64,000 nucleotides of DNA from the NCBI GenBank assembly GCA_944388955.1, contig CALXKJ010000003.1, positions 1 to 64,000 on the forward strand, in the 5' to 3' direction. The first letter of the stretch is position 1. Each line of letters opens with the position of its first letter. Origin of the DNA: an uncultured Spirochaetaceae bacterium. Lineage in GTDB: Bacteria > Spirochaetota > Spirochaetia > Sphaerochaetales > Sphaerochaetaceae. Under the pieces are notes generated by a model that searched no databases, was not told the origin of the DNA, and saw only the letters and a list, made by a program, of their open reading frames with translations. Positions 1 to 64,000 of this stretch are shown piece by piece. Made by a program: the position numbers and the translations under genes.

Positions 1-352
1 TCACTTTTTTGTTCCTCCTGTGAAAAGGCCCATTTCATGTCTACCTTCAGGGGGTTAGTTCAATACGGGGGGGGGTAGTGATTTCACGCTGAAGATACTC
101 ATAGACTTCCATCTCTGAAGAATCCAGCTTTTCAGGATTGATGCGGCTGAGCATCATATCCATCTCCGCCATTGACCACGGTCCTGTGGTTGATGGCAAA
201 GCAAGGCCTTCAGAAATATACAAGGTCTTCATAGCCCTGTATATCGGGCTATCAACAGGAACTATCTCCTGTCTATTTGTTTCAGTGACAGATGAGAATA
301 CTGCCGAAACCATAAGCAAAGACAAGAGAGCAAAAGCAATGAACTTCTTCAT
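1..352 (-). pseudogene. Remnant of a Wzi-like outer-membrane protein, internally deleted and frameshifted
   Basis: A clear secretion signal (MKKFIAFALLSLLMVSAVFS) is followed by about 70 residues that match the N-termini of the two intact paralogues downstream on the opposite strand (a short helical stretch with YRAMKTLYISEGLALPS, compare IIDDLYALEGLGSPS). The reading frame ends at position 47, after a run of nine C and then five C on the coding strand. Adding one base in the C5 run opens a frame reading LKVDMKWAF, which resembles the last beta-strand of the paralogues (LQVHIGVKF). The whole barrel between is missing. It therefore looks like an N-terminus joined to a C-terminus after a large deletion. 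The 3' end lies outside the window. Assembly error at the homopolymers is possible. Confidence 0.6.
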
Positions 353-419
353 GTAACTGACTATATCACACAAAATCCATCTCTTTTACAAAATATCCCC
401 CCATTACAGCCACATCGAA

Positions 420-431
420 TATACTTATTGC
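420..431 (+). promoter_or_regulatory. -10 box 6 bases before the ATG (leaderless start)
   Basis: TATACT at 420-425 ends six bases before the ATG at 432. There is no purine-rich ribosome-binding site. No good -35 box is visible at 16-18 bases. Confidence 0.35.
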
Positions 432-2138
432 ATGAGACGATTGTCACTGCTCATCATTATCGCTGTAGTCGCTATAGCATCCATCGCCGCCGTTGATGCT
501 TACATTATTCCATTATCTTCAGATTTCTATAACATCATCGATGATTTGTACGCACTTGAAGGCCTTGGAAGCCCATCCGATGCCAGACCATACAGTATCG
601 CTCAAGCTGAAATGATACTCAGCAAAGTGCCAACAGACTCCATTTCAGGATACTCAAAGACACTTTATGAGAAGGCGAATGAAATACTCAATGAGAACGT
701 GCGATGGAAATTCAAAGACGGATTCGGCATCGGCGCTCATCTTGAAATCAATCCGGAAATCTACGCCCATTCAAACAGTGAGGACTTCACTGGAGAAGAA
801 GACTGGGCGTATCAATATGATGATAGGGAAAGATTCCTATACCTCGGACTTGAATTCAGTGTATACGACTTCTTCTACACATATGCAGACCTCATGTACA
901 CGATGGGACGGTACACAGAAGGAGCAACATTTTATGATAGTACAGATATCCCATATGGTATCGGCGCGATTCTCCCGGAAGGCTCATCTTTCAGCATAGT
1001 GGATTCATCTCAGCAATATACGGACAAATTCTCATCAAATATTCCACCACAGTCTGCAAAATTCGAATTCGTATGGCCAAAGAGAGCATTTGTTTCATTT
1101 GGTGGAAAGCACTGGACATTGCAATTCGGGAGGGAAAGACTTGACTGGGGAAACTCACGGGTTTCCAATTTCATAATAGACAGTCATGTGGATTATCATG
1201 ACACTCTACGCCTCACATTCTTTACTGATAGCTTCTCATATGAATGGGCAAATCTCTTCTTCACAACATCTGGAACTGGAGGAGAAGAACCAGATAAGAA
1301 TATAAGGATGCTCATGGCTCATAGGCTTGAATTCCGTCCAATAAAGTACATAAGCTTCGCTATCAGCGAGAATGTGATGTACCAGACACCTGCCCTCAAT
1401 ATAGGAGCGATGAATCCAGGAAACATATTTCACAATCTCAATAACAGAAGCATGTTCAACGCAATAGCAAGCGCGGAATTGAATATCATGCCAATAAAAG
1501 GCCTCGACATCTACGCACAGGCTGTCCTTGATCAGGCAAGAGCCCCAAATGAAGGAGATAGCCAAGGAGACGCATGGGGAATCCTCGGTGGCGTCGAGTA
1601 TTCATTCTCACCAAGAAATACAGGCGTTCTTTCATTCAATCTTGAATTCGACTACACAAGTCCATTGCTCTACAGGCGTGACGGTGTTGATTTCCTCATG
1701 TACAGATGGATTCAGACGATGGATGTAGACGAACAACCTCTCAAGCTCTACTACATAGGATATAAATATGGAGGAGATGCCGCACTCCTTCATCTTGGAA
1801 TCTCTTATGATCTCTATGATGTGTTCTCCGTCTTCCTCTCTGGAGATTTCATGCTCAAAGGCGAGATGGATATGGCCCATAGCCATAATGTAAACAACGA
1901 CAATAATGAATATCCGAATTATGAAGGTGCAACACCCTCAGGCAACGTCATCTCACAGATAATGATTCTCACACTCGGTGGTGAGTACCATATACCGGGC
2001 CTTCCCGACTGGATGGGACTCTCATTCTCATCAGCACTCTCGCTTGTAGGTGCCCAGAATTGGAATAAGACAACGAAGACTGCAAGTGATGGCCGCATGG
2101 ATGTGCAGTTCTCGCTTGCTATGAAGCTTTCTATATAA
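432..2138 (+). CDS. Capsule assembly Wzi-like outer-membrane beta-barrel protein
   Basis: 568 residues. An N-terminal hydrophobic export signal (about residues 5-23) is followed by a helical segment (about 25-95) and then alternating polar/aromatic beta-strands to the C-terminus. The strand KHWTLQFGRERLDWGNSR (about 220-240) carries the GR-x-LDWG signature of the Wzi capsule-assembly family (PF14052). Known Wzi proteins are outer-membrane barrels that help anchor surface polysaccharide. Whether this organism has a capsule cannot be told from the window; a role in surface glycan attachment or as a structural barrel is inference. The gene forms a pair with the similar-sized paralogue 16 bases downstream. 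It has no Shine-Dalgarno sequence, only a -10-like box next to the ATG. Confidence 0.7.
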   Translation: MRRLSLLIIIAVVAIASIAAVDAYIIPLSSDFYNIIDDLYALEGLGSPSDARPYSIAQAEMILSKVPTDSISGYSKTLYEKANEILNENVRWKFKDGFGIGAHLEINPEIYAHSNSEDFTGEEDWAYQYDDRERFLYLGLEFSVYDFFYTYADLMYTMGRYTEGATFYDSTDIPYGIGAILPEGSSFSIVDSSQQYTDKFSSNIPPQSAKFEFVWPKRAFVSFGGKHWTLQFGRERLDWGNSRVSNFIIDSHVDYHDTLRLTFFTDSFSYEWANLFFTTSGTGGEEPDKNIRMLMAHRLEFRPIKYISFAISENVMYQTPALNIGAMNPGNIFHNLNNRSMFNAIASAELNIMPIKGLDIYAQAVLDQARAPNEGDSQGDAWGILGGVEYSFSPRNTGVLSFNLEFDYTSPLLYRRDGVDFLMYRWIQTMDVDEQPLKLYYIGYKYGGDAALLHLGISYDLYDVFSVFLSGDFMLKGEMDMAHSHNVNNDNNEYPNYEGATPSGNVISQIMILTLGGEYHIPGLPDWMGLSFSSALSLVGAQNWNKTTKTASDGRMDVQFSLAMKLSI

Positions 2139-2154
2139 AAAGGAGAATGGAAAC

Positions 2155-3873
2155 ATGAAGAGATTGCTACCAATCATCATGATTGCTCTGATTCTGACAA
2201 CGCTCTTCCCGCTTAGTGCTGCGAACATGCAGAAAACCTTCCACAAAAGCGATCCAGAGTACCAGATGGCATATGCGCTCTGTATTTCAGCTGGTGTACT
2301 TCCGCCATCACAGGTCTCCCCTGTTACTGGTGCGGAGCTTGCTAAGGCTCTTTCAAGGATTGATTACCAGAGATTGTCACTCAGTGAAAAAGAAGCGTAT
2401 GACAGCCTGATGAAGAAGCTTGAGTATCATCCGATACTCGAAAGTGATGTCTTCGGCTTCGATCCACGTCCTACTATCTCTTTTGATGCTGTTGCTCACA
2501 CATCAGGCAAGACAGCTTCTCGCGATATGCTTTTCCAGAGAGAAGACAGACTCGATGGTATCAATCTGAAATTCGAGATGGCCTTCGCGGACATAGGTTA
2601 TGGACGCTTCAACTGGCTGATGCTCTCTCCTTCGATAAAAGATTACACAACAGGAAAGTATTTCAACACCAACTTTGACACATGGTTCAAAGGGAACATC
2701 ACAGACATGCAGCACGAAGGCGTCTTCGATGCAGGAATTCTCTTCGGTAATGACTGGATGAACTTCTCAATCATGAGCGGTAGACAGGAGATGGGAGGAG
2801 GTCATACAGGCAACTTTGCTATTGGAGATAACTTCGTACGTCAGCAGTACTTAAGATTACACACATTCTCCAAGTGGTTCGACTATACCTATTCACTGAC
2901 ACGCTATGGAAAGATGCAAGATGGCGGTGACGATCCCGGCTCACTCTCAATGGTCAGCAATGGCGAAAGCTTCGATAGCCCGCAGCAGGTATTCCCGCTC
3001 CACCGTTTCACATTCAAGATTGCAGATAAAGTCGATATCTCTGTCAGTGAAGGTGCGATGATGCTCATCGACAACATCTTCAATCCCGCGGTGCTCAATC
3101 CATTCCTCTTCATCCACGGTTTTGATAACTATTCAGACAACTATGAAAGCCCCGTGGGGTCTGGAGATGAAGCCAATAACATCCTCGTTCTTGAGCTTGG
3201 ATGGACAATCCTTCCACATCACAGGATAAGCTTCCAGGCAATGTCAGACCAAATACAGATAGGAGGAGAAAACAGGAGTGTACCAAACGCTCTTAGCTTC
3301 CTCATGAACTACGAGACAAGCTGGATCATTGGTGAAGAGTACCTCAATGGCTGGGTGGAAGCTACATACACAATGCCTGCTGTTTACCTGAATACCAAAC
3401 TTGCTGACAAAACTGGTCAAAAATACAACCACAACTACGATTACATCGTAGGCTATCCAATGTGGAAATTCAATGATACAGATGGTGATATAGACTACGC
3501 TGGCTACAAGTATGGTCCTGACAGCATCGTCTTCGGTCTTGGTGCTAATTATGGACGTCCAGGACTCTTCTCGCTTGAGACATCACTCACATACATCATC
3601 CATGGTGTATATGGACTTGGATACCAGAATATCGTTGCAACAAGAAATCCTGATGAAGCAAAGAAGCTCTTCTCAGTTCCTCTCAGCGATGCTGAGCACA
3701 GGATAGAGCTTCTTGCAAAAGGCACATACATTCCGATGGAAGGCCTTGAGCTTATTGGCGGTGTCGGTCTTGTGCAAGTATGGAATTACCAGACGAACAA
3801 GGGCGAGAACCGCACAGATCTTCAGGTGCATATCGGCGTGAAGTTCGACCCAGTCGGAATGTTCAGTAAATGA
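2155..3873 (+). CDS. Second Wzi-like outer-membrane beta-barrel protein
   Basis: 572 residues, paralogous to the preceding gene: signal peptide (about 1-23, ending LFPLSAA), an N-terminal helical part with YQMAYALCISAGVLPPSQ, then a long barrel-like region with a Wzi-type strand (MNFSIMSGRQEMGGGHTGNF). The signature LDWG of the upstream copy is replaced here. The last strand LQVHIGVKF resembles the tail of the broken copy at the window start. Start at 2155 is supported by AAAAGGAG ending 8 bases upstream. The 16-base gap suggests co-transcription with its paralogue. Outer-membrane placement is likely; the exact function is not known. Confidence 0.65.
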   Translation: MKRLLPIIMIALILTTLFPLSAANMQKTFHKSDPEYQMAYALCISAGVLPPSQVSPVTGAELAKALSRIDYQRLSLSEKEAYDSLMKKLEYHPILESDVFGFDPRPTISFDAVAHTSGKTASRDMLFQREDRLDGINLKFEMAFADIGYGRFNWLMLSPSIKDYTTGKYFNTNFDTWFKGNITDMQHEGVFDAGILFGNDWMNFSIMSGRQEMGGGHTGNFAIGDNFVRQQYLRLHTFSKWFDYTYSLTRYGKMQDGGDDPGSLSMVSNGESFDSPQQVFPLHRFTFKIADKVDISVSEGAMMLIDNIFNPAVLNPFLFIHGFDNYSDNYESPVGSGDEANNILVLELGWTILPHHRISFQAMSDQIQIGGENRSVPNALSFLMNYETSWIIGEEYLNGWVEATYTMPAVYLNTKLADKTGQKYNHNYDYIVGYPMWKFNDTDGDIDYAGYKYGPDSIVFGLGANYGRPGLFSLETSLTYIIHGVYGLGYQNIVATRNPDEAKKLFSVPLSDAEHRIELLAKGTYIPMEGLELIGGVGLVQVWNYQTNKGENRTDLQVHIGVKFDPVGMFSK

Positions 3874-3895
3874 TATCTGGCAATACAGATGATGG

Positions 3896-3924
3896 ATGGG
3901 GGCCTTCAGTTGAAGGCCCCATTT
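3896..3924. terminator. Bidirectional intrinsic terminator between convergent genes
   Basis: A strong hairpin, GGGGCCTTCA-GT-TGAAGGCCCC, followed by ATTTC on the plus strand, lies between the stop of the Wzi-like gene (3873) and the stop of the minus-strand glycosidase (3931). Confidence 0.75.
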
Positions 3925-3930
3925 CAGACT

Positions 3931-6015
3931 TTACCAGACGAACACGCTACAGCTGTCAGGAGGAAGGACAGTGCTAAATGCCTGTCCATCAGAAGAGCAC
4001 TTTCTTCCGCTTATGATTTCTGTGACATCCGTAGCCTTGAAATTTCTGACTACAACTGAATCCGGCTCAGAGGAGAAGTTGATTGCAAGCATTGCACTCT
4101 TTGATTCTGACACAATATATGCCAGATGAGTGCAAGCACCTTTCTCTGCAACCATCTGTCCTTTCCCTTTAAGCTCATCACGGAAATAACTTTCCACTGA
4201 CAACGGCATTGCATCCTTGAAAACAGTACCAGCAAAAGAATTGAAATAGATTGTGGCCCCTTTACCGCATTTGTGCTTTATTACAGCAGGAGAGCCTTCA
4301 GAAGTATATGCAAGGACTTCAGTACTCGCTTCATCAGTTATCCTTAACTTCTGATGCATTTTTGAAAGAGAAATGACTTCACCACCGAATGTATACGTGC
4401 CACCTGCTCCTACATCTTCTTCTATGAAGCCGAAGAGCGATGAAAGGTCATGTCCAGGAATGCCTTCTTTTGGTGCTTCAATATATTCATTCGATGTGCC
4501 AAGCCTTGAATCGGCAACAAGGATACCACCCTTTTCCGTATATTCCCTAAGCCTCTGTATTTCTTCCTTGTTTATCGACATTGTTGCTGGTATGACAATA
4601 ATATCTGCAGAAAAATCTTCATCATCGAGATGCTCAATATCCGTAAATTCAGGATTTGCTCCTATATTCCAGAAAAGCTTATACCAGCCTTCGACATCAT
4701 CAGGCCAGAAACTATCAACCCATTTGAGCATGCAATCGAAAGCAAGTCTTTTCCCATAGCTTGTAGCAATTCTTACAGATGGTTTTCTTATCTGGAATGA
4801 AGAGAAAACTTCATCGTGGGAATAAATCACCGAAAGAAGATCTTTAACAGCAACACTCCTCTCATTTGGTGTTCCATCAAACTGTGTGAGTCCTCGCCCA
4901 GTAATCTGATAGCCGTGAAGGAAAGGCCTCCATCGCCAGAGCTGCATCATGCAGGGGGCATTGAAAATGTTCATCCATATCCAGTTCCTTATTTCTGAAG
5001 GAGACACTTCAGAACCAGGTGTCATAGCCGCCTGCGTATGGGTCTGAAGCTCATTAACTGCATACGGTTTATGAGCCTTGCGCGCAGCTCCTGCTGGAAT
5101 TGAGAAGTACTCTGAAAGAATCCATGGTGTATTACGATAATCCCTCCCCCAGCTCTTTGGATAAAAAGTTGAGCCATAAACATCAGGAATATGGGCAGTA
5201 TCGAATTCGTCATTATTACGCTGTGTGATACTGACATCGTATGGATTGTAATAGACCATATATTTCTGGATTATCTGGCTGCTTGTGCCATCTATGATAA
5301 TCGAATGGATGCTGTCATATTTTTTTGCAGTATCGTAAAGGAACTGGCAGATATCAGTAAGGTTTTCGCTTCTGAATTTCTCGAAATCATATGATGGCAG
5401 AAGGCTACTCCAGATGCTATACCCCGCATTTCTATTTTCAGCACTGATTTCATCAAAAGAAGAATACCTTCTATACCATGCATAATTCAGGGCTTCGATT
5501 GTTCCATATTTCTTCTTAAGCCATTTTCTGTAGCATTTAATCGTCCACTCATCATCACTTTTAAAATGAGCTTCATTGAAAACATCCCATCCAAACACAG
5601 CAGGATGATCTTTCAATGCCGTTATAGCGCTTCTGAAATAATCATCAAAAAGCTTTTGGATATGAGGATGATTCATATTCGACCAATAAACATTAGGAGA
5701 CAGGCCATTACCTTCGCTGGATACGGTCTCAGCATCTACTGGCAGCAAGCAATCTGGAACGCCTTCCTGCGCCTGATTCTGACCGAAAAGCTGCATTATA
5801 GCCTTAATTCCGAGTTCATTGCAGACATCAAGCACGAAACGAGTACGATCATATATAAATTCATCCGGCTTATCAGTCAGCCATGGATTCGCAATCGGCC
5901 ATAGCGTTATAAGGTTATAACCATCATTCTTCATGTTATGAAGATCCCGTCTGATTTCATCGTCTGAATAATCCCTTTCGATGACATAAACCGCACCAAA
6001 ATCTAATCGCTTCAT
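3931..6015 (-). CDS. GH42-like (clan GH-A) beta-glycosidase
   Basis: 694 residues with no signal peptide, so cytoplasmic. Residues 1-400 form a TIM-barrel of the GH42 beta-galactosidase type: the acid/base glutamate sits in WDVFNEAH (Glu148) and the likely nucleophile in YAVNELQTHT (Glu322). A second domain (about 400-620) fits the GH42 trimerisation/glutamine-amidotransferase-like fold (VIPATMSINKEE, GILVADSRLG). Family members cleave terminal beta-galactosides, sometimes other beta-glycosides; the substrate is not certain. It is the last gene of the sugar operon and overlaps the response regulator by 4 bases, so its substrate is probably what the transporter brings in. The divergent mannose-phosphate isomerase raises the alternative of a mannose-containing glycan. 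Confidence 0.72.
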   Translation of the reverse strand: MKRLDFGAVYVIERDYSDDEIRRDLHNMKNDGYNLITLWPIANPWLTDKPDEFIYDRTRFVLDVCNELGIKAIMQLFGQNQAQEGVPDCLLPVDAETVSSEGNGLSPNVYWSNMNHPHIQKLFDDYFRSAITALKDHPAVFGWDVFNEAHFKSDDEWTIKCYRKWLKKKYGTIEALNYAWYRRYSSFDEISAENRNAGYSIWSSLLPSYDFEKFRSENLTDICQFLYDTAKKYDSIHSIIIDGTSSQIIQKYMVYYNPYDVSITQRNNDEFDTAHIPDVYGSTFYPKSWGRDYRNTPWILSEYFSIPAGAARKAHKPYAVNELQTHTQAAMTPGSEVSPSEIRNWIWMNIFNAPCMMQLWRWRPFLHGYQITGRGLTQFDGTPNERSVAVKDLLSVIYSHDEVFSSFQIRKPSVRIATSYGKRLAFDCMLKWVDSFWPDDVEGWYKLFWNIGANPEFTDIEHLDDEDFSADIIVIPATMSINKEEIQRLREYTEKGGILVADSRLGTSNEYIEAPKEGIPGHDLSSLFGFIEEDVGAGGTYTFGGEVISLSKMHQKLRITDEASTEVLAYTSEGSPAVIKHKCGKGATIYFNSFAGTVFKDAMPLSVESYFRDELKGKGQMVAEKGACTHLAYIVSESKSAMLAINFSSEPDSVVVRNFKATDVTEIISGRKCSSDGQAFSTVLPPDSCSVFVW

Positions 6016-6803
6016 TTCTGTTCTCCTTTTTCAGCGGAAAGATTGGAATTGAAATATTCTTTTCTGTAATTCTCCGGAGTCATTCCGGTATATTTCTTGA
6101 AAATGTAAATAAAATACTTATAATCGCTGTATCCCAGCATATCGGCAATTTCATAGATTTTTGTTTCGACATTATCCAGGAGCAGAGATTTTGCTGCAGA
6201 TACCTTATACCTGGTAATCCATTTTATAAGATTGTCTCCAGTCTCATCCCGGAATATCCGCGAAAGATAATTCGGAGTGATTTTAAGTGCGTTGGCAATA
6301 TCCTGCACCTGAAGGCTTTCATGAATATGGTTTCCCACATACTCAATTGCCCGCTGCACAATGACATTTGAGACTTCGCCATCTTCCTCTGTTTTCTTCT
6401 GAAAAGTCGGAGGTGAAACTATCTTGCCAGACTGAAGTCTACCGGCAAGCTTCTTCAGAACATTGCTCAATTCATCAATATCCACAGGTTTCAGAATGTA
6501 ATCAACGGCATCAAGGTGAATCGCTGAAACGGCATAGGAAAAATCACTATATCCGGAAATGAATACGAACATCGCAGATGGTACAGAAGCCCTTATCTTC
6601 TCCGCCATCTCTATTCCAGACATTTTCGGCATACGGATATCAGTAATAACTACCTGCGCTTCTGTTCTGATAGCAAGTTCAAGACCTTCCAGCCCATTCG
6701 AGGCTGTTCCTAGAAGCTCATATCCAAGTCCATTCCAGTCAATATTTTTTTCTAGGCCATTTCGGATAAAGCTCTCATCTTCAACAAGAATCAGAGAAAT
6801 CAT
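6012..6803 (-). CDS. YesN-type response regulator with AraC DNA-binding domain
   Basis: 263 residues. The receiver domain (1-120) has the acidic pair ED at 9-10, phospho-acceptor Asp55 (VVITDIRMPK) and Lys105 (ILKPVD). A C-terminal AraC/XylS double helix-turn-helix (about 155-255) contains ALKITPNYLSRIF and the signature GYSDYKYFIYIFKKYTGMTP. It would be phosphorylated by the histidine kinase encoded just upstream (4-base ATGA overlap) and activate the sugar operon. In this family the pair senses extracellular oligosaccharide, often via the binding protein; that is inference here. Confidence 0.9.
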   Translation of the reverse strand: MISLILVEDESFIRNGLEKNIDWNGLGYELLGTASNGLEGLELAIRTEAQVVITDIRMPKMSGIEMAEKIRASVPSAMFVFISGYSDFSYAVSAIHLDAVDYILKPVDIDELSNVLKKLAGRLQSGKIVSPPTFQKKTEEDGEVSNVIVQRAIEYVGNHIHESLQVQDIANALKITPNYLSRIFRDETGDNLIKWITRYKVSAAKSLLLDNVETKIYEIADMLGYSDYKYFIYIFKKYTGMTPENYRKEYFNSNLSAEKGEQK

Positions 6804-8518
6804 AGTGATTCTCCTTTCCCGTTTTTATAAGGCTGCACGATATATGCATCGAGTCCTGTACCATCGCAATGCCTGAAAAAAAGGCCATACTCATTACCCC
6901 AATGCAGCTTCACCCGGCTATCTATTCCGTAAATGGCCATTCCTTTCTGGCCGCCTGTATATCCGGAAACAAGATTCCTCATCATTTCCAGATCCGCAGT
7001 GACACCATCATTTGAGACAGATATTATGAGATTGTCATTATCGACCATTGTACTGATGGAAACTACTGTAGGATGATCACAAGGCTCCCCTCCATGATAT
7101 ATCGCATTTTCCACCAACGGCTGTATCACGGAAGAAACCGTCAGTGCTTCCAATGTCTCATCAGGAATATTCATCCTGAAATCTATCATCCCAGCATAAC
7201 GGCAATCCTGTATCTTGATATACTCCTCAACGTATCCGATTTCCTCGCAGACAGTCGTAACAGGTCTGTTTGTCTTGATTTTCTGTCTGAAGAGTTTCGA
7301 CAGTGCTTCAATAAGCTCACACGTTTCAAAAGCGTTCTCTTCCCTAGCCATCCAGCAGATTGTATCCATGGTGTTGAAGAAGAAATGCGGATCAATGTAT
7401 GCCTGCAATGTCTTGATTGTCGAATCCTTCTCTCTGAGTTCTGATAAATACACCGCATTCACAAGCTCCTTCAGACGGTAATTCATCTTATTGAAACTTC
7501 TTGTAAGCGCAGTTATTTCATCATCAAAGTCATCCGTAAGCTCTGTCTCGAAATTATTGTTCTCCAGATTGTCCATTGCAGCAGAAATTGAGGAAAGACG
7601 CCGGAATATATTTCGTGAATACCAGGAGAAAGAAACAAAACTTAAAATAATGCCACAGCACAAAAGCGATGCAAGCATCAAAATCAGCAGAAAATAATCA
7701 TTTCCCGCAGGAACTTCATGAAGAAGAACAAGATCATCAACTGTTTCAAATCGATAATATGAATATGTCCTCTCATTAGCTTCATCATGAATCCATCCGA
7801 TATTTCCACTGCCTATATCAGACATTGATACCATGCGGGAAACCGCTCCATTGCTGAAATCGACAGCAATCTCGGAACCAAGAAGATAATAGCTGCTGCT
7901 ATTTCCATCACTCGAATGGAATAATCTTTCTATCACTGGCACCTTTATGAAGATTTCAACAATTCCTATCGGAGTCTGAATGTTATATATGTCATTAATT
8001 TTTCTCGTAAAAACGAGGCAACGCTTGCCATCCAGAGATGAAGACACACGAAGGAACTCCAATCGCCCAGTCTGCTGCAGTACTGTGTGGATTTCATCCT
8101 CAGTGACATCCGAAGAAACCATATCAGTACTCACGCTAATAGAATCCAATCGAGCAACTACTATACCTGCAATATTTCTGTCGTATGCAATGATATTAGA
8201 CAGATACTGCTCAACATTGTTTGCCTGTACTTCAATACCAGACTTCGATTCTGCGGTAAGGAAGGATGATACTGAATAATTGCTATATATCTGCAGGGAT
8301 TTCTGCTGAATATTATATAGTATGTTATCAATATTCATCCCTATCTTGGAAATATCATTGAATTCGGCATATTCCCTTTGCTTTATCTGCTTATCATTCT
8401 CCAGGAAGAAAATAAGACTGCTTAAAATTGCAAAAGGAATAAAGAATATCATGATGATAATAAGCAATGATCTTGCATATAACCCGTGCATAAACCTCTC
8501 ACCACGATATCCATTCAT
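6800..8518 (-). CDS. YesM-type sensor histidine kinase
   Basis: 572 residues. Membrane segments at about 15-38 and 276-298 flank an extracellular sensor of roughly 235 residues. A HAMP region follows (about 300-352), then the His_kinase domain of PF06580 with phospho-acceptor His378 in YIDPHFFFNTM, and an HATPase_c domain (VENAIYHGG). This is the LytS/YesM class found beside carbohydrate ABC transporters. The start at 8518 sits 7 bases from the permease stop; an alternative ATG at 8491 has GAGAGG three bases upstream and removes nine residues. Partner of the downstream AraC-type regulator. Confidence 0.9.
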   Translation of the reverse strand: MNGYRGERFMHGLYARSLLIIIMIFFIPFAILSSLIFFLENDKQIKQREYAEFNDISKIGMNIDNILYNIQQKSLQIYSNYSVSSFLTAESKSGIEVQANNVEQYLSNIIAYDRNIAGIVVARLDSISVSTDMVSSDVTEDEIHTVLQQTGRLEFLRVSSSLDGKRCLVFTRKINDIYNIQTPIGIVEIFIKVPVIERLFHSSDGNSSSYYLLGSEIAVDFSNGAVSRMVSMSDIGSGNIGWIHDEANERTYSYYRFETVDDLVLLHEVPAGNDYFLLILMLASLLCCGIILSFVSFSWYSRNIFRRLSSISAAMDNLENNNFETELTDDFDDEITALTRSFNKMNYRLKELVNAVYLSELREKDSTIKTLQAYIDPHFFFNTMDTICWMAREENAFETCELIEALSKLFRQKIKTNRPVTTVCEEIGYVEEYIKIQDCRYAGMIDFRMNIPDETLEALTVSSVIQPLVENAIYHGGEPCDHPTVVSISTMVDNDNLIISVSNDGVTADLEMMRNLVSGYTGGQKGMAIYGIDSRVKLHWGNEYGLFFRHCDGTGLDAYIVQPYKNGKGESL

Positions 8519-8524
8519 ATCATT

Positions 8525-9373
8525 TCATCCTTTAACAGCCCCACTTACCATGCCATTCATTACCTTGCTGTAAAACAGCAGATAAACAATGATGACAGGA
8601 AGTGCTGATATTGATAATGCGGCGAACATAAGCGGGTAATTTACTGTATATGTACCTACAAAATTCGTAACACCAAGCGGCATTGTCTTAAGTCGATTGC
8701 TTCTGATCAGAACAAGAGCCAGAGGAAACTCATTCCAGGTATTCAGAAAGCTCAGTATTGCGGTTGTTGAGAGTACAGGCTGGCACATCGGAAGGATTAT
8801 CCTCGACATTGTCTGCCCGAATCTACAGCCATCTATGCACGCAGCTTCTTCCATTTCCCATGGAATAGCTTTCACATAGCTCTCGACAAGGAAAACTCCT
8901 ACAGGCAGTGCGAATGCGATATATGGTAGGATAAGGGTAATTCTTTTATTAAGGAGTCCGAAGGCCTTGAATTCAAGGAAAATCGGAATAAGCAACGCGT
9001 AAATCGGAATCAGCATTCCCGCAAGGAAGAAATAATAGATAAATGTTCTGCCTCGGAATTTGAAGCGCGAAAGAATATATCCAATAACAAAAGAGAGAAT
9101 AACCGCAATCAATACTGAGATAACAGTGTAATACACACTATTCATAAAGTACGTTCCGAGATTTCCTTCCGTTATTGCCTGCACATAATTACTGAAAGCA
9201 GGCTTTTGAGGGAGACTGATTATATCGATAGCGAACTCTTTCTGAGTTTTCAGCGAAGAATAAATCATCCATACAATCGGGAAGATGCACGTAATTGATA
9301 ACAGCCACAATGCTATATTTATAATTGTCCTACCGCATATACGTGTTCCTTTGACTAGTTTTTCGTTAATCAT
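8525..9373 (-). CDS. Sugar ABC transporter permease (MalG/UgpE type)
   Basis: 282 residues with six predicted membrane segments (first at about 15-37). The cytoplasmic EAA loop, EEAACIDGCRFGQTMSRIILP, fits the CUT1 carbohydrate-uptake family, where it docks the ATPase. It overlaps the upstream permease by 8 bases. No ATPase gene is present in the operon, so a shared MsmK/MalK-type ATPase encoded elsewhere is presumably used, which is usual for this family. Confidence 0.9.
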   Translation of the reverse strand: MINEKLVKGTRICGRTIINIALWLLSITCIFPIVWMIYSSLKTQKEFAIDIISLPQKPAFSNYVQAITEGNLGTYFMNSVYYTVISVLIAVILSFVIGYILSRFKFRGRTFIYYFFLAGMLIPIYALLIPIFLEFKAFGLLNKRITLILPYIAFALPVGVFLVESYVKAIPWEMEEAACIDGCRFGQTMSRIILPMCQPVLSTTAILSFLNTWNEFPLALVLIRSNRLKTMPLGVTNFVGTYTVNYPLMFAALSISALPVIIVYLLFYSKVMNGMVSGAVKG

Positions 9374-10256
9374 CTGAATTCCTCCCTTTTCCAGCCACCT
9401 TGCTCAGAAGAATAAGGAGAAGGCTCAATATAAGTATTCCGATTGCAACACAGCTGCCGTATCCGTAATCCATTCGCTCCATCGAAACCTGATATGCATA
9501 TATAGCTACAACCATTGAGCTGGTACCAGGTCCACCTCCAGTCATAACATATATCTGATCGAAAGTTTTCATGTTTCCAGAAATACAGAGCATTACTGTA
9601 ACTATCAGTGTATTTCTGATTAACGGCATAACAATATAGACTGTCTTCTTCCAGCCGACTGCCCCATCAATTTCAGCGCTATCGAGAATACTCATGTCGA
9701 TACTGTTTATTGCAGCAAGAAGAATAACAAGATAGTACCCGATGTACTGCCATATCTTAGGTATGGCAAGCGAAGTTATAACAAGATCCGGATCATCAAG
9801 CCACGGCTTTATCCACTCCTCTTTTCCTATGAAATTAAGGAAAAGGTTGAGGAATCCATAATCCTTATTGTAAATAATCCTCCAGAGAAAACCTACAACT
9901 ACAGCGGACAGAACAACAGGAAAAAAGAGAACGGTTCTATGGAATGTCTTACATTTGACATACTTTGACATAAGGAGCATCGCAACAACCAAGGCAATTC
10001 CAATCTGTCCTATCACTGTCCATATAATGAAAACAATATTATTTATGAATGCATCCCAGAACATCCTGTCAGAAAGGAGCTGAGCATAATTTCCGAGTCC
10101 AATAAATTCCTTCTGGCCCCCACCATTCCAATTGAAAAAACTATAAAAGAATGCAAAAAGAAGAGGGACAAAACAGCAAAGCAGATAAATTAATATCCCT
10201 GGAAGAAGAATCGCATAAATCTTCCGAGTCTTAGGCTGTAAATATGATGATGCCAT
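9366..10256 (-). CDS. Sugar ABC transporter permease (MalF/UgpA type)
   Basis: 296 residues with six membrane segments. The EAA motif reads LDSAEIDGAVGWKKTVYIVMP, and YVMTGGGPGTSSMVVAIYAY is the usual CUT1 segment before the last helices. It pairs with the MalG-type permease. A stable hairpin separates it from the binding-protein gene upstream. Confidence 0.9.
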   Translation of the reverse strand: MASSYLQPKTRKIYAILLPGILIYLLCCFVPLLFAFFYSFFNWNGGGQKEFIGLGNYAQLLSDRMFWDAFINNIVFIIWTVIGQIGIALVVAMLLMSKYVKCKTFHRTVLFFPVVLSAVVVGFLWRIIYNKDYGFLNLFLNFIGKEEWIKPWLDDPDLVITSLAIPKIWQYIGYYLVILLAAINSIDMSILDSAEIDGAVGWKKTVYIVMPLIRNTLIVTVMLCISGNMKTFDQIYVMTGGGPGTSSMVVAIYAYQVSMERMDYGYGSCVAIGILILSLLLILLSKVAGKGRNSDD

Positions 10257-10281
10257 TAAGGTATCTCCTATGAATCAAAGC

Positions 10282-10313
10282 CTGCTGCAGAACCTGCATA
10301 GATACTGCAGCAG
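10282..10313 (-). promoter_or_regulatory. Intercistronic hairpin between binding protein and permeases
   Basis: The perfect inverted repeat CTGCTGCAG / CTGCAGCAG with a 14-base loop lies in the 75-base gap. It has no T tract. Such hairpins commonly stabilise the upstream binding-protein mRNA or partly stop transcription so that more binding protein than permease is made; the role here is inference. Confidence 0.55.
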
Positions 10314-10331
10314 TATTAACATCGCTAGATA

Positions 10332-11624
10332 TCAGAGAGCTTCTTTTTCGTACTGAGCCTGAATATCAGCAGCCAGCTGTTCAGGTGTGATTGTTCCAAT
10401 CAGGAGTTCCTGCAAGCCAGACTGCATAACCTGCATAAGACCAGATGAAAGCTGATGATCATATACAGGAACATATGCTCTTCCGCTCTGGAAATCATCA
10501 AAGGCACGTGCAACGAGCTGTGATTCATCAAGAGTGAATTCATCTGTCACCATGGCAGTAGGATTACCATAAGAAGCCATAACTGTAGCGAATCCTCTAT
10601 CAAAAACTTCATGAAGGAACTCACCTACTATAGCTTTTTTCTCTTCTGGAAGATCCGCATTTACAGCCATTCCCCATCCGGAACCGCCAGAAATAGCATT
10701 CGGATCACCCTTGCCTCCTTCAACAGCAGGAAGAGCTGCAAGACGAACATTCTTCAGCACTTCTTCTGGACAGCTCTGATCAATTGTCGTGACAGCCCAA
10801 GTGCCATCTATTGTCATAGCGGCCTGACCGTTCATAAACACCTGCAGCTGCTGTGCATCATCAATACTGTTCACATCGCTATTAAAAGCACCAACCTCGA
10901 CAAGCTGAGACAGAGCCTCAAGTGCTCCAACAAACTCAGGGTCGGTAAATTTTGCACCCGTACGGTTTCTAATACTCTCATACCATTCATTACCACTGAC
11001 TCTGTTTCCAAGAGTACTCATGATAACTGATTCAGCATTCCACTTATCTTTATTACCCAGAACGATTGGAGTATATCCTTTATCTTTGAGGGTCTTGCAA
11101 ACTTCTACGAACTCATCCCATGTTGTCGGGAAGGATTCTATTCCAGCTTCATCGAATATAGCCTGATTATAGAACACACATGTGTTTGTTACCTGATAAG
11201 GAATGGCATAGATATTGCCATCAAACGTGAAGTTGGAAAAAACACCTTCCTTGAAATCTGCTGCCCATTCAGGATACATCTCAAGATATTCATTGAGAGG
11301 CATAAGCTTGCCATTTTTAGCGAAATTCTCTGCCATCTGTCCTTTAAGAGCAAAGAGATCAGGGAGTTCATCTGCAGCACCAAGTGTCTGAACCTTTATC
11401 GTAAGATCTGCGTTACTGATAGTTTCCTCATCAATGACAACATCCGGATGCGCTTCCTCAAATTTCCCTAAGGAGTCACGCCATGCATAAGTAACACCTT
11501 CGCTTGGAACAAATGCATCAAGCACTGTAAGAGTAGTCTGACCGGATGACTCTCCAGCACCACCTGCAAAAACCATTCCGATTATGGAAATCATACAAAT
11601 CAGAATAAGAAATACCTTTCTCAT
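10332..11624 (-). CDS. Extracellular sugar-binding protein of the ABC transporter
   Basis: 430 residues from the ATG at 11624, chosen because AGGAGGT lies four bases upstream and the signal peptide (MRKVFLILICMISIIGMVFA) begins there; an in-frame start at 11702 would hide the signal. Cleavage before GGAGESS leaves a family-1 solute-binding protein (SBP_bac_1/CUT1): LPDLFALKG, PYQVTNTCVFYNQAIF, FMNGQAAMTIDGTWAV. No lipobox cysteine is seen, so it is periplasmic rather than a clear lipoprotein. First gene of the operon that continues into two permeases, kinase, regulator and glycosidase. Confidence 0.9.
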   Translation of the reverse strand: MRKVFLILICMISIIGMVFAGGAGESSGQTTLTVLDAFVPSEGVTYAWRDSLGKFEEAHPDVVIDEETISNADLTIKVQTLGAADELPDLFALKGQMAENFAKNGKLMPLNEYLEMYPEWAADFKEGVFSNFTFDGNIYAIPYQVTNTCVFYNQAIFDEAGIESFPTTWDEFVEVCKTLKDKGYTPIVLGNKDKWNAESVIMSTLGNRVSGNEWYESIRNRTGAKFTDPEFVGALEALSQLVEVGAFNSDVNSIDDAQQLQVFMNGQAAMTIDGTWAVTTIDQSCPEEVLKNVRLAALPAVEGGKGDPNAISGGSGWGMAVNADLPEEKKAIVGEFLHEVFDRGFATVMASYGNPTAMVTDEFTLDESQLVARAFDDFQSGRAYVPVYDHQLSSGLMQVMQSGLQELLIGTITPEQLAADIQAQYEKEAL

Positions 11625-11638
11625 GAGACCTCCTTTTT

Positions 11639-11661
11639 GCAGACGCAACGCTGTGCGCTGC
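11639..11661 (-). promoter_or_regulatory. Stem-loop in the 5' leader of the binding-protein gene
   Basis: GCAGCGCACAGCGTTGCGTCTGC is an imperfect palindrome immediately before the AAAAAGGAGGT ribosome-binding site. It could be a regulator operator or an mRNA-stabilising hairpin. Confidence 0.3.
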
Positions 11662-11765
11662 ATTCTTCTGATAAAAATGATATTGGGATGCCACGAAAGC
11701 AAAAGTCCAAAATATCTATGAAATCATCAGAAAAACTACACTGGACAATGTGAAGGAATCTCAAC

Positions 11766-11793
11766 TAGACGGGAAGAATAGCAGCTTTATAAT
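11766..11793 (+). promoter_or_regulatory. Promoter of the mannose-6-phosphate isomerase gene
   Basis: TATAAT at 11788-11793 with TAGACG (4 of 6 bases of TTGACA) 16 bases upstream. The expected leader of about 17 bases contains AAGGA before the ATG at 11818. Confidence 0.5.
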
Positions 11794-11817
11794 CAGAAAA
11801 AACTCAAGGATATTCCA

Positions 11818-12897
11818 ATGAAAAGAAAAACAATACCAATCTTGAAGATGGAGAAAAATAGAGTTCGTAGGAACTATACCGGAGGTGCTTTACTTAACAG
11901 GTATGCTGGCTTAGAGGAAATAGACGATGAGAAGCCTGAGGAGTGGCTCTGCTCTACAGTCGAAGCTTCAAATCCGGGGCTTCCTGAAATTCCTATGGAA
12001 GGTCTCTCTTGGTCAATAATAGAAGGAGAAAAATATCTTTTTAAAGAAATACTTGAATCCAACCCAGAATATTATCTTGGAGCTGGAGAATATAAACCTC
12101 TGACATTCCTTGCTAAATGGCTGGATTCAAGTATCAGACTCCATATGCAGGCTCATCCCACTAGAGATTTCTCAAGGAAATACCTTGGATGCGATTATGG
12201 AAAATTCGAAGCATATTATGTACTGAAGATACGCGATAATGTTAAACAGCCTTATATCAGGCTTGGATTTCAGAACAGAGACATATCTAAAGATATGTGG
12301 ACTGAAATTGTGAAAAATCAAGATATAGCAAAAATGGACTTATGCTTTGATAAGATTCCAATAAAAGAAGGTGATGTAATCTATATTCCGGGGGGAATGC
12401 CTCATGCAATCGGAGAAGGCATATTCATGCTTGAAATGATGGAGCCAAGCGATCTGGTAGTAAGATGCGAATTTGAAAGGGAGGGGATCATTGTCCCTGA
12501 AAAAGCAAGATTCATGGGCAGAGGACTGGAATTCTGCATGGACATCTTCGACTATACGTATAAGCCCAAGGAACTGGTGCAGAAAGAATATTTCCTGAAG
12601 CCTCTGATCATCGAAGAGAATTCTGATTACAGAATCGAAGAACTGGTTCCTCCTGAAATCGCAGGCTGCTTTGAAACAAAGCGCATAACAATCAGCGGGG
12701 CTGCTGAAATCCCTATTGGTTCACGCTATGGAGCAGTGCTCGGCACGAAAGGAACAGGAAAGATCTCATCTGGGGATGTGCAGTACCGGATTAAGCCGCT
12801 TGATGACTTCTTCATCGCTTCCTCAGCTGAATCAATGAAAATTAAGCCGGATGGTATAATGATGGAAGTATGCCTGATACAGCCTGTAAACGGATAA
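11818..12897 (+). CDS. manA: Mannose-6-phosphate isomerase, class I
   Basis: 359 residues of the zinc cupin type I phosphomannose isomerase family, interconverting mannose-6-P and fructose-6-P. Zinc ligands are visible in RLHMQAHPTRDF (Gln/His), KFEAYYVL (Glu) and YIPGGMPHAIGEG (His). N-terminal NRYAGLEEIDDEKPEEWLCST matches family members. It is transcribed divergently from the sugar-transport operon and is followed after 9 bases by a polyol/mannonate dehydrogenase, so the pair probably funnels an imported mannose-type sugar or sugar alcohol into glycolysis. Confidence 0.87.
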   Translation: MKRKTIPILKMEKNRVRRNYTGGALLNRYAGLEEIDDEKPEEWLCSTVEASNPGLPEIPMEGLSWSIIEGEKYLFKEILESNPEYYLGAGEYKPLTFLAKWLDSSIRLHMQAHPTRDFSRKYLGCDYGKFEAYYVLKIRDNVKQPYIRLGFQNRDISKDMWTEIVKNQDIAKMDLCFDKIPIKEGDVIYIPGGMPHAIGEGIFMLEMMEPSDLVVRCEFEREGIIVPEKARFMGRGLEFCMDIFDYTYKPKELVQKEYFLKPLIIEENSDYRIEELVPPEIAGCFETKRITISGAAEIPIGSRYGAVLGTKGTGKISSGDVQYRIKPLDDFFIASSAESMKIKPDGIMMEVCLIQPVNG

Positions 12898-12906
12898 GGA
12901 GCACAT

Positions 12907-14373
12907 ATGATTATTTCAGATAGTACCCTTTCGGAAATCAGGAAGCTTGGAATAAGCATCCCTGAATACAGCAGAAAGGATTTATCACCTTCAATAGCGC
13001 ATATCGGACTCGGTCATTTTCACCGCTCCCATTTCCTCACATACATCGATGAACTGCTGAGGAATGGGTTTTACCATAATGGCGTATTCGAAATAGATAT
13101 AATCCCTGTATTCGATGATTTCATAAATAAACTAAGAAGACAGGATTATCTCTACAGCGTGCTTTCGCTCTCCCCGGAAGGATCCCAGAGCCTCAGAATC
13201 AATGGGCCCATTGTGGGATATGCCAATCAGAGCAGTGAACCGGAAAAAGTCGGACGCCTCCTTTCAGATGAGCAGATAAAGCTCATTACTCTGACTATCA
13301 CAGAAAAGGGCTACTGCTACCGTGATGATATAGGCAATCTCGATTGGGATAACCCCGGAATACAGCATGATTTGGAAACAAAGGAACATGCAGTAACAGC
13401 AATCGGTTGTATTGCAGATGCATTGTTTCTCAGGGCGGAGAGAAATCTGCCTGTCACGATCATGAGCTGCGACAACGTTCCAGAAAATGGCATAATGCTA
13501 AGAAAATGCATCATGCAGTTCTGCAGGAAGAAATATCCGGATATCATCACCTGGCTGGAAGAAAACATTTCATTCCCATGTACCATGGTAGATAGAATAA
13601 CCCCAGGCACTTCTTCTGATGATGTGAGGATGCTTGAAGAGCGCTATAGGATTACAGATAACTGCCCTGTGCATTGTGAGAGCTTCATGCAATGGATCAT
13701 TGAGGATGATTTCCGCACTCCGGTTCCCGATTTTGCAGAAGCTGGAGCACTTGTAGTCAAAGATGTGAAACCATATGAGCTGATGAAGATAAGACTCCTC
13801 AACGGCTCGCATTCAGCCCTCTCATACCCTGCATATATGCTTGGTTATACAATGGTGGATAAAGCCATATCAGATTCAGATATACGTAAATTCATAAGAA
13901 ATCACTACATGAATGAAATAGCAGCGACTCTTCCGAATGTTTCAGGAGTATGCATTTCCCAATATGCAGATGAGCTTATAGAAAGATTCTCCAATCCATA
14001 TATTGCAGACAAAGTACTCAGACTTGCCTCAGATGGCTCAAAAAAGATTTCAAATGCTATTCTGCGTCCACTTGAAGAAGGTTATAAAGCAAGGCTGGAT
14101 ATGAGTGCAGTGATACTTGCACTTTCATTGTGGGAGTATTACTTCATCTATACTGATGATAATGGAAATCATATGCCGCTTGATGACCCGAAAAGCAATG
14201 AGCTTGTATCGGCTGCAGATAATCCCTCTGGATTCCTCAGGATTGCGGGATTATCGGAAGAATGCGTAAATGATGCAAGGCTCATAGCTGAAGTGAAGAG
14301 AAACCTGACTTTATTGAAAGAGAGAGGCGTAAGGAAGGTTCTTGAGGATTTCCTATCGAAAGCAGAGAAGTAA
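12907..14373 (+). CDS. Mannitol dehydrogenase / fructuronate reductase family protein
   Basis: 488 residues. The N-terminal Rossmann-type segment starts with IAHIGLGHFHRSHFLTYIDELL, and the catalytic lysine region reads KPYELMKIRLLNGSHSALSYP, the K-x-R-x-LNG-x-H signature of the long-chain polyol dehydrogenases (UxuB, MtlD, mannitol 2-dehydrogenase). These NAD(P)-enzymes interconvert mannitol/fructose or mannonate/fructuronate; the sequence alone does not decide. Start supported by AAGGAG eight bases upstream. Likely one operon with the isomerase before it. Confidence 0.83.
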   Translation: MIISDSTLSEIRKLGISIPEYSRKDLSPSIAHIGLGHFHRSHFLTYIDELLRNGFYHNGVFEIDIIPVFDDFINKLRRQDYLYSVLSLSPEGSQSLRINGPIVGYANQSSEPEKVGRLLSDEQIKLITLTITEKGYCYRDDIGNLDWDNPGIQHDLETKEHAVTAIGCIADALFLRAERNLPVTIMSCDNVPENGIMLRKCIMQFCRKKYPDIITWLEENISFPCTMVDRITPGTSSDDVRMLEERYRITDNCPVHCESFMQWIIEDDFRTPVPDFAEAGALVVKDVKPYELMKIRLLNGSHSALSYPAYMLGYTMVDKAISDSDIRKFIRNHYMNEIAATLPNVSGVCISQYADELIERFSNPYIADKVLRLASDGSKKISNAILRPLEEGYKARLDMSAVILALSLWEYYFIYTDDNGNHMPLDDPKSNELVSAADNPSGFLRIAGLSEECVNDARLIAEVKRNLTLLKERGVRKVLEDFLSKAEK

Positions 14374-14374
14374 A

Positions 14375-14400
14375 GGAAACGGGGCACATACCCCGTTCCT
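14375..14400. terminator. Hairpin terminator between convergent genes
   Basis: AGGAAACGGGG-CACATA-CCCCGTTCCT directly after the dehydrogenase stop and 16 bases before the argD stop. It is followed by pyrimidine-rich sequence in both directions, so it can serve both. Confidence 0.6.
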
Positions 14401-14415
14401 CTGATGCTTCTTTCC

Positions 14416-15603
14416 TCAATGGCTTGCCAGCTCTGCAAGTGACTCATCGACTATCGCTACAGCTTTATTTATATCACTCTCTGTCACGATAAGCGGTGGA
14501 ACGAATCTGAGAACTGTGTAGCCAGCTGAGCATACAAGAAGCCCCTTCTCCATGCATTTTGATATCACATCACGAGGTGGGATTGTCAGATCAAGCCCTC
14601 TCATGAGGCCGAGGCCTCTTGCATCACTTACAAGCTTTGGATATTTCTCCTTCAGATTATCAAGCTTAGCACCAAGATATTTCCCCATCTTATCCGCATT
14701 CTGAGACAGTTCATCCAGTTTTGATAGCACCACTTCTGCCAATGCAGCGGATGCGACGTTACCTCCGAATGTGGCAGCGTGGTCTCCAGGAGAGAATATG
14801 TCCTTCGCTTTGCCGAACGCGACAGCAGCGCCCATCGGAAGTCCACCGCCAAGCGCTTTCGCGAGAGTCATTATATCTGGCTTTATACCATAGTGCATAA
14901 AGCAGAAAGGCTTTCCAGTACGCCCCATTCCGCACTGTACTTCATCGAAAACGAGAAGAGCGTCATACTTATCACAAATAGACCTCAGACCTTCTATAAA
15001 GCTTTTCTCTGCCGGGATAATCCCACCTTCTCCCTGCAATGGCTCCACGATTATGGCTGCTGTTTTATCTGAGGCGAGCGCCTCAACAGATGAAAGATCA
15101 TTGAACTCCGCATAAAGCACATCTGGAAGCATTGGAGCAAAGCCTTTGTGGTATTTTTCCTGTCCTGTTACAGTCACTGCTCCATAAGTCCGGCCATGGA
15201 ATGAGTGCATGAATGAGATAATCTCAGTCTTGCCTTTTGCACTTCCGTATTTTCTCGCCATCTTAAGTGCCGCTTCGTTTGCCTCTGCTCCGCTGTTGCA
15301 GAAGAAAACAGCATCAGAGCCTGCCGCTTTATTGAGCATGGCAGCGGCATGCACAGCATGGCTGTTGTAATAAAGATTCGATGTATGAAGCACCCCGCTG
15401 GAGATGACATCAAAAAGCGCCTTCTTCTCATCTTCATCACCATAGCCGAGCGCATTGACCGCGATGCCCGCGACAAAATCGAGATAGGATTTTCCATCCT
15501 CATCAATAACTGTAACGCCTTTCCCGCTCTTTATTGCTATTGGGAACTGGGCGTAATTATTCATGTAATTCTCTTTCCCGAGCTTTACGATATCATCATT
15601 CAT
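14416..15603 (-). CDS. argD: Acetylornithine aminotransferase
   Basis: 395 residues, fold-type I PLP enzyme of class III. Transfers an amino group from glutamate to N-acetylglutamate semialdehyde in arginine synthesis. The PLP lysine is in PDIMTLAKALGGGLPMGA; VFDEVQCGMGRTG and FFCNSGAEANEAALKMAR are typical ArgD motifs. Last gene of argCJBD; its start overlaps the end of argB by 8 bases. Confidence 0.93.
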   Translation of the reverse strand: MNDDIVKLGKENYMNNYAQFPIAIKSGKGVTVIDEDGKSYLDFVAGIAVNALGYGDEDEKKALFDVISSGVLHTSNLYYNSHAVHAAAMLNKAAGSDAVFFCNSGAEANEAALKMARKYGSAKGKTEIISFMHSFHGRTYGAVTVTGQEKYHKGFAPMLPDVLYAEFNDLSSVEALASDKTAAIIVEPLQGEGGIIPAEKSFIEGLRSICDKYDALLVFDEVQCGMGRTGKPFCFMHYGIKPDIMTLAKALGGGLPMGAAVAFGKAKDIFSPGDHAATFGGNVASAALAEVVLSKLDELSQNADKMGKYLGAKLDNLKEKYPKLVSDARGLGLMRGLDLTIPPRDVISKCMEKGLLVCSAGYTVLRFVPPLIVTESDINKAVAIVDESLAELASH

Positions 15604-16477
15604 GCAGACCTCCTGAAAGCATCATCGTGCCAATACCTTCTGCTGTGAAAATCTCAAGGAGAATAGAATGCGGAAGACGTCCATCGAGGACGTGCACAGT
15701 CTGCACGCCTTTTTCCAACGCATCGAGACAGCACTCAACTTTGGGTATCATACCGCCTTTTATAACACCTTCATGCACAAGCCTTTTAGCTTCATCCGCA
15801 TTCATGCGGCTGATAATTGAAGATGGGGCATTCTTGTCTTTGAGTATTCCTTCAACATCTGTGAGAAAGACAAGCTTCTCCGCATGCAATGCCCCTGCAA
15901 TGGCAGAAGCCGCATAATCAGCATTTATATTATAAGTCTGGGAATATGAATCCACACCCACTGGGGATATTACAGGAACATAATCAGCATCGATAAGGGT
16001 TTTTATAAGCGAGACATCAACTTTCTCTATCTCACCGACGAAACCAAGGTCACGGCCTTTCTCATCGACAAGCTTTTTCGCCATCATCGTATGTCCATCC
16101 TTGCCGTTTATTCCACAGGCTTTTATACCCATCGATTCAAGATTCTCGACAAGGCTCTTGCCTATAGAGCCGGAAAGCACCATCTCTGCAACACTCGCAG
16201 TCTCTGAATCTGTGACCCTGAGTCCATCGACAAAAACACTCTCCTTACCCATTCTGGCCAAGAGAGCGGATATCTCCTTGCCCCCACCATGCACGACAAT
16301 TGGATTGATACCGAGATACTTAAGCATCGCGATATCCCTGATCACGGACTTCTTCAATTGACTGTCAACCATGGCTGAACCGCCGTATTTTATCACGACA
16401 GTCTCATTCCTGAATTTCCTTATATACGGTATAGCACCGACAAGAACCTCTGCCTTTGCCTGTTCTTTCTCGTACAT
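15596..16477 (-). CDS. argB: Acetylglutamate kinase
   Basis: 293 residues. Phosphorylates N-acetylglutamate. Motifs: VVIKYGGSAM (phosphate-binding), IVVHGGGKEIS and INADYAASAIAGAL of the amino-acid kinase family. The ATG at 16477 is preferred because AGGAG lies five bases upstream and begins one base after the argJ stop; an in-frame ATG at 16498 would add seven residues and lacks such a site. The N-terminal extension before the kinase core (about 20 residues) is of the type seen in arginine-inhibited enzymes, but inhibition cannot be judged by eye. Confidence 0.93.
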   Translation of the reverse strand: MYEKEQAKAEVLVGAIPYIRKFRNETVVIKYGGSAMVDSQLKKSVIRDIAMLKYLGINPIVVHGGGKEISALLARMGKESVFVDGLRVTDSETASVAEMVLSGSIGKSLVENLESMGIKACGINGKDGHTMMAKKLVDEKGRDLGFVGEIEKVDVSLIKTLIDADYVPVISPVGVDSYSQTYNINADYAASAIAGALHAEKLVFLTDVEGILKDKNAPSSIISRMNADEAKRLVHEGVIKGGMIPKVECCLDALEKGVQTVHVLDGRLPHSILLEIFTAEGIGTMMLSGGLHE

Positions 16478-16478
16478 A

Positions 16479-17690
16479 CTAGCTCCTGTAATCACCATTG
16501 ATTCTCACATAGTCATATGTAAGGTCACAGCCCCAAGCAACAGCCTCCGCATTCCCCTGATGGCAATCAGCAACAACATAGATTTCTTTCTCGAGAAGAA
16601 TCTCCTTCGCTTTCTCCTCGCTGAATGGCAGCGGTTCACCATTCTTCACAACCGCAATCTCTCCCTTTGATGACGAGAATGAAAGGTCGACCAGAGAAGG
16701 CTCGAAAGAAGCCCCTGAATAGCCCATCGCGCAAAGGATCCTGCCCCAGTTCGCATCCGCGCCGAAGAATGCCGCTTTAACAAGAGAAGAAGAAATCACC
16801 GCTCTCGCGAGGAGTTTCGCATCATGCTTTGAAGGCGCGTTCATTACCTTCATCTCAATGAATCTGCCAGCGCCTTCCCCATCGCGGGTTATAAGCTTGG
16901 CGAGTTCTCCAAGCACATAGCTGAAAGCTTCTCTGAATGCATCGTAATCGGGGCTGGATTCTGTTATCTCCGCATTTCCTGCAAGCCCATTTGCCATGAC
17001 GATACATGTGTCATTTGTAGAGGTATCACCATCGACGGAAATCATGTTGAATGTGTCCTCTACAGTTTCACCAAGCAGCTTCCTCAGCGTTTCCAAAGAT
17101 ACTGAGGCATCTGTTGTGATGAAGCTGAGCATTGTCGCCATGTTAGGATGAATCATCCCAGAGCCTTTCGCCATGCCGCCTATAGTCACAGTCCTGCCAG
17201 ATACCTCAATTGTCACAGCGCACTCTTTAGTAAATGTATCTGTCGTGCATATCGCCTCTGCTGCACTCTTCCCACCACGCTCTGAAAGCTCTGGATAGAG
17301 CATCTCGATTCCTTTGAGAATCTTATCCATATCGAGCTTCACACCGATGACACCAGTTGATGAGACATAAATATTGCTCTTGTCTGTCCCAATAAGAGCC
17401 GCAGCCTTCTCCGCTGTCTTCTCTGCATCGATAAGCCCTTGGCTTCCTGTGCAGGCATTCGCATTGCCGCTATTGACGACAACAGCTCTGGCTTTACCTG
17501 CTTCCGCAATCTTCTGATCCCAGATAACCGGTGCCGCTTTGACTTTATTTGTCGTGAAAGTCGCGGCTGTTACGGCATCTGTCTCAGAAAGGATCATCGC
17601 CATATCTCTCTTTACTTTCTTGAGCCCCGCATGGAGTCCTGCCGCCTTAAAGCCCTTCGCGGCTGTGACTCCTCCATCTATGATTTTCAT
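16479..17690 (-). CDS. argJ: Glutamate N-acetyltransferase / amino-acid acetyltransferase (bifunctional ArgJ)
   Basis: 403 residues from the ATG at 17690, which has GGAGG seven bases upstream; the longer in-frame start at 17744 lies inside argC and is rejected. The self-cleavage site and threonine nucleophile are in GSGMIHPNMATMLSFITTDA (cut before Thr of ATM). ArgJ transfers the acetyl group from N-acetylornithine to glutamate, recycling it. The absence of an argA-like gene in the operon fits a cyclic pathway. Confidence 0.93.
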   Translation of the reverse strand: MKIIDGGVTAAKGFKAAGLHAGLKKVKRDMAMILSETDAVTAATFTTNKVKAAPVIWDQKIAEAGKARAVVVNSGNANACTGSQGLIDAEKTAEKAAALIGTDKSNIYVSSTGVIGVKLDMDKILKGIEMLYPELSERGGKSAAEAICTTDTFTKECAVTIEVSGRTVTIGGMAKGSGMIHPNMATMLSFITTDASVSLETLRKLLGETVEDTFNMISVDGDTSTNDTCIVMANGLAGNAEITESSPDYDAFREAFSYVLGELAKLITRDGEGAGRFIEMKVMNAPSKHDAKLLARAVISSSLVKAAFFGADANWGRILCAMGYSGASFEPSLVDLSFSSSKGEIAVVKNGEPLPFSEEKAKEILLEKEIYVVADCHQGNAEAVAWGCDLTYDYVRINGDYRS

Positions 17691-17700
17691 TCTATCCTCC

Positions 17701-18738
17701 CTACATAGGCATCCCGGCACTTGCCGGAAGCCCTTCATCCTCATCGAGACCGAATACTATATTCATGTTCTGCACAGCTTGTCCCGCCGCACCTTTCACG
17801 AGGTTATCAATAGCGCCCATCGCTATGATATTCCCGGTACGTTCATTTATCCTGAATGATATATCCACGAGGTTTGTACCCTTCACATAACGCGTCTCAG
17901 GGATTGTATCGATAAGACGTATGAATCTTTCAGTACCATAAGCTTTAGCGTAAGCATTCCTGACGTCACCATCAGAGATACCTTTCACAAGCTTTGCATA
18001 GCACACGGAAAGTATTCCCCTGTTCATCGGTACAAGGTGCGGAGTGAACTCGACGACAACGCTTTTACCGGCAGCTTCAGAAAGCTCCTGCTCTATCTCA
18101 GGCGTATGGCGATGCGTTGTCACGCCATATGGCTTGATACTCTCATTCACTTCTGAATAGAGGGATGTGAGCTTTTCTCCCCTTCCAGCTCCTGATGTAC
18201 CGCTCTTGGCATCGATTATTATGCTCTCTGTATCAATAAGACCTTCCTTGACCAGTGGATAAAGCGTGAGAATCGAGCATGTGGTATAACATCCAGGGTT
18301 AGCAATCAGACGCTTTCCCTTTATCATTTCACGATGGATTTCAGGAAGCCCATACACCGCTTCGGAAAGGAAAGACGGAGAGTGATGCTCTGTCTTATAC
18401 CACTTCTCATAGATATTTTTATCATGGAGTCTGTAATCCGCTCCAAGATCGATGACTACGCACTTCTCAAGCAGTTTTTCAGTAACGATAGATGAAGCAA
18501 GACCAGCGGGAAGCGCAAGAAAGATCACATCTGCATGCTCCGCGGCTTTGTTTATATCGTCTTCTTGCAATACATCATCCACAGCCCCTTTCATACCGGG
18601 ATAGATATCAGAGAATCTTTTCCCTGCATATGAATGCGACGCGAGATAAACAAGCTCCGTTTCCTTATGTCCTGAAAGCAGTCTTGCCAGTTCCGCGCCC
18701 GCATAGCCTGTAGCACCGAGTATAGCAGCCTTTATCAT
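17701..18738 (-). CDS. argC: N-acetyl-gamma-glutamyl-phosphate reductase
   Basis: 345 residues. NADPH-binding AILGATGYAGAELARLL at the N-terminus and catalytic cysteine in LIANPGCYTTCSILT. Reduces N-acetylglutamyl-phosphate to the semialdehyde. First gene of argCJBD, with AGGAGAAG before the ATG; all four genes are separated by no more than about 10 bases or overlap. Confidence 0.94.
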   Translation of the reverse strand: MIKAAILGATGYAGAELARLLSGHKETELVYLASHSYAGKRFSDIYPGMKGAVDDVLQEDDINKAAEHADVIFLALPAGLASSIVTEKLLEKCVVIDLGADYRLHDKNIYEKWYKTEHHSPSFLSEAVYGLPEIHREMIKGKRLIANPGCYTTCSILTLYPLVKEGLIDTESIIIDAKSGTSGAGRGEKLTSLYSEVNESIKPYGVTTHRHTPEIEQELSEAAGKSVVVEFTPHLVPMNRGILSVCYAKLVKGISDGDVRNAYAKAYGTERFIRLIDTIPETRYVKGTNLVDISFRINERTGNIIAMGAIDNLVKGAAGQAVQNMNIVFGLDEDEGLPASAGMPM

Positions 18739-18764
18739 ACCATCTTCTCCTAGAATATGGCATA

Positions 18765-18830
18765 ATTATACACATATATTCCTTTTATTCCACTATCTAT
18801 GCATAAATATGTATTAAATCTGCATAAAAT
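18765..18830 (-). promoter_or_regulatory. argC promoter with ARG-box-like repeats
   Basis: TATAAT on the minus strand at 18770-18765. Just upstream, TGCAT-AAAT-ATGTA (18800-18813) is a near-palindrome spaced like the ArgR box TGAAT-N4-ATTCA, and a second half TGCATAAAAT lies at 18821-18830. An arginine-repressor role is inference. Confidence 0.35.
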
Positions 18831-18839
18831 CTCTGATTG

Positions 18840-19763
18840 TCAGTTCTTCTTCAGCTCTGAAAGGTCATAAGGCGTTGTCTGGTAGACAAAGTAATTAAGC
18901 CAGTTCGAATAAAGGAGATTTGCATGGGAGCGCCATCTCATCATAGGCTCTTCTGACGGATCATCATCGGGAAAATAGTTTTCGGGAATTGCCGTTCCAA
19001 GCCCCGCGTTGATATCACGCATATACTCATTCCTGAGCGTATCCCTGTCATACTCAGAGTGTCCCGTAATGAAAATCTGCCTGCCGTTCTTTGTCATTGA
19101 CGCATAAATCCCAGCTTCCTCGGAAAGAGAGAGAATCTTAAGCTTCGGCTCTTTCAGCATAGCTTCCCTATCCGACTCGGTGTACCTTGAGTGAGGAACC
19201 CAGAAAGTGTCATCAAAACCCCTAAGAAGCACAGGATTGCGATAAACAACACGATGAGGGAAAACACCGAAGAGCTTTTTCCCAAGGCTTATCTTCTTTA
19301 TGCCAAAATGGTAGTAAAGTGCGGCCTGGGCTCCCCAGCAGATATGGAATACAGAATGGACATGGCTTTTGGACCATTCCATGATATGGCAAAGCTCTCC
19401 CCAGTATTCAACTTCCTCGAATTCCATATTCTCAACAGGAGCACCTGTTATCACCATGCCATCGAAATTCTCATTCTCTATAGCGCTGAATGGCTTATAG
19501 AATGAAAGCATGTGCTCCTGAGGAGTGTTCTTCGAGACATGGCTCTCAACCTGCACAAGCGTAAGCTCCACCTGCAGCGGTGTATTGCCAAGAAGGCGCG
19601 AAAGCTGCGTCTCTGTCGCGATTTTCGTCGGCATGAGATTGAGAAGTGCAATTCTCAGAGGTCGCATGTCCTGCGTGCGAGCGCGCTTCTCAGTCATCAC
19701 GAAGATATTCTCATCTTCAAGCGTCTTCCTCGCAGGAAGCCTGTCCGGGATTTTTATAGGCAA
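18840..19763 (-). CDS. metAA: Homoserine O-acetyltransferase (MetA family)
   Basis: 307 residues of the MetA family. Catalytic Cys142 ([10 protein letters not shown]), and the His-x-Glu pair in [12 protein letters not shown]. Residue 111 is glutamate (TGAPVEN); E. coli MetA has glycine at this place, and that exchange is the known switch from succinyl-CoA to acetyl-CoA. I therefore call it an acetyltransferase, consistent with the neighbouring O-acetylhomoserine sulfhydrylase, whose end overlaps its start by 10 bases. Acts in the cytoplasm on the route from homoserine to methionine. Confidence 0.9.
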
Positions 19764-21040
19764 GTGAGAGCCTCCTCGATATCAGCGATGATATCATCAG
19801 CATCCTCTATGCCTACAGAGAAACGTACGAACCCAGGATCGATACCAGCCTCCCTCAGCAATTCATCGGAAAGCTGTCTGTGTGTCGTAGATGCGGGATT
19901 GAGAACACATGTCCTTGCATCCGCAACATGAACTACGATGCTTGCAAGGTGAAGCGAATCCATGAACTTCATAGCCTTTTCCCTGCCACCCTTCATCGAG
20001 AATGATACAACACCCGAGGCCATTCCGCCCTCAAGGTATTTCACAGCTTTCTCATGCTCAGGAGATGACTCGAGCCCCGGATAGCTGACACTCTCTATGA
20101 CATCAGTTCTCGATTCAAGATACTTTGCGACATGAAGAGCATTGTCACTATGTCTTCTGATTCTGAGATCGAGAGTCTCAAGCCCAAGATTCAGAAGGAA
20201 TGCGGCTATTGGCTGTGGTGTTGATCCCAGATCCCTCATAAGCTGTGTCCTTGCTTTCGTTATATATGCCTGATTACCGAAAGCTTCTGTATAGACGACA
20301 CCATGATATGACTCATCTGGAGTTGTCAGCTCAGGGTACTTCCCGCTTGCATTCCAGTCAAAGCGTCCGCTATCGACAATCATTCCTCCAACAACTGAAG
20401 CATGCCCATCCATATATTTAGTCGTGGAGTGAATGACTATATCCGCGCCGAGCTCAAAGGGACGGCACAGGATAGGCGTTGCAAATGTATTGTCTATAAT
20501 CACAGGGAGGCCCTTAGAATGCATAAGGGGAACAAAACGATCGAAATCAAAGACCTCAAGGGATGGATTTGCGATAGTCTCACCGAAAAAGAGCCTCGTC
20601 CTGTCATCGATATAAGAGAGTATCTCATCATCGCTCATCGAAGCATTTACGACTCTTGCCTCTATGCCCATGCGCTTCATCGTCACGAGAAAGAGATTGG
20701 TTGTACCACCATAGAGATTTCCCATCATGAGGAAATTGTCACCGCTTGACGCGATATTGAATACGGAGATAAGAGACGCGGCCTGCCCGGAAGATGTCAT
20801 CATCGCGCCTACGCCGCCCTCAAGCTCAGCGACTTTTCTCTCGACGCACTCAACAGTCGGATTGGATATCCTTGTATACATATGTCCGGGAGTCTTCAGA
20901 TCGAATAGGGCTGCAAGCTCCTCTGATGATGTGTACTTATACGTCGTGCTCTGATAAATAGGAAGGACGCGAGGCTCGCCATTTCCTGGCTCATAACCTC
21001 CTTCTACGCATATTGTTGCTCTTTTCCAGTTTCTGTCCAT
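19754..21040 (-). CDS. metY: O-acetylhomoserine sulfhydrylase
   Basis: 428 residues from the ATG at 21040; an in-frame TTG at 21058 is possible. Cys/Met-metabolism PLP enzyme: [22 protein letters not shown] near the N-terminus, and the PLP lysine in [20 protein letters not shown]. The length exceeds the roughly 380-400 residues of gamma-synthases and fits MetY. It makes homocysteine from O-acetylhomoserine and sulfide. TACAAT ends nine bases before the ATG and there is no ribosome-binding site, so the mRNA may be nearly leaderless. Confidence 0.9.
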
Positions 21041-21079
21041 GATGAAGGCATTGTACAATCTTCATCGGCAGTAAGTCGA

Positions 21080-21934
21080 CTATTTCAAGTCCTCCACAAC
21101 CATTTCTGGTGCTTCAAGCAATGCTTCAGGGAACACGAGGCTCTTCTTGAATATCTTCAGCGCAGATGCGAAATAGTAGCCATCGCATATCCTCTCATCG
21201 ATGTTGAAGACAAAATCAATGACACGGCGCTTTGACACGCTTCCATCCTCATTCAGTACAAGCTCAGCCCTCTTTGCACCGAAGGCAAGAAACACTGGAA
21301 CATTGCCGAAGTTGTAAAGATGGTGCTTTATCGGCGGGATGTTAAGGGAAGCCATATTCGTTATGAATAGAGAGCCATGAAATGGTGAGACAGCGGTCAG
21401 CGCAGACGGAATGAGACCGAAGTAGTCAGCAGTCTTAAGAACCCAGATTGCGAATTTCTTGAAGAGCCCCGGGATATAACCGACAATGCGCGCAGCGGCA
21501 TCAACGCCGCCCTCATCGCCTTCATAGACCTCTTTCAGTGCGTTATTGACCTTGTCATAAACATCGAAAAGCGTATCTGAAGGATTGAGGACAAGCTTGA
21601 TGGTCGTCTCCTGTCCATCAAGACTCATCTTCTTCTTAACAGCCATATTTATGACGATTCCGTTTCTTGCGTAGATCTTCTGTCCGCGTATGTATCTGTT
21701 TATTGCGGGGCGCTGTGATATCGTTCTGACATACGCCGCGATTATGATATGAAGAACACCTATCGAGTCATACCCGTCATGACGCAGCCTGCGTATAAGA
21801 GCTTCCACACCTTTCACATCAAAGCATTCGTTTATGGTGTTCTGGCTGTCACTTCTCTCAACCATTATGTATGGCACAATGGTCGTGAATGGGTCGAGTG
21901 ATTTTACACGGCGTCCTTCTTTCATCGATGACAT
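21080..21934 (-). CDS. 2-oxoacid dehydrogenase E2-like acyltransferase domain protein
   Basis: About 284 residues from the ATG at 21934 (21925 is an alternative; neither has a strong ribosome-binding site). The protein is a stand-alone catalytic domain of the CAT/E2 fold, without lipoyl or peripheral-subunit-binding domains: VLHIIIAAYVRTISQRPAINRY, SLFITNMASLNIPPIKHHLYNFG, and the C-terminal VFNIDERICDGYYFASAL. In true E2 enzymes the last motif is DHR-x-x-DG with a catalytic histidine; here it is DERICDG, so His is replaced by Glu. An acyltransferase activity is therefore doubtful. Role unknown; 39 bases upstream of metY on the same strand. Confidence 0.65.
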   Translation of the reverse strand: MSSMKEGRRVKSLDPFTTIVPYIMVERSDSQNTINECFDVKGVEALIRRLRHDGYDSIGVLHIIIAAYVRTISQRPAINRYIRGQKIYARNGIVINMAVKKKMSLDGQETTIKLVLNPSDTLFDVYDKVNNALKEVYEGDEGGVDAAARIVGYIPGLFKKFAIWVLKTADYFGLIPSALTAVSPFHGSLFITNMASLNIPPIKHHLYNFGNVPVFLAFGAKRAELVLNEDGSVSKRRVIDFVFNIDERICDGYYFASALKIFKKSLVFPEALLEAPEMVVEDLK

Positions 21935-22215
21935 CTTACCGCAGATTCGGGATTTATTCCACAAATCCGAACAATATGCAAACGCAATGAACATGGCAAG
22001 AAGAATATGGGCGAAGAAGAAAGATATCGAAAGATATAGGGAATGGGCTTTGTACGCCTATTTCTTATATCGAGTTGACATACTGCAACTGTACCAGCAT
22101 ATGCACTTTTTCATACCGGAGCAACTGACAGCAGTGATTTTTCACATAGTGATCTTATAGCTCTTATACTCATACAGGCTTAACGCATTCTACGCTTTTT
22201 ATGAGTTATCCATAC
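21935..22215. other. Intergenic stretch without a recognised gene
   Basis: Only weak open frames are present. A plus-strand frame from about 21990 to 22160 reads MNMARRIWAKKKDIERYREW and then a hydrophobic tail, but no start signal or family could be recognised. It may be a gene remnant. Confidence 0.3.
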
Positions 22216-22378
22216 TTGATAGCTTATTAAATTCTCTTTTTATATGATATATTGTATTCGTGACGAAAGCATGCTATTCCAGATTGCGTCCGAATAATGA
22301 AACGAGAAAGCAGATGACAAGAAACATCGGATGCATATGAGAAACACTAGCATTGCCTTGACTCTAAACTACCGTTTA
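22216..22378 (+). promoter_or_regulatory. Promoter and operator-like repeat of the toxin-antitoxin operon
   Basis: TTGATA at 22216-22221 and TTTATA at 22239-22244 (17-base spacer) in an AT-rich stretch form a candidate promoter. The inverted repeat TAAAC-TACC-GTTTA at 22365-22378 abuts the AAGGAG site of the antitoxin gene; antitoxins of this type usually bind such repeats to repress their own operon. Confidence 0.4.
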
Positions 22379-22391
22379 AGGAGAAAACAGG

Positions 22392-22640
22392 ATGTGCAGG
22401 ATATCAGTAACCTACGATACGGCAAAACGCGACATCATCAAGAAGAACCTCGCAGAAAGCAGAATGAGCATTCAGGATGCAATAAGGCTCTATCTCGAGG
22501 TGCTTTCACACAGCGAGAATGTAGAAGACCTTAAGGCTTATTTGATCAAAAAGAAAGTGGAATCAGATCCAGAGGATACTGTCTATCATTTCGACAATGC
22601 AGAAGATGCAATGGATTTTCTAGACTATGCTACACGTTGA
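22392..22640 (+). CDS. RelB/DinJ-family antitoxin
   Basis: 82 residues. The N-terminus (CRISVTYDTAKRDIIKKNLA) fits the ribbon-helix-helix DNA-binding part of DinJ/RelB antitoxins; the acidic C-terminus (ESDPEDTVYHFDNAEDAMDF) is the usual toxin-binding tail. AAGGAG lies about 10 bases before the ATG. The 3' end overlaps the toxin gene by 14 bases, a typical coupling. The protein would neutralise the toxin and repress the operon. Confidence 0.75.
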   Translation: MCRISVTYDTAKRDIIKKNLAESRMSIQDAIRLYLEVLSHSENVEDLKAYLIKKKVESDPEDTVYHFDNAEDAMDFLDYATR

Positions 22641-22947
22641 TTATGGGAAAAAGTTCTCTAAACAAGCAGAAAAATGCAAAAGGCGTGGCAAGAATATGCA
22701 AAAGCTACGCGATGTTGTTCTTACTATATCAAAAGGGGAACCTTTCGCGGAAAAGCATCGCAACCACTATCTGGAAAACCGGAAGTGCTGGGATTGTCAT
22801 ATAGCGCCGGATTGTGTACTGCTCTACCGCATCCATGATGACGTACTCATTCTGGAGCTATTGGAAACCGGCACGCATTCGGATTTATTCAAAGAAGCAG
22901 AGAGAGAATACAGCATAAAAGGTGAAAACCATCTGAGTATAGACTAA
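22627..22947 (+). CDS. YafQ/RelE-family mRNA-interferase toxin
   Basis: 106 residues with the YafQ layout: DYGKKFSKQAEKCKRRGKN at the N-terminus, basic central part, then WDCHIAPDCVLLYRIHDD and the terminal LETGTHSDLF. The conserved histidines of the family (KHRNHYL, CHIAPD, GTHSDLF) are present, so it looks intact. Such toxins cut mRNA in the ribosome A site. Second gene of a type II pair. Confidence 0.82.
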   Translation: MLHVDYGKKFSKQAEKCKRRGKNMQKLRDVVLTISKGEPFAEKHRNHYLENRKCWDCHIAPDCVLLYRIHDDVLILELLETGTHSDLFKEAEREYSIKGENHLSID

Positions 22948-23161
22948 ACTCTTCTGGCAATCTTCATAATCTGCTTATGAATTTTCTATCATGTGTGAAA
23001 TTACAGGATTCGCAGATCACATGATTATTCCAGAAGCTATGAGCATGATAAAGTGCAATGAATAATTAGTGCATATTTATTCTGTTTTCTACATAATTAA
23101 GATTAATTTTGTTGACCGCATGTATTTTATGCAGAAGAATAGAGCAAAAGAGAGGAAAATA

Positions 23162-24607
23162 ATGGCTGATATACACTTTTATACCGGAGAGGCCCTGCCC
23201 CTCGAGCTGCATAAAGTCAGAATCGTACAGCACCTGAATCTTGTACCTGTCGAAAGACGGGCTGAAGCAATAGCAGAAGCAGGCTATAACACATTCCTTC
23301 TCAGGAACAGGGATATATTCCTCGACATGCTCACTGATAGCGGAGTCAACGCAATGAGCGACAGACAGCTTGCAGCTATGATGATTGCTGATGACAGCTA
23401 TGCAGGCAGTGAGACATTCACCAGGCTCACTGATGCGCTTGAACGTGTATTCGGCACAAAGTATTTCCTTCCAGCCCATCAGGGAAGAGCGGCGGAGAAT
23501 ATAATCGCGATGACATTCGTGAAGCCAGGCACGATAATCCCGATGAATTATCATTTCACGACAACAAAAGCTCATATAACCAGACTTGGCGGCACAGTTG
23601 AGGAGGTCGTGATTGACGAAGGCGTCAAAGTCACAAGTGATTTTCCTTTCAAAGGCAACTTCGATCTCGAAAAGCTGGAGAAACTTCTGAAAGAGAAAGG
23701 AGACAGAATACCATTCGTTAGAATCGAGGCAGGCACCAACCTCATAGGCGGACAGCCTTTGTCGCTGGAGAATATCGAGAAGACAGCAGATCTTGTACAT
23801 AGATACGGGAAACTGGTTGTAATGGATGCAAGCCTTCTCCAGGATAATCTCTACTTCATAAAAGTACGCGAGGAAAAGGCTAAGAATCTCTCCATTCCGG
23901 AAATCACGAGAAGAATCTCCGAAAAGATGGATATAATCTACTTCTCTGCCAGAAAACTCGGTTTTGCACGAGGCGGAGGAATCTCAATACATGACAAAAG
24001 CCTGTATCTTAAAATGCGTGAGCTGGTACCGATGTTTGAGGGATTCCTCACTTATGGGGGAATGAGTGTCAGGGAAATGGAGGCGATGGCGGTCGGCCTC
24101 GATGAAACAATGGATATGGATGTCATATCGCAAGGCCCGCTTTTCATTGAGTACATGACAAAAGAGCTCATCAAGCTCGGTATACCTGTTGTCACCCCTG
24201 CAGGAGGCCTTGGCTGCCATCTCGATGCCTCCCGCTTCATTCCTCATGTCAGTCAGGAAGAATACCCTGCTGGTGCACTTGGAGCTGCTGTATATATCGC
24301 GGGCTCAGTAAGAGGGATGGAAAGAGGAACGATATCGGAGCAGAGAGAGCCTGATGGCTCCGAGCATCTTGCATCCGTAGAACTTCTGCGTCTTGCCCTT
24401 CCTCGCAGGGTCTTCACAGCATCTCAGGTAAAGTATGCTGTCGACAGAATCAAATGGCTATATGACAACAGGAATCTGATTGGCGGCTTGAGATTTGTCG
24501 AAGAGCCTTCATCGCTGCGATTCTTCTTCGGCAGGCTTGAGCCCGTATCTGACTGGCCGGAGAAACTGGTGAGGAAATTCAGGGAGGATTTCGGGGAAAG
24601 CCTTTAG
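23162..24607 (+). CDS. tnaA: Tryptophanase (beta-eliminating PLP lyase)
   Basis: 481 residues from the ATG at 23162, which has AGAGAGG upstream; an in-frame start at 23069 would add an AT-rich-encoded, unlikely tail. Family motifs: DDSYAGSETFTRL, FLPAHQGRAAENI, and PLP lysine (about 265) in IYFSARKLGFARGGGISI. Splits tryptophan to indole, pyruvate and ammonia; tyrosine phenol-lyase is a close relative and cannot be excluded by eye. TTGACC (23112) and AAGAAT (23135) form a possible promoter. I found no TnaC-like leader peptide with Trp. A MATE exporter follows after 36 bases. Confidence 0.83.
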   Translation: MADIHFYTGEALPLELHKVRIVQHLNLVPVERRAEAIAEAGYNTFLLRNRDIFLDMLTDSGVNAMSDRQLAAMMIADDSYAGSETFTRLTDALERVFGTKYFLPAHQGRAAENIIAMTFVKPGTIIPMNYHFTTTKAHITRLGGTVEEVVIDEGVKVTSDFPFKGNFDLEKLEKLLKEKGDRIPFVRIEAGTNLIGGQPLSLENIEKTADLVHRYGKLVVMDASLLQDNLYFIKVREEKAKNLSIPEITRRISEKMDIIYFSARKLGFARGGGISIHDKSLYLKMRELVPMFEGFLTYGGMSVREMEAMAVGLDETMDMDVISQGPLFIEYMTKELIKLGIPVVTPAGGLGCHLDASRFIPHVSQEEYPAGALGAAVYIAGSVRGMERGTISEQREPDGSEHLASVELLRLALPRRVFTASQVKYAVDRIKWLYDNRNLIGGLRFVEEPSSLRFFFGRLEPVSDWPEKLVRKFREDFGESL

Positions 24608-24628
24608 TAGCAAAAGCGATGAAGTTGG

Positions 24629-24643
24629 GATAATATCCTGGGT
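24629..24643 (+). promoter_or_regulatory. -10 box nine bases before the ATG
   Basis: GATAAT at 24629-24634, nine bases before the ATG at 24644, with no ribosome-binding site between. Suggests its own near-leaderless transcript. Confidence 0.35.
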
Positions 24644-26002
24644 ATGGAACAGAATGACCTTGCCACGAAGAGCATCCCTCAGCTCGTGATGAAGCTGTCA
24701 ATCCCAATGATAATCGCCCAGCTCGTTAACGGGCTTTACAGCATAGTAGACAGAATCTATCTGGGACATGTTGAAGGTGCAGGTGCGGGAATACTCACAG
24801 GAGTCGGCATCACATATCCCATCATACTGCTTATTACAGCATTCTCTAATCTGATTGGCTCCGGCGGCGGTCCAAGAGCTGCGATAAGACTAGGACAGAA
24901 AGAGCAGAAGAAAGCCGAGGATATAGTGGCAGTATCTGCGGCATCGCTTATTGCTATGTCTGTAATCCTGATGGTCATTTTCTATATCTTCAGGAAGCCT
25001 CTCCTCTATACATTCGGCGCCTCCGATGCCACATTCAGATACGCAGATGAATACCTGGTTGTCTATCTGATAGGCACGCCATTCGTGCTTCTCACGCTCG
25101 GTCTCAATCCTTTTATATCAGCGCAGGGAAAGACAACGATGAGCATGCTCACCGTAATCATCGGCGCTGTGCTGAATATCATTCTCGACCCTATTTTCAT
25201 CTTTGTCTTCGGTATGGGGGCAAAAGGCGCGGCTATTGCGACAGTCATAAGCCAGTTTGTATCGGCGCTCTATGTCGTACTCTTCCTCGCGGGCAAGAAC
25301 AGTACACTCCGTCTTCGTTTCAGGGATCTCAGGATTGATTTCCCAATTCTCATGCCCATTCTCGCTCTTGGTGTGTCACCATTCATCATGAGTGCCACAG
25401 AAGCCGCCATAAACGCTGCTTTCAATTCAAGACTGCAGATGATAGCGGGAGACATGGCTGTAGGGACAATGACGATATTCGCCTCCATCCTCACATTCAT
25501 CAATATGCCGCTGACTGGAATGAATCAGGCGGTGACCCCGCTTGTGAGCTATAACTTCGGAGCCAGCCTCAACGACAGGGTAAAGAAGATTTATTTCTTC
25601 GCGCTTAAAGTGGAAGTGCTTTACTGCTTCCTCTCATGCACATTCTGCAATATATTCCCAAAGGCAGTTATAGGGCTGTTCACGTCAGATGCGGCGATGC
25701 TTGAATATGCTGCCCCATACATGAAGTTCTTCATAACGGGATTTTCAATATTCGGCCTGCAGTCATGCTCACAGAATACATTCGTGGGTCTCGGACAGGC
25801 CGGAAAATCTCTTTTCCTCGCGATTTTCCGCAAGCTTATCCTCTTGATACCTCTTGTATACATACTTTCATCAACATCACTGGGCGTCACGGGAGTATTC
25901 CTTGCAGAGTCAATCTCGGATGCCACTTCGGCGACTGTAACATTCACGATTTTCATGCTTACTTTGCCAGGAATTCTCAGAAGGGGCGCCCCGAAAACAT
26001 GA
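24644..26002 (+). CDS. MATE-family multidrug exporter
   Basis: 452 residues with twelve predicted membrane segments in two MatE halves: LSIPMIIAQLVNGLYSIVDRIYLGH starts half one, and LTGMNQAVTPLVSYNFGA marks half two. Closest in feel to the MepA subgroup of cation-coupled drug exporters. Substrate unknown; position directly after tryptophanase makes indole or aromatic compounds conceivable, but that is speculation. One of three MATE genes within 8.3 kb. Confidence 0.88.
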   Translation: MEQNDLATKSIPQLVMKLSIPMIIAQLVNGLYSIVDRIYLGHVEGAGAGILTGVGITYPIILLITAFSNLIGSGGGPRAAIRLGQKEQKKAEDIVAVSAASLIAMSVILMVIFYIFRKPLLYTFGASDATFRYADEYLVVYLIGTPFVLLTLGLNPFISAQGKTTMSMLTVIIGAVLNIILDPIFIFVFGMGAKGAAIATVISQFVSALYVVLFLAGKNSTLRLRFRDLRIDFPILMPILALGVSPFIMSATEAAINAAFNSRLQMIAGDMAVGTMTIFASILTFINMPLTGMNQAVTPLVSYNFGASLNDRVKKIYFFALKVEVLYCFLSCTFCNIFPKAVIGLFTSDAAMLEYAAPYMKFFITGFSIFGLQSCSQNTFVGLGQAGKSLFLAIFRKLILLIPLVYILSSTSLGVTGVFLAESISDATSATVTFTIFMLTLPGILRRGAPKT

Positions 26003-26043
26003 TTATCCTTGCGCGAGCTATAGAATAATCATACGATATCTAT

Positions 26044-27048
26044 ATGTCAGATTACAGATTATCGAGGGCGACAAGAAAGATAATCAGCTTCGCGAGCCGT
26101 ATCCAGCCGCGTGATCCAGATTCTCTCTCCGACGACCTTATTAATAATATAAACACTATGAAAATTTCACCGAAGGAAAAAAAGAAGCTTCTCTGCCCTT
26201 CGCGTGATATATCCACTTCGACATTCATAATACCCGTGACCGACGGTGCTGTCACAGGCTACTATTTCTCCAATCCTAAGCTTTCAGAGCTGACAGGACT
26301 TGTGCCTCTGACCATCTACTGCCATGGAGGTGGATGGGTATTCGGGAATATGGATTTCTATACCGTCTTTCTCCGCCATCTTGCCGAAGTGACTGAATCA
26401 TCCATTCTTCTTGTTGACTACCGTCTTGCGCCATCACACCGGTTTCCTACCCCAGTTGAGGATTGCTACGATGCCCTGCTCTGGGCCGCGGAAGGTGCGA
26501 AATACTGGAAAGCCGACCCTGACAGGATTTTCATCGCAGGTGACAGCGCGGGCGGGAATCTTGCCGCTGCTACCGCTATACTCGCAAGGGACAGGAAAGG
26601 TCCCCAGCTTGCCGGTCAGATTCTCTTCTACCCTATCACAGACTGCAGATTGAGAACCGAGTCAATGCTCAAGCATAAAGATAGTCCGATGCTTAACGAG
26701 AAAATGCTCTCCTTCTACGTGAAGAACTACGCGAGAGAGCCCAAAGATATACTTTCACCGCTATTCTCACCCGCGCTCTCGACAGATCTTTCGAGATTGC
26801 CACCAGCCCTTATTATCTCATCTGAACTCGACCCGCTCTCAGATGACGGAAAGCTTTACGCGGACGCGCTTAATGCCTCGGGAACGAAAGCCAACGCGCT
26901 TACTGTCAAAGGTGCTTATCATGGATTCATGCCTTACAGACATGCAATAGGAAGGATTCAGGGAGAGACTGCCATGAGGCAGTTCATCTCAGGCCGCCCT
27001 GTTGAGAATGTGGGGCTCTCACAGGAGCACGAACGGAAGAAAATATAA
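26044..27048 (+). CDS. Alpha/beta hydrolase, hormone-sensitive-lipase-type esterase
   Basis: 334 residues. The oxyanion motif HGGGWVFG, nucleophile GDSAGGN, acid SELDPLSDDG and histidine GAYHGFMP form a complete catalytic set of the HSL (family IV) esterases. No signal peptide, so cytoplasmic; acts on small acyl or acetyl esters. No ribosome-binding site is seen; TACGAT ends six bases before the ATG. Confidence 0.87.
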   Translation: MSDYRLSRATRKIISFASRIQPRDPDSLSDDLINNINTMKISPKEKKKLLCPSRDISTSTFIIPVTDGAVTGYYFSNPKLSELTGLVPLTIYCHGGGWVFGNMDFYTVFLRHLAEVTESSILLVDYRLAPSHRFPTPVEDCYDALLWAAEGAKYWKADPDRIFIAGDSAGGNLAAATAILARDRKGPQLAGQILFYPITDCRLRTESMLKHKDSPMLNEKMLSFYVKNYAREPKDILSPLFSPALSTDLSRLPPALIISSELDPLSDDGKLYADALNASGTKANALTVKGAYHGFMPYRHAIGRIQGETAMRQFISGRPVENVGLSQEHERKKI

Positions 27049-27242
27049 GAAGGAGGACTCCTTGAAGATACCAGAGAGAGGACCACACCGGCAGAAAAGG
27101 TGTGCGCTCAGCTTGGTCATCAGGGGGGATTCGATTAAGCTGAAATTCCGGATTGTGATCCTCTCACTACTATCCTTAAGATACCACCTTCAGCAGTATA
27201 TTAACGTACATAAACTGCCTAATGTCAATCAAAAAGGGGCCA

Positions 27243-27253
27243 TATAATACAAA
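27243..27253 (+). promoter_or_regulatory. Perfect -10 box five bases before the ATG (leaderless)
   Basis: TATAAT at 27243-27248, then ACAAA, then the ATG of the vsr-like gene. A start site seven bases after the box would be at the ATG itself. Confidence 0.5.
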
Positions 27254-27679
27254 ATGACAGAAGAACAGCGCAGTTATAACATGTCTCGAATCAAAGGAAA
27301 GGATACTTCAATCGAAAGGATTCTCTCCCGTGCTCTCTGGCGTCGCGGGCTCAGATTCAGAAAGAACAGCTCTTCTGTCTATGGCCATCCTGATATCTCC
27401 ATCAAGAAATACAGAATCGCGATTTTCTGCGATGGTGATTTCTGGCATGGCTATGACTGGGAGAACAGGAAGAACTCGATAAAATCACACAGAGATTACT
27501 GGATCCCGAAAATCGAGAGAAACATAGAAAAGGACGTAGAAGTCAATCATGTCCTGCATGGCATGGGCTACACAGTGATACGGCTCTGGGAGCATGAGAT
27601 ACGGAAAGACGCAGATGACGCTGCTGATATGATTATGAGAATCGTGAATGAAAAGAAAAATCAGTCCCAATGCAGATGA
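27254..27679 (+). CDS. vsr: Very-short-patch (Vsr-like) mismatch endonuclease
   Basis: 141 residues. MSRIKGKDTSIERILSRALW at the N-terminus, GHPDISIKKYRIAIFCDGDFWHG and RLWEHEI match the Vsr fold (PD-x and FWHG metal-site region). Vsr nicks beside T:G mismatches that arise by deamination of 5-methylcytosine. The canonical zinc-binding cysteines (FVHGCFWHxHxC) are absent, as FCDGDFWHGYDW shows, a variant form. No cytosine methyltransferase is encoded nearby, so it is an orphan here. The last 19 bases are part of the terminator of the convergent gene. Confidence 0.82.
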   Translation: MTEEQRSYNMSRIKGKDTSIERILSRALWRRGLRFRKNSSSVYGHPDISIKKYRIAIFCDGDFWHGYDWENRKNSIKSHRDYWIPKIERNIEKDVEVNHVLHGMGYTVIRLWEHEIRKDADDAADMIMRIVNEKKNQSQCR

Positions 27680-27703
27680 AGGGGTTTTGCATAGGGACTG
27701 ATC
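27656..27703 (-). terminator. Intrinsic terminator of the minus-strand membrane protein gene
   Basis: TCAGTCCC-x-ATGCA / TGCAT-x-GGGACTGA is a 13-pair stem with one mismatch. On the minus strand it is followed by TTTTTCTTTTC. The stem overlaps the last codons of the vsr-like gene. Confidence 0.75.
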
Positions 27704-27712
27704 AGGAAGCAA

Positions 27713-28189
27713 TTACTTTGAAAAAACCATATTCTCACCCGAACTGCTCTCGATTGTGATGGTTTTCTCATCCACAGAGATAGTTGCAATTGAGCCATCA
27801 CGGAGAGGATAAGGTCCTGATGTGATATCAAAAGAGATACTGTTGACACCGTTATCCACAGTCAGAGCCGAGCCATCAAGTCTGGCGTAGAATGGTATGA
27901 AGCCGAAAAATGCATCGCTTGAGCCTTCTACAAGCATATAGCAATCCTCATCTACCGGATTCCTGATACCATCGCTATCAATACCGGGAAAGCCATCAAA
28001 TAGAGATGCCATATCACAGCTGGTCATGAAGACCGCAACCAGAGTGAATATGACGAACAGCGAAGAAACCGCAGCCGCGATCTTTCTGTTCCTCTCCTCT
28101 TTTTCATGCCTTCTCTGCCTTTCATTCTCGAGTCTCTTCAGTGTACTGACTTCCGATTCCAGCTTATCCAGTCTTTCACTATCAAGCAC
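27713..28189 (-). CDS. Membrane-anchored protein of unknown function
   Basis: 158 residues. Residues 1-35 are charged and heptad-like (LDKLESEVSTLKRLENE), a short coiled coil. One membrane segment follows (about 38-58, ending MTSC). The rest is an outside-facing beta-rich domain of about 95 residues that ends SSGENMVFSK. No known family was recognised. It would sit in the inner membrane with its C-terminus in the periplasm. Monocistronic with its own terminator. Confidence 0.6.
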   Translation of the reverse strand: MLDSERLDKLESEVSTLKRLENERQRRHEKEERNRKIAAAVSSLFVIFTLVAVFMTSCDMASLFDGFPGIDSDGIRNPVDEDCYMLVEGSSDAFFGFIPFYARLDGSALTVDNGVNSISFDITSGPYPLRDGSIATISVDEKTITIESSSGENMVFSK

Positions 28190-28570
28190 CTATGATCCTC
28201 CTGGTATCCTTGTGGAATACCAGAAAAGATGATGAATCCCTTGGAGGCATATCAGAAGAACAATAATCATGTTTGATTCGATAACTTGATTCCACTAAAG
28301 CACAAGATAGGTAAAAAGCATTACATGATTTAACGCTCAACATTAATTCTACCGTCTATTTGCCTGAAAATTACAGAAAAATGTAAAATATCAAAAAGGA
28401 GAAGAAGATAAGATCGAGCTATCATTCAAGAGATACATCACGGACAACAAACCGGGGACTGCCATACGCTTCATCCAAGATGAATTACCAGAAGAGCGGA
28501 ATGATTACGAATATTCCTCTTCTATTTTGCAAACCGAGTGAAAACACTTCTCTGAAAGAGTAAAGCAAAA
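28190..28570 (+). other. Intergenic stretch with a start-less remnant frame
   Basis: A plus-strand frame from 28368 to 28541 stays open for 57 codons and reads sensibly in the middle (KIELSFKRYITDNKPG, then AIRFIQDELPEERNDYEY). No ATG, GTG or TTG opens it, though AAAAAGGAG stands at 28393. It looks like the tail of a decayed gene. Nothing else was seen. Confidence 0.3.
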
Positions 28571-28586
28571 TATAATCCAGTGCGGT
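28571..28586 (+). promoter_or_regulatory. Perfect -10 box ten bases before the ATG
   Basis: TATAAT at 28571-28576, then CCAGTGCGGT, then the ATG. Predicted leader is about three bases, with no ribosome-binding site. Confidence 0.45.
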
Positions 28587-29960
28587 ATGAATACCAGGAA
28601 GTATGATTTAGGAAAAGACAGTATCTGGTCGCTTGTTCTGATGATGGCTCTGCCAACAGCATTGGCTCAGGCTGTCAACGTTCTCTATGCGATAGTTGAT
28701 AGGATGTATATAGGGCATATCGCTGTTTATGGTGATATCGCACTGGCGGGAATCGGAATCGCCTCCCCTATCACTGCATTCATCTCCTCATTCGCCTCCC
28801 TAATAGGCATGGGAGGCGCACCTATCATGGCGATGAAGGAAGGACACGGCGAGCACCACACAGCTGAGCGTATCGTCACGACAGGCTTCTATCTTATTCT
28901 CATCGCTTCCGCTATCCTCACCCCGCTCTTCTTCTTTTTCAGGAATCCGATACTGCTGGCATTCGGAGCATCAGAAGTTACATTACCCTATGCTTCAGAA
29001 TATCTTGGCTGGTACCTGCTTGGGACTCCGTTCGCACTTCTCGCATCCGGTCTGAACAGCTTTGTCATCAACCAGGGACAGTCCGCGAAAGGCATGATCT
29101 CAGTACTTGTCGGAGCCGCACTGAATATAATCCTTGACCCCATCTTCATATTCGTCTTTGATATGGGTGTCAAAGGCGCTGCGATAGCAACTGTAATCTC
29201 CCAGATTGCCTCAATGGCAATAGCAGTCCTTGCTCTCAGAGGGGAGAACACAGCAATCAAACTGCGATTCAGAGGCTTCATGCCTGGAATGATCAAGAAA
29301 ATCATCAAACTAGGGCTTTCATCATTCATAATCCTCTCGACTGACAGCTTATTGCTTATCGTGCTCAACGCAATGCTGCAGAAGTATGGAGGCCCCGAAC
29401 TCGGTGACACACTCATCACATGCTCTACCATCGTCCAGAGTTATCATATCCTCGTAACATACCCGATGAATGGTATGACAGCAGGCTGCCAAGGCCTTGT
29501 CAGCTACAACTATGGTGCTGGCCTGACATCACGGGTCCGTACTTGCTTCAGGAATCTGCAGATAGTAATCACCTCATATACAGTTATCATGTTCCTATTC
29601 ACTGTCTTCGGAGCAAGTCTCTTCGCATCGTTATTTTCTTCTGATGAGTCAATCATAGTGCTTTCAGCACGGTACATGCTCATCTTCGAATGCATGATAA
29701 TCCCGCTTTCATTTCAGTATGTGAATGTGGATATGATGACCGCACTTGGAGAAGTGCGTATATCACTGCCCCTTTCCCTTACAAGGAAGATTTCATTCAT
29801 GATAGCTACCATCATCCTTCCGATGGTGTTCGGAGCGGAATCAGCGTTCTTCGCTGAGCCTATCTCAGATATTCTCTCATGCACCGTAGGTACGATAATC
29901 GTCTATAAATCGCTCGGAGCAATACTCCGCAGAAGGGAAAAGAATGGTCTCACAATCTGA
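28587..29960 (+). CDS. MATE-family multidrug exporter (second copy)
   Basis: 457 residues, twelve predicted membrane segments. MALPTALAQAVNVLYAIVDRMYIGH and MNGMTAGCQGLVSYNYGAG are the paired MatE signatures. Similar to the exporter four genes upstream (shared ILDPIFIFVF-x-MG-x-KGAAIATVISQ segment), so the two are paralogues. Substrate unknown. Confidence 0.88.
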   Translation: MNTRKYDLGKDSIWSLVLMMALPTALAQAVNVLYAIVDRMYIGHIAVYGDIALAGIGIASPITAFISSFASLIGMGGAPIMAMKEGHGEHHTAERIVTTGFYLILIASAILTPLFFFFRNPILLAFGASEVTLPYASEYLGWYLLGTPFALLASGLNSFVINQGQSAKGMISVLVGAALNIILDPIFIFVFDMGVKGAAIATVISQIASMAIAVLALRGENTAIKLRFRGFMPGMIKKIIKLGLSSFIILSTDSLLLIVLNAMLQKYGGPELGDTLITCSTIVQSYHILVTYPMNGMTAGCQGLVSYNYGAGLTSRVRTCFRNLQIVITSYTVIMFLFTVFGASLFASLFSSDESIIVLSARYMLIFECMIIPLSFQYVNVDMMTALGEVRISLPLSLTRKISFMIATIILPMVFGAESAFFAEPISDILSCTVGTIIVYKSLGAILRRREKNGLTI

Positions 29961-30035
29961 GTACAAAGCCTGATTCAAGCAATGGAATCAAGTTGAGAAT
30001 ATCGGTTAGAATAGTACTAGCTAGAGAGGGGTTAT

Positions 30036-31451
30036 ATGAGAAAAACCAGAATAATTTGCACACTTGGCCCTGCTGTTGATACAGATGAAATGGTCGAGGC
30101 ATTGATTGAGAATGGCATGAATGCCGCAAGGCTCAATTTCTCTCATGGAAGCCATGAAGAGCACAAAGGGAGAATCGATAGAGTAAGAAGAGTCTCTCAG
30201 AAACTTGGAGAGCATATTCCTATCATCCTTGATACGAAAGGTCCTGAGATCAGGACAAGGGAATTCAAAGACGGTAAGGTGATTCTCAAGGAAGGGAGCA
30301 CATTCACGCTCTATGCCGATAAAGACAAAGAGGGTGACGAGACGGGTGTATCCATCACATATCCATATCTTGCTGAGGATGTTGAAATCGGGACTACTAT
30401 CCTTATAGACGACGGCCTTTGCTCACTCACGGTAAAGGAAATCAGCGGTTGCGATATCATCTGTACAGTAAATAACACATCAAAGGTATCGAATCATAAA
30501 TCGATAAATATCCCCGGTGCCGATATCGATTTGCCATTCATCTCTGAATCCGACAGAGCTGATTTGCTCTTCGGTATCGAGGAAGATATCGATTACGTCT
30601 CCGCATCCTTCACAAGGAATGCCGATGATATCAAACGCATGAGGAAGCTTCTCAACGTCAATGGCGGTGAGAAGATAAAAATCATCGCCAAGATTGAAAA
30701 CAGAAGCGGCATAGAGAATCTTGATGAGATACTGAAAGTTGCAGACGGTATCATGGTCGCCCGTGGTGACATGGGCGTAGAAGTCCCCTTCAAGGAGCTT
30801 CCAGCCATCCAGAAGATGATAATCTCCAAGTGCTACCAGAAGGGTAAGATCGTTGTAACGGCAACACAGATGCTCGAATCGATGACAGAGCACTCACGCC
30901 CGACAAGAGCTGAAGTCTCCGATGTCGCTAATGCAATCTATGATGGAACGACATGCACGATGCTCAGCGGAGAGACAGCTGCTGGAAAGTATCCGATTGA
31001 AGCTGTACGCACAATGGCTGAGATTGCTGAATATACAGAGAATCAGATTGACTATAAATCCCGCTTCTTCTCGCATCAGGTTGATACGAATGAAGGCATT
31101 CCCGAGACCATAGCAAGCGCGGCAGTAGATGCCTCATTTCTTCTTAGCGCGAAGTCAATCATATGCATGACAGCTACAGGAAGATCTGCCTGGATTGTCT
31201 CGTCATACAGGCCGCAGTCATCAATCATCGCGTGTGTGACTGACAAGAAAGCTGTAAGACAGCTTAATCTCGCATATGGAGTACATGCGTATCTCGCGCC
31301 ATTCACAGAAGACAAGGATGAAATGCGCGAACAGTCGATTGAAATCGCGCTCAAATCCGGAATCATAAAGAAAAACGAGCTTGCGATAATCGTCGCGGGA
31401 ACAGTTCCCGGTTACCAGTTCGCTGACTCAATGCAGATTTCGAATATATGA
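30036..31451 (+). CDS. pyk: Pyruvate kinase
   Basis: 471 residues. RKTRIICTLGPAVDTDEM and MNAARLNFSHGSHEEH at the N-terminus, KIIAKIENRSGIENLDEI (catalytic lysine), MVARGDMGVEVPFKELP and TATQMLESM follow in the normal order. Makes pyruvate and ATP from phosphoenolpyruvate. A ribosome-binding site (GAGAGGGG) lies five bases before the ATG, and TAGAAT at 30007 is a likely -10 box. The C-terminal regulatory domain is complete. Confidence 0.95.
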   Translation: MRKTRIICTLGPAVDTDEMVEALIENGMNAARLNFSHGSHEEHKGRIDRVRRVSQKLGEHIPIILDTKGPEIRTREFKDGKVILKEGSTFTLYADKDKEGDETGVSITYPYLAEDVEIGTTILIDDGLCSLTVKEISGCDIICTVNNTSKVSNHKSINIPGADIDLPFISESDRADLLFGIEEDIDYVSASFTRNADDIKRMRKLLNVNGGEKIKIIAKIENRSGIENLDEILKVADGIMVARGDMGVEVPFKELPAIQKMIISKCYQKGKIVVTATQMLESMTEHSRPTRAEVSDVANAIYDGTTCTMLSGETAAGKYPIEAVRTMAEIAEYTENQIDYKSRFFSHQVDTNEGIPETIASAAVDASFLLSAKSIICMTATGRSAWIVSSYRPQSSIIACVTDKKAVRQLNLAYGVHAYLAPFTEDKDEMREQSIEIALKSGIIKKNELAIIVAGTVPGYQFADSMQISNI

Positions 31452-31453
31452 GA

Positions 31454-32851
31454 TCATGTCCCCTGTTTCACTTCAGAAGCAGGGGATTTTCCATCCATTC
31501 CCCGAAGCTCGGGAAATACTATATGACGCATCGTTAGATATGCTGCAAGGCCTCCTATTACATTGCTTATAGGCTCTGCGAGCATGACTCCATTCACTCC
31601 GAAGATATATGGCAGCGCGATAGTAAGTGGCACAACGATTATAACTTTCCTGAAAAGAGAGAAGAAGATTGCATAACCGGCCTTCCCCAAGGCAACGAAT
31701 GTCTGCTGCCCCGCGCTCTGGAAAGCCATGAAGAAAAAGCCGAAGAAATAGATATGAAGAGCAGAGACAGATGCGCTGAGCATCATCTCATCATCGGTGA
31801 AGAGCATAGCCATCAGTCGAGGAAACGAGAAGACAAAGGCCCAGACTACAAGCGAATAGACAAATACTATCGATAGCACAGCATTGCTTGCCTTCATAAC
31901 TCTTTCCCCATCACGAGCTCCATAGTTGAAACTCATCACAGGGCTTGCTCCGCTTGAAATGCCATTTGTGAATGTGCTGAAGACTTCTCTTACGGAATTC
32001 AGGATTGTCATCACTCCGACATAGAGATCCCCACCCCAGATGAATGCGCACCTGTTGCACACAAGCTGTACGACGGAGTTTGTCGCCCCCATCACAAAGC
32101 CTGATGTGCCTAGCGAGATGATTTTCCATGCACGGCTTGGTGAAAGATGCATATCACGAGTGCGAAGACGGATAACAGCATTCTTCCCTGAGAGGAAAAG
32201 GATAACGAATATGCATGAGACAGTCTGACTGAATACAGTGGCAATTGCAGCGCCTTTGACTCCCATATGGAAGAGGAAAATAAGGATGGGATCGAGAATG
32301 ATATTAAGCACAGCTCCGATAAGGACTGTAATCATGCCAACAGATGCAAAGCCCTGACTGTTGATGAATGCAGTCATGCTCAGCGTGATAAGCACAGGAA
32401 CCGAGCCAAGCGCGTAGATTCTCAGATAATCGCAGGCGAAGGGATATGTGCTATCACTGGCACCGAAAGCGTAAAGAATCGGCTTGGTGAAAACAAGGAC
32501 AATAACCATGAGGACAAAACCTGTTATAACAGAAAGGAGAAAGGAATTCCCCATTACAAGCCCTGCTTCCTTGTTATCTCCGCGCCCACGCGCCATCGCA
32601 GAAAGCGGAGCACCGCCATTCGAGCCGAAAAGCTTAGCGAATGCACTTATCAGGGATATCACCGGAAAACAGAGGCCAAGACCTGTAAGGGCAACGCTTC
32701 CGACATCAGGTATATGCCCGATATAGATCCTGTCCACCATGTTATAAAGAAGATTCACAAGCTCAGCGACAATGAGAGGCAGAGAAACCCTCATTACGAG
32801 CTTGTAGACATTTCCTTTGGAGAAATCCGCCTGATGAACAATCATATGCAT
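31454..32851 (-). CDS. MATE-family multidrug exporter (third copy)
   Basis: 465 residues from the ATG at 32851 (an in-frame TTG lies at 32881 and an ATG at 32845); GGGGA stands about eight bases before the chosen start. Twelve predicted membrane segments with MRVSLPLIVAELVNLLYNMVDRIYIGH and SGASPVMSFNYGARDGE. Transcribed against the other two. Its last codons are made of the inverted repeat that terminates pyk on the other strand. Confidence 0.87.
   Translation of the reverse strand: MHMIVHQADFSKGNVYKLVMRVSLPLIVAELVNLLYNMVDRIYIGHIPDVGSVALTGLGLCFPVISLISAFAKLFGSNGGAPLSAMARGRGDNKEAGLVMGNSFLLSVITGFVLMVIVLVFTKPILYAFGASDSTYPFACDYLRIYALGSVPVLITLSMTAFINSQGFASVGMITVLIGAVLNIILDPILIFLFHMGVKGAAIATVFSQTVSCIFVILFLSGKNAVIRLRTRDMHLSPSRAWKIISLGTSGFVMGATNSVVQLVCNRCAFIWGGDLYVGVMTILNSVREVFSTFTNGISSGASPVMSFNYGARDGERVMKASNAVLSIVFVYSLVVWAFVFSFPRLMAMLFTDDEMMLSASVSALHIYFFGFFFMAFQSAGQQTFVALGKAGYAIFFSLFRKVIIVVPLTIALPYIFGVNGVMLAEPISNVIGGLAAYLTMRHIVFPELRGMDGKSPASEVKQGT
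31459..31490 (+). terminator. pyk terminator lying inside the convergent MATE gene
   Basis: TCCCCTGTTTC-ACTTCA-GAAGCAGGGGA followed by TTTT on the plus strand, beginning eight bases after the pyk stop. It encodes the C-terminal tail of the minus-strand exporter. Confidence 0.7.
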
Positions 32852-32894
32852 GATTATATTCCCCACAAAAGATAGTAACAATCAGATGATGTGA

Positions 32895-32906
32895 TACAAT
32901 GCTCAC
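32895..32906 (+). promoter_or_regulatory. -10 box six bases before the ATG (leaderless)
   Basis: TACAAT at 32895-32900, preceded by TGA (extended -10), then GCTCAC and the ATG at 32907. No ribosome-binding site. Confidence 0.45.
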
Positions 32907-33635
32907 ATGAATATTCATATTGATATTGCCAATAGCGCAGAGGAACTCGGGAAAAGAGCAGCATGGGAAATAGCCCTCACTATACTTTCCGCAATCGAAG
33001 ATAGAGGTAAAGCGAGAATCATCCTCTCTACAGGACAGAGCCAGTTCGAGACATTGAAGGAGCTTGTGGAATTCCCTGTCGACTGGAGCAAAGTCGAGAT
33101 GTTCCATCTTGATGAGTATGTGGGTATAGATGAATCACACCCCGCGAGCTTCAGAAGGTATCTCAAGGAGCGCTTTGTCTCTAAAGTGAATCCCGGGATT
33201 GTCCATTTTGTAGAAGGTATAGATTCCATTCCTTCCCTTACGGAAGAACTCAGGAAGGAAGATATAGATCTAGGGGTTATAGGGATTGGGGAGAATGCTC
33301 ACATCGCATTCAACGATCCACCTGCGGATTTCCAGACTGATGAGGCATATAAAGTAGTCACGCTCGATGAGCGCTGCCGGGCCCAGCAGGTCGGCGAAGG
33401 CTGGTTCAAGAGCATCTCCGAAGTGCCTGAGAAAGCCATCACGATGTGCGTGAAAGAAATCATGAGAGCAAAACACATCATCTCCGCTGTTCCCCATAAA
33501 GTGAAAGCGGAAGCTGTCTACAGGACTATCACGAGCTCAGTCAGTCCATATATACCAGCGACTATTCTCAAGACGCATCCTGATTGGAAACTATTCCTAG
33601 ATAAGGATTCGGCCTCAAAGCTCCTCTCAGTCTGA
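32907..33635 (+). CDS. Glucosamine-6-phosphate deaminase-like protein (NagB family)
   Basis: 242 residues of the NagB/6-phosphogluconolactonase superfamily. LSTGQSQFETLKEL binds phosphate; EMFHLDEYVGI holds the catalytic Asp72 equivalent. The second active-site loop reads GIGENAHIAFNDP where NagB has GVGVDGHIAFNEP, so Asp141 is Asn and Glu148 is Asp while His143 is kept. Deamination of glucosamine-6-P is the first guess, but the changed loop suggests an altered substrate or rate. It overlaps the convergent hydrolase by 9 bases. Confidence 0.75.
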   Translation: MNIHIDIANSAEELGKRAAWEIALTILSAIEDRGKARIILSTGQSQFETLKELVEFPVDWSKVEMFHLDEYVGIDESHPASFRRYLKERFVSKVNPGIVHFVEGIDSIPSLTEELRKEDIDLGVIGIGENAHIAFNDPPADFQTDEAYKVVTLDERCRAQQVGEGWFKSISEVPEKAITMCVKEIMRAKHIISAVPHKVKAEAVYRTITSSVSPYIPATILKTHPDWKLFLDKDSASKLLSV

Positions 33636-34595
33636 TAGCTTGAGATTCGCTTTCAGGAAATCATAGGCAACAAGCCCATGGATCTCATGTTCTCCGCTGA
33701 AGAAGTCAACGGAGAACTTATTCTCACATCCAAGCATGCGATAGCATCCATTGACTATCTCTGAAGCCTCCATTGCTGCGCTCTGCGGATAGATAGGATC
33801 CTTGTCGCCGGACTCCCATAGCATTGGTACAGGCGCAATGGAAGCAAGGATCGTTGGAAGCTCGAATGATTTCAGCAGTGACGGCACATAGTTGCATACA
33901 CAGTGATGCATCGCAAGGATACTTGTTATGAAGAATCCCGCATAGCCGCTGACAACAACAGCATCCACATCATAGATAGCACTCAGAAACGCAGCGACTG
34001 TCCCTCCTCCAGAGATTCCCATCACTCCCTTCTTAACGTGAGGAAAAAATCCAGAAGCGATGGAAATAACTGCATAAGCCTCATACACTCTCATACCAAG
34101 CAGCGTCTTTCCTTCAAAAAGAAGATTCACCGCAAGTCGATGGCAGCTGTTCTCATCATCACCTTCAAGCATCATACGTCCAAAGCCCAGAAGCTCAGGC
34201 ACAGCAACAGCAAAGCCTTCCTCGCATAGTTTCAGAGCGAATTTCTTCTCATAGCTTTCACCGCAGAGTCCAATAGCGTCATCCGCACCCTTACCATGAC
34301 CTGGAAGAGCAAGGACAAGTCCTAGCGGCTTCTTATCTGGGACAAGAAGATAGAAAGGACACACAAGCCCTGAAAGACTGAAGCTGTATAGTTTACGCCT
34401 GTAAGAGACGCAATCCTCATCCTTAACAAGCTTCACATCGTCATAAGCAATCTCATCGGGAATACAAAGCTTACTTCTAAGTTCTTTCCTCACACTTTCT
34501 TTCCATGAAGGAAATGAGAAAGGATTATCAGGGATGGAAAATGAAGGCTTGCAATCTTCATATTCTCTAAGAAGGAAATCATCAACAGTGCTCAT
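33627..34595 (-). CDS. Alpha/beta hydrolase, dienelactone-hydrolase/acetyl-esterase-like
   Basis: 322 residues from the ATG at 34595. Oxyanion region LALPGHGKGADDAIG, nucleophile serine in GVMGISGGGTVAAFL, acid in WESGDKDPIYP and histidine in SGEHEIHG form a full triad. No signal peptide. The family (alpha/beta hydrolases of the Abhydrolase_7 type) acts on esters, including acetylated sugars; the substrate is unknown. TATAAT ends six bases before the ATG, so it is probably leaderless. Confidence 0.8.
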   Translation of the reverse strand: MSTVDDFLLREYEDCKPSFSIPDNPFSFPSWKESVRKELRSKLCIPDEIAYDDVKLVKDEDCVSYRRKLYSFSLSGLVCPFYLLVPDKKPLGLVLALPGHGKGADDAIGLCGESYEKKFALKLCEEGFAVAVPELLGFGRMMLEGDDENSCHRLAVNLLFEGKTLLGMRVYEAYAVISIASGFFPHVKKGVMGISGGGTVAAFLSAIYDVDAVVVSGYAGFFITSILAMHHCVCNYVPSLLKSFELPTILASIAPVPMLWESGDKDPIYPQSAAMEASEIVNGCYRMLGCENKFSVDFFSGEHEIHGLVAYDFLKANLKLSD

Positions 34596-34607
34596 GAAGA
34601 TATTATA
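34596..34607 (-). promoter_or_regulatory. Perfect -10 box six bases before the ATG (leaderless)
   Basis: Minus-strand TATAAT at 34607-34602, then ATCTTC, then the ATG at 34595. No ribosome-binding site. Confidence 0.5.
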
Positions 34608-34649
34608 GCCCAATAAGCATAAAATACATTTTTAGCTTTATAGTGATAT

Positions 34650-34667
34650 CGTAAAATACACTTTACG
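34650..34667. promoter_or_regulatory. Operator-like inverted repeat CGTAAA-N6-TTTACG
   Basis: Perfect six-base arms around ATACAC, 43 bases upstream of the hydrolase -10 box and within the gap between two minus-strand genes. A regulator site is possible; which regulator is unknown. Confidence 0.3.
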
Positions 34668-34721
34668 TTTTCCATTCAATGATGATAAAAATCTGCGGAT
34701 AATCCAAAACAAATATGAACA

Positions 34722-34745
34722 CCCTCACAGATTTCTCCATGAGGG
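34722..34745 (-). terminator. Terminator of the Ig-like lipoprotein gene
   Basis: CCCTCA-N12-TGAGGG on the minus strand, 24 bases after the stop, followed by TGTTCATATTTGTTTTGG. Confidence 0.6.
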
Positions 34746-34768
34746 CTGTTGTAAACTAATAACTGATA

Positions 34769-37609
34769 TTATGGTGTTGTTTTATACCAAACGGTACACA
34801 TGTGGGTCCCATCATTTGAAATACGTGCTTCCACTTGTTTTGTATCTGCGTTTGTAGCTCTATAAAGATTCGCTTTATAAGGTACAGAACTATCCCCTGT
34901 AATACTTAGCCCAAAAGTACCACCATTTCCTGTGCTTCCATCGCTAAAGCACCACGTAAAATCTTGAGGATTCTCATCAAACGCACAATCACAGTTATAT
35001 TTAACTTCAAGAACGTGATCTCTTTGCCCAAATAAACCTGTATTAGAATCTTCATTACCTGTAACTTTATCATTGTCAGCATAGATATCCATATCATGCA
35101 CATGAACTGTAGTGGATGTATTCTTTACATCAGCTGTCTCTGCAAGAATCTGGAAATCACCACCTGAAGTCTTATCGACACTGTTCACGTTGACAGTCTC
35201 ACCTGTTGCTGAGGAGAGATTGATGCTCTCTGATGACTCACCCCATGTTATGACTTTTGCAGCCTCACTGATTGTAAGCTCATCATTTCTTGTTGCAATA
35301 GCTTTAAGTGTCACAGTATCAAAACCAGATTCTACAGTCACACCATCTTTTCTCATGAACATGAAATCACGGCCAGTTTCATTTGTTATGACAACGTTCT
35401 CAGCAGGGATGTATGTTGTTACATCAATGGATTCCTTTGAGCCATTTGAGATGATTTCAGCAGTGATTGTAGCCGTTCCATCATTGACAGCTGTGACAAC
35501 ACCAGTCTGATCAACAGTCGCGACACTCCCATTTGAAGAAGTCCATCTGATCTCTGGTTTGGAATTATCTGAAATCGTGGCACTGAGTGTTATCGGAGAG
35601 CCGAGGACAACCTTATTCGCATCTCCTTCTGTTACAGTGATACCTGTAATGTCTGCGTCCGAGATTACAGTAGCGAAGAGGAATGTTGTCGTACCGCTTG
35701 AAATTTTGCCATTCTTGGAGACCTCAAGTCCAAGTGTATTCTCTGTCACAGCACTAAGGCCTTTCAGATAGTTTCCATAGTTCTCTACAGAGATAATAAA
35801 ATCTGTAGACGAATCTTCAATCTTGTGTCCATTCAGATACCAAGTGTATGTAGCACCTTCTATCGGAGATTCAATCTTGATTAAGATTGGATCCTCTGTT
35901 GTGAGAACCTGTGATTTTATTCCTGAAAGAAAAGGCGTCAGATTTTCGGTATTGAAGATATCTTCTTCCGGAAGTTTAATCGATATAGATGGCTCGAGCG
36001 TAGTTATATTTGCAGATGATGTCGTTGAATCAAACTTACCTTCTACATCCTTTCTTATAGCCTGAATAGTATAGTCATACTTTGTAGATAGCCTGACCTC
36101 AGTATCCGTAAGGATTCCTGTTGTTCCACCTTCTACTGATATCTCTTTTGGTGTGCCATTGTTTTCAGTTCTTATGATCTTGTATCCAGTTGCACTATCT
36201 ACTGCATCCCAAGTAAGGACAATGCCATCATCTCCATTCTCAGCTTTGAATGAAGAAGGCGCTGCAAGCTTTACAGTAACAGTTATCGGATCCGCTGAAA
36301 ATCTTTCGCCTTCATCTGCAACGGTTTCATCATTTGATTTCACATTTATCGTATAATCACCGCTTCTATTGAAGGTGAGCTTGTTTCCAACAATTGTGAT
36401 ATCACCATCGTTGCCGTTATGGGTTATAGTATAAGTCTTATCAACGGCATGCTCAGGAAGAACTGTTACTTCAAGCTCCGCACTATCTCCCATAACATAT
36501 GAATCATTCAGCCCCGTGAATGATATCGATGTTACAGATGCCTCTACATGGACATTATTAAGAAGAATCTCCTCTTCAGATACACCACCATCATCAAGGA
36601 TAATCTGAAAGCTGACCTTATATGTTTCAGTTGCATCGAGATTATCAAATGTAACTTTATTGTTACTCTTATTCTCATTCGAGAACGCAACTTCTTGTGT
36701 TCTGCCAATGTCTGAGCCATCAGACGCAAGAAGTTTTACAATTACATTTCCACTATATGTGCCCCAGAGATTCGGATACTCCCATGTGACATCAACACTG
36801 GTGGCTTCATGTCCTAGCGTGGCAACAGATTTTGGATTCTGGACATTGAAGATATAATCAATTGTAGAATCCCCAATTGTAAAGTTCTCGTTTTCATTAG
36901 CATCCGGCTTTGATACAAGATTAGGATAAACTGTGATTTTAGTATCGAAAGTCCTCGCAACAGCAAAAGGCTCAGAGCCTTCATCACCTTGCATGAATAT
37001 CTTGAAGTAAACGCTGGCATTCTCTGTTTTATTGATGCCTTCAGCAGTATATGTCATCGAATTATTTTTAAAGTCTTCTTCGGTTGCCCACTGAATTTTC
37101 TCTGTTAGCGGCGTGTTATCTGCGGTAAAGAATGCCTGGAATCCAAGATCCTTATTAGCAATTGCCGCCTTAAGAAGCTGTGATGGATTCGATACATCCG
37201 CCCATGATATAGGGATGATTACAGTGCCTGTTCCTTCTGATAGGAAATCAAGAGAGATTGTGACATTGGTGCCATTTGGGGAAATCGTGACAGTATCTGT
37301 TTTGCTGAGGACTGGTACATTATCTTCAAGGCCTTCAACTGTGAGTGTATAGCTACCGACAAGAATATCTTTAATAACGATAATAACGATATCATCATCA
37401 ACACCAAATGTCTGAGGCTCAACAGTCTGTGGTCCTTCTGTTAACGAAACTGAATAACTATCAACCTCTGGATACTGAGGCATAACTGACCTGGATTTTT
37501 CGATTCTGATACTAAGATCGCCTCTTGCGGCCTCGTCCAATGCAGCTGAACATGAGACAGCGAGAATGACTATCAGAATAGACAGCGCATTCAGAAAGAA
37601 TTTTTTCAT
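34769..37609 (-). CDS. Large secreted lipoprotein with fibronectin-III and bacterial Ig-like (Big_2) domains
   Basis: 946 residues from the ATG at 37609 (GAGAGG nine bases upstream). Lipoprotein signal MKKFFLNALSILIVILAVSC with the lipid-bearing cysteine at 20. Residues about 30-130 resemble the N-terminal domain of surface lipoproteins (VDSYSVSLTEGPQ). A fibronectin type III domain lies at about 450-537 (IVLTWDAVDSATGYKI) and a Big_2 domain at about 655-735 (IRWTSSNGSVATVDQTGVVT). Four or so further beta-sandwich repeats can be guessed. The C-terminal part has two Cys pairs (YNCDCAFDEN). Probably surface-exposed; adhesion or glycan contact is inference from domain type. Confidence 0.8.
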   Translation of the reverse strand: MKKFFLNALSILIVILAVSCSAALDEAARGDLSIRIEKSRSVMPQYPEVDSYSVSLTEGPQTVEPQTFGVDDDIVIIVIKDILVGSYTLTVEGLEDNVPVLSKTDTVTISPNGTNVTISLDFLSEGTGTVIIPISWADVSNPSQLLKAAIANKDLGFQAFFTADNTPLTEKIQWATEEDFKNNSMTYTAEGINKTENASVYFKIFMQGDEGSEPFAVARTFDTKITVYPNLVSKPDANENENFTIGDSTIDYIFNVQNPKSVATLGHEATSVDVTWEYPNLWGTYSGNVIVKLLASDGSDIGRTQEVAFSNENKSNNKVTFDNLDATETYKVSFQIILDDGGVSEEEILLNNVHVEASVTSISFTGLNDSYVMGDSAELEVTVLPEHAVDKTYTITHNGNDGDITIVGNKLTFNRSGDYTINVKSNDETVADEGERFSADPITVTVKLAAPSSFKAENGDDGIVLTWDAVDSATGYKIIRTENNGTPKEISVEGGTTGILTDTEVRLSTKYDYTIQAIRKDVEGKFDSTTSSANITTLEPSISIKLPEEDIFNTENLTPFLSGIKSQVLTTEDPILIKIESPIEGATYTWYLNGHKIEDSSTDFIISVENYGNYLKGLSAVTENTLGLEVSKNGKISSGTTTFLFATVISDADITGITVTEGDANKVVLGSPITLSATISDNSKPEIRWTSSNGSVATVDQTGVVTAVNDGTATITAEIISNGSKESIDVTTYIPAENVVITNETGRDFMFMRKDGVTVESGFDTVTLKAIATRNDELTISEAAKVITWGESSESINLSSATGETVNVNSVDKTSGGDFQILAETADVKNTSTTVHVHDMDIYADNDKVTGNEDSNTGLFGQRDHVLEVKYNCDCAFDENPQDFTWCFSDGSTGNGGTFGLSITGDSSVPYKANLYRATNADTKQVEARISNDGTHMCTVWYKTTP

Positions 37610-37800
37610 ATATTCTAACCTCTCAATGGAGTTCTTTATCTTCCGAAACAACGTTTCTTCTAAGCAGTTTTCTTTGCTGCTTATGGAAATACCAAGGCGT
37701 ATTATTATAAGAAACTATATAAGATGCAATAGCTGATTTTATGACCATTCTGTATTCATTATGTAGTTTCATAATTATATTCCTCTATGGAGGCATAGAT

Positions 37801-38001
37801 ATGGCCAGAAAAACGTCAGGATTATTTGATCTCAACATCACCCAGATGGGTAGAGCTCTTTCTGGTATCTCCAAAGCTGCAAGCGCTATCGGATACCAGA
37901 AGATGCTTGGAAACACAAGCAGGATGAGATCTGAGATCGGAAGAAAAGGCGGTTTCACGAAAAGCTACAATTCCGCTCTCAGAAGAAGCCGTAATCACTG
38001 A
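37801..38001 (+). CDS. Small basic protein of unknown function
   Basis: 66 residues, starting at the ATG at 37801, which has TGGAGG about 11 bases upstream. The protein is rich in Arg, Lys, Ser and Gly (SRMRSEIGRKGGFTKSYNSA, tail LRRSRNH), with no membrane segment and few acidic residues. I did not recognise a family. Charge and size suggest nucleic-acid or ribosome contact, which is only a guess. It is monocistronic with a strong hairpin right after its stop. Confidence 0.6.
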   Translation: MARKTSGLFDLNITQMGRALSGISKAASAIGYQKMLGNTSRMRSEIGRKGGFTKSYNSALRRSRNH

Positions 38002-38006
38002 GTATC

Positions 38007-38047
38007 AAAGGCTGCTGGTTTCCGTTTTAGTGGAATCAGCAGCCTTT
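38007..38047 (+). terminator. Hairpin after the small basic protein gene
   Basis: AAAGGCTGCTG / CAGCAGCCTTT, an 11-pair stem with a 19-base loop, six bases after the stop. The T tract is short (TTT), so it may act more as a 3' stabiliser. Confidence 0.55.
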
Positions 38048-38081
38048 CGGGAAAGATGCCGCGGTTCCTGCAATAATCTTC

Positions 38082-38213
38082 TCAGCTTTTGATTTCCTGT
38101 TCAACACTATCAATCAGCTTGCCGTTGATGTAGCGGATATTGTCTTTCCGGGAGATAGTAATCAGACGAGGATAATCATTGATATGCCCTCTCACATTCT
38201 CCCCTCTTGGCAC
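38082..38213 (-). other. Short remnant-like open frame
   Basis: A minus-strand frame beginning with GTG directly after a stop codon reads VPRGENVRGHINDYPRLITI, then SRKDNIRYINGKLIDSVEQE and ends. The composition is protein-like but no family was recognised. It lies just downstream of the AAA ATPase gene and could be the tail of a decayed gene. The rest of 38048-38341 shows nothing else. Confidence 0.3.
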
Positions 38214-38341
38214 TTATCTGATTATCATCATCTCAAGACAGAATATGAGGGAGAAATACTCAAGGACAGGAATAACCTCATCACTTTCGATAAAGTGAAT
38301 ATTCACTTCACAGTGTCAGAAGAGTCAGGAATTGCAATGAA

Positions 38342-39733
38342 TTACTTGCCAGCAGGAATCTCCAGATCAGCTGAAAACAGATCTCTGCCGGAAATAAGGA
38401 CATATTCAGAACTGCTAAATGAAAAGCCTTCAAGGGATACGAATCCTATCTTTCTTATATTCAAAGCCCCGATTTCTTGAATCTTTCTTGCCTCGTCATC
38501 TGCCAATGCCGCATCCATAGGCACTGAAAGATGTTTGATTTCAAATATATCATACCCATCATTGTACGATACAACACAATCGAATTCACCGTTCCTGTGC
38601 CTCTTTTTGTCGTCATACCAATATGTACCGATATCATAAACGCCTTTCAGCAATCCAGCTCTCACACAACGGGAGAAATAAGAACGGACAATATCTTCAA
38701 ACCGGTAACTCAGATACGTGGGAAGTGATGGTTGTACAAATTGCTCATATACAACGTCCACGCCGAACTGCTGGATTCTCGAGCGATTCGTATGAATATA
38801 AGCGAAATAAAACCTCAGCAGATTATCGCTGATAGCATAGAATGTCGTTTTCCTGTCGTCCGGACGGTTTATAGGATGAATGCATACAATCATTTCATTT
38901 TCGATGAGTTTCTTTAAAAGTTTTGAAAGATTGCCGGTATTGTGAGGATCAAGTTTTTCTCTGAGTTCACCATATGTTCTTTTACCATTACCGAGCTGTG
39001 TAAGAAGGGAATATACAGGTCCAAGCTTTCTGTATTCCTGCATTATCGTACGCTCAACCAGTGTTCTTACTTTTCCTTCTGGTTCAAAGAAGAGCCTCTT
39101 GATATTATCCGCAAGAGGGAGGCATGGATCTACCTGTTCAAGAGCAGCTGGCAGCCCCCCAAACACAGCAATCGTATCAACCTTCCATCTAAGATCTGTA
39201 TCCGGGAAGAAAAGAGCACTGTCAAAGTAATCAAAAGGCTCGAGATGGATAGTAAGATCGAATCGATCAAAAAGAGGATTATCGCCGTCCAGCAGCTCCT
39301 TCATCACAGTCACTTCAGATCCAAGCAATACAATTTTCACCTTATATCCTGATAGACTGTCGATAATCTTCTGCATCATTGAATCAGTCTCAATTCCACC
39401 GTATCCTTCTTTCAGGTTGCTGTATTCATCCAGAATTACAAGAATATCCTCATCAAGACTTCTCAGGAAACGGAAGAAGTCCGGAAATGAAGTGAATGTA
39501 CGGTTTGAATCATTAAAAGCGAGACAGTATTCACCTGTAAGATCATCAAGATTGACTTCATAGCTCTCCTTTGTGCAAAGGTAGCTGATAATCTTGCCAT
39601 TAAAGGATTTTGATGCTTCTTTGACAAGGCTTGTTTTCCCAACCCTTCTTCTGCCGTAAACCAACGACGCAGTGCCATCTGACGACAAAAATGTTTTCAT
39701 CCGTTCAAGTTCCGTTTTACGGGAAAGAAACAT
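38342..39733 (-). CDS. AAA ATPase with C-terminal nuclease-like domain (PF01637/DUF234 type)
   Basis: 463 residues. Walker A YGRRRVGKTS (about 26-35), Walker B DEDILVILDEYSN, then a winged-helix region (GNGKRTYGELREKLDPHNTG) and a DUF234 C-terminus whose GEFDCVVSYNDGYDIFEIKH has the D-x(n)-E-x-K pattern of PD-(D/E)XK nucleases. These 'archaeal-type' ATPases are common in gut bacteria; their role is not settled. Start at 39733 is backed by AAAGGAGG seven bases upstream. A different ATPase family (AAA_14/DUF4143) occurs at 57 kb. Confidence 0.8.
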   Translation of the reverse strand: MFLSRKTELERMKTFLSSDGTASLVYGRRRVGKTSLVKEASKSFNGKIISYLCTKESYEVNLDDLTGEYCLAFNDSNRTFTSFPDFFRFLRSLDEDILVILDEYSNLKEGYGGIETDSMMQKIIDSLSGYKVKIVLLGSEVTVMKELLDGDNPLFDRFDLTIHLEPFDYFDSALFFPDTDLRWKVDTIAVFGGLPAALEQVDPCLPLADNIKRLFFEPEGKVRTLVERTIMQEYRKLGPVYSLLTQLGNGKRTYGELREKLDPHNTGNLSKLLKKLIENEMIVCIHPINRPDDRKTTFYAISDNLLRFYFAYIHTNRSRIQQFGVDVVYEQFVQPSLPTYLSYRFEDIVRSYFSRCVRAGLLKGVYDIGTYWYDDKKRHRNGEFDCVVSYNDGYDIFEIKHLSVPMDAALADDEARKIQEIGALNIRKIGFVSLEGFSFSSSEYVLISGRDLFSADLEIPAGK

Positions 39734-39965
39734 ACCAGCCTCCTTTATTTACTGAATACCATTGCAATTGAATTGTAAGGGGAAATCACTAGAGTATCAA
39801 CCACTGAAATATAATTCAATGAATTTAATTTCAGTGATTTTACCCATACTATAGAACACAAACAGAAGGCTGATTGCTATGAAATAGAAAGCTTCGTCTC
39901 TATCTGGCTTCTTATCGAAAGGTAAGGCGAATGTATGTGTCAGTATTGTAATTCCTCTGGAAAAT

Positions 39966-40048
39966 AAAAAACCCCATCGCGGGCAAAAGGAGGTAAACCG
40001 CATATGGGGAACAAAAGGAGGTTAGAATGGAAGTTCTGCTTCCACTTT
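39966..40048 (-). ncRNA. Candidate small RNA with two 16S anti-Shine-Dalgarno copies
   Basis: On the minus strand: a -10 box (TATTAT at 40060-40055, or TATATT two bases up), predicted start near 40048, a 6-bp hairpin TGGAAG-CAGAA-CTTCCA, an open linker with AACCTCCTTTTG, and a final hairpin CCCCAT-x-GCGG / CCGC-x-ATGGGG followed by TTTTTTATTTT. The loop of that last hairpin carries the second copy, ACCTCCTTTTG. ACCUCCUUU is the 3' end of bacterial 16S rRNA. The -35 region is weak. Alternative reading: on the plus strand these are two strong ribosome-binding sites, each before an ATG (40004 with a 30-codon frame, 40028 with a 59-codon frame), ending at an AT-only hairpin with a T tract near 40095-40121. 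Confidence 0.45.
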
Positions 40049-40167
40049 CGGCCTATAATATATCGATTACTGGCAACAATGAAAAGAGGTTTTTGAAAAA
40101 TTTTCGAAAATTTTTTATTTTTCAGTTTTTAATCGCAATTTTATGCTGTAATTCAAATAAGGATTTC

Positions 40168-40198
40168 AAAAAGGCGGAAGATTTCTCCTCCGCCTTTT
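40168..40198 (-). terminator. pfkA terminator
   Basis: AAAAGGCGGA-N10-TCCGCCTTTTT directly after the pfkA stop; a T run follows on the minus strand. Confidence 0.8.
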
Positions 40199-40202
40199 GC
40201 TC

Positions 40203-41543
40203 TTAGTCTGAATTCTTCATTGAGAAAGGCTGTCTTGTGTTCTCAAGAACATCTCTCCAGAGAGAGCCTTCTGTGTCGACATGGCTTCTCTTTGAAACAG
40301 CTACTTTGATAGGAATATAGACATACTGGTTATTGACTCTTGATGCTATGCACTGTGTCTTTCCAGCCATTGCTGCATGTACCGCATGCGCTCCAATACG
40401 TGCACAGTAGATTGAGTCATAGCTGTTCGCCGGGGCTGAGCGTATGAGATATGACGGATCAATATACTTGATTGATGTCGATACACCCTGCTCCGCGAAA
40501 TATGCTTTCATCTTCTCCTTCAGGAACACTCCGATATCATGGAACTTAAGGTTTCCGGAAGCATCCGTCTCTCCTGATGGTGGGATGAATTCCTGACCAG
40601 CGCCTTCTGCTACGAGAATGACAGCATGTCCTCTCTCGAGAAGTCTTCTCTTTACGTTCTCCAATAGTCCGTTAGGGCCTTCGAGATCGAATGGGGATTC
40701 CGGGATAAGGCAGAAATTGACATCAGACTGTGCAAGCGATGCATTCGCTGCGATAAATCCTGATTCTCTTCCCATTACCTTCACAAGACCTATACCGTTT
40801 ATGGAGCCCGTAGCCTCGACATGAGCGCCTCTTATAGCCGGTACCGCCTGTGATACTGCTGTATCAAAGCCGAAGGAGGCATCGATGAATGAGAGGTCGT
40901 TATCAATAGTCTTCGGAACACCGACAACAGCGATCTTCAGACCTCTTCTCTTTATCTCCTCCCCGATATCCTGAGCGCCACGGAGAGTTCCATCGCCTCC
41001 GATTGTTATGAGGATGTTTATATTCATTCTCTCAAGAGAATCGACAATCTCCTCAACCTGTTTTCCGCCACCGCGAGCAGAGCCAAGAATCGTGCCACCT
41101 TTTTCCTGAATGTCATCAACAACATCCGGATCCAGTGGAATGACAGGCCATGGTGAATTCTCAAGAAGCCCAAGGTAGCCATACTGTATACCGGAGATTC
41201 TTCTTACTCCATAACGATACCAGAAGCAGCGGACAACAGATCTTATGACGTTATTCAGTCCTGGGCAGAGACCACCGCATGTGCATATTGCAGCATGGAC
41301 GTGAGCAGGATTGAAATAGATTCTCTCCCTTGGTCCCGCCAGCTCCAGCGTGTCAGACTGAACAAGCTTCGACTCGCCATTGACTTGCTCCGTCTCAATC
41401 GAATAAAGGATGCGGTCCGAATCTGATACGTAATCAGCCAGCCCATCACCACCGCGCTTTGACATTCTTATCGGACTATTAAGCTTTGCCGGTCCGAGTG
41501 ATTCAATAGTGAAGTCATACTGCTGCGATTTATTGCCCGCCAT
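40203..41543 (-). CDS. pfkA: ATP-dependent 6-phosphofructokinase (long, Borrelia/trypanosome-like type)
   Basis: 446 residues, about 120 longer than E. coli PfkA because of an N-terminal extension. ICTCGGLCPGLNNVIRSVV is the first phosphate loop; GGDGTLRGAQD and PKTIDNDLSF are the donor/acceptor loops. Gly in GGDGT points to ATP, whereas PPi enzymes have GGDD; Lys in PKTIDND is shared with the trypanosome-type ATP enzymes. Start at 41543 has GGAGGAAG upstream and overlaps the ModE-like gene by 14 bases. Terminator follows. Confidence 0.88.
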   Translation of the reverse strand: MAGNKSQQYDFTIESLGPAKLNSPIRMSKRGGDGLADYVSDSDRILYSIETEQVNGESKLVQSDTLELAGPRERIYFNPAHVHAAICTCGGLCPGLNNVIRSVVRCFWYRYGVRRISGIQYGYLGLLENSPWPVIPLDPDVVDDIQEKGGTILGSARGGGKQVEEIVDSLERMNINILITIGGDGTLRGAQDIGEEIKRRGLKIAVVGVPKTIDNDLSFIDASFGFDTAVSQAVPAIRGAHVEATGSINGIGLVKVMGRESGFIAANASLAQSDVNFCLIPESPFDLEGPNGLLENVKRRLLERGHAVILVAEGAGQEFIPPSGETDASGNLKFHDIGVFLKEKMKAYFAEQGVSTSIKYIDPSYLIRSAPANSYDSIYCARIGAHAVHAAMAGKTQCIASRVNNQYVYIPIKVAVSKRSHVDTEGSLWRDVLENTRQPFSMKNSD

Positions 41544-41901
41544 TTTCTTCCTCCATCAGTGCCTTGACGCTTGCATCGAATGAAACAAAACATTCCTCAG
41601 CTGCCGCCTTGGCTTTATCCTGAAACTCCCTATATAAGGAGATATACTTCTCTGCAAAAGGCGTCAGCGTTGCGCCCTTACGCATAGCCCCGCCTTTTTT
41701 TCTATCGATAACTGTACAGCCGAGCTCATTTTCAAGATTCTCGACCATGCCTCTGGCCTTGGTGTATGACATACCCATCATCTCAGAGGCAGCAAGAAGC
41801 GAGCCTGTCTTGCCGATATTCTCAAGAAGCCACAGAACACCAGCGCCCATGAACTTCTCACCATCGTCAGAGACAAGATACAGCTTCTCTCTCAGCTCCA
41901 T
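41530..41901 (-). CDS. ModE/LysR-type winged-helix DNA-binding protein
   Basis: 123 residues: a single winged helix-turn-helix (GVLWLLENIGKTGSLLAASEMMGMSYTKA, then VENLENELGCTVIDRKKGG) as in the N-terminal half of ModE. The C-terminal molybdate-binding (TOBE) domains of ModE are absent, so molybdate sensing cannot be assumed. It overlaps both neighbours (aminotransferase by 10, pfkA by 14 bases) and is translated with them. A molybdo-hydroxylase-like operon starts about 3.5 kb upstream. GGAGGAG precedes the ATG. Confidence 0.75.
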   Translation of the reverse strand: MELREKLYLVSDDGEKFMGAGVLWLLENIGKTGSLLAASEMMGMSYTKARGMVENLENELGCTVIDRKKGGAMRKGATLTPFAEKYISLYREFQDKAKAAAEECFVSFDASVKALMEEENGGQ

Positions 41902-43193
41902 AGCTCCTCCGCCGCCTTGTAGACGGTATCAACAACCTCGTCCAGTCCTTCGGGCTCGACTGAGCAATATGCCAGACGAAGGGTGTGTCCCATGATATTT
42001 ATAGCACCTATCTGGTACTTATCTAAGAGATAAACCCTCAAGTCCTCCGCATTCCTGCCGTTTGTGCTGAACGCCATGAAATATCCAGAATTGAAAGCGT
42101 ATGGTGTGATGATTCTCTCATCCTTATGTCTCTCCACTGCTTTCTTCACGATTCTATAGCGTTCATCCATGGCCTTGAAGATTGTCTCCTTGTCTTCCGC
42201 GTAATGCGTACCATTCTGAATCGCGTTGACAACGAGCGACTGCCCCGGTCTATCACAGTTGGAGACAGTGCATCTGATCATGCCGAGTGTTTTCTTCGTC
42301 AGCGCATCAAGATGAGCGTCTGTGAAGCCTTTGGATGCATATGTGATGAAGCCGATTCTGAAGCCCCACACCATCTCTTCCTTAGTAGCAGCATCACCTT
42401 TGACTGCGAATATGTTCTCATGAGCATCCGCGAGATATGCAAAGAGTGATTCCTTCTCTGTCTCCTCCTCGAAGAAGAGCCCGAAATAAGCATCATCGGA
42501 GAGGACAAGTATCTTCTTGCCACTGTCAGCAACAGAGATAAGCGCAGCAACCATTTCCTTCGCTTCCGTCTTTGATGGTGTATAGCCTGTAGGGTTATTA
42601 GGGAAATTGAGGATAATGCGCACATACTCTGATTCAACGCTCATGAGCGCATTCTTCATGCCTTCCACATTGAAGCCTCCATGCTCGCCATAGAATGGGA
42701 ACAGCACAGGCTTTGCTCCGATAAGATCAGAGAAGATGAGATCGTAGTTATCCCAGAAGAGATCTGGGCATACAACACTATCTCCTTCCCCGACAAACAT
42801 CTCTGCAGCGAGGCTTATCGCATGCGTAAGACCTGATGTCACAACAGGAAGTGAAGTCTTCTTGCCCTTAAGGTGAGGATTCTTCTGGATCATGCTCTCT
42901 TTCCAGAGTGTACGGAGTGTCTTATCACCGCCACCCGGAGCGTAGGAGAAAATCTGCGATGGCTTGAATATGCCATCCTTGAATGCTGTGTAGATATCCT
43001 GAAGGTAGAAAGGCTCCCCTTTCCTTGTCGCAAGGCCTACAGTAGCGTTATATCTTTTAGCCTTTTCCTTGGCTTCATCGCTCTGCGCCACGATGCCCTT
43101 CGGGAAGTACATTCTCCTGCCAAGAGGAGAGAGAAATCCGTATGCTATCGAATCTGACAGAGTCTGGTTTAGTTCTTCAGCAAGTCTATTCAT
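41892..43193 (-). CDS. Class I/II PLP aminotransferase
   Basis: 433 residues from the ATG at 43193 (AAGGGAG upstream). Fold-type I motifs: SGLTHAISLAAEMFVGEGD, LNFPNNPTGYTPS, VLSDDAYFGLFFEEE, and the PLP lysine in KGDAATKEEMVWGFRIGF. Substrate unknown; the family includes aspartate, aromatic and alanine aminotransferases. Follows ligA by 35 bases and leads into the ModE-like gene and pfkA, so an operon is likely. Confidence 0.83.
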   Translation of the reverse strand: MNRLAEELNQTLSDSIAYGFLSPLGRRMYFPKGIVAQSDEAKEKAKRYNATVGLATRKGEPFYLQDIYTAFKDGIFKPSQIFSYAPGGGDKTLRTLWKESMIQKNPHLKGKKTSLPVVTSGLTHAISLAAEMFVGEGDSVVCPDLFWDNYDLIFSDLIGAKPVLFPFYGEHGGFNVEGMKNALMSVESEYVRIILNFPNNPTGYTPSKTEAKEMVAALISVADSGKKILVLSDDAYFGLFFEEETEKESLFAYLADAHENIFAVKGDAATKEEMVWGFRIGFITYASKGFTDAHLDALTKKTLGMIRCTVSNCDRPGQSLVVNAIQNGTHYAEDKETIFKAMDERYRIVKKAVERHKDERIITPYAFNSGYFMAFSTNGRNAEDLRVYLLDKYQIGAINIMGHTLRLAYCSVEPEGLDEVVDTVYKAAEELWS

Positions 43194-43228
43194 AACTCCC
43201 TTATATCCCATTCTAAATATTTGGTCAC

Positions 43229-45340
43229 CTAGAATAATGAAAGCTGACCATTATCATCGGAAGAAACAGCCTCGTTTGCCTTGCCCAGAAGTGACATGAA
43301 TTCATCTTCATTGACGATTTTAACGCCAAGCCTTTCAGCTTCCGCCGCCTTTGAGCCACCACCTGACCCCATCAGAAGATGTGTTGTTTTGCCCGTTACC
43401 GACGAGACTGTACGCCCGCCTCTCTTCTCAATCTCCTTCAACGCTTTGGAGCGTGGATTGAAATTTTCAAAGGAGCCGGTAATGCACCATACCTGTCCGC
43501 TGAATATCTTCTCAAGATTCTCATCATCCTTCTCATCCATTGATGATGAGAGATGGATTCCTGCTTTCCTAAGCCCTTCTATGGTCTTTCTTACATGCTC
43601 CGATCTGAACGCCTCGACAATCCTTGTCCCTGTCACAAGGCCAAAACCGGGAATCGAAGAGAATGCCGTGACATTATTTTCATCAGCTGCCTTGAGTATG
43701 CTATCTATCGAATCAAAACCGTTTTTGACAAGAAGCTCCGCACTCTTCTTGCCTATCTCAGCGATGCCTAAAGCTGAAAGCACTGTACTGAATGGACGGG
43801 AAAGGCTTTCCTTGACGCCTTTCTCAATCATGGAAATGCTCTTCTCCCCGAATCCTGGAAGTCCTGCCGCCTTATGATAATCCGCAGTATAGATATCCTC
43901 GATGCTTCTAAGGATTCCCGCCTTGTATAAGTCACCGACAGTCTTCGGTCCCAATGACTCTATATCCATCTCATCAGCAGATGCGAAATACGCGATTCTC
44001 CCCTTCACCTGATCAGGACAGTCATAATCAGGGCAGTACTGCAAACCGCCGATCTGCACGATCTCACTATGGCAGCAAGGACAAAGTGACGGCATCTCGT
44101 AGGTCGTGTTGCCATCGCTGTTCTTATCGATGACGCTCTCGACAGCTGGTATCACATCACCGCGCTTCGATATTGAAACCGTATCACCGATAGCAAGTTC
44201 AAGCTCATTTATATATTCCTGGTTATGAAGAGTTGCGCGCCTTATAGTCGAGCCTCCGAGCTTTGTGGGCGTTATTTCAGCAACAGGCGTTATACGCCCC
44301 GTCCTTCCGACCTGCACCGTGATATCAAGAAGTCTGGCCTCAGCTTGAGGTGCTTCGAACTTATAGGCGATTGCCCATCGCGGGTGGTGCTCTGTATATC
44401 CGAACTCCTCCCTCACATCCAGCTCATTGATTTTGAAGACAAGACCATCTATTTCATATGGAAGGTTTTTCCTTTCCGCAGTTTTCTTCTTTATGAAGCT
44501 ATCGATGCTGTCGAATGCATAAGCTTCCCCTTCAAGCCCCGTTTCCCTGAGTTTTCTTTCAGCTTCTGCTTTCGAGGAAGCAAAGAAAGCGAAGTGAGGA
44601 TTCGTCCTGAAGCCTAGGGCTTTAAGCTTCGCGAGGATATGGATATGATCAGGAGGCGTTTCAGCCTTATTGCCCCAGAATCCTTCATAACAGAATATCG
44701 TGAGAGGGACTCTCGCAGCCTCGCTGCTTTTCTGCCTTCTGACAGTTCCCGCAGCAAGATTCCTTGGGTTCGCAGCTTTTTTCGATTCATCAGTCTCTTC
44801 CGCGTTCAGATGCTCGAAATCGGCTTTGCTAAGATAAACTTCGCCGCGCACCGCGATATCCAAAGGCTCAGGAAGCGAGAGAGGAACAGATTGCATTGTC
44901 ATGATATTAGGAGTCACATCGTTGCCTATCTCACCATTGCCGCGAGTCACTGCTCTCTGCAATATGCCTTTCTCGTAATAGAGCACCATCGATATACCAT
45001 CGATTTTCTCTTCCGCCGCGAAAGTAAGCGCACCGCCCTTTTTCTCAATCGACTTGGAGAAGAAAGAGAGCACGGCTTCATCTGAATATGCTTTATCGAG
45101 CGAAAGCACCGGTATAGTATGCCTTACCTCGGGAAAATCATTCGTGAGATCTGAGCCGACTCTTTTTATCGGAGAATCTGGATGCTGAAATTCAGGATGC
45201 TCTGTCTCCAACGCTATAAGACGGTCTGTCAGCCTATCGTATTCACTGTCGGAAATAAGGGATATTCCTTCCTTGTAGTACTTGTCCTGATATATCTTCA
45301 GGTCCTCGGTAAGCTTATCTATCTCTTCCTTGATGTTCAT
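43229..45340 (-). CDS. ligA: NAD-dependent DNA ligase
   Basis: 703 residues from the ATG at 45340. Adenylation lysine in AAEEKIDGISMVLYY, OB fold after VGRTGRITPVAEI, a four-cysteine zinc finger (CPCCHSEIVQIGGLQYCPDYDC), helix-hairpin-helix repeats (PGFGEKSISMIEKG, IPGFGLVTGTRI) and a C-terminal BRCT domain (GQVWCITGSFENFNPRSKAL). Complete. Joins nicks during replication and repair. TATCAT ends seven bases before the ATG, with TTGTTC 17 bases further up; no ribosome-binding site. Confidence 0.95.
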   Translation of the reverse strand: MNIKEEIDKLTEDLKIYQDKYYKEGISLISDSEYDRLTDRLIALETEHPEFQHPDSPIKRVGSDLTNDFPEVRHTIPVLSLDKAYSDEAVLSFFSKSIEKKGGALTFAAEEKIDGISMVLYYEKGILQRAVTRGNGEIGNDVTPNIMTMQSVPLSLPEPLDIAVRGEVYLSKADFEHLNAEETDESKKAANPRNLAAGTVRRQKSSEAARVPLTIFCYEGFWGNKAETPPDHIHILAKLKALGFRTNPHFAFFASSKAEAERKLRETGLEGEAYAFDSIDSFIKKKTAERKNLPYEIDGLVFKINELDVREEFGYTEHHPRWAIAYKFEAPQAEARLLDITVQVGRTGRITPVAEITPTKLGGSTIRRATLHNQEYINELELAIGDTVSISKRGDVIPAVESVIDKNSDGNTTYEMPSLCPCCHSEIVQIGGLQYCPDYDCPDQVKGRIAYFASADEMDIESLGPKTVGDLYKAGILRSIEDIYTADYHKAAGLPGFGEKSISMIEKGVKESLSRPFSTVLSALGIAEIGKKSAELLVKNGFDSIDSILKAADENNVTAFSSIPGFGLVTGTRIVEAFRSEHVRKTIEGLRKAGIHLSSSMDEKDDENLEKIFSGQVWCITGSFENFNPRSKALKEIEKRGGRTVSSVTGKTTHLLMGSGGGSKAAEAERLGVKIVNEDEFMSLLGKANEAVSSDDNGQLSLF

Positions 45341-45376
45341 GCAGAAGATGATACAACCTAGTAAAGGCGCGAACAA
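45341..45376 (-). promoter_or_regulatory. ligA promoter, leaderless type
   Basis: Minus-strand -35 TTGTTC (45376-45371), 17-base spacer, -10 TATCAT (45353-45348), then CTTCTGC and the ATG at 45340. Confidence 0.45.
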
Positions 45377-45417
45377 GCCAGCTTGCGCTACGAATTGAGA
45401 GATGGTAAGCTCAGACT

Positions 45418-47358
45418 ATGGCTGAGCGCAAGAATTTCTCCCGCTATAACATGCGCTGCGGGATTCTCCTCAGGGCTGAGGAGGGAAACAGACGCATAAC
45501 TGGATTATCCATACCGGAACTTGATTCGCGTTATCTTGCGCTTACGGGCAATGATATCCCAAATGGCATATTTTCCTTTCTCTCAGGCTCCATGCCGATA
45601 ATAGCAAAAGAGAACATCTCATGCCCCGGACAGATAGTCCTCGCCCTTTTTGCTCCTGATTATGAATCGGCTTCACTGATGATGAGGAATGTGAAACTCG
45701 AGACAGAAGAGGCGGAGGAGGCAGAGATAACGCTTCCGGACAGTCTTGAATACAGATGGGGCGAAACGCAGGAAGAAGAGGAAGAGGAAGAGAAAGAGAA
45801 CAGCAACAGGAAAATCTCATCAAGCTTCACCCTTGAGCATATATGGAGATACACAAGGCGTGTCTATACAGTGACAGCCTGGATGGAAGGCGCGAATATG
45901 CACATCGAGGCGCCTTGCGAATGGGTGGAACTGGTGAGGACAACAGTCGAGAAAGCGACTGGCTACCCAAAGAGGAATATCATCATACACGTGATGCCTT
46001 ACACGGCACGTCATGATGAATTCCTCATAGAACCTGCAATAATCGCGGCTATTGCGGCTATCGCTGCTATAAGGACAGGTCTACCGACAGAAATCAGATC
46101 GACAGGTATATACTCACGGCCAGAGATAAAAGTCGAGAGGACAACAGAAGTCGATGAAGATGGTAAGCCTCTTTATGAAAATGTACAGATGACTGTGAAT
46201 CAGGGAGCATTTCTCTTCGCCTCCGAAGAGTATCAGAGACAGGCTATGACGGGATTGTTGCCACCATATACGCTAAAAGCCTTCAGGGGCTCGGTGAAGG
46301 TTATCTCATCGCCGGAATATCCTGCCGCTTTCTGCGGCTCACTCGGTTATAGCGAAGCGCTTGCCTCGACTGAATTTCACGTCTCCAGACTATCGGAGAA
46401 GACTGGTATCACACCCGCGCTCTATAGGCTTACAATAGAGAAGGAAAAACGGAAATTCACTGACTATATTCCCGGCTACGATCTGGGAGAGACCAAGAAG
46501 TGTATCGAAAAAGCTGCAAATGCTGCTTCATATGACAGGAAATGGGCTGCAAACTCCTTTCAGAGGGAGGAATTCGGGCTTCTTGGTTACCTTCGGGGCA
46601 TCGGAATTGCCTCAGGAGTGGGCATTGCAGGTTTCTCTACTACTCTATCAAAAAAGCTTGGTTTCTCACTGATGATGACTTTCACGCAGAAGCATAATAT
46701 AACTGTCAACACATCGGCTCTTAACCACCCGGGAACGATAAAGATATGGAAAGAGAGAATCGCGGAGAAAATCATCCCAGGTCGTCCCGAAGGTGTAATG
46801 TTCCTTGAGGCAGGTCCTGATACTATAGATACAGGCCCTGATGTGCTTTCTCGTCTCGTAGCTTCGCTGACACCTCAGCTTGAGAGCGCCGCAAAAAGGC
46901 TGAGTGTCCTGAAGGATACAGAGAAGCTTCCTGTATCGATTAAATTCGATGCCGAGAACACCTATTATCCTTGTGAATTCGAGAACTCCGGCAGCGGTGC
47001 TGTAGTGTGTGAGATCATCATCGAGAAAGGAAGCATGATACCTCAGGCAAGAAGCGTCTGGGGCTCTTTCTCCTTCCCTACGATTATGGATGAGGTCTCG
47101 TTAAGAAACTCAATCAGACGCACGATAATGATGACTATCGTCGAGAACGGCATCCAGCTCCCCTCTGATTTCGCCATTCATCTCGATATCTCAGCGACGG
47201 GAACTGAAGGCACTGTCGCATCTGTACAGCAGATTGCGAGAGGTCTGACGCTTGGTGCGCTGATGAATGCGCTCTCACAGGCTATCGGGGAAAAGGCCGT
47301 GCTTCCAATCAGCGCAGATAGAATAAACGGGATGTTCTCCAAAGAGGAGCTCAGCTGA
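45418..47358 (+). CDS. Divergent molybdopterin-subunit-like protein of the xanthine dehydrogenase family
   Basis: 646 residues; ordinary subunits have about 750-800. The order of family segments is kept: PCEWVELVRTTVEKATGYPKRN, GKPLYENVQMTVNQGAF, LKAFRGSVKVISSPE, LYRLTIEKE and VASVQQIARGLTLGALMNAL. Cofactor motifs are not: the GGGFG-K loop is replaced by MPYTARHDE, the RG-x-G contact is degenerate and no C-terminal G-E active-site pair is visible. A run of acidic residues (EEEEEEEKEN) lies near 120. With the Fe-S and FAD partners intact (next two genes), it may be a variant enzyme or a subunit with lost molybdenum chemistry. Treponema pallidum carries a related set annotated as quinoline 2-oxidoreductase. 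Confidence 0.6.
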   Translation: MAERKNFSRYNMRCGILLRAEEGNRRITGLSIPELDSRYLALTGNDIPNGIFSFLSGSMPIIAKENISCPGQIVLALFAPDYESASLMMRNVKLETEEAEEAEITLPDSLEYRWGETQEEEEEEEKENSNRKISSSFTLEHIWRYTRRVYTVTAWMEGANMHIEAPCEWVELVRTTVEKATGYPKRNIIIHVMPYTARHDEFLIEPAIIAAIAAIAAIRTGLPTEIRSTGIYSRPEIKVERTTEVDEDGKPLYENVQMTVNQGAFLFASEEYQRQAMTGLLPPYTLKAFRGSVKVISSPEYPAAFCGSLGYSEALASTEFHVSRLSEKTGITPALYRLTIEKEKRKFTDYIPGYDLGETKKCIEKAANAASYDRKWAANSFQREEFGLLGYLRGIGIASGVGIAGFSTTLSKKLGFSLMMTFTQKHNITVNTSALNHPGTIKIWKERIAEKIIPGRPEGVMFLEAGPDTIDTGPDVLSRLVASLTPQLESAAKRLSVLKDTEKLPVSIKFDAENTYYPCEFENSGSGAVVCEIIIEKGSMIPQARSVWGSFSFPTIMDEVSLRNSIRRTIMMTIVENGIQLPSDFAIHLDISATGTEGTVASVQQIARGLTLGALMNALSQAIGEKAVLPISADRINGMFSKEELS

Positions 47359-47846
47359 TGAAGATAGACTGCACGATAGATGGAAAGACACTGACGCTAT
47401 CTCTCAATTCAGATAAACCTCTATCCCTCATACTCCGTGAGAATATGGGAAACGAGGAAACTGTTAACCATTGCAATGGCATGATGTGCGGGCTATGCAC
47501 GGTGCTTGTCGATGGGAAAGCGGTGCTGTCATGCATGGTGCCTGCTTTTGAGATAAGAGGAAAAAGCGTCATTACATTCGATAGCTTCCGCCGCTCACGA
47601 GATATGAAGGATATAGAGAAAGCCTATGAGGCTGTAGGTGCATACCCTTGCAGTGATTGTTACGCCTCCCGCTCTCTTATCTTCCATTCGCTGGTGGATG
47701 AAGGTGTGACTGACAGAAATCAGATAATCAAGGAGCTTTCTATCGTGCGCTGCCATTGTCTGGATGCAGAATCCCAGGTGAAAATCGTCCAGAAAGCTAT
47801 CGAGATAAGGAGAAAGAGATATGTACGAAGGACTCAGCTCACCTAA
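47358..47846 (+). CDS. 2Fe-2S subunit of xanthine-dehydrogenase-type hydroxylase
   Basis: 162 residues. The first, plant-ferredoxin-like cluster is bound by Cys39, 44, 47 and 59 (HCNGMMCGLCTVLVDGKAV); the second by Cys98/101 (YPCSDCYASRS) and Cys132/134 (IVRCHCLD). All eight ligands are kept, so electron transfer should work. Its start codon shares one base with the previous stop (TGATG), and it overlaps the FAD subunit gene by 26 bases. Confidence 0.87.
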   Translation: MKIDCTIDGKTLTLSLNSDKPLSLILRENMGNEETVNHCNGMMCGLCTVLVDGKAVLSCMVPAFEIRGKSVITFDSFRRSRDMKDIEKAYEAVGAYPCSDCYASRSLIFHSLVDEGVTDRNQIIKELSIVRCHCLDAESQVKIVQKAIEIRRKRYVRRTQLT

Positions 47847-48729
47847 CATACACACACCGGAGAATATCCCGGAATACGCATCCATAGTCCTTCACTACCC
47901 ATCCGCCTCGATATGGGCCGGTGGGACATTTATCATGACACGTCCCGATGCCTATCCGTCAAAAAGGCTGAATGCTGAAATCATCCATCTCGGAAAAATC
48001 GAGGAGCTCCATAGATTCCAGAGAAACGACAGATTCGCGGAGTTCGGCTCGATGGTAACACTCGATGAGATTCTCAGCACTGGAAAATCAGTATTGCCGA
48101 AAGTTCTGATAGACAATATCTCGACAATCGGCTCACGGCTCATAACGCGGCGTGCGACAATCGGCGGCTCAATCGCCACAAGCGGCTTTACGACATCATT
48201 TCCTGCCACGCTCATCGTGCTTGATGCAACAGCAGAGGTGCGCTTCATGAAGAAGAAGCGTCTTCACTCAAAATGGATGCAGCTCACACGTCTTCTTGAT
48301 AAAAATGGAAGAATCACACTGCCGCAGAATGGCCTGATATCAAGAGTAAGGATTGCCTTCACTGATAAGAATCTCCAAGTCTTCGATGAAACAGGCTCTT
48401 TCATGAATGATCCAGAGAATGCTGTGTCAGTTTCATTCGCGGCCACACTGGATCAGGATGTGCTCATCAACCCGCGTATCGCATTCACTTTCCCAAATCA
48501 CGGCATATGCTACTCAAGGGATATAGACAATATCTTCACCACCCTCCGCTTCCCTCTGGATGACTCTGAAGTCATGACCCTCGAGTCGATAATCTTCACA
48601 TTCATCGATTCGATGTTCCAGACACTCTCACCTCTGCAGCGTACAAGAACAAAAGGTCTTCTCACGAATATCATCGACAGGATAAACGAAGAGTCGCTGA
48701 CCATTCCGACGGAAGAGAAGAACCTATAG
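47821..48729 (+). CDS. FAD-binding subunit of xanthine-dehydrogenase-type hydroxylase
   Basis: 302 residues of the molybdopterin dehydrogenase FAD-binding family (CoxM/CutM). SIWAGGTFIMTRPDAYPSKR and RATIGGSIATSGFTTSFPA hold the two diphosphate loops, though the usual GGTDLL and GGNIA are changed to GGTFIM and GGSIA. Third gene of the operon; would pass electrons from the Fe-S subunit to NAD or another acceptor. An AAAGAGAT site precedes the ATG within the previous gene. Confidence 0.82.
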   Translation: MYEGLSSPNIHTPENIPEYASIVLHYPSASIWAGGTFIMTRPDAYPSKRLNAEIIHLGKIEELHRFQRNDRFAEFGSMVTLDEILSTGKSVLPKVLIDNISTIGSRLITRRATIGGSIATSGFTTSFPATLIVLDATAEVRFMKKKRLHSKWMQLTRLLDKNGRITLPQNGLISRVRIAFTDKNLQVFDETGSFMNDPENAVSVSFAATLDQDVLINPRIAFTFPNHGICYSRDIDNIFTTLRFPLDDSEVMTLESIIFTFIDSMFQTLSPLQRTRTKGLLTNIIDRINEESLTIPTEEKNL

Positions 48730-48765
48730 TGAACGCAGTGAATGGAAAAATAGAAATCCTTTGGG

Positions 48766-48780
48766 TATAATCAGCACTAC
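48766..48780 (+). promoter_or_regulatory. dnaE promoter with near-leaderless start
   Basis: TATAAT at 48766-48771 with TGGAAA (4 of 6 bases of TTGACA) 17 bases upstream. The ATG is nine bases after the box, giving a 2-3-base leader, without ribosome-binding site. Confidence 0.5.
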
Positions 48781-51700
48781 ATGAGTTTCGTTCATCTTCA
48801 TAACCACACGGACTATTCGCTCCTTGATGGAGCCGCGTCCATCACGAAATACATAAAGAAAGCAAAGGCGACGGGCATGACATCCCTTGCCATAACCGAC
48901 CATGGAAACATGTTCGGTGCTGTCTCATTCTATGAAGCGTGCAAAAAAGAAGGTATCAACCCGATAGTGGGCTGTGAATTCTATATCGCTGATAACAGGA
49001 AAGACAGGACACCATCTTCCGAAGGCAACAGATACTACCATCTCATCTGCCTCGCGATGAGTGATAAGGGCTATCACAATCTGATGGAGCTCAACTCAAT
49101 CTCCTATAAAGAAGGTTTCTATTACAAACCAAGGATTGATCACGAAGTGCTTGCAGCCCATAGCGAGGATGTCATCTGCCTCTCAGCATGCCTTGCGGGA
49201 GAGATTGCGCAGAGCCTTCTCCGTGATGACTATGAAGGAGCGAAGAAGAAAGCCCTCTGGTATAAGGAAGTCTTCGGGGACAGGTATTATCTTGAGATGC
49301 AGGATCATGGCCTTCCCGAGGACAGGAAAGTCCTTCCCCTCATCCTTCGCCTAGCACGTGAACTGGATATACCGCCTGTATGCACCAATGATATCCACTA
49401 CATAGAGAAAGACGACTGGAATGCACATGACACGCTTCTCTGCATTGGAACAGCTTCAAAGAAGAATGACAGGAACAGGCTCAGATACAAGGAAGGCGAA
49501 TTCTATTTCAGGACGCCCGAGGAGATGGCTGAGCTTTTCTCATGGTGTCCAGAGGCAGTGGAGAATACAGGAAAGCTTGCGGAGCGCTGTCATCTCGAGA
49601 TAAATTTTCCAGGCCCTATTCTTCCTAAATGCACAATACCGCCAGAGTTCTCAAGCGATGCGGAGTATCTTACATATCTTGCGAATGAAGGTCTCAAGAA
49701 GCGTTATCCCGTCGTTACGGAAGAACTTCAGAAAAGACTTGATTATGAGCTTGGAATCATCATACAGATGGACTTCCCTGCCTACTTCCTCATCGTACGC
49801 GATTACATTCACTGGGCCAAGACTCACAACATTCCGGTGGGCCCAGGACGAGGAAGCGGTGCTGGCTCTCTTGTCGCCTACGCCACGACCATCACCGATG
49901 TCGACCCGATAAAATACAACCTCATCTTCGAAAGATTCCTGAATCCTGAACGTGTATCGCTCCCTGATTTCGACGTGGACTTCTGCTTCGAAGGACGAAG
50001 CCAGGTCATCGATTATGTCACTGAGCATTATGGCAAGGACAGGGTCGGGCAGATTATCACATTCGGTACACTCAAGCCGAAAGCTGTAGTGAAGGATGTT
50101 GCACGTGTTCTCGATATCCCCTATGAGGAATCAAATAAAATATGCTCTCTTATCCCGGATGAGCTGAAGATGACGCTTGATAAAGCCTTCGCTCAGGAGC
50201 CACGGCTGAAGGAGATTGAGGCCCGGGGTGGAATATATGCAGAGCTATTCGATACAGCACGCCGTCTCGAAGGACTGAACAGGCATTCATCGCTCCATGC
50301 GGCAGGTGTTGTCATCGGACGTGAGCCTCTCGATAAGTACGTTCCTCTTTATGCAGACCCGAAAACCGGGGCTATCTCAACACAGTACCCGATGACACAG
50401 ATTGAGAACTGCGGGCTTGTAAAGATGGACTTCCTCGGGCTCAAGACACTCACTCTCATCAAGCATACTGTAGAGCTCATTCACAAGAAGCAGCCTGATT
50501 TCGATATAAACAAGATCGACGAACACGACCAGAAGACATTCGCAATGCTCTGCCGAGGCGACTCGAAATGCGTCTTCCAGTTCGAATCAGAAGGCATGGC
50601 GGACATTCTAAGACGAGAGCAACCGCAGACGATTGAGGAACTTGTCGCTTTGAATGCTCTCTATCGTCCAGGTCCTATGCAGTTCATCGACCAGTTCATC
50701 GATTCAAAATTCGGACGCATCCCTATAAAATACCCCGATCCGATACTCGAGGACGTTCTCAAGGAGACATATGGCGTTATCGTTTATCAGGAACAGGTCA
50801 TGAAAGTCGCCCAGATTATCGCAGGCTACACACTCGGACAGGCTGACAACCTCCGAAGAATCATGGGTAAGAAGAAAGTCGAGAAACTTGCCGAAGAGCT
50901 CGTGAAATTCAAGGCCGGTGCCAAGAAGAATGGCTACACCGAAGAACATGCAGAGGAGATTTTCCACATCCTCGAGCCTTTCGCTGGCTATGGATTCAAC
51001 AAATCCCATGCTGTCGCCTACTCTGTTGTTGCGTACCAGACAGCATTCCTGAAGGCGAACTACCCGGCGGAATTTCTTGCCGCAAACCTCACGAACGAAA
51101 TGGGTAACCCCGCGAAGTTCACAGAGTATCTCAATCTCGCGCCTCGCTACGGGCTCAAGATTCTTCCTCCATCAATCAACAGCTCAGAGAAGCACTTCAA
51201 TGTCGTTGACGGTAATATCGTGTATGGCTTAGCCGGCATCAAGAATGTCGGAGAGAACGTGGTTGAGGAAATCATCAAAGAGCGCAATGAGCATGGCCCT
51301 TACACAGATTTCATGAACTTCCTCTCAAGACAGGGCGAAGGCTTCAGCTCAAAGACGGCTGAATCATTGATAAAAGCCGGAGCCTTCAATGAGCTTGGAA
51401 TCGATAGGGCAACGCTTCTTTCGAATCTTGAGGATGCACTCCGCTTTGATAAGGATACGAAGGAAGCCACTGCTTACGGACAGCTTTCCCTCTTCGGCTC
51501 CGATGATCCTGTAGTCGGTGAATTCAAGATGAAAGATGCAGAGCCGATGCCTCAGAGCGAAGTATTGCAGATGGAGAAGGATTATCTCGGATTCTATATC
51601 TCAGGCCATCCCCTCGATGCATACAGCGATCAGATAGCGGCATGCGTCAGAGCAGATATTTCCGATCCAGATACGATTCCATTAGAGCAGGAGACATCTG

Positions 51701-52191
51701 TAATAGCGATGATAACAGCCATCAGGCAGGTAACGACAAAAGCGAAGAAAGAGAAGATGGCCATCATCACGCTGCAGACGAAAACCGGCGATATCGATGC
51801 GGTAGCATTCCCGAAGGTCTATGAGACTATAAGGGATCGTATCGCGGAAGATCAGGTGTATGGATTCAGAGGACAATTCAAGAAGAAGAATGCAGAGGAG
51901 AAAGTCTCTTTCGCTATATCGGAAGTCCTTTCGCCTTATGAGCTCAAGCCCGAGGCTATCAGCCTGATCCACATACAGCTTGGCTCACGCAAGAGCTTCG
52001 CGCAGGATGAACTCAGGAATCTGCAGAGGATATTGCAGGATCATGAGGGATTCACGCCTGTCGCTTTCACTGTGGAAGGAATCGATGGTGAGGAGCTGAG
52101 GGCTGGAGGGCTCTACAGCATTTCATACTCTGACGCACTCAAGAACGAGCTGGAGGACGATCCACTCGTGAGGAAAGTCTGGGTTTCATAG
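48781..52191 (+). CDS. dnaE: DNA polymerase III alpha subunit
   Basis: 1136 residues. N-terminal PHP domain (FVHLHNHTDYSLLDG, TDHGNMFGAVSFY), polymerase palm with GPGRGSGAGSLVAYA and the catalytic aspartates in LPDFDVDFCFEGR, helix-hairpin-helix region (GLAGIKNVGENVVEEI) and an OB fold near 1000. Length and domain order fit DnaE1, the main replicative polymerase. Begins directly downstream of a -10 box. yggT follows after 9 bases. Confidence 0.95.
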   Translation: MSFVHLHNHTDYSLLDGAASITKYIKKAKATGMTSLAITDHGNMFGAVSFYEACKKEGINPIVGCEFYIADNRKDRTPSSEGNRYYHLICLAMSDKGYHNLMELNSISYKEGFYYKPRIDHEVLAAHSEDVICLSACLAGEIAQSLLRDDYEGAKKKALWYKEVFGDRYYLEMQDHGLPEDRKVLPLILRLARELDIPPVCTNDIHYIEKDDWNAHDTLLCIGTASKKNDRNRLRYKEGEFYFRTPEEMAELFSWCPEAVENTGKLAERCHLEINFPGPILPKCTIPPEFSSDAEYLTYLANEGLKKRYPVVTEELQKRLDYELGIIIQMDFPAYFLIVRDYIHWAKTHNIPVGPGRGSGAGSLVAYATTITDVDPIKYNLIFERFLNPERVSLPDFDVDFCFEGRSQVIDYVTEHYGKDRVGQIITFGTLKPKAVVKDVARVLDIPYEESNKICSLIPDELKMTLDKAFAQEPRLKEIEARGGIYAELFDTARRLEGLNRHSSLHAAGVVIGREPLDKYVPLYADPKTGAISTQYPMTQIENCGLVKMDFLGLKTLTLIKHTVELIHKKQPDFDINKIDEHDQKTFAMLCRGDSKCVFQFESEGMADILRREQPQTIEELVALNALYRPGPMQFIDQFIDSKFGRIPIKYPDPILEDVLKETYGVIVYQEQVMKVAQIIAGYTLGQADNLRRIMGKKKVEKLAEELVKFKAGAKKNGYTEEHAEEIFHILEPFAGYGFNKSHAVAYSVVAYQTAFLKANYPAEFLAANLTNEMGNPAKFTEYLNLAPRYGLKILPPSINSSEKHFNVVDGNIVYGLAGIKNVGENVVEEIIKERNEHGPYTDFMNFLSRQGEGFSSKTAESLIKAGAFNELGIDRATLLSNLEDALRFDKDTKEATAYGQLSLFGSDDPVVGEFKMKDAEPMPQSEVLQMEKDYLGFYISGHPLDAYSDQIAACVRADISDPDTIPLEQETSVIAMITAIRQVTTKAKKEKMAIITLQTKTGDIDAVAFPKVYETIRDRIAEDQVYGFRGQFKKKNAEEKVSFAISEVLSPYELKPEAISLIHIQLGSRKSFAQDELRNLQRILQDHEGFTPVAFTVEGIDGEELRAGGLYSISYSDALKNELEDDPLVRKVWVS

Positions 52192-52200
52192 GAGGGCATT

Positions 52201-52794
52201 ATGGAATTCATAAGAACTGTCGCTATATTCTTCTCACGATTACTGGAAGTCTATTCCTTCCTTATATGGATAAGAATCATCCTCTCCTGGATAAGGCCTT
52301 ATCCGAGAGCAGGCTCATTCACTTACTTCATAGCGAAGGCTGTTGATCCGTATCTCCAGCTCTTCCGCTCAGAGAAAGCCAGAATCGGCATGCTGGATTT
52401 CTCACCTATCATAGCGATAGGAATCCTTTCTGTAGTGCAGTCACTTCTCTCTGTATACGGCTACTATGGCTTTCTGACATTCGGAATGATTCTCTCGAGT
52501 ATCATTCTCGCGTTCTGGACGTATGGACTTTCTGTCTTCCTCTTCTTCTCGATTATCCTTCTTATATTCCGCGCCATCGCATCACTGACGCATAATCCGG
52601 CGATGTACAGCACGATGAACATGATGAGGCTTTCAGACCCGATATCAGATCTGGTAAGACGCTGTTTCGTGAAAAGCATCCCCAAAGACAGCACAGTGGC
52701 TATCATCTCGCTGGTTATCACGATAGCGCTCCGCGTCGTGCTTCAGAGAGTCTTCTACACCTTAGCATCTCTTGCTCTTGAGCTGCCATTCTGA
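52201..52794 (+). CDS. YggT-family integral membrane protein
   Basis: 197 residues with about five hydrophobic segments and two YggT repeats (FLIWIRIILSWIRPYP and the later LSDPISDLVRRC). YggT proteins are inner-membrane proteins linked to osmotic tolerance and cell division/envelope assembly in other bacteria; function here unproven. AGGAGG precedes the ATG. The stop shares bases with the recG start. Confidence 0.8.
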   Translation: MEFIRTVAIFFSRLLEVYSFLIWIRIILSWIRPYPRAGSFTYFIAKAVDPYLQLFRSEKARIGMLDFSPIIAIGILSVVQSLLSVYGYYGFLTFGMILSSIILAFWTYGLSVFLFFSIILLIFRAIASLTHNPAMYSTMNMMRLSDPISDLVRRCFVKSIPKDSTVAIISLVITIALRVVLQRVFYTLASLALELPF

Positions 52795-54848
52795 TGGAAA
52801 GGATTCGAAGAATCACTGAAGTCCCCAGAATAGGGAAAGCAGCCAGTGCCGACTTTGCAGAGCTTGGCGTGGTAACTCTTGAGGACATGATACGCTTCCG
52901 TCCACGTGCATATGATGACAGGAGGGAAGAGCGTACGCTGCTGATGGCCAGTGTAGAAGATCCAACTATCTCATGCCGTATCACGATTCTCGCCCATTCA
53001 GAGTTTCCGACAAAGAAAGGGCTTACACTGAAAGTCCTCGCAATTGATGACGATGGCACGAAGCTTGAGATTCTTTGCTTCAACCGCGGCTATCTGAAAT
53101 CACAGCTGACACTTGGCACTTCCTGGTACATATATGGCAAAGTCCAGCGCATCAAAGGACGTTTCCAGACATCATCATTCGAGATAAAACGCACGAAAGA
53201 GGAAGCTGGAATCGGAAAAATCCTTCCAGTTTATCCTCTCACTGGCTCATTGAATGAGCGTCTTATGAGAAGTGCAAGCTACTATGCCCTGATGGCGCTC
53301 TCCCCTATTCCTGATGAACTTCCTGACGCTCTTTATCATAAATACGGAATGCCTCATCACGAAAGAGCATACAGGATGATACATTTCCCTGATAGCCTTG
53401 AGAACGCTAAGAAAGCGCTTAGAACGCTCGCTTTCACTGAGCTTTTCATGCTTGAGATCGGCATACTCAGAGAATCGAGAAAGCAGAAAACTGCGAAAAG
53501 AAGCATCATAACCCCGCTTGAGAAAAAACTGATTGCATCCTTGCCTTTCTCTCTTACTGATGACCAGATGAGATGCGCAGAGGAGATACGGGAGGACATG
53601 GATTCCGGAAATGCGATGAACAGGCTTCTTCAGGGTGATGTAGGATCTGGAAAGACGCTTGTTGCATGGATTACCGCCCTTCATGCTATAGCTGGGGGCG
53701 GGCAAGTTGCATTCATGGCCCCGACAGAGCTTCTCGCAAGACAGCATGCTGATGGTGCCGCGGCTCTTCTTTCTCCACTTGGAATAAGAATCGCATTCAT
53801 CGCCGGAAGCGTAAAAGGCGAAAGCAGGCGGCTTCTCCTGAAGTCACTGAAGGAAGGCACAACAGATCTTGTAATAGGCACGCACGCGCTCTTTTCCGAG
53901 GATGTTGAATTCAGAAGGCTCAGTTATGTCATCATAGATGAGCAGCATAGATTCGGCGTACAGCAGAGGGAAGCTTTAATGCATAAAGGAAAGAAGGCAT
54001 CCATTCTCTCAATGTCAGCCACCCCGATACCACGCTCACTCGCGCTTACGCTATACGCGTCATACAGCGTATCAACGCTCCACACGATGCCATCAGGCCG
54101 CAAACCCATAACAACCTATCTTGTACGTGATGACAGACGTGATGAGATGTATAAGGCGGTAGGCGTTGAATTCTCTCGTGGTCATCAGGCATATTTCGTA
54201 TACCCTCGCATCGATGATGATGGAGAGAGCGAGCTTAGAGATGTCACAACAATGTATGAAGTGCTCAGGAAAGAATATCCTGGCGTCAGCTCTGGTCTCA
54301 TACATTCAAAGCTTCCAGATGATGAGAAAATGAGGATTCTCCATGGTTTCCAGAATAAGGAGATATCCTATCTTGTGGCAACATCAGTCGTTGAAGTCGG
54401 AATAGATATCCCGGATGCGACATGTATGGTAATCGAGCACGCAGAGCGCTTCGGGCTGGCAGCTCTTCATCAGCTGAGGGGACGGGTGGGAAGAAGCTCT
54501 CTCCCCTCTTACTGCTTCCTTGTCTATGGCAAGAACCTCACGGAGGAAGCGAAAGCGAGGCTTCGAGTGATGAAAGAGACAACAGATGGCTTCAGGATTG
54601 CAGAAAAGGATCTGGAGATCAGGGGCCCCGGGGATATAACAGGAGACAGACAATCCGGATTTTTACGTTTGAAATTCGCATCGCTTACAAGCGATCTCGA
54701 TATCGTGGAGAAAGCACGATATGAAGCTGAGAAAGTAGTTGAAGAAGATAGAGGATTACTGAAAGCAGAGAATGCTGTGATTCGCCGGAACCTGTATAAA
54801 TACATACAGTCTGGCACAGAGCTTGAACAGGGTGCAATACCGCGCTAA
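52794..54848 (+). CDS. recG: ATP-dependent DNA helicase RecG
   Basis: 684 residues. N-terminal wedge/OB domain (LKVLAIDDDGTKLEILCFNR), helicase motif I LLQGDVGSGKTLVAW, motif II IIDEQHRFGVQQR (DEQH), motif III SMSATPIPRSLAL, and motif VI LHQLRGRVGRSS. Remodels stalled replication forks. Starts at the stop of yggT (TGATGG), so it is translationally coupled. Confidence 0.95.
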   Translation: MERIRRITEVPRIGKAASADFAELGVVTLEDMIRFRPRAYDDRREERTLLMASVEDPTISCRITILAHSEFPTKKGLTLKVLAIDDDGTKLEILCFNRGYLKSQLTLGTSWYIYGKVQRIKGRFQTSSFEIKRTKEEAGIGKILPVYPLTGSLNERLMRSASYYALMALSPIPDELPDALYHKYGMPHHERAYRMIHFPDSLENAKKALRTLAFTELFMLEIGILRESRKQKTAKRSIITPLEKKLIASLPFSLTDDQMRCAEEIREDMDSGNAMNRLLQGDVGSGKTLVAWITALHAIAGGGQVAFMAPTELLARQHADGAAALLSPLGIRIAFIAGSVKGESRRLLLKSLKEGTTDLVIGTHALFSEDVEFRRLSYVIIDEQHRFGVQQREALMHKGKKASILSMSATPIPRSLALTLYASYSVSTLHTMPSGRKPITTYLVRDDRRDEMYKAVGVEFSRGHQAYFVYPRIDDDGESELRDVTTMYEVLRKEYPGVSSGLIHSKLPDDEKMRILHGFQNKEISYLVATSVVEVGIDIPDATCMVIEHAERFGLAALHQLRGRVGRSSLPSYCFLVYGKNLTEEAKARLRVMKETTDGFRIAEKDLEIRGPGDITGDRQSGFLRLKFASLTSDLDIVEKARYEAEKVVEEDRGLLKAENAVIRRNLYKYIQSGTELEQGAIPR

Positions 54849-54870
54849 AACAATCATCATGGAGGAAGAT

Positions 54871-55443
54871 ATGTTCACAAGGGATGAAGCTCTTGAGCTT
54901 TTCAGGAAGTACAATAAATCAGAGAGCCTTTACCATCACGCGCTATCTGTCGAGGCGGTGATGATGGAAGCTGCGGAAAGAAATGGAGAAGATGCATCTT
55001 ACTGGGGTCTTGTCGGCATGCTGCATGATATCGACTGGGAGATGTATCCGGAAGAGCATTGCAGGAAAGCTCCGGAACTTCTGAAGGAGATAGGAGCCGA
55101 TGATGCATTCATTCACGCTGTCGTGAGCCATGGATATGGACTGGTTACTGATGTAAAGCCAGAACTATACATGGAGAAAATGCTTTATACAGTCGATGAG
55201 CTGACAGGCCTTATAACCGCAACCGCGCTGATGAGACCGGAAAAGATGAAAGGCATATCAGTGAAGTCAATAAAGAAAAAATGGAAGGATAAGTCCTTCG
55301 CCGCTGGCGTGAACAGGGATGTAATACAGCAGGGCGCTGAAATGCTTGGAAAAGACACAGCAGAAATCATACAGCTCGCGATAGACGGAATGACGAAAGT
55401 CGCTCCAGAGCTCGGTCTCTGGCCCGTTGAAGAAAACACCTGA
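54871..55443 (+). CDS. HD-domain hydrolase (HDIG type)
   Basis: 190 residues from the ATG at 54871, preceded by GGAGG; a longer frame starting at 54823 inside recG is rejected. Metal-binding HD motif: LYHHALSVEAVMMEA, GMLHDIDWEMYPEE and VSHGYG. Family members are often phosphohydrolases acting on nucleotides; substrate unknown. Lies between recG and rsmD. Confidence 0.8.
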   Translation: MFTRDEALELFRKYNKSESLYHHALSVEAVMMEAAERNGEDASYWGLVGMLHDIDWEMYPEEHCRKAPELLKEIGADDAFIHAVVSHGYGLVTDVKPELYMEKMLYTVDELTGLITATALMRPEKMKGISVKSIKKKWKDKSFAAGVNRDVIQQGAEMLGKDTAEIIQLAIDGMTKVAPELGLWPVEENT

Positions 55444-55462
55444 TTATCTGTAATCTCATAGC

Positions 55463-56017
55463 ATGCGTATAACTGGTGGAAAATATGTAAGACGCATCAT
55501 TGCCTGCCCTCCCGGAGAGATTCGTCCAGCAATGGACAGGATGCGTGAATCGCTCTTCGCGATCCTTGGAGATCTCTCGGGGTTATCATTTCTCGATCTC
55601 TTCTCAGGTTCGGGGTGTGTGGCAATCGAAGCGGCATCAAGAGGAGCAGAACCTGTTCATCTTGTCGAGATGGACAAGGGAAAGAAATCGACTATCGAGA
55701 AGAACATGTCCATCATAGATGAGTCATACAGGCTTTTCATGATGGATGTCTTCAGATTTCTCTCATCTGGGGCTTATTCATACTCCATCGTTTATGCAGA
55801 TCCACCATTCCCCATGGAGAACAAGATCTCGATACTCGAGAGTGTCGAGAAAAACAATACAGTCAAGGATGATGGCCTTTTCATCATCCATATTCCTAGC
55901 GAGGAAAGAAAGCTCTGGGAGGATAAGATAGGCTCATTCTCCCTTACAGACGAAAGGAAATATGGAAGATCCATAGTTCTTTTTTACAGGAAGGTAAAAG
56001 ATGATAAGGATAGATGA
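55463..56017 (+). CDS. rsmD: 16S rRNA (guanine966-N2)-methyltransferase
   Basis: 184 residues. MRITGGKYVRRIIACPPG and RPAMDRMRESLFAIL at the N-terminus, SAM-binding FLDLFSGSGCVAIEAASRGA, and catalytic loop YADPPFPM. Methylates G966 of 16S rRNA. TGTAAT ends eight bases before the ATG. Its end overlaps the next gene by 17 bases. Confidence 0.9.
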   Translation: MRITGGKYVRRIIACPPGEIRPAMDRMRESLFAILGDLSGLSFLDLFSGSGCVAIEAASRGAEPVHLVEMDKGKKSTIEKNMSIIDESYRLFMMDVFRFLSSGAYSYSIVYADPPFPMENKISILESVEKNNTVKDDGLFIIHIPSEERKLWEDKIGSFSLTDERKYGRSIVLFYRKVKDDKDR

Positions 56018-56804
56018 ACACGGAATCGGACACGACAATGTGGAAGTATGGAGCGCAGATACTGACAGATTCTTCAAGGCAAGAATACCATTCTTCTTCT
56101 CCACTCTGCAGGAAGTAGCGGCAACGCATTCAATGGCAGTAGGCTGTGGAATACCGCAGCTTATGGAATCAGAGCATAAGACCTGGGTTATCGTAAGAGC
56201 CCGTATCACTGTCGATAAGCTTCCAGGATGGATGGATACACTTCATATCGATACATGGCCAGAAGAGCCATTCAGGATGTTCGCTCCACGTCTTGTCGAA
56301 GCAACCGGAAAAGATGGTGAGTCCATATTCACTGCGATAAGCCACTGGGTAGTCTTCGACATGGACAAGAAGCGTCCTGTGAGACCTGCAGAGGCGCTTG
56401 AGTTCTTCACCATCCCGGATAAAAGCGAGAAATATCTCAATCCTGATATCGGAAGGCTGAGAATCGCGGATGATTTCAAAGGCTATCGTCTACCTGATTT
56501 CCGCCCGATAATGAATTACTATGATACAGACACGAATGGACATATAAACAACATCAGCTACATCAACTGGGCTTGCGATGCTTTCCCCTTCTCATTCCAC
56601 GACAGCCATAGAATAAAAGTATTCGACGCACATTGGGTAAAGCAGACATTCGATGGTGATGATGTCATAGTCGAGACATATTCAGACCAGGAGAATCCTC
56701 TTGAGGAAGATGAGCCAACCTTCTTCACACGTATTGTGAGAAAAGAAGCAGATGGCTCCCTTACATCGGTCTTCGAAGCTGAAACTGAGTGGACCAGACG
56801 CTGA
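56001..56804 (+). CDS. Acyl-ACP thioesterase (FatA/FatB type)
   Basis: 267 residues with two hot-dog halves of PF01643. ARIPFFFSTLQEVAATHSM begins the first half; MNYYDTDTNGHINNISYINW (catalytic Asn/His region) marks the second. Releases fatty acids from acyl carrier protein in the cytoplasm. Overlaps rsmD by 17 bases and so is probably co-translated. An upstream AAGGT serves as ribosome-binding site. Confidence 0.88.
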   Translation: MIRIDEHGIGHDNVEVWSADTDRFFKARIPFFFSTLQEVAATHSMAVGCGIPQLMESEHKTWVIVRARITVDKLPGWMDTLHIDTWPEEPFRMFAPRLVEATGKDGESIFTAISHWVVFDMDKKRPVRPAEALEFFTIPDKSEKYLNPDIGRLRIADDFKGYRLPDFRPIMNYYDTDTNGHINNISYINWACDAFPFSFHDSHRIKVFDAHWVKQTFDGDDVIVETYSDQENPLEEDEPTFFTRIVRKEADGSLTSVFEAETEWTRR

Positions 56805-57045
56805 ATTAGATGGCAAAGGACAGGGAAAGATACTTCATAAATTCTTCCCCTAAACAAAGCACGGCTCGATGTGTCATGAAGCAGCATGCAATAGCCACGG
56901 GAGCATCACGACAGGAACAAGAAAAAGACATACTTAACGTTAGGCATGTATATTTCTGACTAAGCACAAGCAGGGGGGTCTTAAACGGGAAGAAGAACCA
57001 TCCTCAGCATCATGCAATGTGGGAATCTGCTTGCCGGAAAGAATT

Positions 57046-58245
57046 TCAATAATCACTGCTGAGGAGGAAATCCGCCATGTGGACTATCCTGACTCCATTG
57101 ATATTCCCTGCAGCCATCTCATCCAGTGTCACCACGTATTTGGGATAGTGATCCCTGATCTCAAGAAGATTGGCTAACTCCCTGTCTGATTCCTCTGGCA
57201 TGTTACGGCATACCTGGATATATATACGTTCATCCCTTCTTGAAGCAACGAAATCGATTTCCTTGGTTTCATTCTTGCCGATATATACTTCATAGCCCCT
57301 TCTCCTAAGCTCGAAATACACGATATTTTCCAGCATAGCCGCAATAGACTTTGGGTTGAAACCCATTATGCAGTATTTCAAGGAAGGATCCGCAAGATAG
57401 AACTTCTCCTGTGTCTTCAGCACAGACTTTCCCTGAAGATCATATCGCTGACAGCGATAAATCACGAAAGCCTTTTCAAGCCACTCAATATAGTTGTAAA
57501 CGGCTTCCACAGAGAGGGGCCTTCCCTCATTCTTAAGGAACTTCACGATTGCATTTGCAGAAAAGGTCTTACCGACATTCTCGACAATGAACCTCACAAC
57601 CCTGTTGAAGAGGTCATAGTTCATGACGCTGTGCCGTTTCGTGATGTCATTGATTATAACAGAGTTATAGATGCCTTCAGCAATCTGATAGCTGGAATGC
57701 TCGTCGAAGTTTCCAATGGCGATAATCGGAAAACCTCCAAAGCGGAGATACTCATTCAGCATCTCTCTGATAGTTCGTGATGCTTTCTTCTTGAAATCAA
57801 TATACTCTGCAAAAGAGAGCGTGTAGACAGGAATGGAGACATAACGACCTGAAAGATATGTTGAGATCTCGCTGGGCATCAATCTGGAGTTCGAACCTGT
57901 GATATAGATGTCGGTATCAGCATCATCGAGAAGGCTGTTGACGGCTTTCTCCCAGCCGTCTATTTCCTGGACTTCATCAAGAAGGAGATAGTAACGTCCA
58001 CCATCAGTCATCTGGGCTTTGATGTTCTGATACATATCCTTGTCAGTCATGCCATCATCTAGCTCCTCGGAAGTGTAGCACATAGAGATGATATGATTCT
58101 CCGGTATTCCGCTCTGAATAAGATCGGCCTTGAGCATCTCAAGGATTGTGGATTTTCCACATCTTCGGATTCCTGCAAGTATCTTCACAAGTGGCACATC
58201 TCGATAACTTCTGAGGGCTTTGAGGTATTGAGGACGTTCTATCAT
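57046..58245 (-). CDS. AAA_14/DUF4143 ATPase
   Basis: 399 residues from the ATG at 58245 (AGGAGGAATAACGCC upstream). Walker A ILAGIRRCGKSTIL, Walker B RYYLLLDEVQEIDGWEK, sensor region YITGSNSRLMPSEISTYLSG, and the DUF4143 C-terminus (SLKYCIMGFNPKSI, ENIVYFELRRRGYEVYIG, TKEIDFVASRRDERIYIQVC) with a nuclease-like EIDF-x(n)-Q-V pattern. Widespread in gut bacteria with unknown role. A decayed relative lies 2.5 kb away. Confidence 0.85.
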   Translation of the reverse strand: MIERPQYLKALRSYRDVPLVKILAGIRRCGKSTILEMLKADLIQSGIPENHIISMCYTSEELDDGMTDKDMYQNIKAQMTDGGRYYLLLDEVQEIDGWEKAVNSLLDDADTDIYITGSNSRLMPSEISTYLSGRYVSIPVYTLSFAEYIDFKKKASRTIREMLNEYLRFGGFPIIAIGNFDEHSSYQIAEGIYNSVIINDITKRHSVMNYDLFNRVVRFIVENVGKTFSANAIVKFLKNEGRPLSVEAVYNYIEWLEKAFVIYRCQRYDLQGKSVLKTQEKFYLADPSLKYCIMGFNPKSIAAMLENIVYFELRRRGYEVYIGKNETKEIDFVASRRDERIYIQVCRNMPEESDRELANLLEIRDHYPKYVVTLDEMAAGNINGVRIVHMADFLLSSDY

Positions 58246-58721
58246 GGCGTTATTCCTCCTACTTTTAGTTAAAACAAAAAACTCCAACATTTCAATAGTT
58301 TTTACTGATAATCCGAAAAAAGTTATGAATTTTCAAAAGACTTTTCGATTGATAAGTAAAAACAATTAAGTGCTTTGTCACAAAAAGATGAGCCGACGTC
58401 TTCATGCGTAGCGAGAGAAGAGAAGCAGATGCTCTTACATAAGGCTTCAAAGCAGAAACGAATGAATCAGGAGATAGCATAAGTACTCTCAGGCAGGATT
58501 TATTTGGCACTTTGCAATTATTCTATACGTGCCAGATAGAATATCAGAGAAAGAAAAGAAATATGAATCAATCCCATTGTACAATCAATGTGTGCTGCAG
58601 ATTGAATAATTACAGAAATTCCATTAGCTAACAAATGGCCAGCAAATGAAATAAACCATACCCATATGGGGTTGTACCTGATTATCTATTTGAAGCTACC
58701 TCTTCTATTGTCAAACTTTCT
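58246..58721 (-). other. Gap with a possible hydrophobic small protein or remnant (58518-58685)
   Basis: On the minus strand an open frame of 55 codons right after the lipoprotein reads YNPIWVWFISFAGHLLANG, then ISVIIQSAAHIDCTMGLIHI and a second hydrophobic stretch ending YLARIE. It has two membrane-like segments, but no ATG opens it. It could be a decayed gene or use a rare start. The rest of the gap shows nothing recognisable. Confidence 0.35.
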
Positions 58722-59288
58722 CTAAAATGAATCAGGACCTGCAATAACAGGATTCAAACACAATCCGGGAGTACCTTCAGCAGTATCAATCCTTTGTATC
58801 AATTCAAGCTCCAAGCTAAATCGAGCAGCTTTACCCATAATAGCTATCTCAAGGATTCCATGATTGAAATCAAAGCCACCGCCTCCCTCCATGAGTCTTA
58901 TAACGGCATAGTACTTTTTACCAGATTTCAAGATATCGGCAAGGACATCTTTTCCCATCAATTTTGCATCGATTTCGTATGATTCATTCACCTCTTTGTT
59001 TTGAATCTCCAATGGCAGGAAATACCCTTTTACATCATCTTGGTCTGCAAACCCATCGATACCATATTCAACATGATTGGCAACACAGTTACCATCTATT
59101 ACCACATTATCATCAATAACAATGTCCGTATTGTTGAATATAATTCCATAGCGATTGCCTATCTTGAATTGGACATCCGCAGTTGCTCCAACCACATCCA
59201 ATGGCCGCTCAGACAGACCATCATTAACACATGATGTGAAAGTAAACAAATTCACTACGCAAGTAAGAACAATCAATATCTTTTTCAA
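58722..59288 (-). CDS. Putative lipoprotein of unknown function, TTG start
   Basis: 188 residues beginning at a TTG (59288) that has AAAGGAGGT six bases upstream; no ATG fits that site. The signal KKILIVLTCVVNLFTFTSC carries a lipobox, with the cysteine at residue 20. The mature part is beta-rich (VDVQFKIGNRYG-like, YYAVIRLMEGGGGFDFNHG) and ends CLNPVIAGPDSF. No family was recognised. It follows a small HTH gene by 23 bases on the same strand. Confidence 0.65.
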   Translation of the reverse strand: MKKILIVLTCVVNLFTFTSCVNDGLSERPLDVVGATADVQFKIGNRYGIIFNNTDIVIDDNVVIDGNCVANHVEYGIDGFADQDDVKGYFLPLEIQNKEVNESYEIDAKLMGKDVLADILKSGKKYYAVIRLMEGGGGFDFNHGILEIAIMGKAARFSLELELIQRIDTAEGTPGLCLNPVIAGPDSF

Positions 59289-59311
59289 AATATACCTCCT
59301 TTCCCATTGAT

Positions 59312-59527
59312 TCATTTGGGTTGCCCCCTTCTCGGTCCCCTATTTGCCCAGCTGATATCACCAGATCTGAATCTTCTGCCATACTCCCTGACTGTGCTTT
59401 GATTCACCCCTGTTAATGTCGCTGCCTTTTTATATCCATACCCTTTCATGAATGCTTCAAGGCACTGTTTCCTGACTTCAGATGGAATACGAGGACGCTT
59501 TGAAGTCTCATTAATCACCTCTTTCAT
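59312..59527 (-). CDS. Small helix-turn-helix protein, transposase-orfA-like
   Basis: 71 residues from the ATG at 59527 (AGGTGAG upstream). EVRKQCLEAFMKGYGYKKAATLTGVNQSTVREYGRRF is a helix-turn-helix of the kind at the start of IS3/IS630-type transposases (given here as described, residues about 17-53; key residues are the A-x-x-x-G turn and the S-T-V recognition helix). No catalytic transposase part follows. Either a remnant of an insertion sequence or a small regulator of the lipoprotein gene behind it. Confidence 0.55.
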   Translation of the reverse strand: MKEVINETSKRPRIPSEVRKQCLEAFMKGYGYKKAATLTGVNQSTVREYGRRFRSGDISWANRGPRRGQPK

Positions 59528-59608
59528 GACACTCACCTATTTGACATAGTCATTAAAGCAAAGGGGAAATTTCTTAAATCCAACTTTAAAATCCCCGATT
59601 AAAAGAAA

Positions 59609-59628
59609 GGGGAGCAGTCATACTCCCC
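59609..59628 (-). terminator. Terminator of the small lipoprotein gene
   Basis: GGGGAG-TATGACTG-CTCCCC on the minus strand, then TTTCTTTTAA, 28 bases after the stop at 59657. Confidence 0.7.
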
Positions 59629-59656
59629 TAGACATCACTTGAGAATTAAAACCAAC

Positions 59657-60103
59657 TCAGTTTGCAAGTGGAGTCTTTTCTTCCTCGTCGTCATCTCCGA
59701 CAAAGCCACTAATGATGGTATCACCCTTAATGTCATTTGCAGCAACAGGATATGTGTTCTCTCCAATTGTTACATCAATGGTTTTTCCAAGATCTTCAGA
59801 CTTGATTATGAATGAGATGGAATCTGCACCTTCTTTTGTAGCATTAACTTCTACTGTCCAGTCAGAAACTACAGCAGAAGAAACCGTTGCAGTATACTTA
59901 TATGATACCTCATATCCTTCCACTGATACATCTCCTTCTGTAGGAGAAATAAGAGTATCAGTAACATCTGATATGACAGCCTTAAATATGGCAGTCAGCG
60001 TATCCATCGGAACATCCGGAGTTTCATCATTCGGATTGTCATCACATGCAGTGAATGCAAACAGCATCATAAGCGCAAGAAGCAATACAGAAATCTTTTT
60101 CAT
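59657..60103 (-). CDS. Small putative lipoprotein of unknown function
   Basis: 148 residues. Lipoprotein signal MKKISVLLLALMMLFAFTAC, cysteine 20, then an acidic, threonine-rich linker (DDNPNDETPDVPMD) and a beta-sandwich-like body. The C-terminus is very acidic (GDDDEEEKTP). No family recognised. TTAGGAGGAAGAA precedes the ATG, and TTGACA near 60162 may be its -35 box. It has its own terminator. Confidence 0.7.
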   Translation of the reverse strand: MKKISVLLLALMMLFAFTACDDNPNDETPDVPMDTLTAIFKAVISDVTDTLISPTEGDVSVEGYEVSYKYTATVSSAVVSDWTVEVNATKEGADSISFIIKSEDLGKTIDVTIGENTYPVAANDIKGDTIISGFVGDDDEEEKTPLAN

Positions 60104-60541
60104 TTCTTCCTCCTAACATTTGATACCTCTAGGCTACCCACCCCCGGTAGATTTCTGTCAAGCTTTTTCTTGTTAAGTTCAAGTGGTGGATTTTTCCATA
60201 TATAAGTGATTTCTCCCACAATATGCGAAGGAAAATGTTTATTGCTGAATTCATCAGATTGGAAAGGGAGAAAATTCTTAACTTTAAAATCCACCATATG
60301 ACTACCATCGCAATCTTCGACGGCTGTACATTTATATCATTACAATGATTCTTCACAGCACTGATGAGAAATGAGACTACTCTGATATATGGAAGGGCAT
60401 ACCTGGCTGCTCCTTTATCCTTACCTCTCTCGAGGCCGTTTCATATGCCAGAAAAGCTTTCTTCTCATATGCATTTTCTAAAGATTTCGCCTACTGACTC
60501 CACCTTATAAAAAGATAGAGACTGTGCGAACAAATTAGTGT
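60104..60541. other. AT-rich intergenic stretch
   Basis: Only short frames without start signals or recognisable similarity are present, apart from the likely promoter of the lipoprotein gene at its left end. Confidence 0.4.
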
Positions 60542-60972
60542 TCAAACAAAAGATTCACCGACAGCAAGCCATGCATATGAGGAGATAATCCTTATCGAAA
60601 ATCCTACTTCATAACTATCCTTTCCTCATAATCAGTTATAAGCAGAAGATTGTGGCATCCGGTTTTCTCAGCAGCCCTCTTATATCACGTTTAAGCGTCT
60701 TTTCCTTGGAAATATCGTATGAGACCTGCACAGTCGATACCACGTTACACCTTCGTCAGACAAGAAAATCACACTCAAAGTTTCTTTCTTCAAGATATGC
60801 AATATAAACTTCTTCTGGACGATACCGGTGAAAAAGTTCTATCAGCACAATCGTCTCAAGTCTCTATCCAATGTCCTTGCCTGCAAAAGCATCTCTTCTC
60901 ATATTCACAAGAGAAACATCCACCGTATAAGCTTTGTTTCCGTGTATCCGTATCTGACTCTTATAGGAAACC
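60542..60972 (-). pseudogene. Decayed C-terminus of an AAA_14/DUF4143 ATPase
   Basis: Pieces of the DUF4143 domain appear in order on the minus strand but in different frames: NKAYTVDVSLVNMRRDAF, GKDIG-stop-RLETIVLIELF, RYRPEEVYIAYLEERNFECD, then after a frameshift QVSYDISKEKTLKRDIRGLL, then LLLITDYEERIV, then IRIISSYAWLAVGES. One in-frame stop (TAG) and at least three frameshifts break it. The ATP-binding half is absent. The intact relative lies at 57.0-58.2 kb. The plus-strand open frame over this stretch is a by-product. Confidence 0.8.
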
Positions 60973-60981
60973 GAAGAATCC

Positions 60982-61030
60982 GATTGCCCTAAATTACAAG
61001 TTCTTACTACATTTGATTGCTCTAATTTAC
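60982..61030. repeat. Two direct repeats, 33-base period
   Basis: GATTGCCCTAAATTAC (60982-60997) and GATTGCTCTAATTTAC (61015-61030) differ at two of 16 places. They lie between the decayed ATPase and the end of the winged-helix gene, and the second copy covers its stop. Could be deletion or insertion scars. Confidence 0.45.
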
Positions 61031-61989
61031 ATATTTTTGCTATCTATAAGTACACAATTTTTCAGCATCTCATCCAATGCTTTTTCTATACGAGGATCGT
61101 CGGTATGCTCCAAGAGCAGGTATATCGTAAGAGGATCAACAGTTGTACCTTGATTGAATGGGATGCAATAGCCAAGCTCATGAATCACACATCCCGGAAT
61201 CTCGCCTAAAGGAACCTGCGGCTCCAGATTTATTCCTTTTGCTTTGATATCGGTTTTAGCAATTGCATAAGTTGGATATGAATCATCTTTCAGCATGGAC
61301 ATCTCTGCTAAACCGGAGATACCGCTTCTCATAGATATATCCGAGCGATCCCTTTGTAAATAATACGCTTTAATCAATGGATTTCGTAAGAAATGCTTGA
61401 TAACCTCCCATATTTTCTTCCTTTCCCCTATCTTTGAATACACACGTGATCTTCCTTTCTTTGCCAATACTGGAATCCCCAAGCTCTCCAACTCATCAAA
61501 AACCCTTGTCATGGACATTTTCGTCACATTCAACAGTTTTGCAGCCACAGTCGCTGTCAACGAATCCCAATCTCCATAAAGTGCAAGTAAAAGGAATTTC
61601 TGCGTAAGGAATGATATCCTTGAACATGGCTGGATAGCACGTGCCTCATTCTGCTTCAGAAGCAGGCCAAAGAATGGTATATAAATCTGATGATTCTCCC
61701 AGATAAAAGGAATCCCCTCTTCCAGTAGTTTCTCTCTGGTATAATAATCCAGCTTGATAAGATACAAAACACACAGCATTCCCGTTGCGCGCTCTATCAT
61801 CTTCTGGTGACTTCTAAGCAGAGCAGGCCTCATATGGCATTCTGGCATAGCAACAATGCAATGCTGCCCTAAGACTTCCATCAAATAGTATTCATAGCCG
61901 TGCCTCAGCATCAACGGGAAATTCTCAGTATTATCATTTGGAGAAAGTACTATTTCACAATGCAGAGCCTTTTCGATGAAATCTTTCAT
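61027..61989 (-). CDS. Winged-helix transcriptional regulator of unknown type (MarR/AbiEi-like)
   Basis: 320 residues. The middle (about 155-200) is a winged helix: LTATVAAKLLNVTKMSMTR, then VFDELESLGIPVLAKKGRSR. The N-terminal 130 residues are mixed alpha/beta without recognised motif; the C-terminal part (CVIHELGYCIPFNQGTTVDP, LEHTDDPRIEKALDEM) resembles type IV abortive-infection antitoxins (AbiEi), but no AbiEii nucleotidyltransferase is next to it. A palindrome sits between its -35 (TTGATT) and -10 (TACAAC), so autorepression is likely. The ATG lies seven bases after the -10, again with no ribosome-binding site. Confidence 0.6.
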   Translation of the reverse strand: MKDFIEKALHCEIVLSPNDNTENFPLMLRHGYEYYLMEVLGQHCIVAMPECHMRPALLRSHQKMIERATGMLCVLYLIKLDYYTREKLLEEGIPFIWENHQIYIPFFGLLLKQNEARAIQPCSRISFLTQKFLLLALYGDWDSLTATVAAKLLNVTKMSMTRVFDELESLGIPVLAKKGRSRVYSKIGERKKIWEVIKHFLRNPLIKAYYLQRDRSDISMRSGISGLAEMSMLKDDSYPTYAIAKTDIKAKGINLEPQVPLGEIPGCVIHELGYCIPFNQGTTVDPLTIYLLLEHTDDPRIEKALDEMLKNCVLIDSKNM

Positions 61990-61996
61990 AATTTAA

Positions 61997-62025
61997 GTTG
62001 TAACTTATTTTAAGTTACAAATCAA
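61997..62025 (-). promoter_or_regulatory. Promoter and palindromic operator of the winged-helix gene
   Basis: -35 TTGATT (62025-62020), 17-base spacer, -10 TACAAC (62002-61997). The perfect palindrome TTGTAACTTA-TTT-TAAGTTACAA (61998-62020) fills the spacer. Single half-sites TTAAGTTG and TAAGTTAC lie at 61993 and 62107. Confidence 0.6.
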
Positions 62026-62035
62026 ATATTATTTA

Positions 62036-62107
62036 TATAATCAAATATGTAAAGAAAATATACATCATATAGATAAGGCCCATCTTACCAGACAGGCCTT
62101 ATTTTTT
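62036..62107 (+). ncRNA. Candidate short divergent RNA with own promoter and terminator
   Basis: Plus-strand TATAAT at 62036-62041 with GTTACA (inside the palindrome) 16 bases upstream. ATAAGGCC-N14-GGCCTTAT (62073-62102) followed by T6 is a proper terminator in this direction. The product would be about 60 nt and contain no coding frame of note. The nearest gene downstream lies on the other strand, so the terminator has no other obvious owner. Confidence 0.35.
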
Positions 62108-62131
62108 AAGTTACTATCTTTCTTGTTTTGC

Positions 62132-63898
62132 TTATCTGCCCTCATAGAAATCAGCAAGGATTCTAAAGGCTTTCTTCTTTGTCTTCCTATCGTCATCAAT
62201 AAGGCCCTTCCTGTTGTACCCCTCCTGATAACGATTGAAACGTCTTGAAGCACGGAAGTCATAGAGAATCCAAGGAGTCATACCTTTTATGTAAGAGCAC
62301 TTTTCGATTGTCTTCACCTGCTTCTTATAGAATTCTTCCTGGAATTCCTCTGTCCATAGCATATCCTTAGGACCATGGTTACCAGCTCTGGCATCAGCGC
62401 CTACTTCAGAGATTATCACAGGCTTGTCAGGATGCGAGTTCTCAAGAACACGGCGGAGCATGTCGAAATCGGGACTATACCACCCGTAATACTCATTAAC
62501 GCCTATTATATCGAGAGCGTCAGTAAGTCTGTCATCGATACGCTCCTCACTCTCATTCACAAGACATGCTGCGCTTATGCATCTTGTCTCGTCAAGCTCC
62601 CTTGCTTTCTGTGCAAGAGATGACATGAAAGCAAATCTCTCATCAGTGTCCGGATTCTCGTTGCCGACAGACCAGATGCATACCGACACTCTATTTCTAT
62701 CCCTCAAGATCAGCTCGGAAAGCTGGTTCTCAGCATCTTTATATGTCTCCTTATCAGAGAATGCGATGGACCAGTATACAGGCACTTCCTCCCAGAGGAT
62801 GATTCCTTCCTCATCGGCAATGCGCGCGAAAAGCCTTGAGTGAGGATAATGCGCAAGGCGGAGCATCTGAGCGTGAAGCTCATCCTTCGCAACTCTTATC
62901 GTCTCGCGTATTGTCGTCTCATCCGTCGTCTTTCCTAATCTGGTGCTGTCCTCGTGAACAGATACGCCTTTGAGGAAGACAGGCTTACCATTGAGAAGGA
63001 TATCCCTTCCTTCGGTACGTATCTCCCTGAAGCCCACTCTGTCGCTTATCGTGTCTCCTTCTATTGAAAGAGATACATCATACAGCTTCGGGTTATCAGG
63101 AGACCAGAGTTCCGGATGCGCTTCTATGACGGTACTCGCTTTGCCTTTCTCAGCTTTCACATCCTTCTCGATTCCAAGCTCAGGAATTGAAACATGAATC
63201 TCCGAATCACTGTCATCCGAGAGTGTGACATCCAGCGCAATCTTTGAGAAATCAGTATTGGGAAGAAGTCGCATAAACCAATTCTTTATGAATCTCTTTC
63301 CCGTTCTGAAGATATAAACATCACGGTATATTCCACCATAATTGAACCAGTCGTTGTTGCTCATCGGGACACGTGTGTCTTTCCTCTCTGCCTCGACAGC
63401 GACGACAAGCCTGTTATGCTCCTTCAATTCATCTGTTATCTCAAACATGAACGGAGTGGATGCGCCGTCATGACAGCCAAGGTATACGCCATTCAGGAAT
63501 ACATATGCCCTGTATGATGCGCCTTCAAAAGCAATGAAAGCTCTTTCATCATCACTGTGCTTTCTATAATCGAAGGTACGGAAATATACGCCCATCGATT
63601 CAAAATAGAAGAGCTCTGGACGCTGAAGATTCCAGCATGATGGAACATCTATCTCATCCCAATGCTCAAAATCATAATCAACGGGAAGTTCACGCCCGTC
63701 AGGAGCGTACTTCTTCTCCTCATACCATCTTTTTCTCAGACAGGATTCATATGGGTCGGGAGAGAATGACCATCTGCCATCAAGGCTCTCTGTTTCCCTA
63801 CCCTCTATTGATATAAGTGATGATGAATCAGCCTTCTTTGACTCATAGGCTGTTCTGAATTCCGCGAAATGTATTGTAGATGCGAATATTCTCGCCAT
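62132..63898 (-). CDS. GH2 beta-glucuronidase/beta-galactosidase-like glycosidase
   Basis: 588 residues from the ATG at 63898 (GGAGGG upstream). Sugar-binding domain (ELFYFESMGVYFRTFDYRKH), Ig-like domain, and TIM barrel with acid/base in IWSVGNENPDTDERF and nucleophile in PVIISEVGADARAGNHG. Size and WSVGNE/SE motifs favour the beta-glucuronidase-like group over large LacZ enzymes; substrate not certain. No signal peptide, so cytoplasmic. No terminator directed to it is visible downstream. Confidence 0.85.
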   Translation of the reverse strand: MARIFASTIHFAEFRTAYESKKADSSSLISIEGRETESLDGRWSFSPDPYESCLRKRWYEEKKYAPDGRELPVDYDFEHWDEIDVPSCWNLQRPELFYFESMGVYFRTFDYRKHSDDERAFIAFEGASYRAYVFLNGVYLGCHDGASTPFMFEITDELKEHNRLVVAVEAERKDTRVPMSNNDWFNYGGIYRDVYIFRTGKRFIKNWFMRLLPNTDFSKIALDVTLSDDSDSEIHVSIPELGIEKDVKAEKGKASTVIEAHPELWSPDNPKLYDVSLSIEGDTISDRVGFREIRTEGRDILLNGKPVFLKGVSVHEDSTRLGKTTDETTIRETIRVAKDELHAQMLRLAHYPHSRLFARIADEEGIILWEEVPVYWSIAFSDKETYKDAENQLSELILRDRNRVSVCIWSVGNENPDTDERFAFMSSLAQKARELDETRCISAACLVNESEERIDDRLTDALDIIGVNEYYGWYSPDFDMLRRVLENSHPDKPVIISEVGADARAGNHGPKDMLWTEEFQEEFYKKQVKTIEKCSYIKGMTPWILYDFRASRRFNRYQEGYNRKGLIDDDRKTKKKAFRILADFYEGR

Positions 63899-63917
63899 AT
63901 TCCCTCCAGAGAGAGAA

Positions 63918-63934
63918 GAGGGCCAACGGCCCTC
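63918..63934 (-). terminator. GC-rich hairpin between two minus-strand genes
   Basis: GAGGGCC-GTT-GGCCCTC, 7 pairs with a 3-base loop, followed by pyrimidine-rich TTCTCTCTC. A weak terminator or an intercistronic stabiliser. Confidence 0.45.
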
Positions 63935-63950
63935 CTCTGCGATTATAATC

Positions 63951-64000
63951 TCAAAGCGTCCTTTCGTAAGCGTCCTGAGCGATTTCAAGCCATCTTGAAA
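63951..64000 (-). CDS. C-terminal end of a gene running out of the window
   Basis: The minus-strand frame entering at the window edge ends SRWLEIAQDAYERTL-stop, 17 bases before the hairpin and about 50 before the GH2 gene. Too short to name. Its place suggests the preceding gene of the GH2 operon. Confidence 0.45.
   Translation of the reverse strand, partial: SRWLEIAQDAYERTL

Follow-up and report, generated by a model that had tools for sequence, protein, structure and literature searches.

The minus strand of the window (the whole 64,000-nucleotide stretch of DNA that was analyzed) carries two copies of ACCUCCUUU, the anti-Shine-Dalgarno (aSD) end of 16S rRNA, within a conserved element that has the promoter and terminator of a small RNA (sRNA) gene. 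The element is a new family of a known functional kind, absent from Rfam and from the papers searched. Judged from its sequence, it probably encodes a free-standing, Hfq-independent regulatory RNA of ~85 nt that would pair with the SD sites of a subset of mRNAs and block the 30S subunit. The host is Candidatus Ornithospirochaeta (Spirochaetota), the pfk gene in the window sharing 98% identity with its counterpart in Candidatus Ornithospirochaeta stercoravium. The parts of the predicted gene and its conserved upstream neighbor are as follows.

40203–41543, minus strand (same strand as the sRNA): pfk (PF00365), conserved upstream neighbor
40080–40085, minus strand: −35-like hexamer TTTTCA, from a promoter scan and relatives
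40057–40062, minus strand: −10 hexamer TATATT, 17-nt spacer to the −35, conserved in the genus
39966–40050, minus strand: predicted sRNA, ~85 nt, ends placed from promoter and terminator, supported by conservation
40026–40046, minus strand: 5′ hairpin, 8 bp with a 5-nt loop, from the fold; stem kept, sequence varying by species
40014–40022, minus strand: first aSD copy, ACCUCCUUU (ACCTCCTTT in DNA), in a single-stranded linker
39972–40009, minus strand: intrinsic terminator hairpin, 10 bp with an internal loop and a 15-nt apical loop
39986–39994, minus strand: second aSD copy, ACCUCCUUU (ACCTCCTTT in DNA), in the terminator loop
39966–39971, minus strand: T tract of the terminator (T6)

Every element that the original prediction had described on this strand, namely a −10 box, a hairpin, a linker motif, and a T6 terminator with the motif in its loop, is present, and the paired aSD copies are real. 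The hairpin itself stands, but the length given for it (6 bp) does not, as the fold has 8 bp between the arms AGUGGAAG (40046–40039) and CUUCCAUU (40033–40026). In the terminator, CCCCAU and GCGG (40009–39998) pair with CCGC and AUGGGG (39982–39972); an automated terminator scan missed this hairpin because it permits loops of 3–8 nt only. The TTTTCA-17-TATATT promoter matches the consensus at 9 of 12 positions, with relatives having TTTACA or TTGACA in place of TTTTCA, and the start of the sRNA is placed ~7 nt past the −10. Folding of the minus strand of the window gives both stems; the same fold pairs three upstream bases, which precede the inferred start, with part of the first aSD copy. An A/T palindrome, AAAAATTTTCGAAAATTTTT (40096–40115), lies immediately 5′ of the −35 and may be an UP element; relatives are also A/T-rich there.

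The linker context of the first aSD copy is ACCUCCUUUUG (40022–40012), and the terminator loop repeats it. The window contains four occurrences of ACCTCCTTT against 0.34 expected, and one pair of copies 10–35 nt apart, an arrangement found in none of 100 shuffles. A model search found no 16S rRNA in the window's own assembly, and the 3′ end from a genome of the same genus (L126) was used instead. That 16S rRNA ends in GGATCACCTCCTTTCTGG, so ACCUCCUUU is identical to its tail over 9 nt, which bears out the proposed match to the anti-SD end. With a conserved unpaired aSD motif and a standalone predicted transcription unit (promoter plus terminator), the element has the sequence attributes of an aSD-type antisense sRNA.

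Conservation of structure is clearest in the terminator. Among close members (MAFFT alignment), 98.8% of the cells are paired, with 13 double-change cells compared with 3.1 in shuffles. In a diverse set, 98% of cells are paired and double changes occur at 9 of the 10 pairs (61 cells compared with 12 in shuffles), these pair counts leaning toward the structure in that the alignment (A5) was fitted to the covariance model, which was used after MAFFT and RNAalifold had misaligned the stems of mixed members. Hairpin 1 varies among members in both sequence and length, and its stem is retained. In the 77 distinct members compared, nearly every first motif reads ACCTCCTTT, and most second motifs read (A/T)CCTCCTTT. 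The compensating stem changes with both loops kept, for which a search of related genomes had been suggested, are found: nine terminator pairs covary, and the two motifs are nearly fixed. The setting of the first copy is a linker in Ornithospirochaeta, a mini-hairpin (CATC-GACCTCCTTTT-GATG) in other families, and a full hairpin loop (CTTCTCGGG..CCTCCTTT..CCCGAGAAG) at loci L200–L201. Because the motif is nearly fixed while this setting changes, the motif is the unit under selection, conserved independently of its scaffold. Taken with the conserved promoter and the class-wide conservation described below, the covarying stems and fixed motifs strongly support the idea of a small RNA with two exposed mimics of the 16S tail.

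The element is single copy in the genome of the window and present in most genomes of the same genus (blastn). A covariance model built from 17 sequences located it in 51 of 198 Spirochaetia genomes, nearly always once each. A second model, built from 49 sequences, located it in 60 of 393 genomes of the phylum, one copy each, under filters so strict that the lack of a match is not proof of absence; in this search, a Borrelia-like small family (f19) and one genome of 1.1 Mb (G098) gave no match. Within the class Spirochaetia, carriers are spread over 15 families or more and include Sphaerochaeta, Pleomorphochaeta, Bullifex porci, and Ca. Aphodenecus. Accepted members score 31–89 bits compared with at most 25.3 bits for motif-enriched negative-control loci. 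Matches of 33–37 bits in three families of the same phylum but outside the class (f47, f52, and f60) were left uncounted, and the one of these examined closely (L196) is a terminator next to a tRNA. Viral contigs with ACCTCCTTTTGTTCCC were rejected as members, the second copy and the terminator being missing, and a search of plasmids for the element gave no match.

No Rfam family was matched at its gathering score. The best sub-threshold match, over the full length, was LhrC (RF00616), whose 28.1 bits (E 0.026) lie so far under the gathering score of 110 bits that we treat the match as a lead and not as membership. LhrC resembles the spirochete sRNA in size, in its hairpin-linker-terminator layout, and in the redundancy of its CU-rich SD-binding motifs, which occupy the linker as well as the terminator loop (PMC4132741). 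However, LhrC is multicopy (five in L. monocytogenes) and has UCCC motifs, whereas the spirochete sRNA is usually single copy, has the exact ACCUCCUUU, and is found in another phylum; we see no evidence of common descent. The cuckoo, alpha-r14, CcsR, and NfeR1 RNAs of Alphaproteobacteria likewise repeat an identical aSD motif in loops while their stems diverge (PMC10746234; PMC3927594). Cuckoo/alpha-r14 RNAs have CCUCCUCCC in at least three hairpins and are often linked to DUF1127 proteins (PMC10253847), whereas the spirochete sRNA has two copies of ACCUCCUUU and a link to pfk or pgi; membership was rejected on these motifs, on the Spirochaetota host, and on the neighbors, PFK and a DUF234 ATPase. 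The 6C and B11 RNAs of Actinobacteria likewise have a pair of C-rich loops, which bind G-rich ribosome-binding sites by base pairing (PMC10470900), but those loops are poly-C. The spirochete sRNA has no Rfam match to 6C, and membership in that family (defined by two stem-loops that contain about six or more consecutive C) was rejected since its loops have no long C run. Finally, RsaE, FsrA, SprD, and RNAIII of Firmicutes share a C-rich loop in which a UCCC motif blocks the SD (PMC4132741), but their motif is shorter, their structures differ, and no homology was detected.

The view that two anti-SD copies in one short RNA are unusual is thus fair, but the arrangement is not unique, with at least three aSD loops in cuckoo/alpha-r14 and three CU-rich sites in LhrC. 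From these analogies, the spirochete sRNA most likely works like LhrC, cuckoo/alpha-r14, and 6C/B11 yet is unrelated to them, and the comparison suggests that exact mimicry of the 16S tail evolved separately in Firmicutes, Alphaproteobacteria, Actinobacteria, and Spirochaetota. A literature search, with most subscription journals outside its scope, returned no paper describing this RNA. To our knowledge, few descriptions exist of spirochete small RNAs from genera other than Borrelia and Leptospira. A class-wide candidate that is present in culturable species would provide a directly testable core riboregulator in relatives where Hfq was not found, and it opens the question of how an RNA whose seed is the same as that of the ribosome could still be selective.

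We propose that the sRNA would present its two aSD copies in the linker (or small loop) and in the terminator loop, that either copy could pair with the purine-rich ribosome-binding sites of some mRNAs, and that an SD occupied in this way would keep 30S subunits from loading. The mechanism is modeled on LhrC-lapB, in which the lapB SD is blocked by an RNA whose loop, linker, and terminator loop have aSD-like motifs (PMC4132741), and on B11-eccB4, in which one loop, either of the two, is enough (PMC10470900). A search of 40 genomes for Hfq found none, the control search being positive in 5 of 14 reference genomes. The 6C RNA, with its C-rich loops, reportedly works without chaperones (title of a paper cited in PMC10470900).

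One gene of the window stands out as a candidate target.

10332–11624, minus strand: gene for an SBP_bac_1 solute-binding protein, with the SD AAAAGGAGGT (11637–11628)

This SD is a 10-nt complement of both aSD copies. Apart from the sRNA gene itself, the window's genome has AAAAGGAGGT at eight sites and ahead of a start codon at four of them; the genes there encode two binding proteins, an ABC permease, and an FGGY kinase, and at one of them the complementarity to the sRNA reaches 14 nt. Tandem solute-binding protein genes, 92% identical, lie at G000:C1:85587-87794, the first of them having the 14-nt complementarity; close orthologues of them were found in none of 23 other genomes of the genus, and the same holds for the best single target (L228). 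Among sampled sites in the genus, solute-binding proteins make up 9 of 33 genes with AAAAGGAGGT and 0 of 23 genes with [CGT]AAAGGAGGT, an SD one base different (Fisher p=0.007), and transport genes overall make up 15 of 33 and 4 of 23 (p=0.044), these p-values being indicative only because the sets were hand-sampled and the classes chosen post hoc. No such enrichment of binding proteins was seen in three other genera (two Sphaerochaeta-group genomes and a T. denticola-like genome), where full complements seldom precede start codons. As an alternative to targeting, strong SDs may simply be a trait of highly expressed binding proteins. Our best guess for this genus is a regulon of sugar-uptake genes with long SDs, those for solute-binding proteins included; such a regulon would match the position of the sRNA beside pfk (and, in related families, pgi). 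The strongest duplexes predicted in the window include those with a lipoprotein-like protein, the binding protein at 10.3–11.6 kb, and a large exported protein. A limited target set is favored because AAAGGAGG is present in only 3 of the 47 window genes and few sites in the genome are perfect 10-nt complements.

Sphaerochaetales members have sigma70-like boxes. Outside that order, TGTAAC[CTA]-N15-17-GTT is found at a near-fixed distance in 19 of 30 members compared with 0.07 expected, and in most wider-Spirochaetia members TGTAACC-N16-GTT lies ~58–74 nt upstream of the first aSD copy (L150-L162, L176-L187, L194-L195, L203, L207-L208, L211, and L215). We take this motif to resemble an ECF-sigma promoter, and TGTAACC-N16-GTT is possibly the signature of a regulon. 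More tentatively, and with considerable doubt on our part, the sRNA could be a class-wide core regulator of spirochetes lacking Hfq, one per genome and under an ECF-like promoter in most families, that would couple glycolytic/envelope state to SD-dependent translation.

The original prediction had suggested a general damper of translation, in which the sRNA would pair with SDs indiscriminately and lower the initiation of most SD-led mRNAs under stress. Although the motif is the exact 16S tail, 22 of the 47 window genes have a strong SD, and an ECF-like promoter is compatible with stress induction, we consider this broad role unlikely: long matches are rare, as the counts for AAAGGAGG and AAAAGGAGGT indicate, and if each mRNA took up one RNA, the sRNA would have to be very abundant. 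Moreover, the full SD AAAGGAGGT falls below its reversed-pattern control in all three genomes tested (G160, G208, and G205), as if strong SDs were avoided there. The most extreme of the three is G160, with 10 sites of AAAGGAGGT, two of them the sRNA's own, compared with 86 for the reversed pattern.

Era recognizes GAUCACCUCC, and a mimic of the 16S 3′ end might act as a decoy that titrates a ribosome-assembly or 3′-end factor such as Era, YbeY, or protein S1. Such a role would explain a 9-nt identity to the 16S tail that is almost without drift, and the two copies per molecule are reminiscent of known protein sponges. It is nonetheless improbable in our estimation, as the GAUCA part is not conserved (ACCUCC is preceded by UA, UU, GA, CA, or CG) and the contexts of the motif are flexible, as with base-pairing seeds.

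The element lies downstream of pfk and on the pfk strand at 59 of 80 pfk loci and on the opposite strand at none, several of the remaining loci stopping at a contig edge. In several related families, it lies in the gap between pgi (PF00342) and pfk, which run toward each other. The linkage on one strand would be expected if the element were a cis element of pfk, such as a terminator in the 3′ UTR or a processed 3′ end, devoid of trans function. However, whereas 48 of the linked elements are within 700 nt of pfk (median 320), the element is more than 1 kb from pfk at 11 loci. In the window, a terminator-like hairpin belonging to pfk (40168–40200) separates that gene from the sRNA, which has its own promoter, and aSD motifs are superfluous for a terminator. 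Treponema loci have no pfk among their neighbors, which argues that the element is an independent gene; a purely cis role is very unlikely.

As to the strand, the promoter and the T tract conserved in the genus are both on the minus side, and G-U pairs in the model favor the minus strand (10 GU compared with 1 AC); hairpin-1 energies do not discriminate between strands, and in the window alone folding slightly favors the plus strand. A plus-strand product, either a peptide with AGGAGG ribosome-binding sites (open reading frame 40027–40206) or a GGA-rich CsrA-binding RNA, would make sense of copies that read AAAAGGAGGT-ATG there and of a fold z-score of −3.3, but it is extremely improbable given the strand signals above, an open reading frame that has no Pfam match and drifts from 3 to 82 residues or is lost among relatives, and similarity that fades outside the minus-strand element. 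The peptide was accordingly rejected, and among relatives it is the minus-strand stems that persist, without the plus-strand peptide, the opposite of the pattern named at the outset as counting against the sRNA.

A DUF234/ATPase_2 protein is encoded immediately downstream of the sRNA (38342–39733), and on the other side 40203–45376 holds pfk, a small open reading frame (41530–41901), an aminotransferase-like one, and a DNA-ligase-like one. The gene order from pfk to the DNA-ligase-like gene is similar in related families (L187, L191, L194, and L195).
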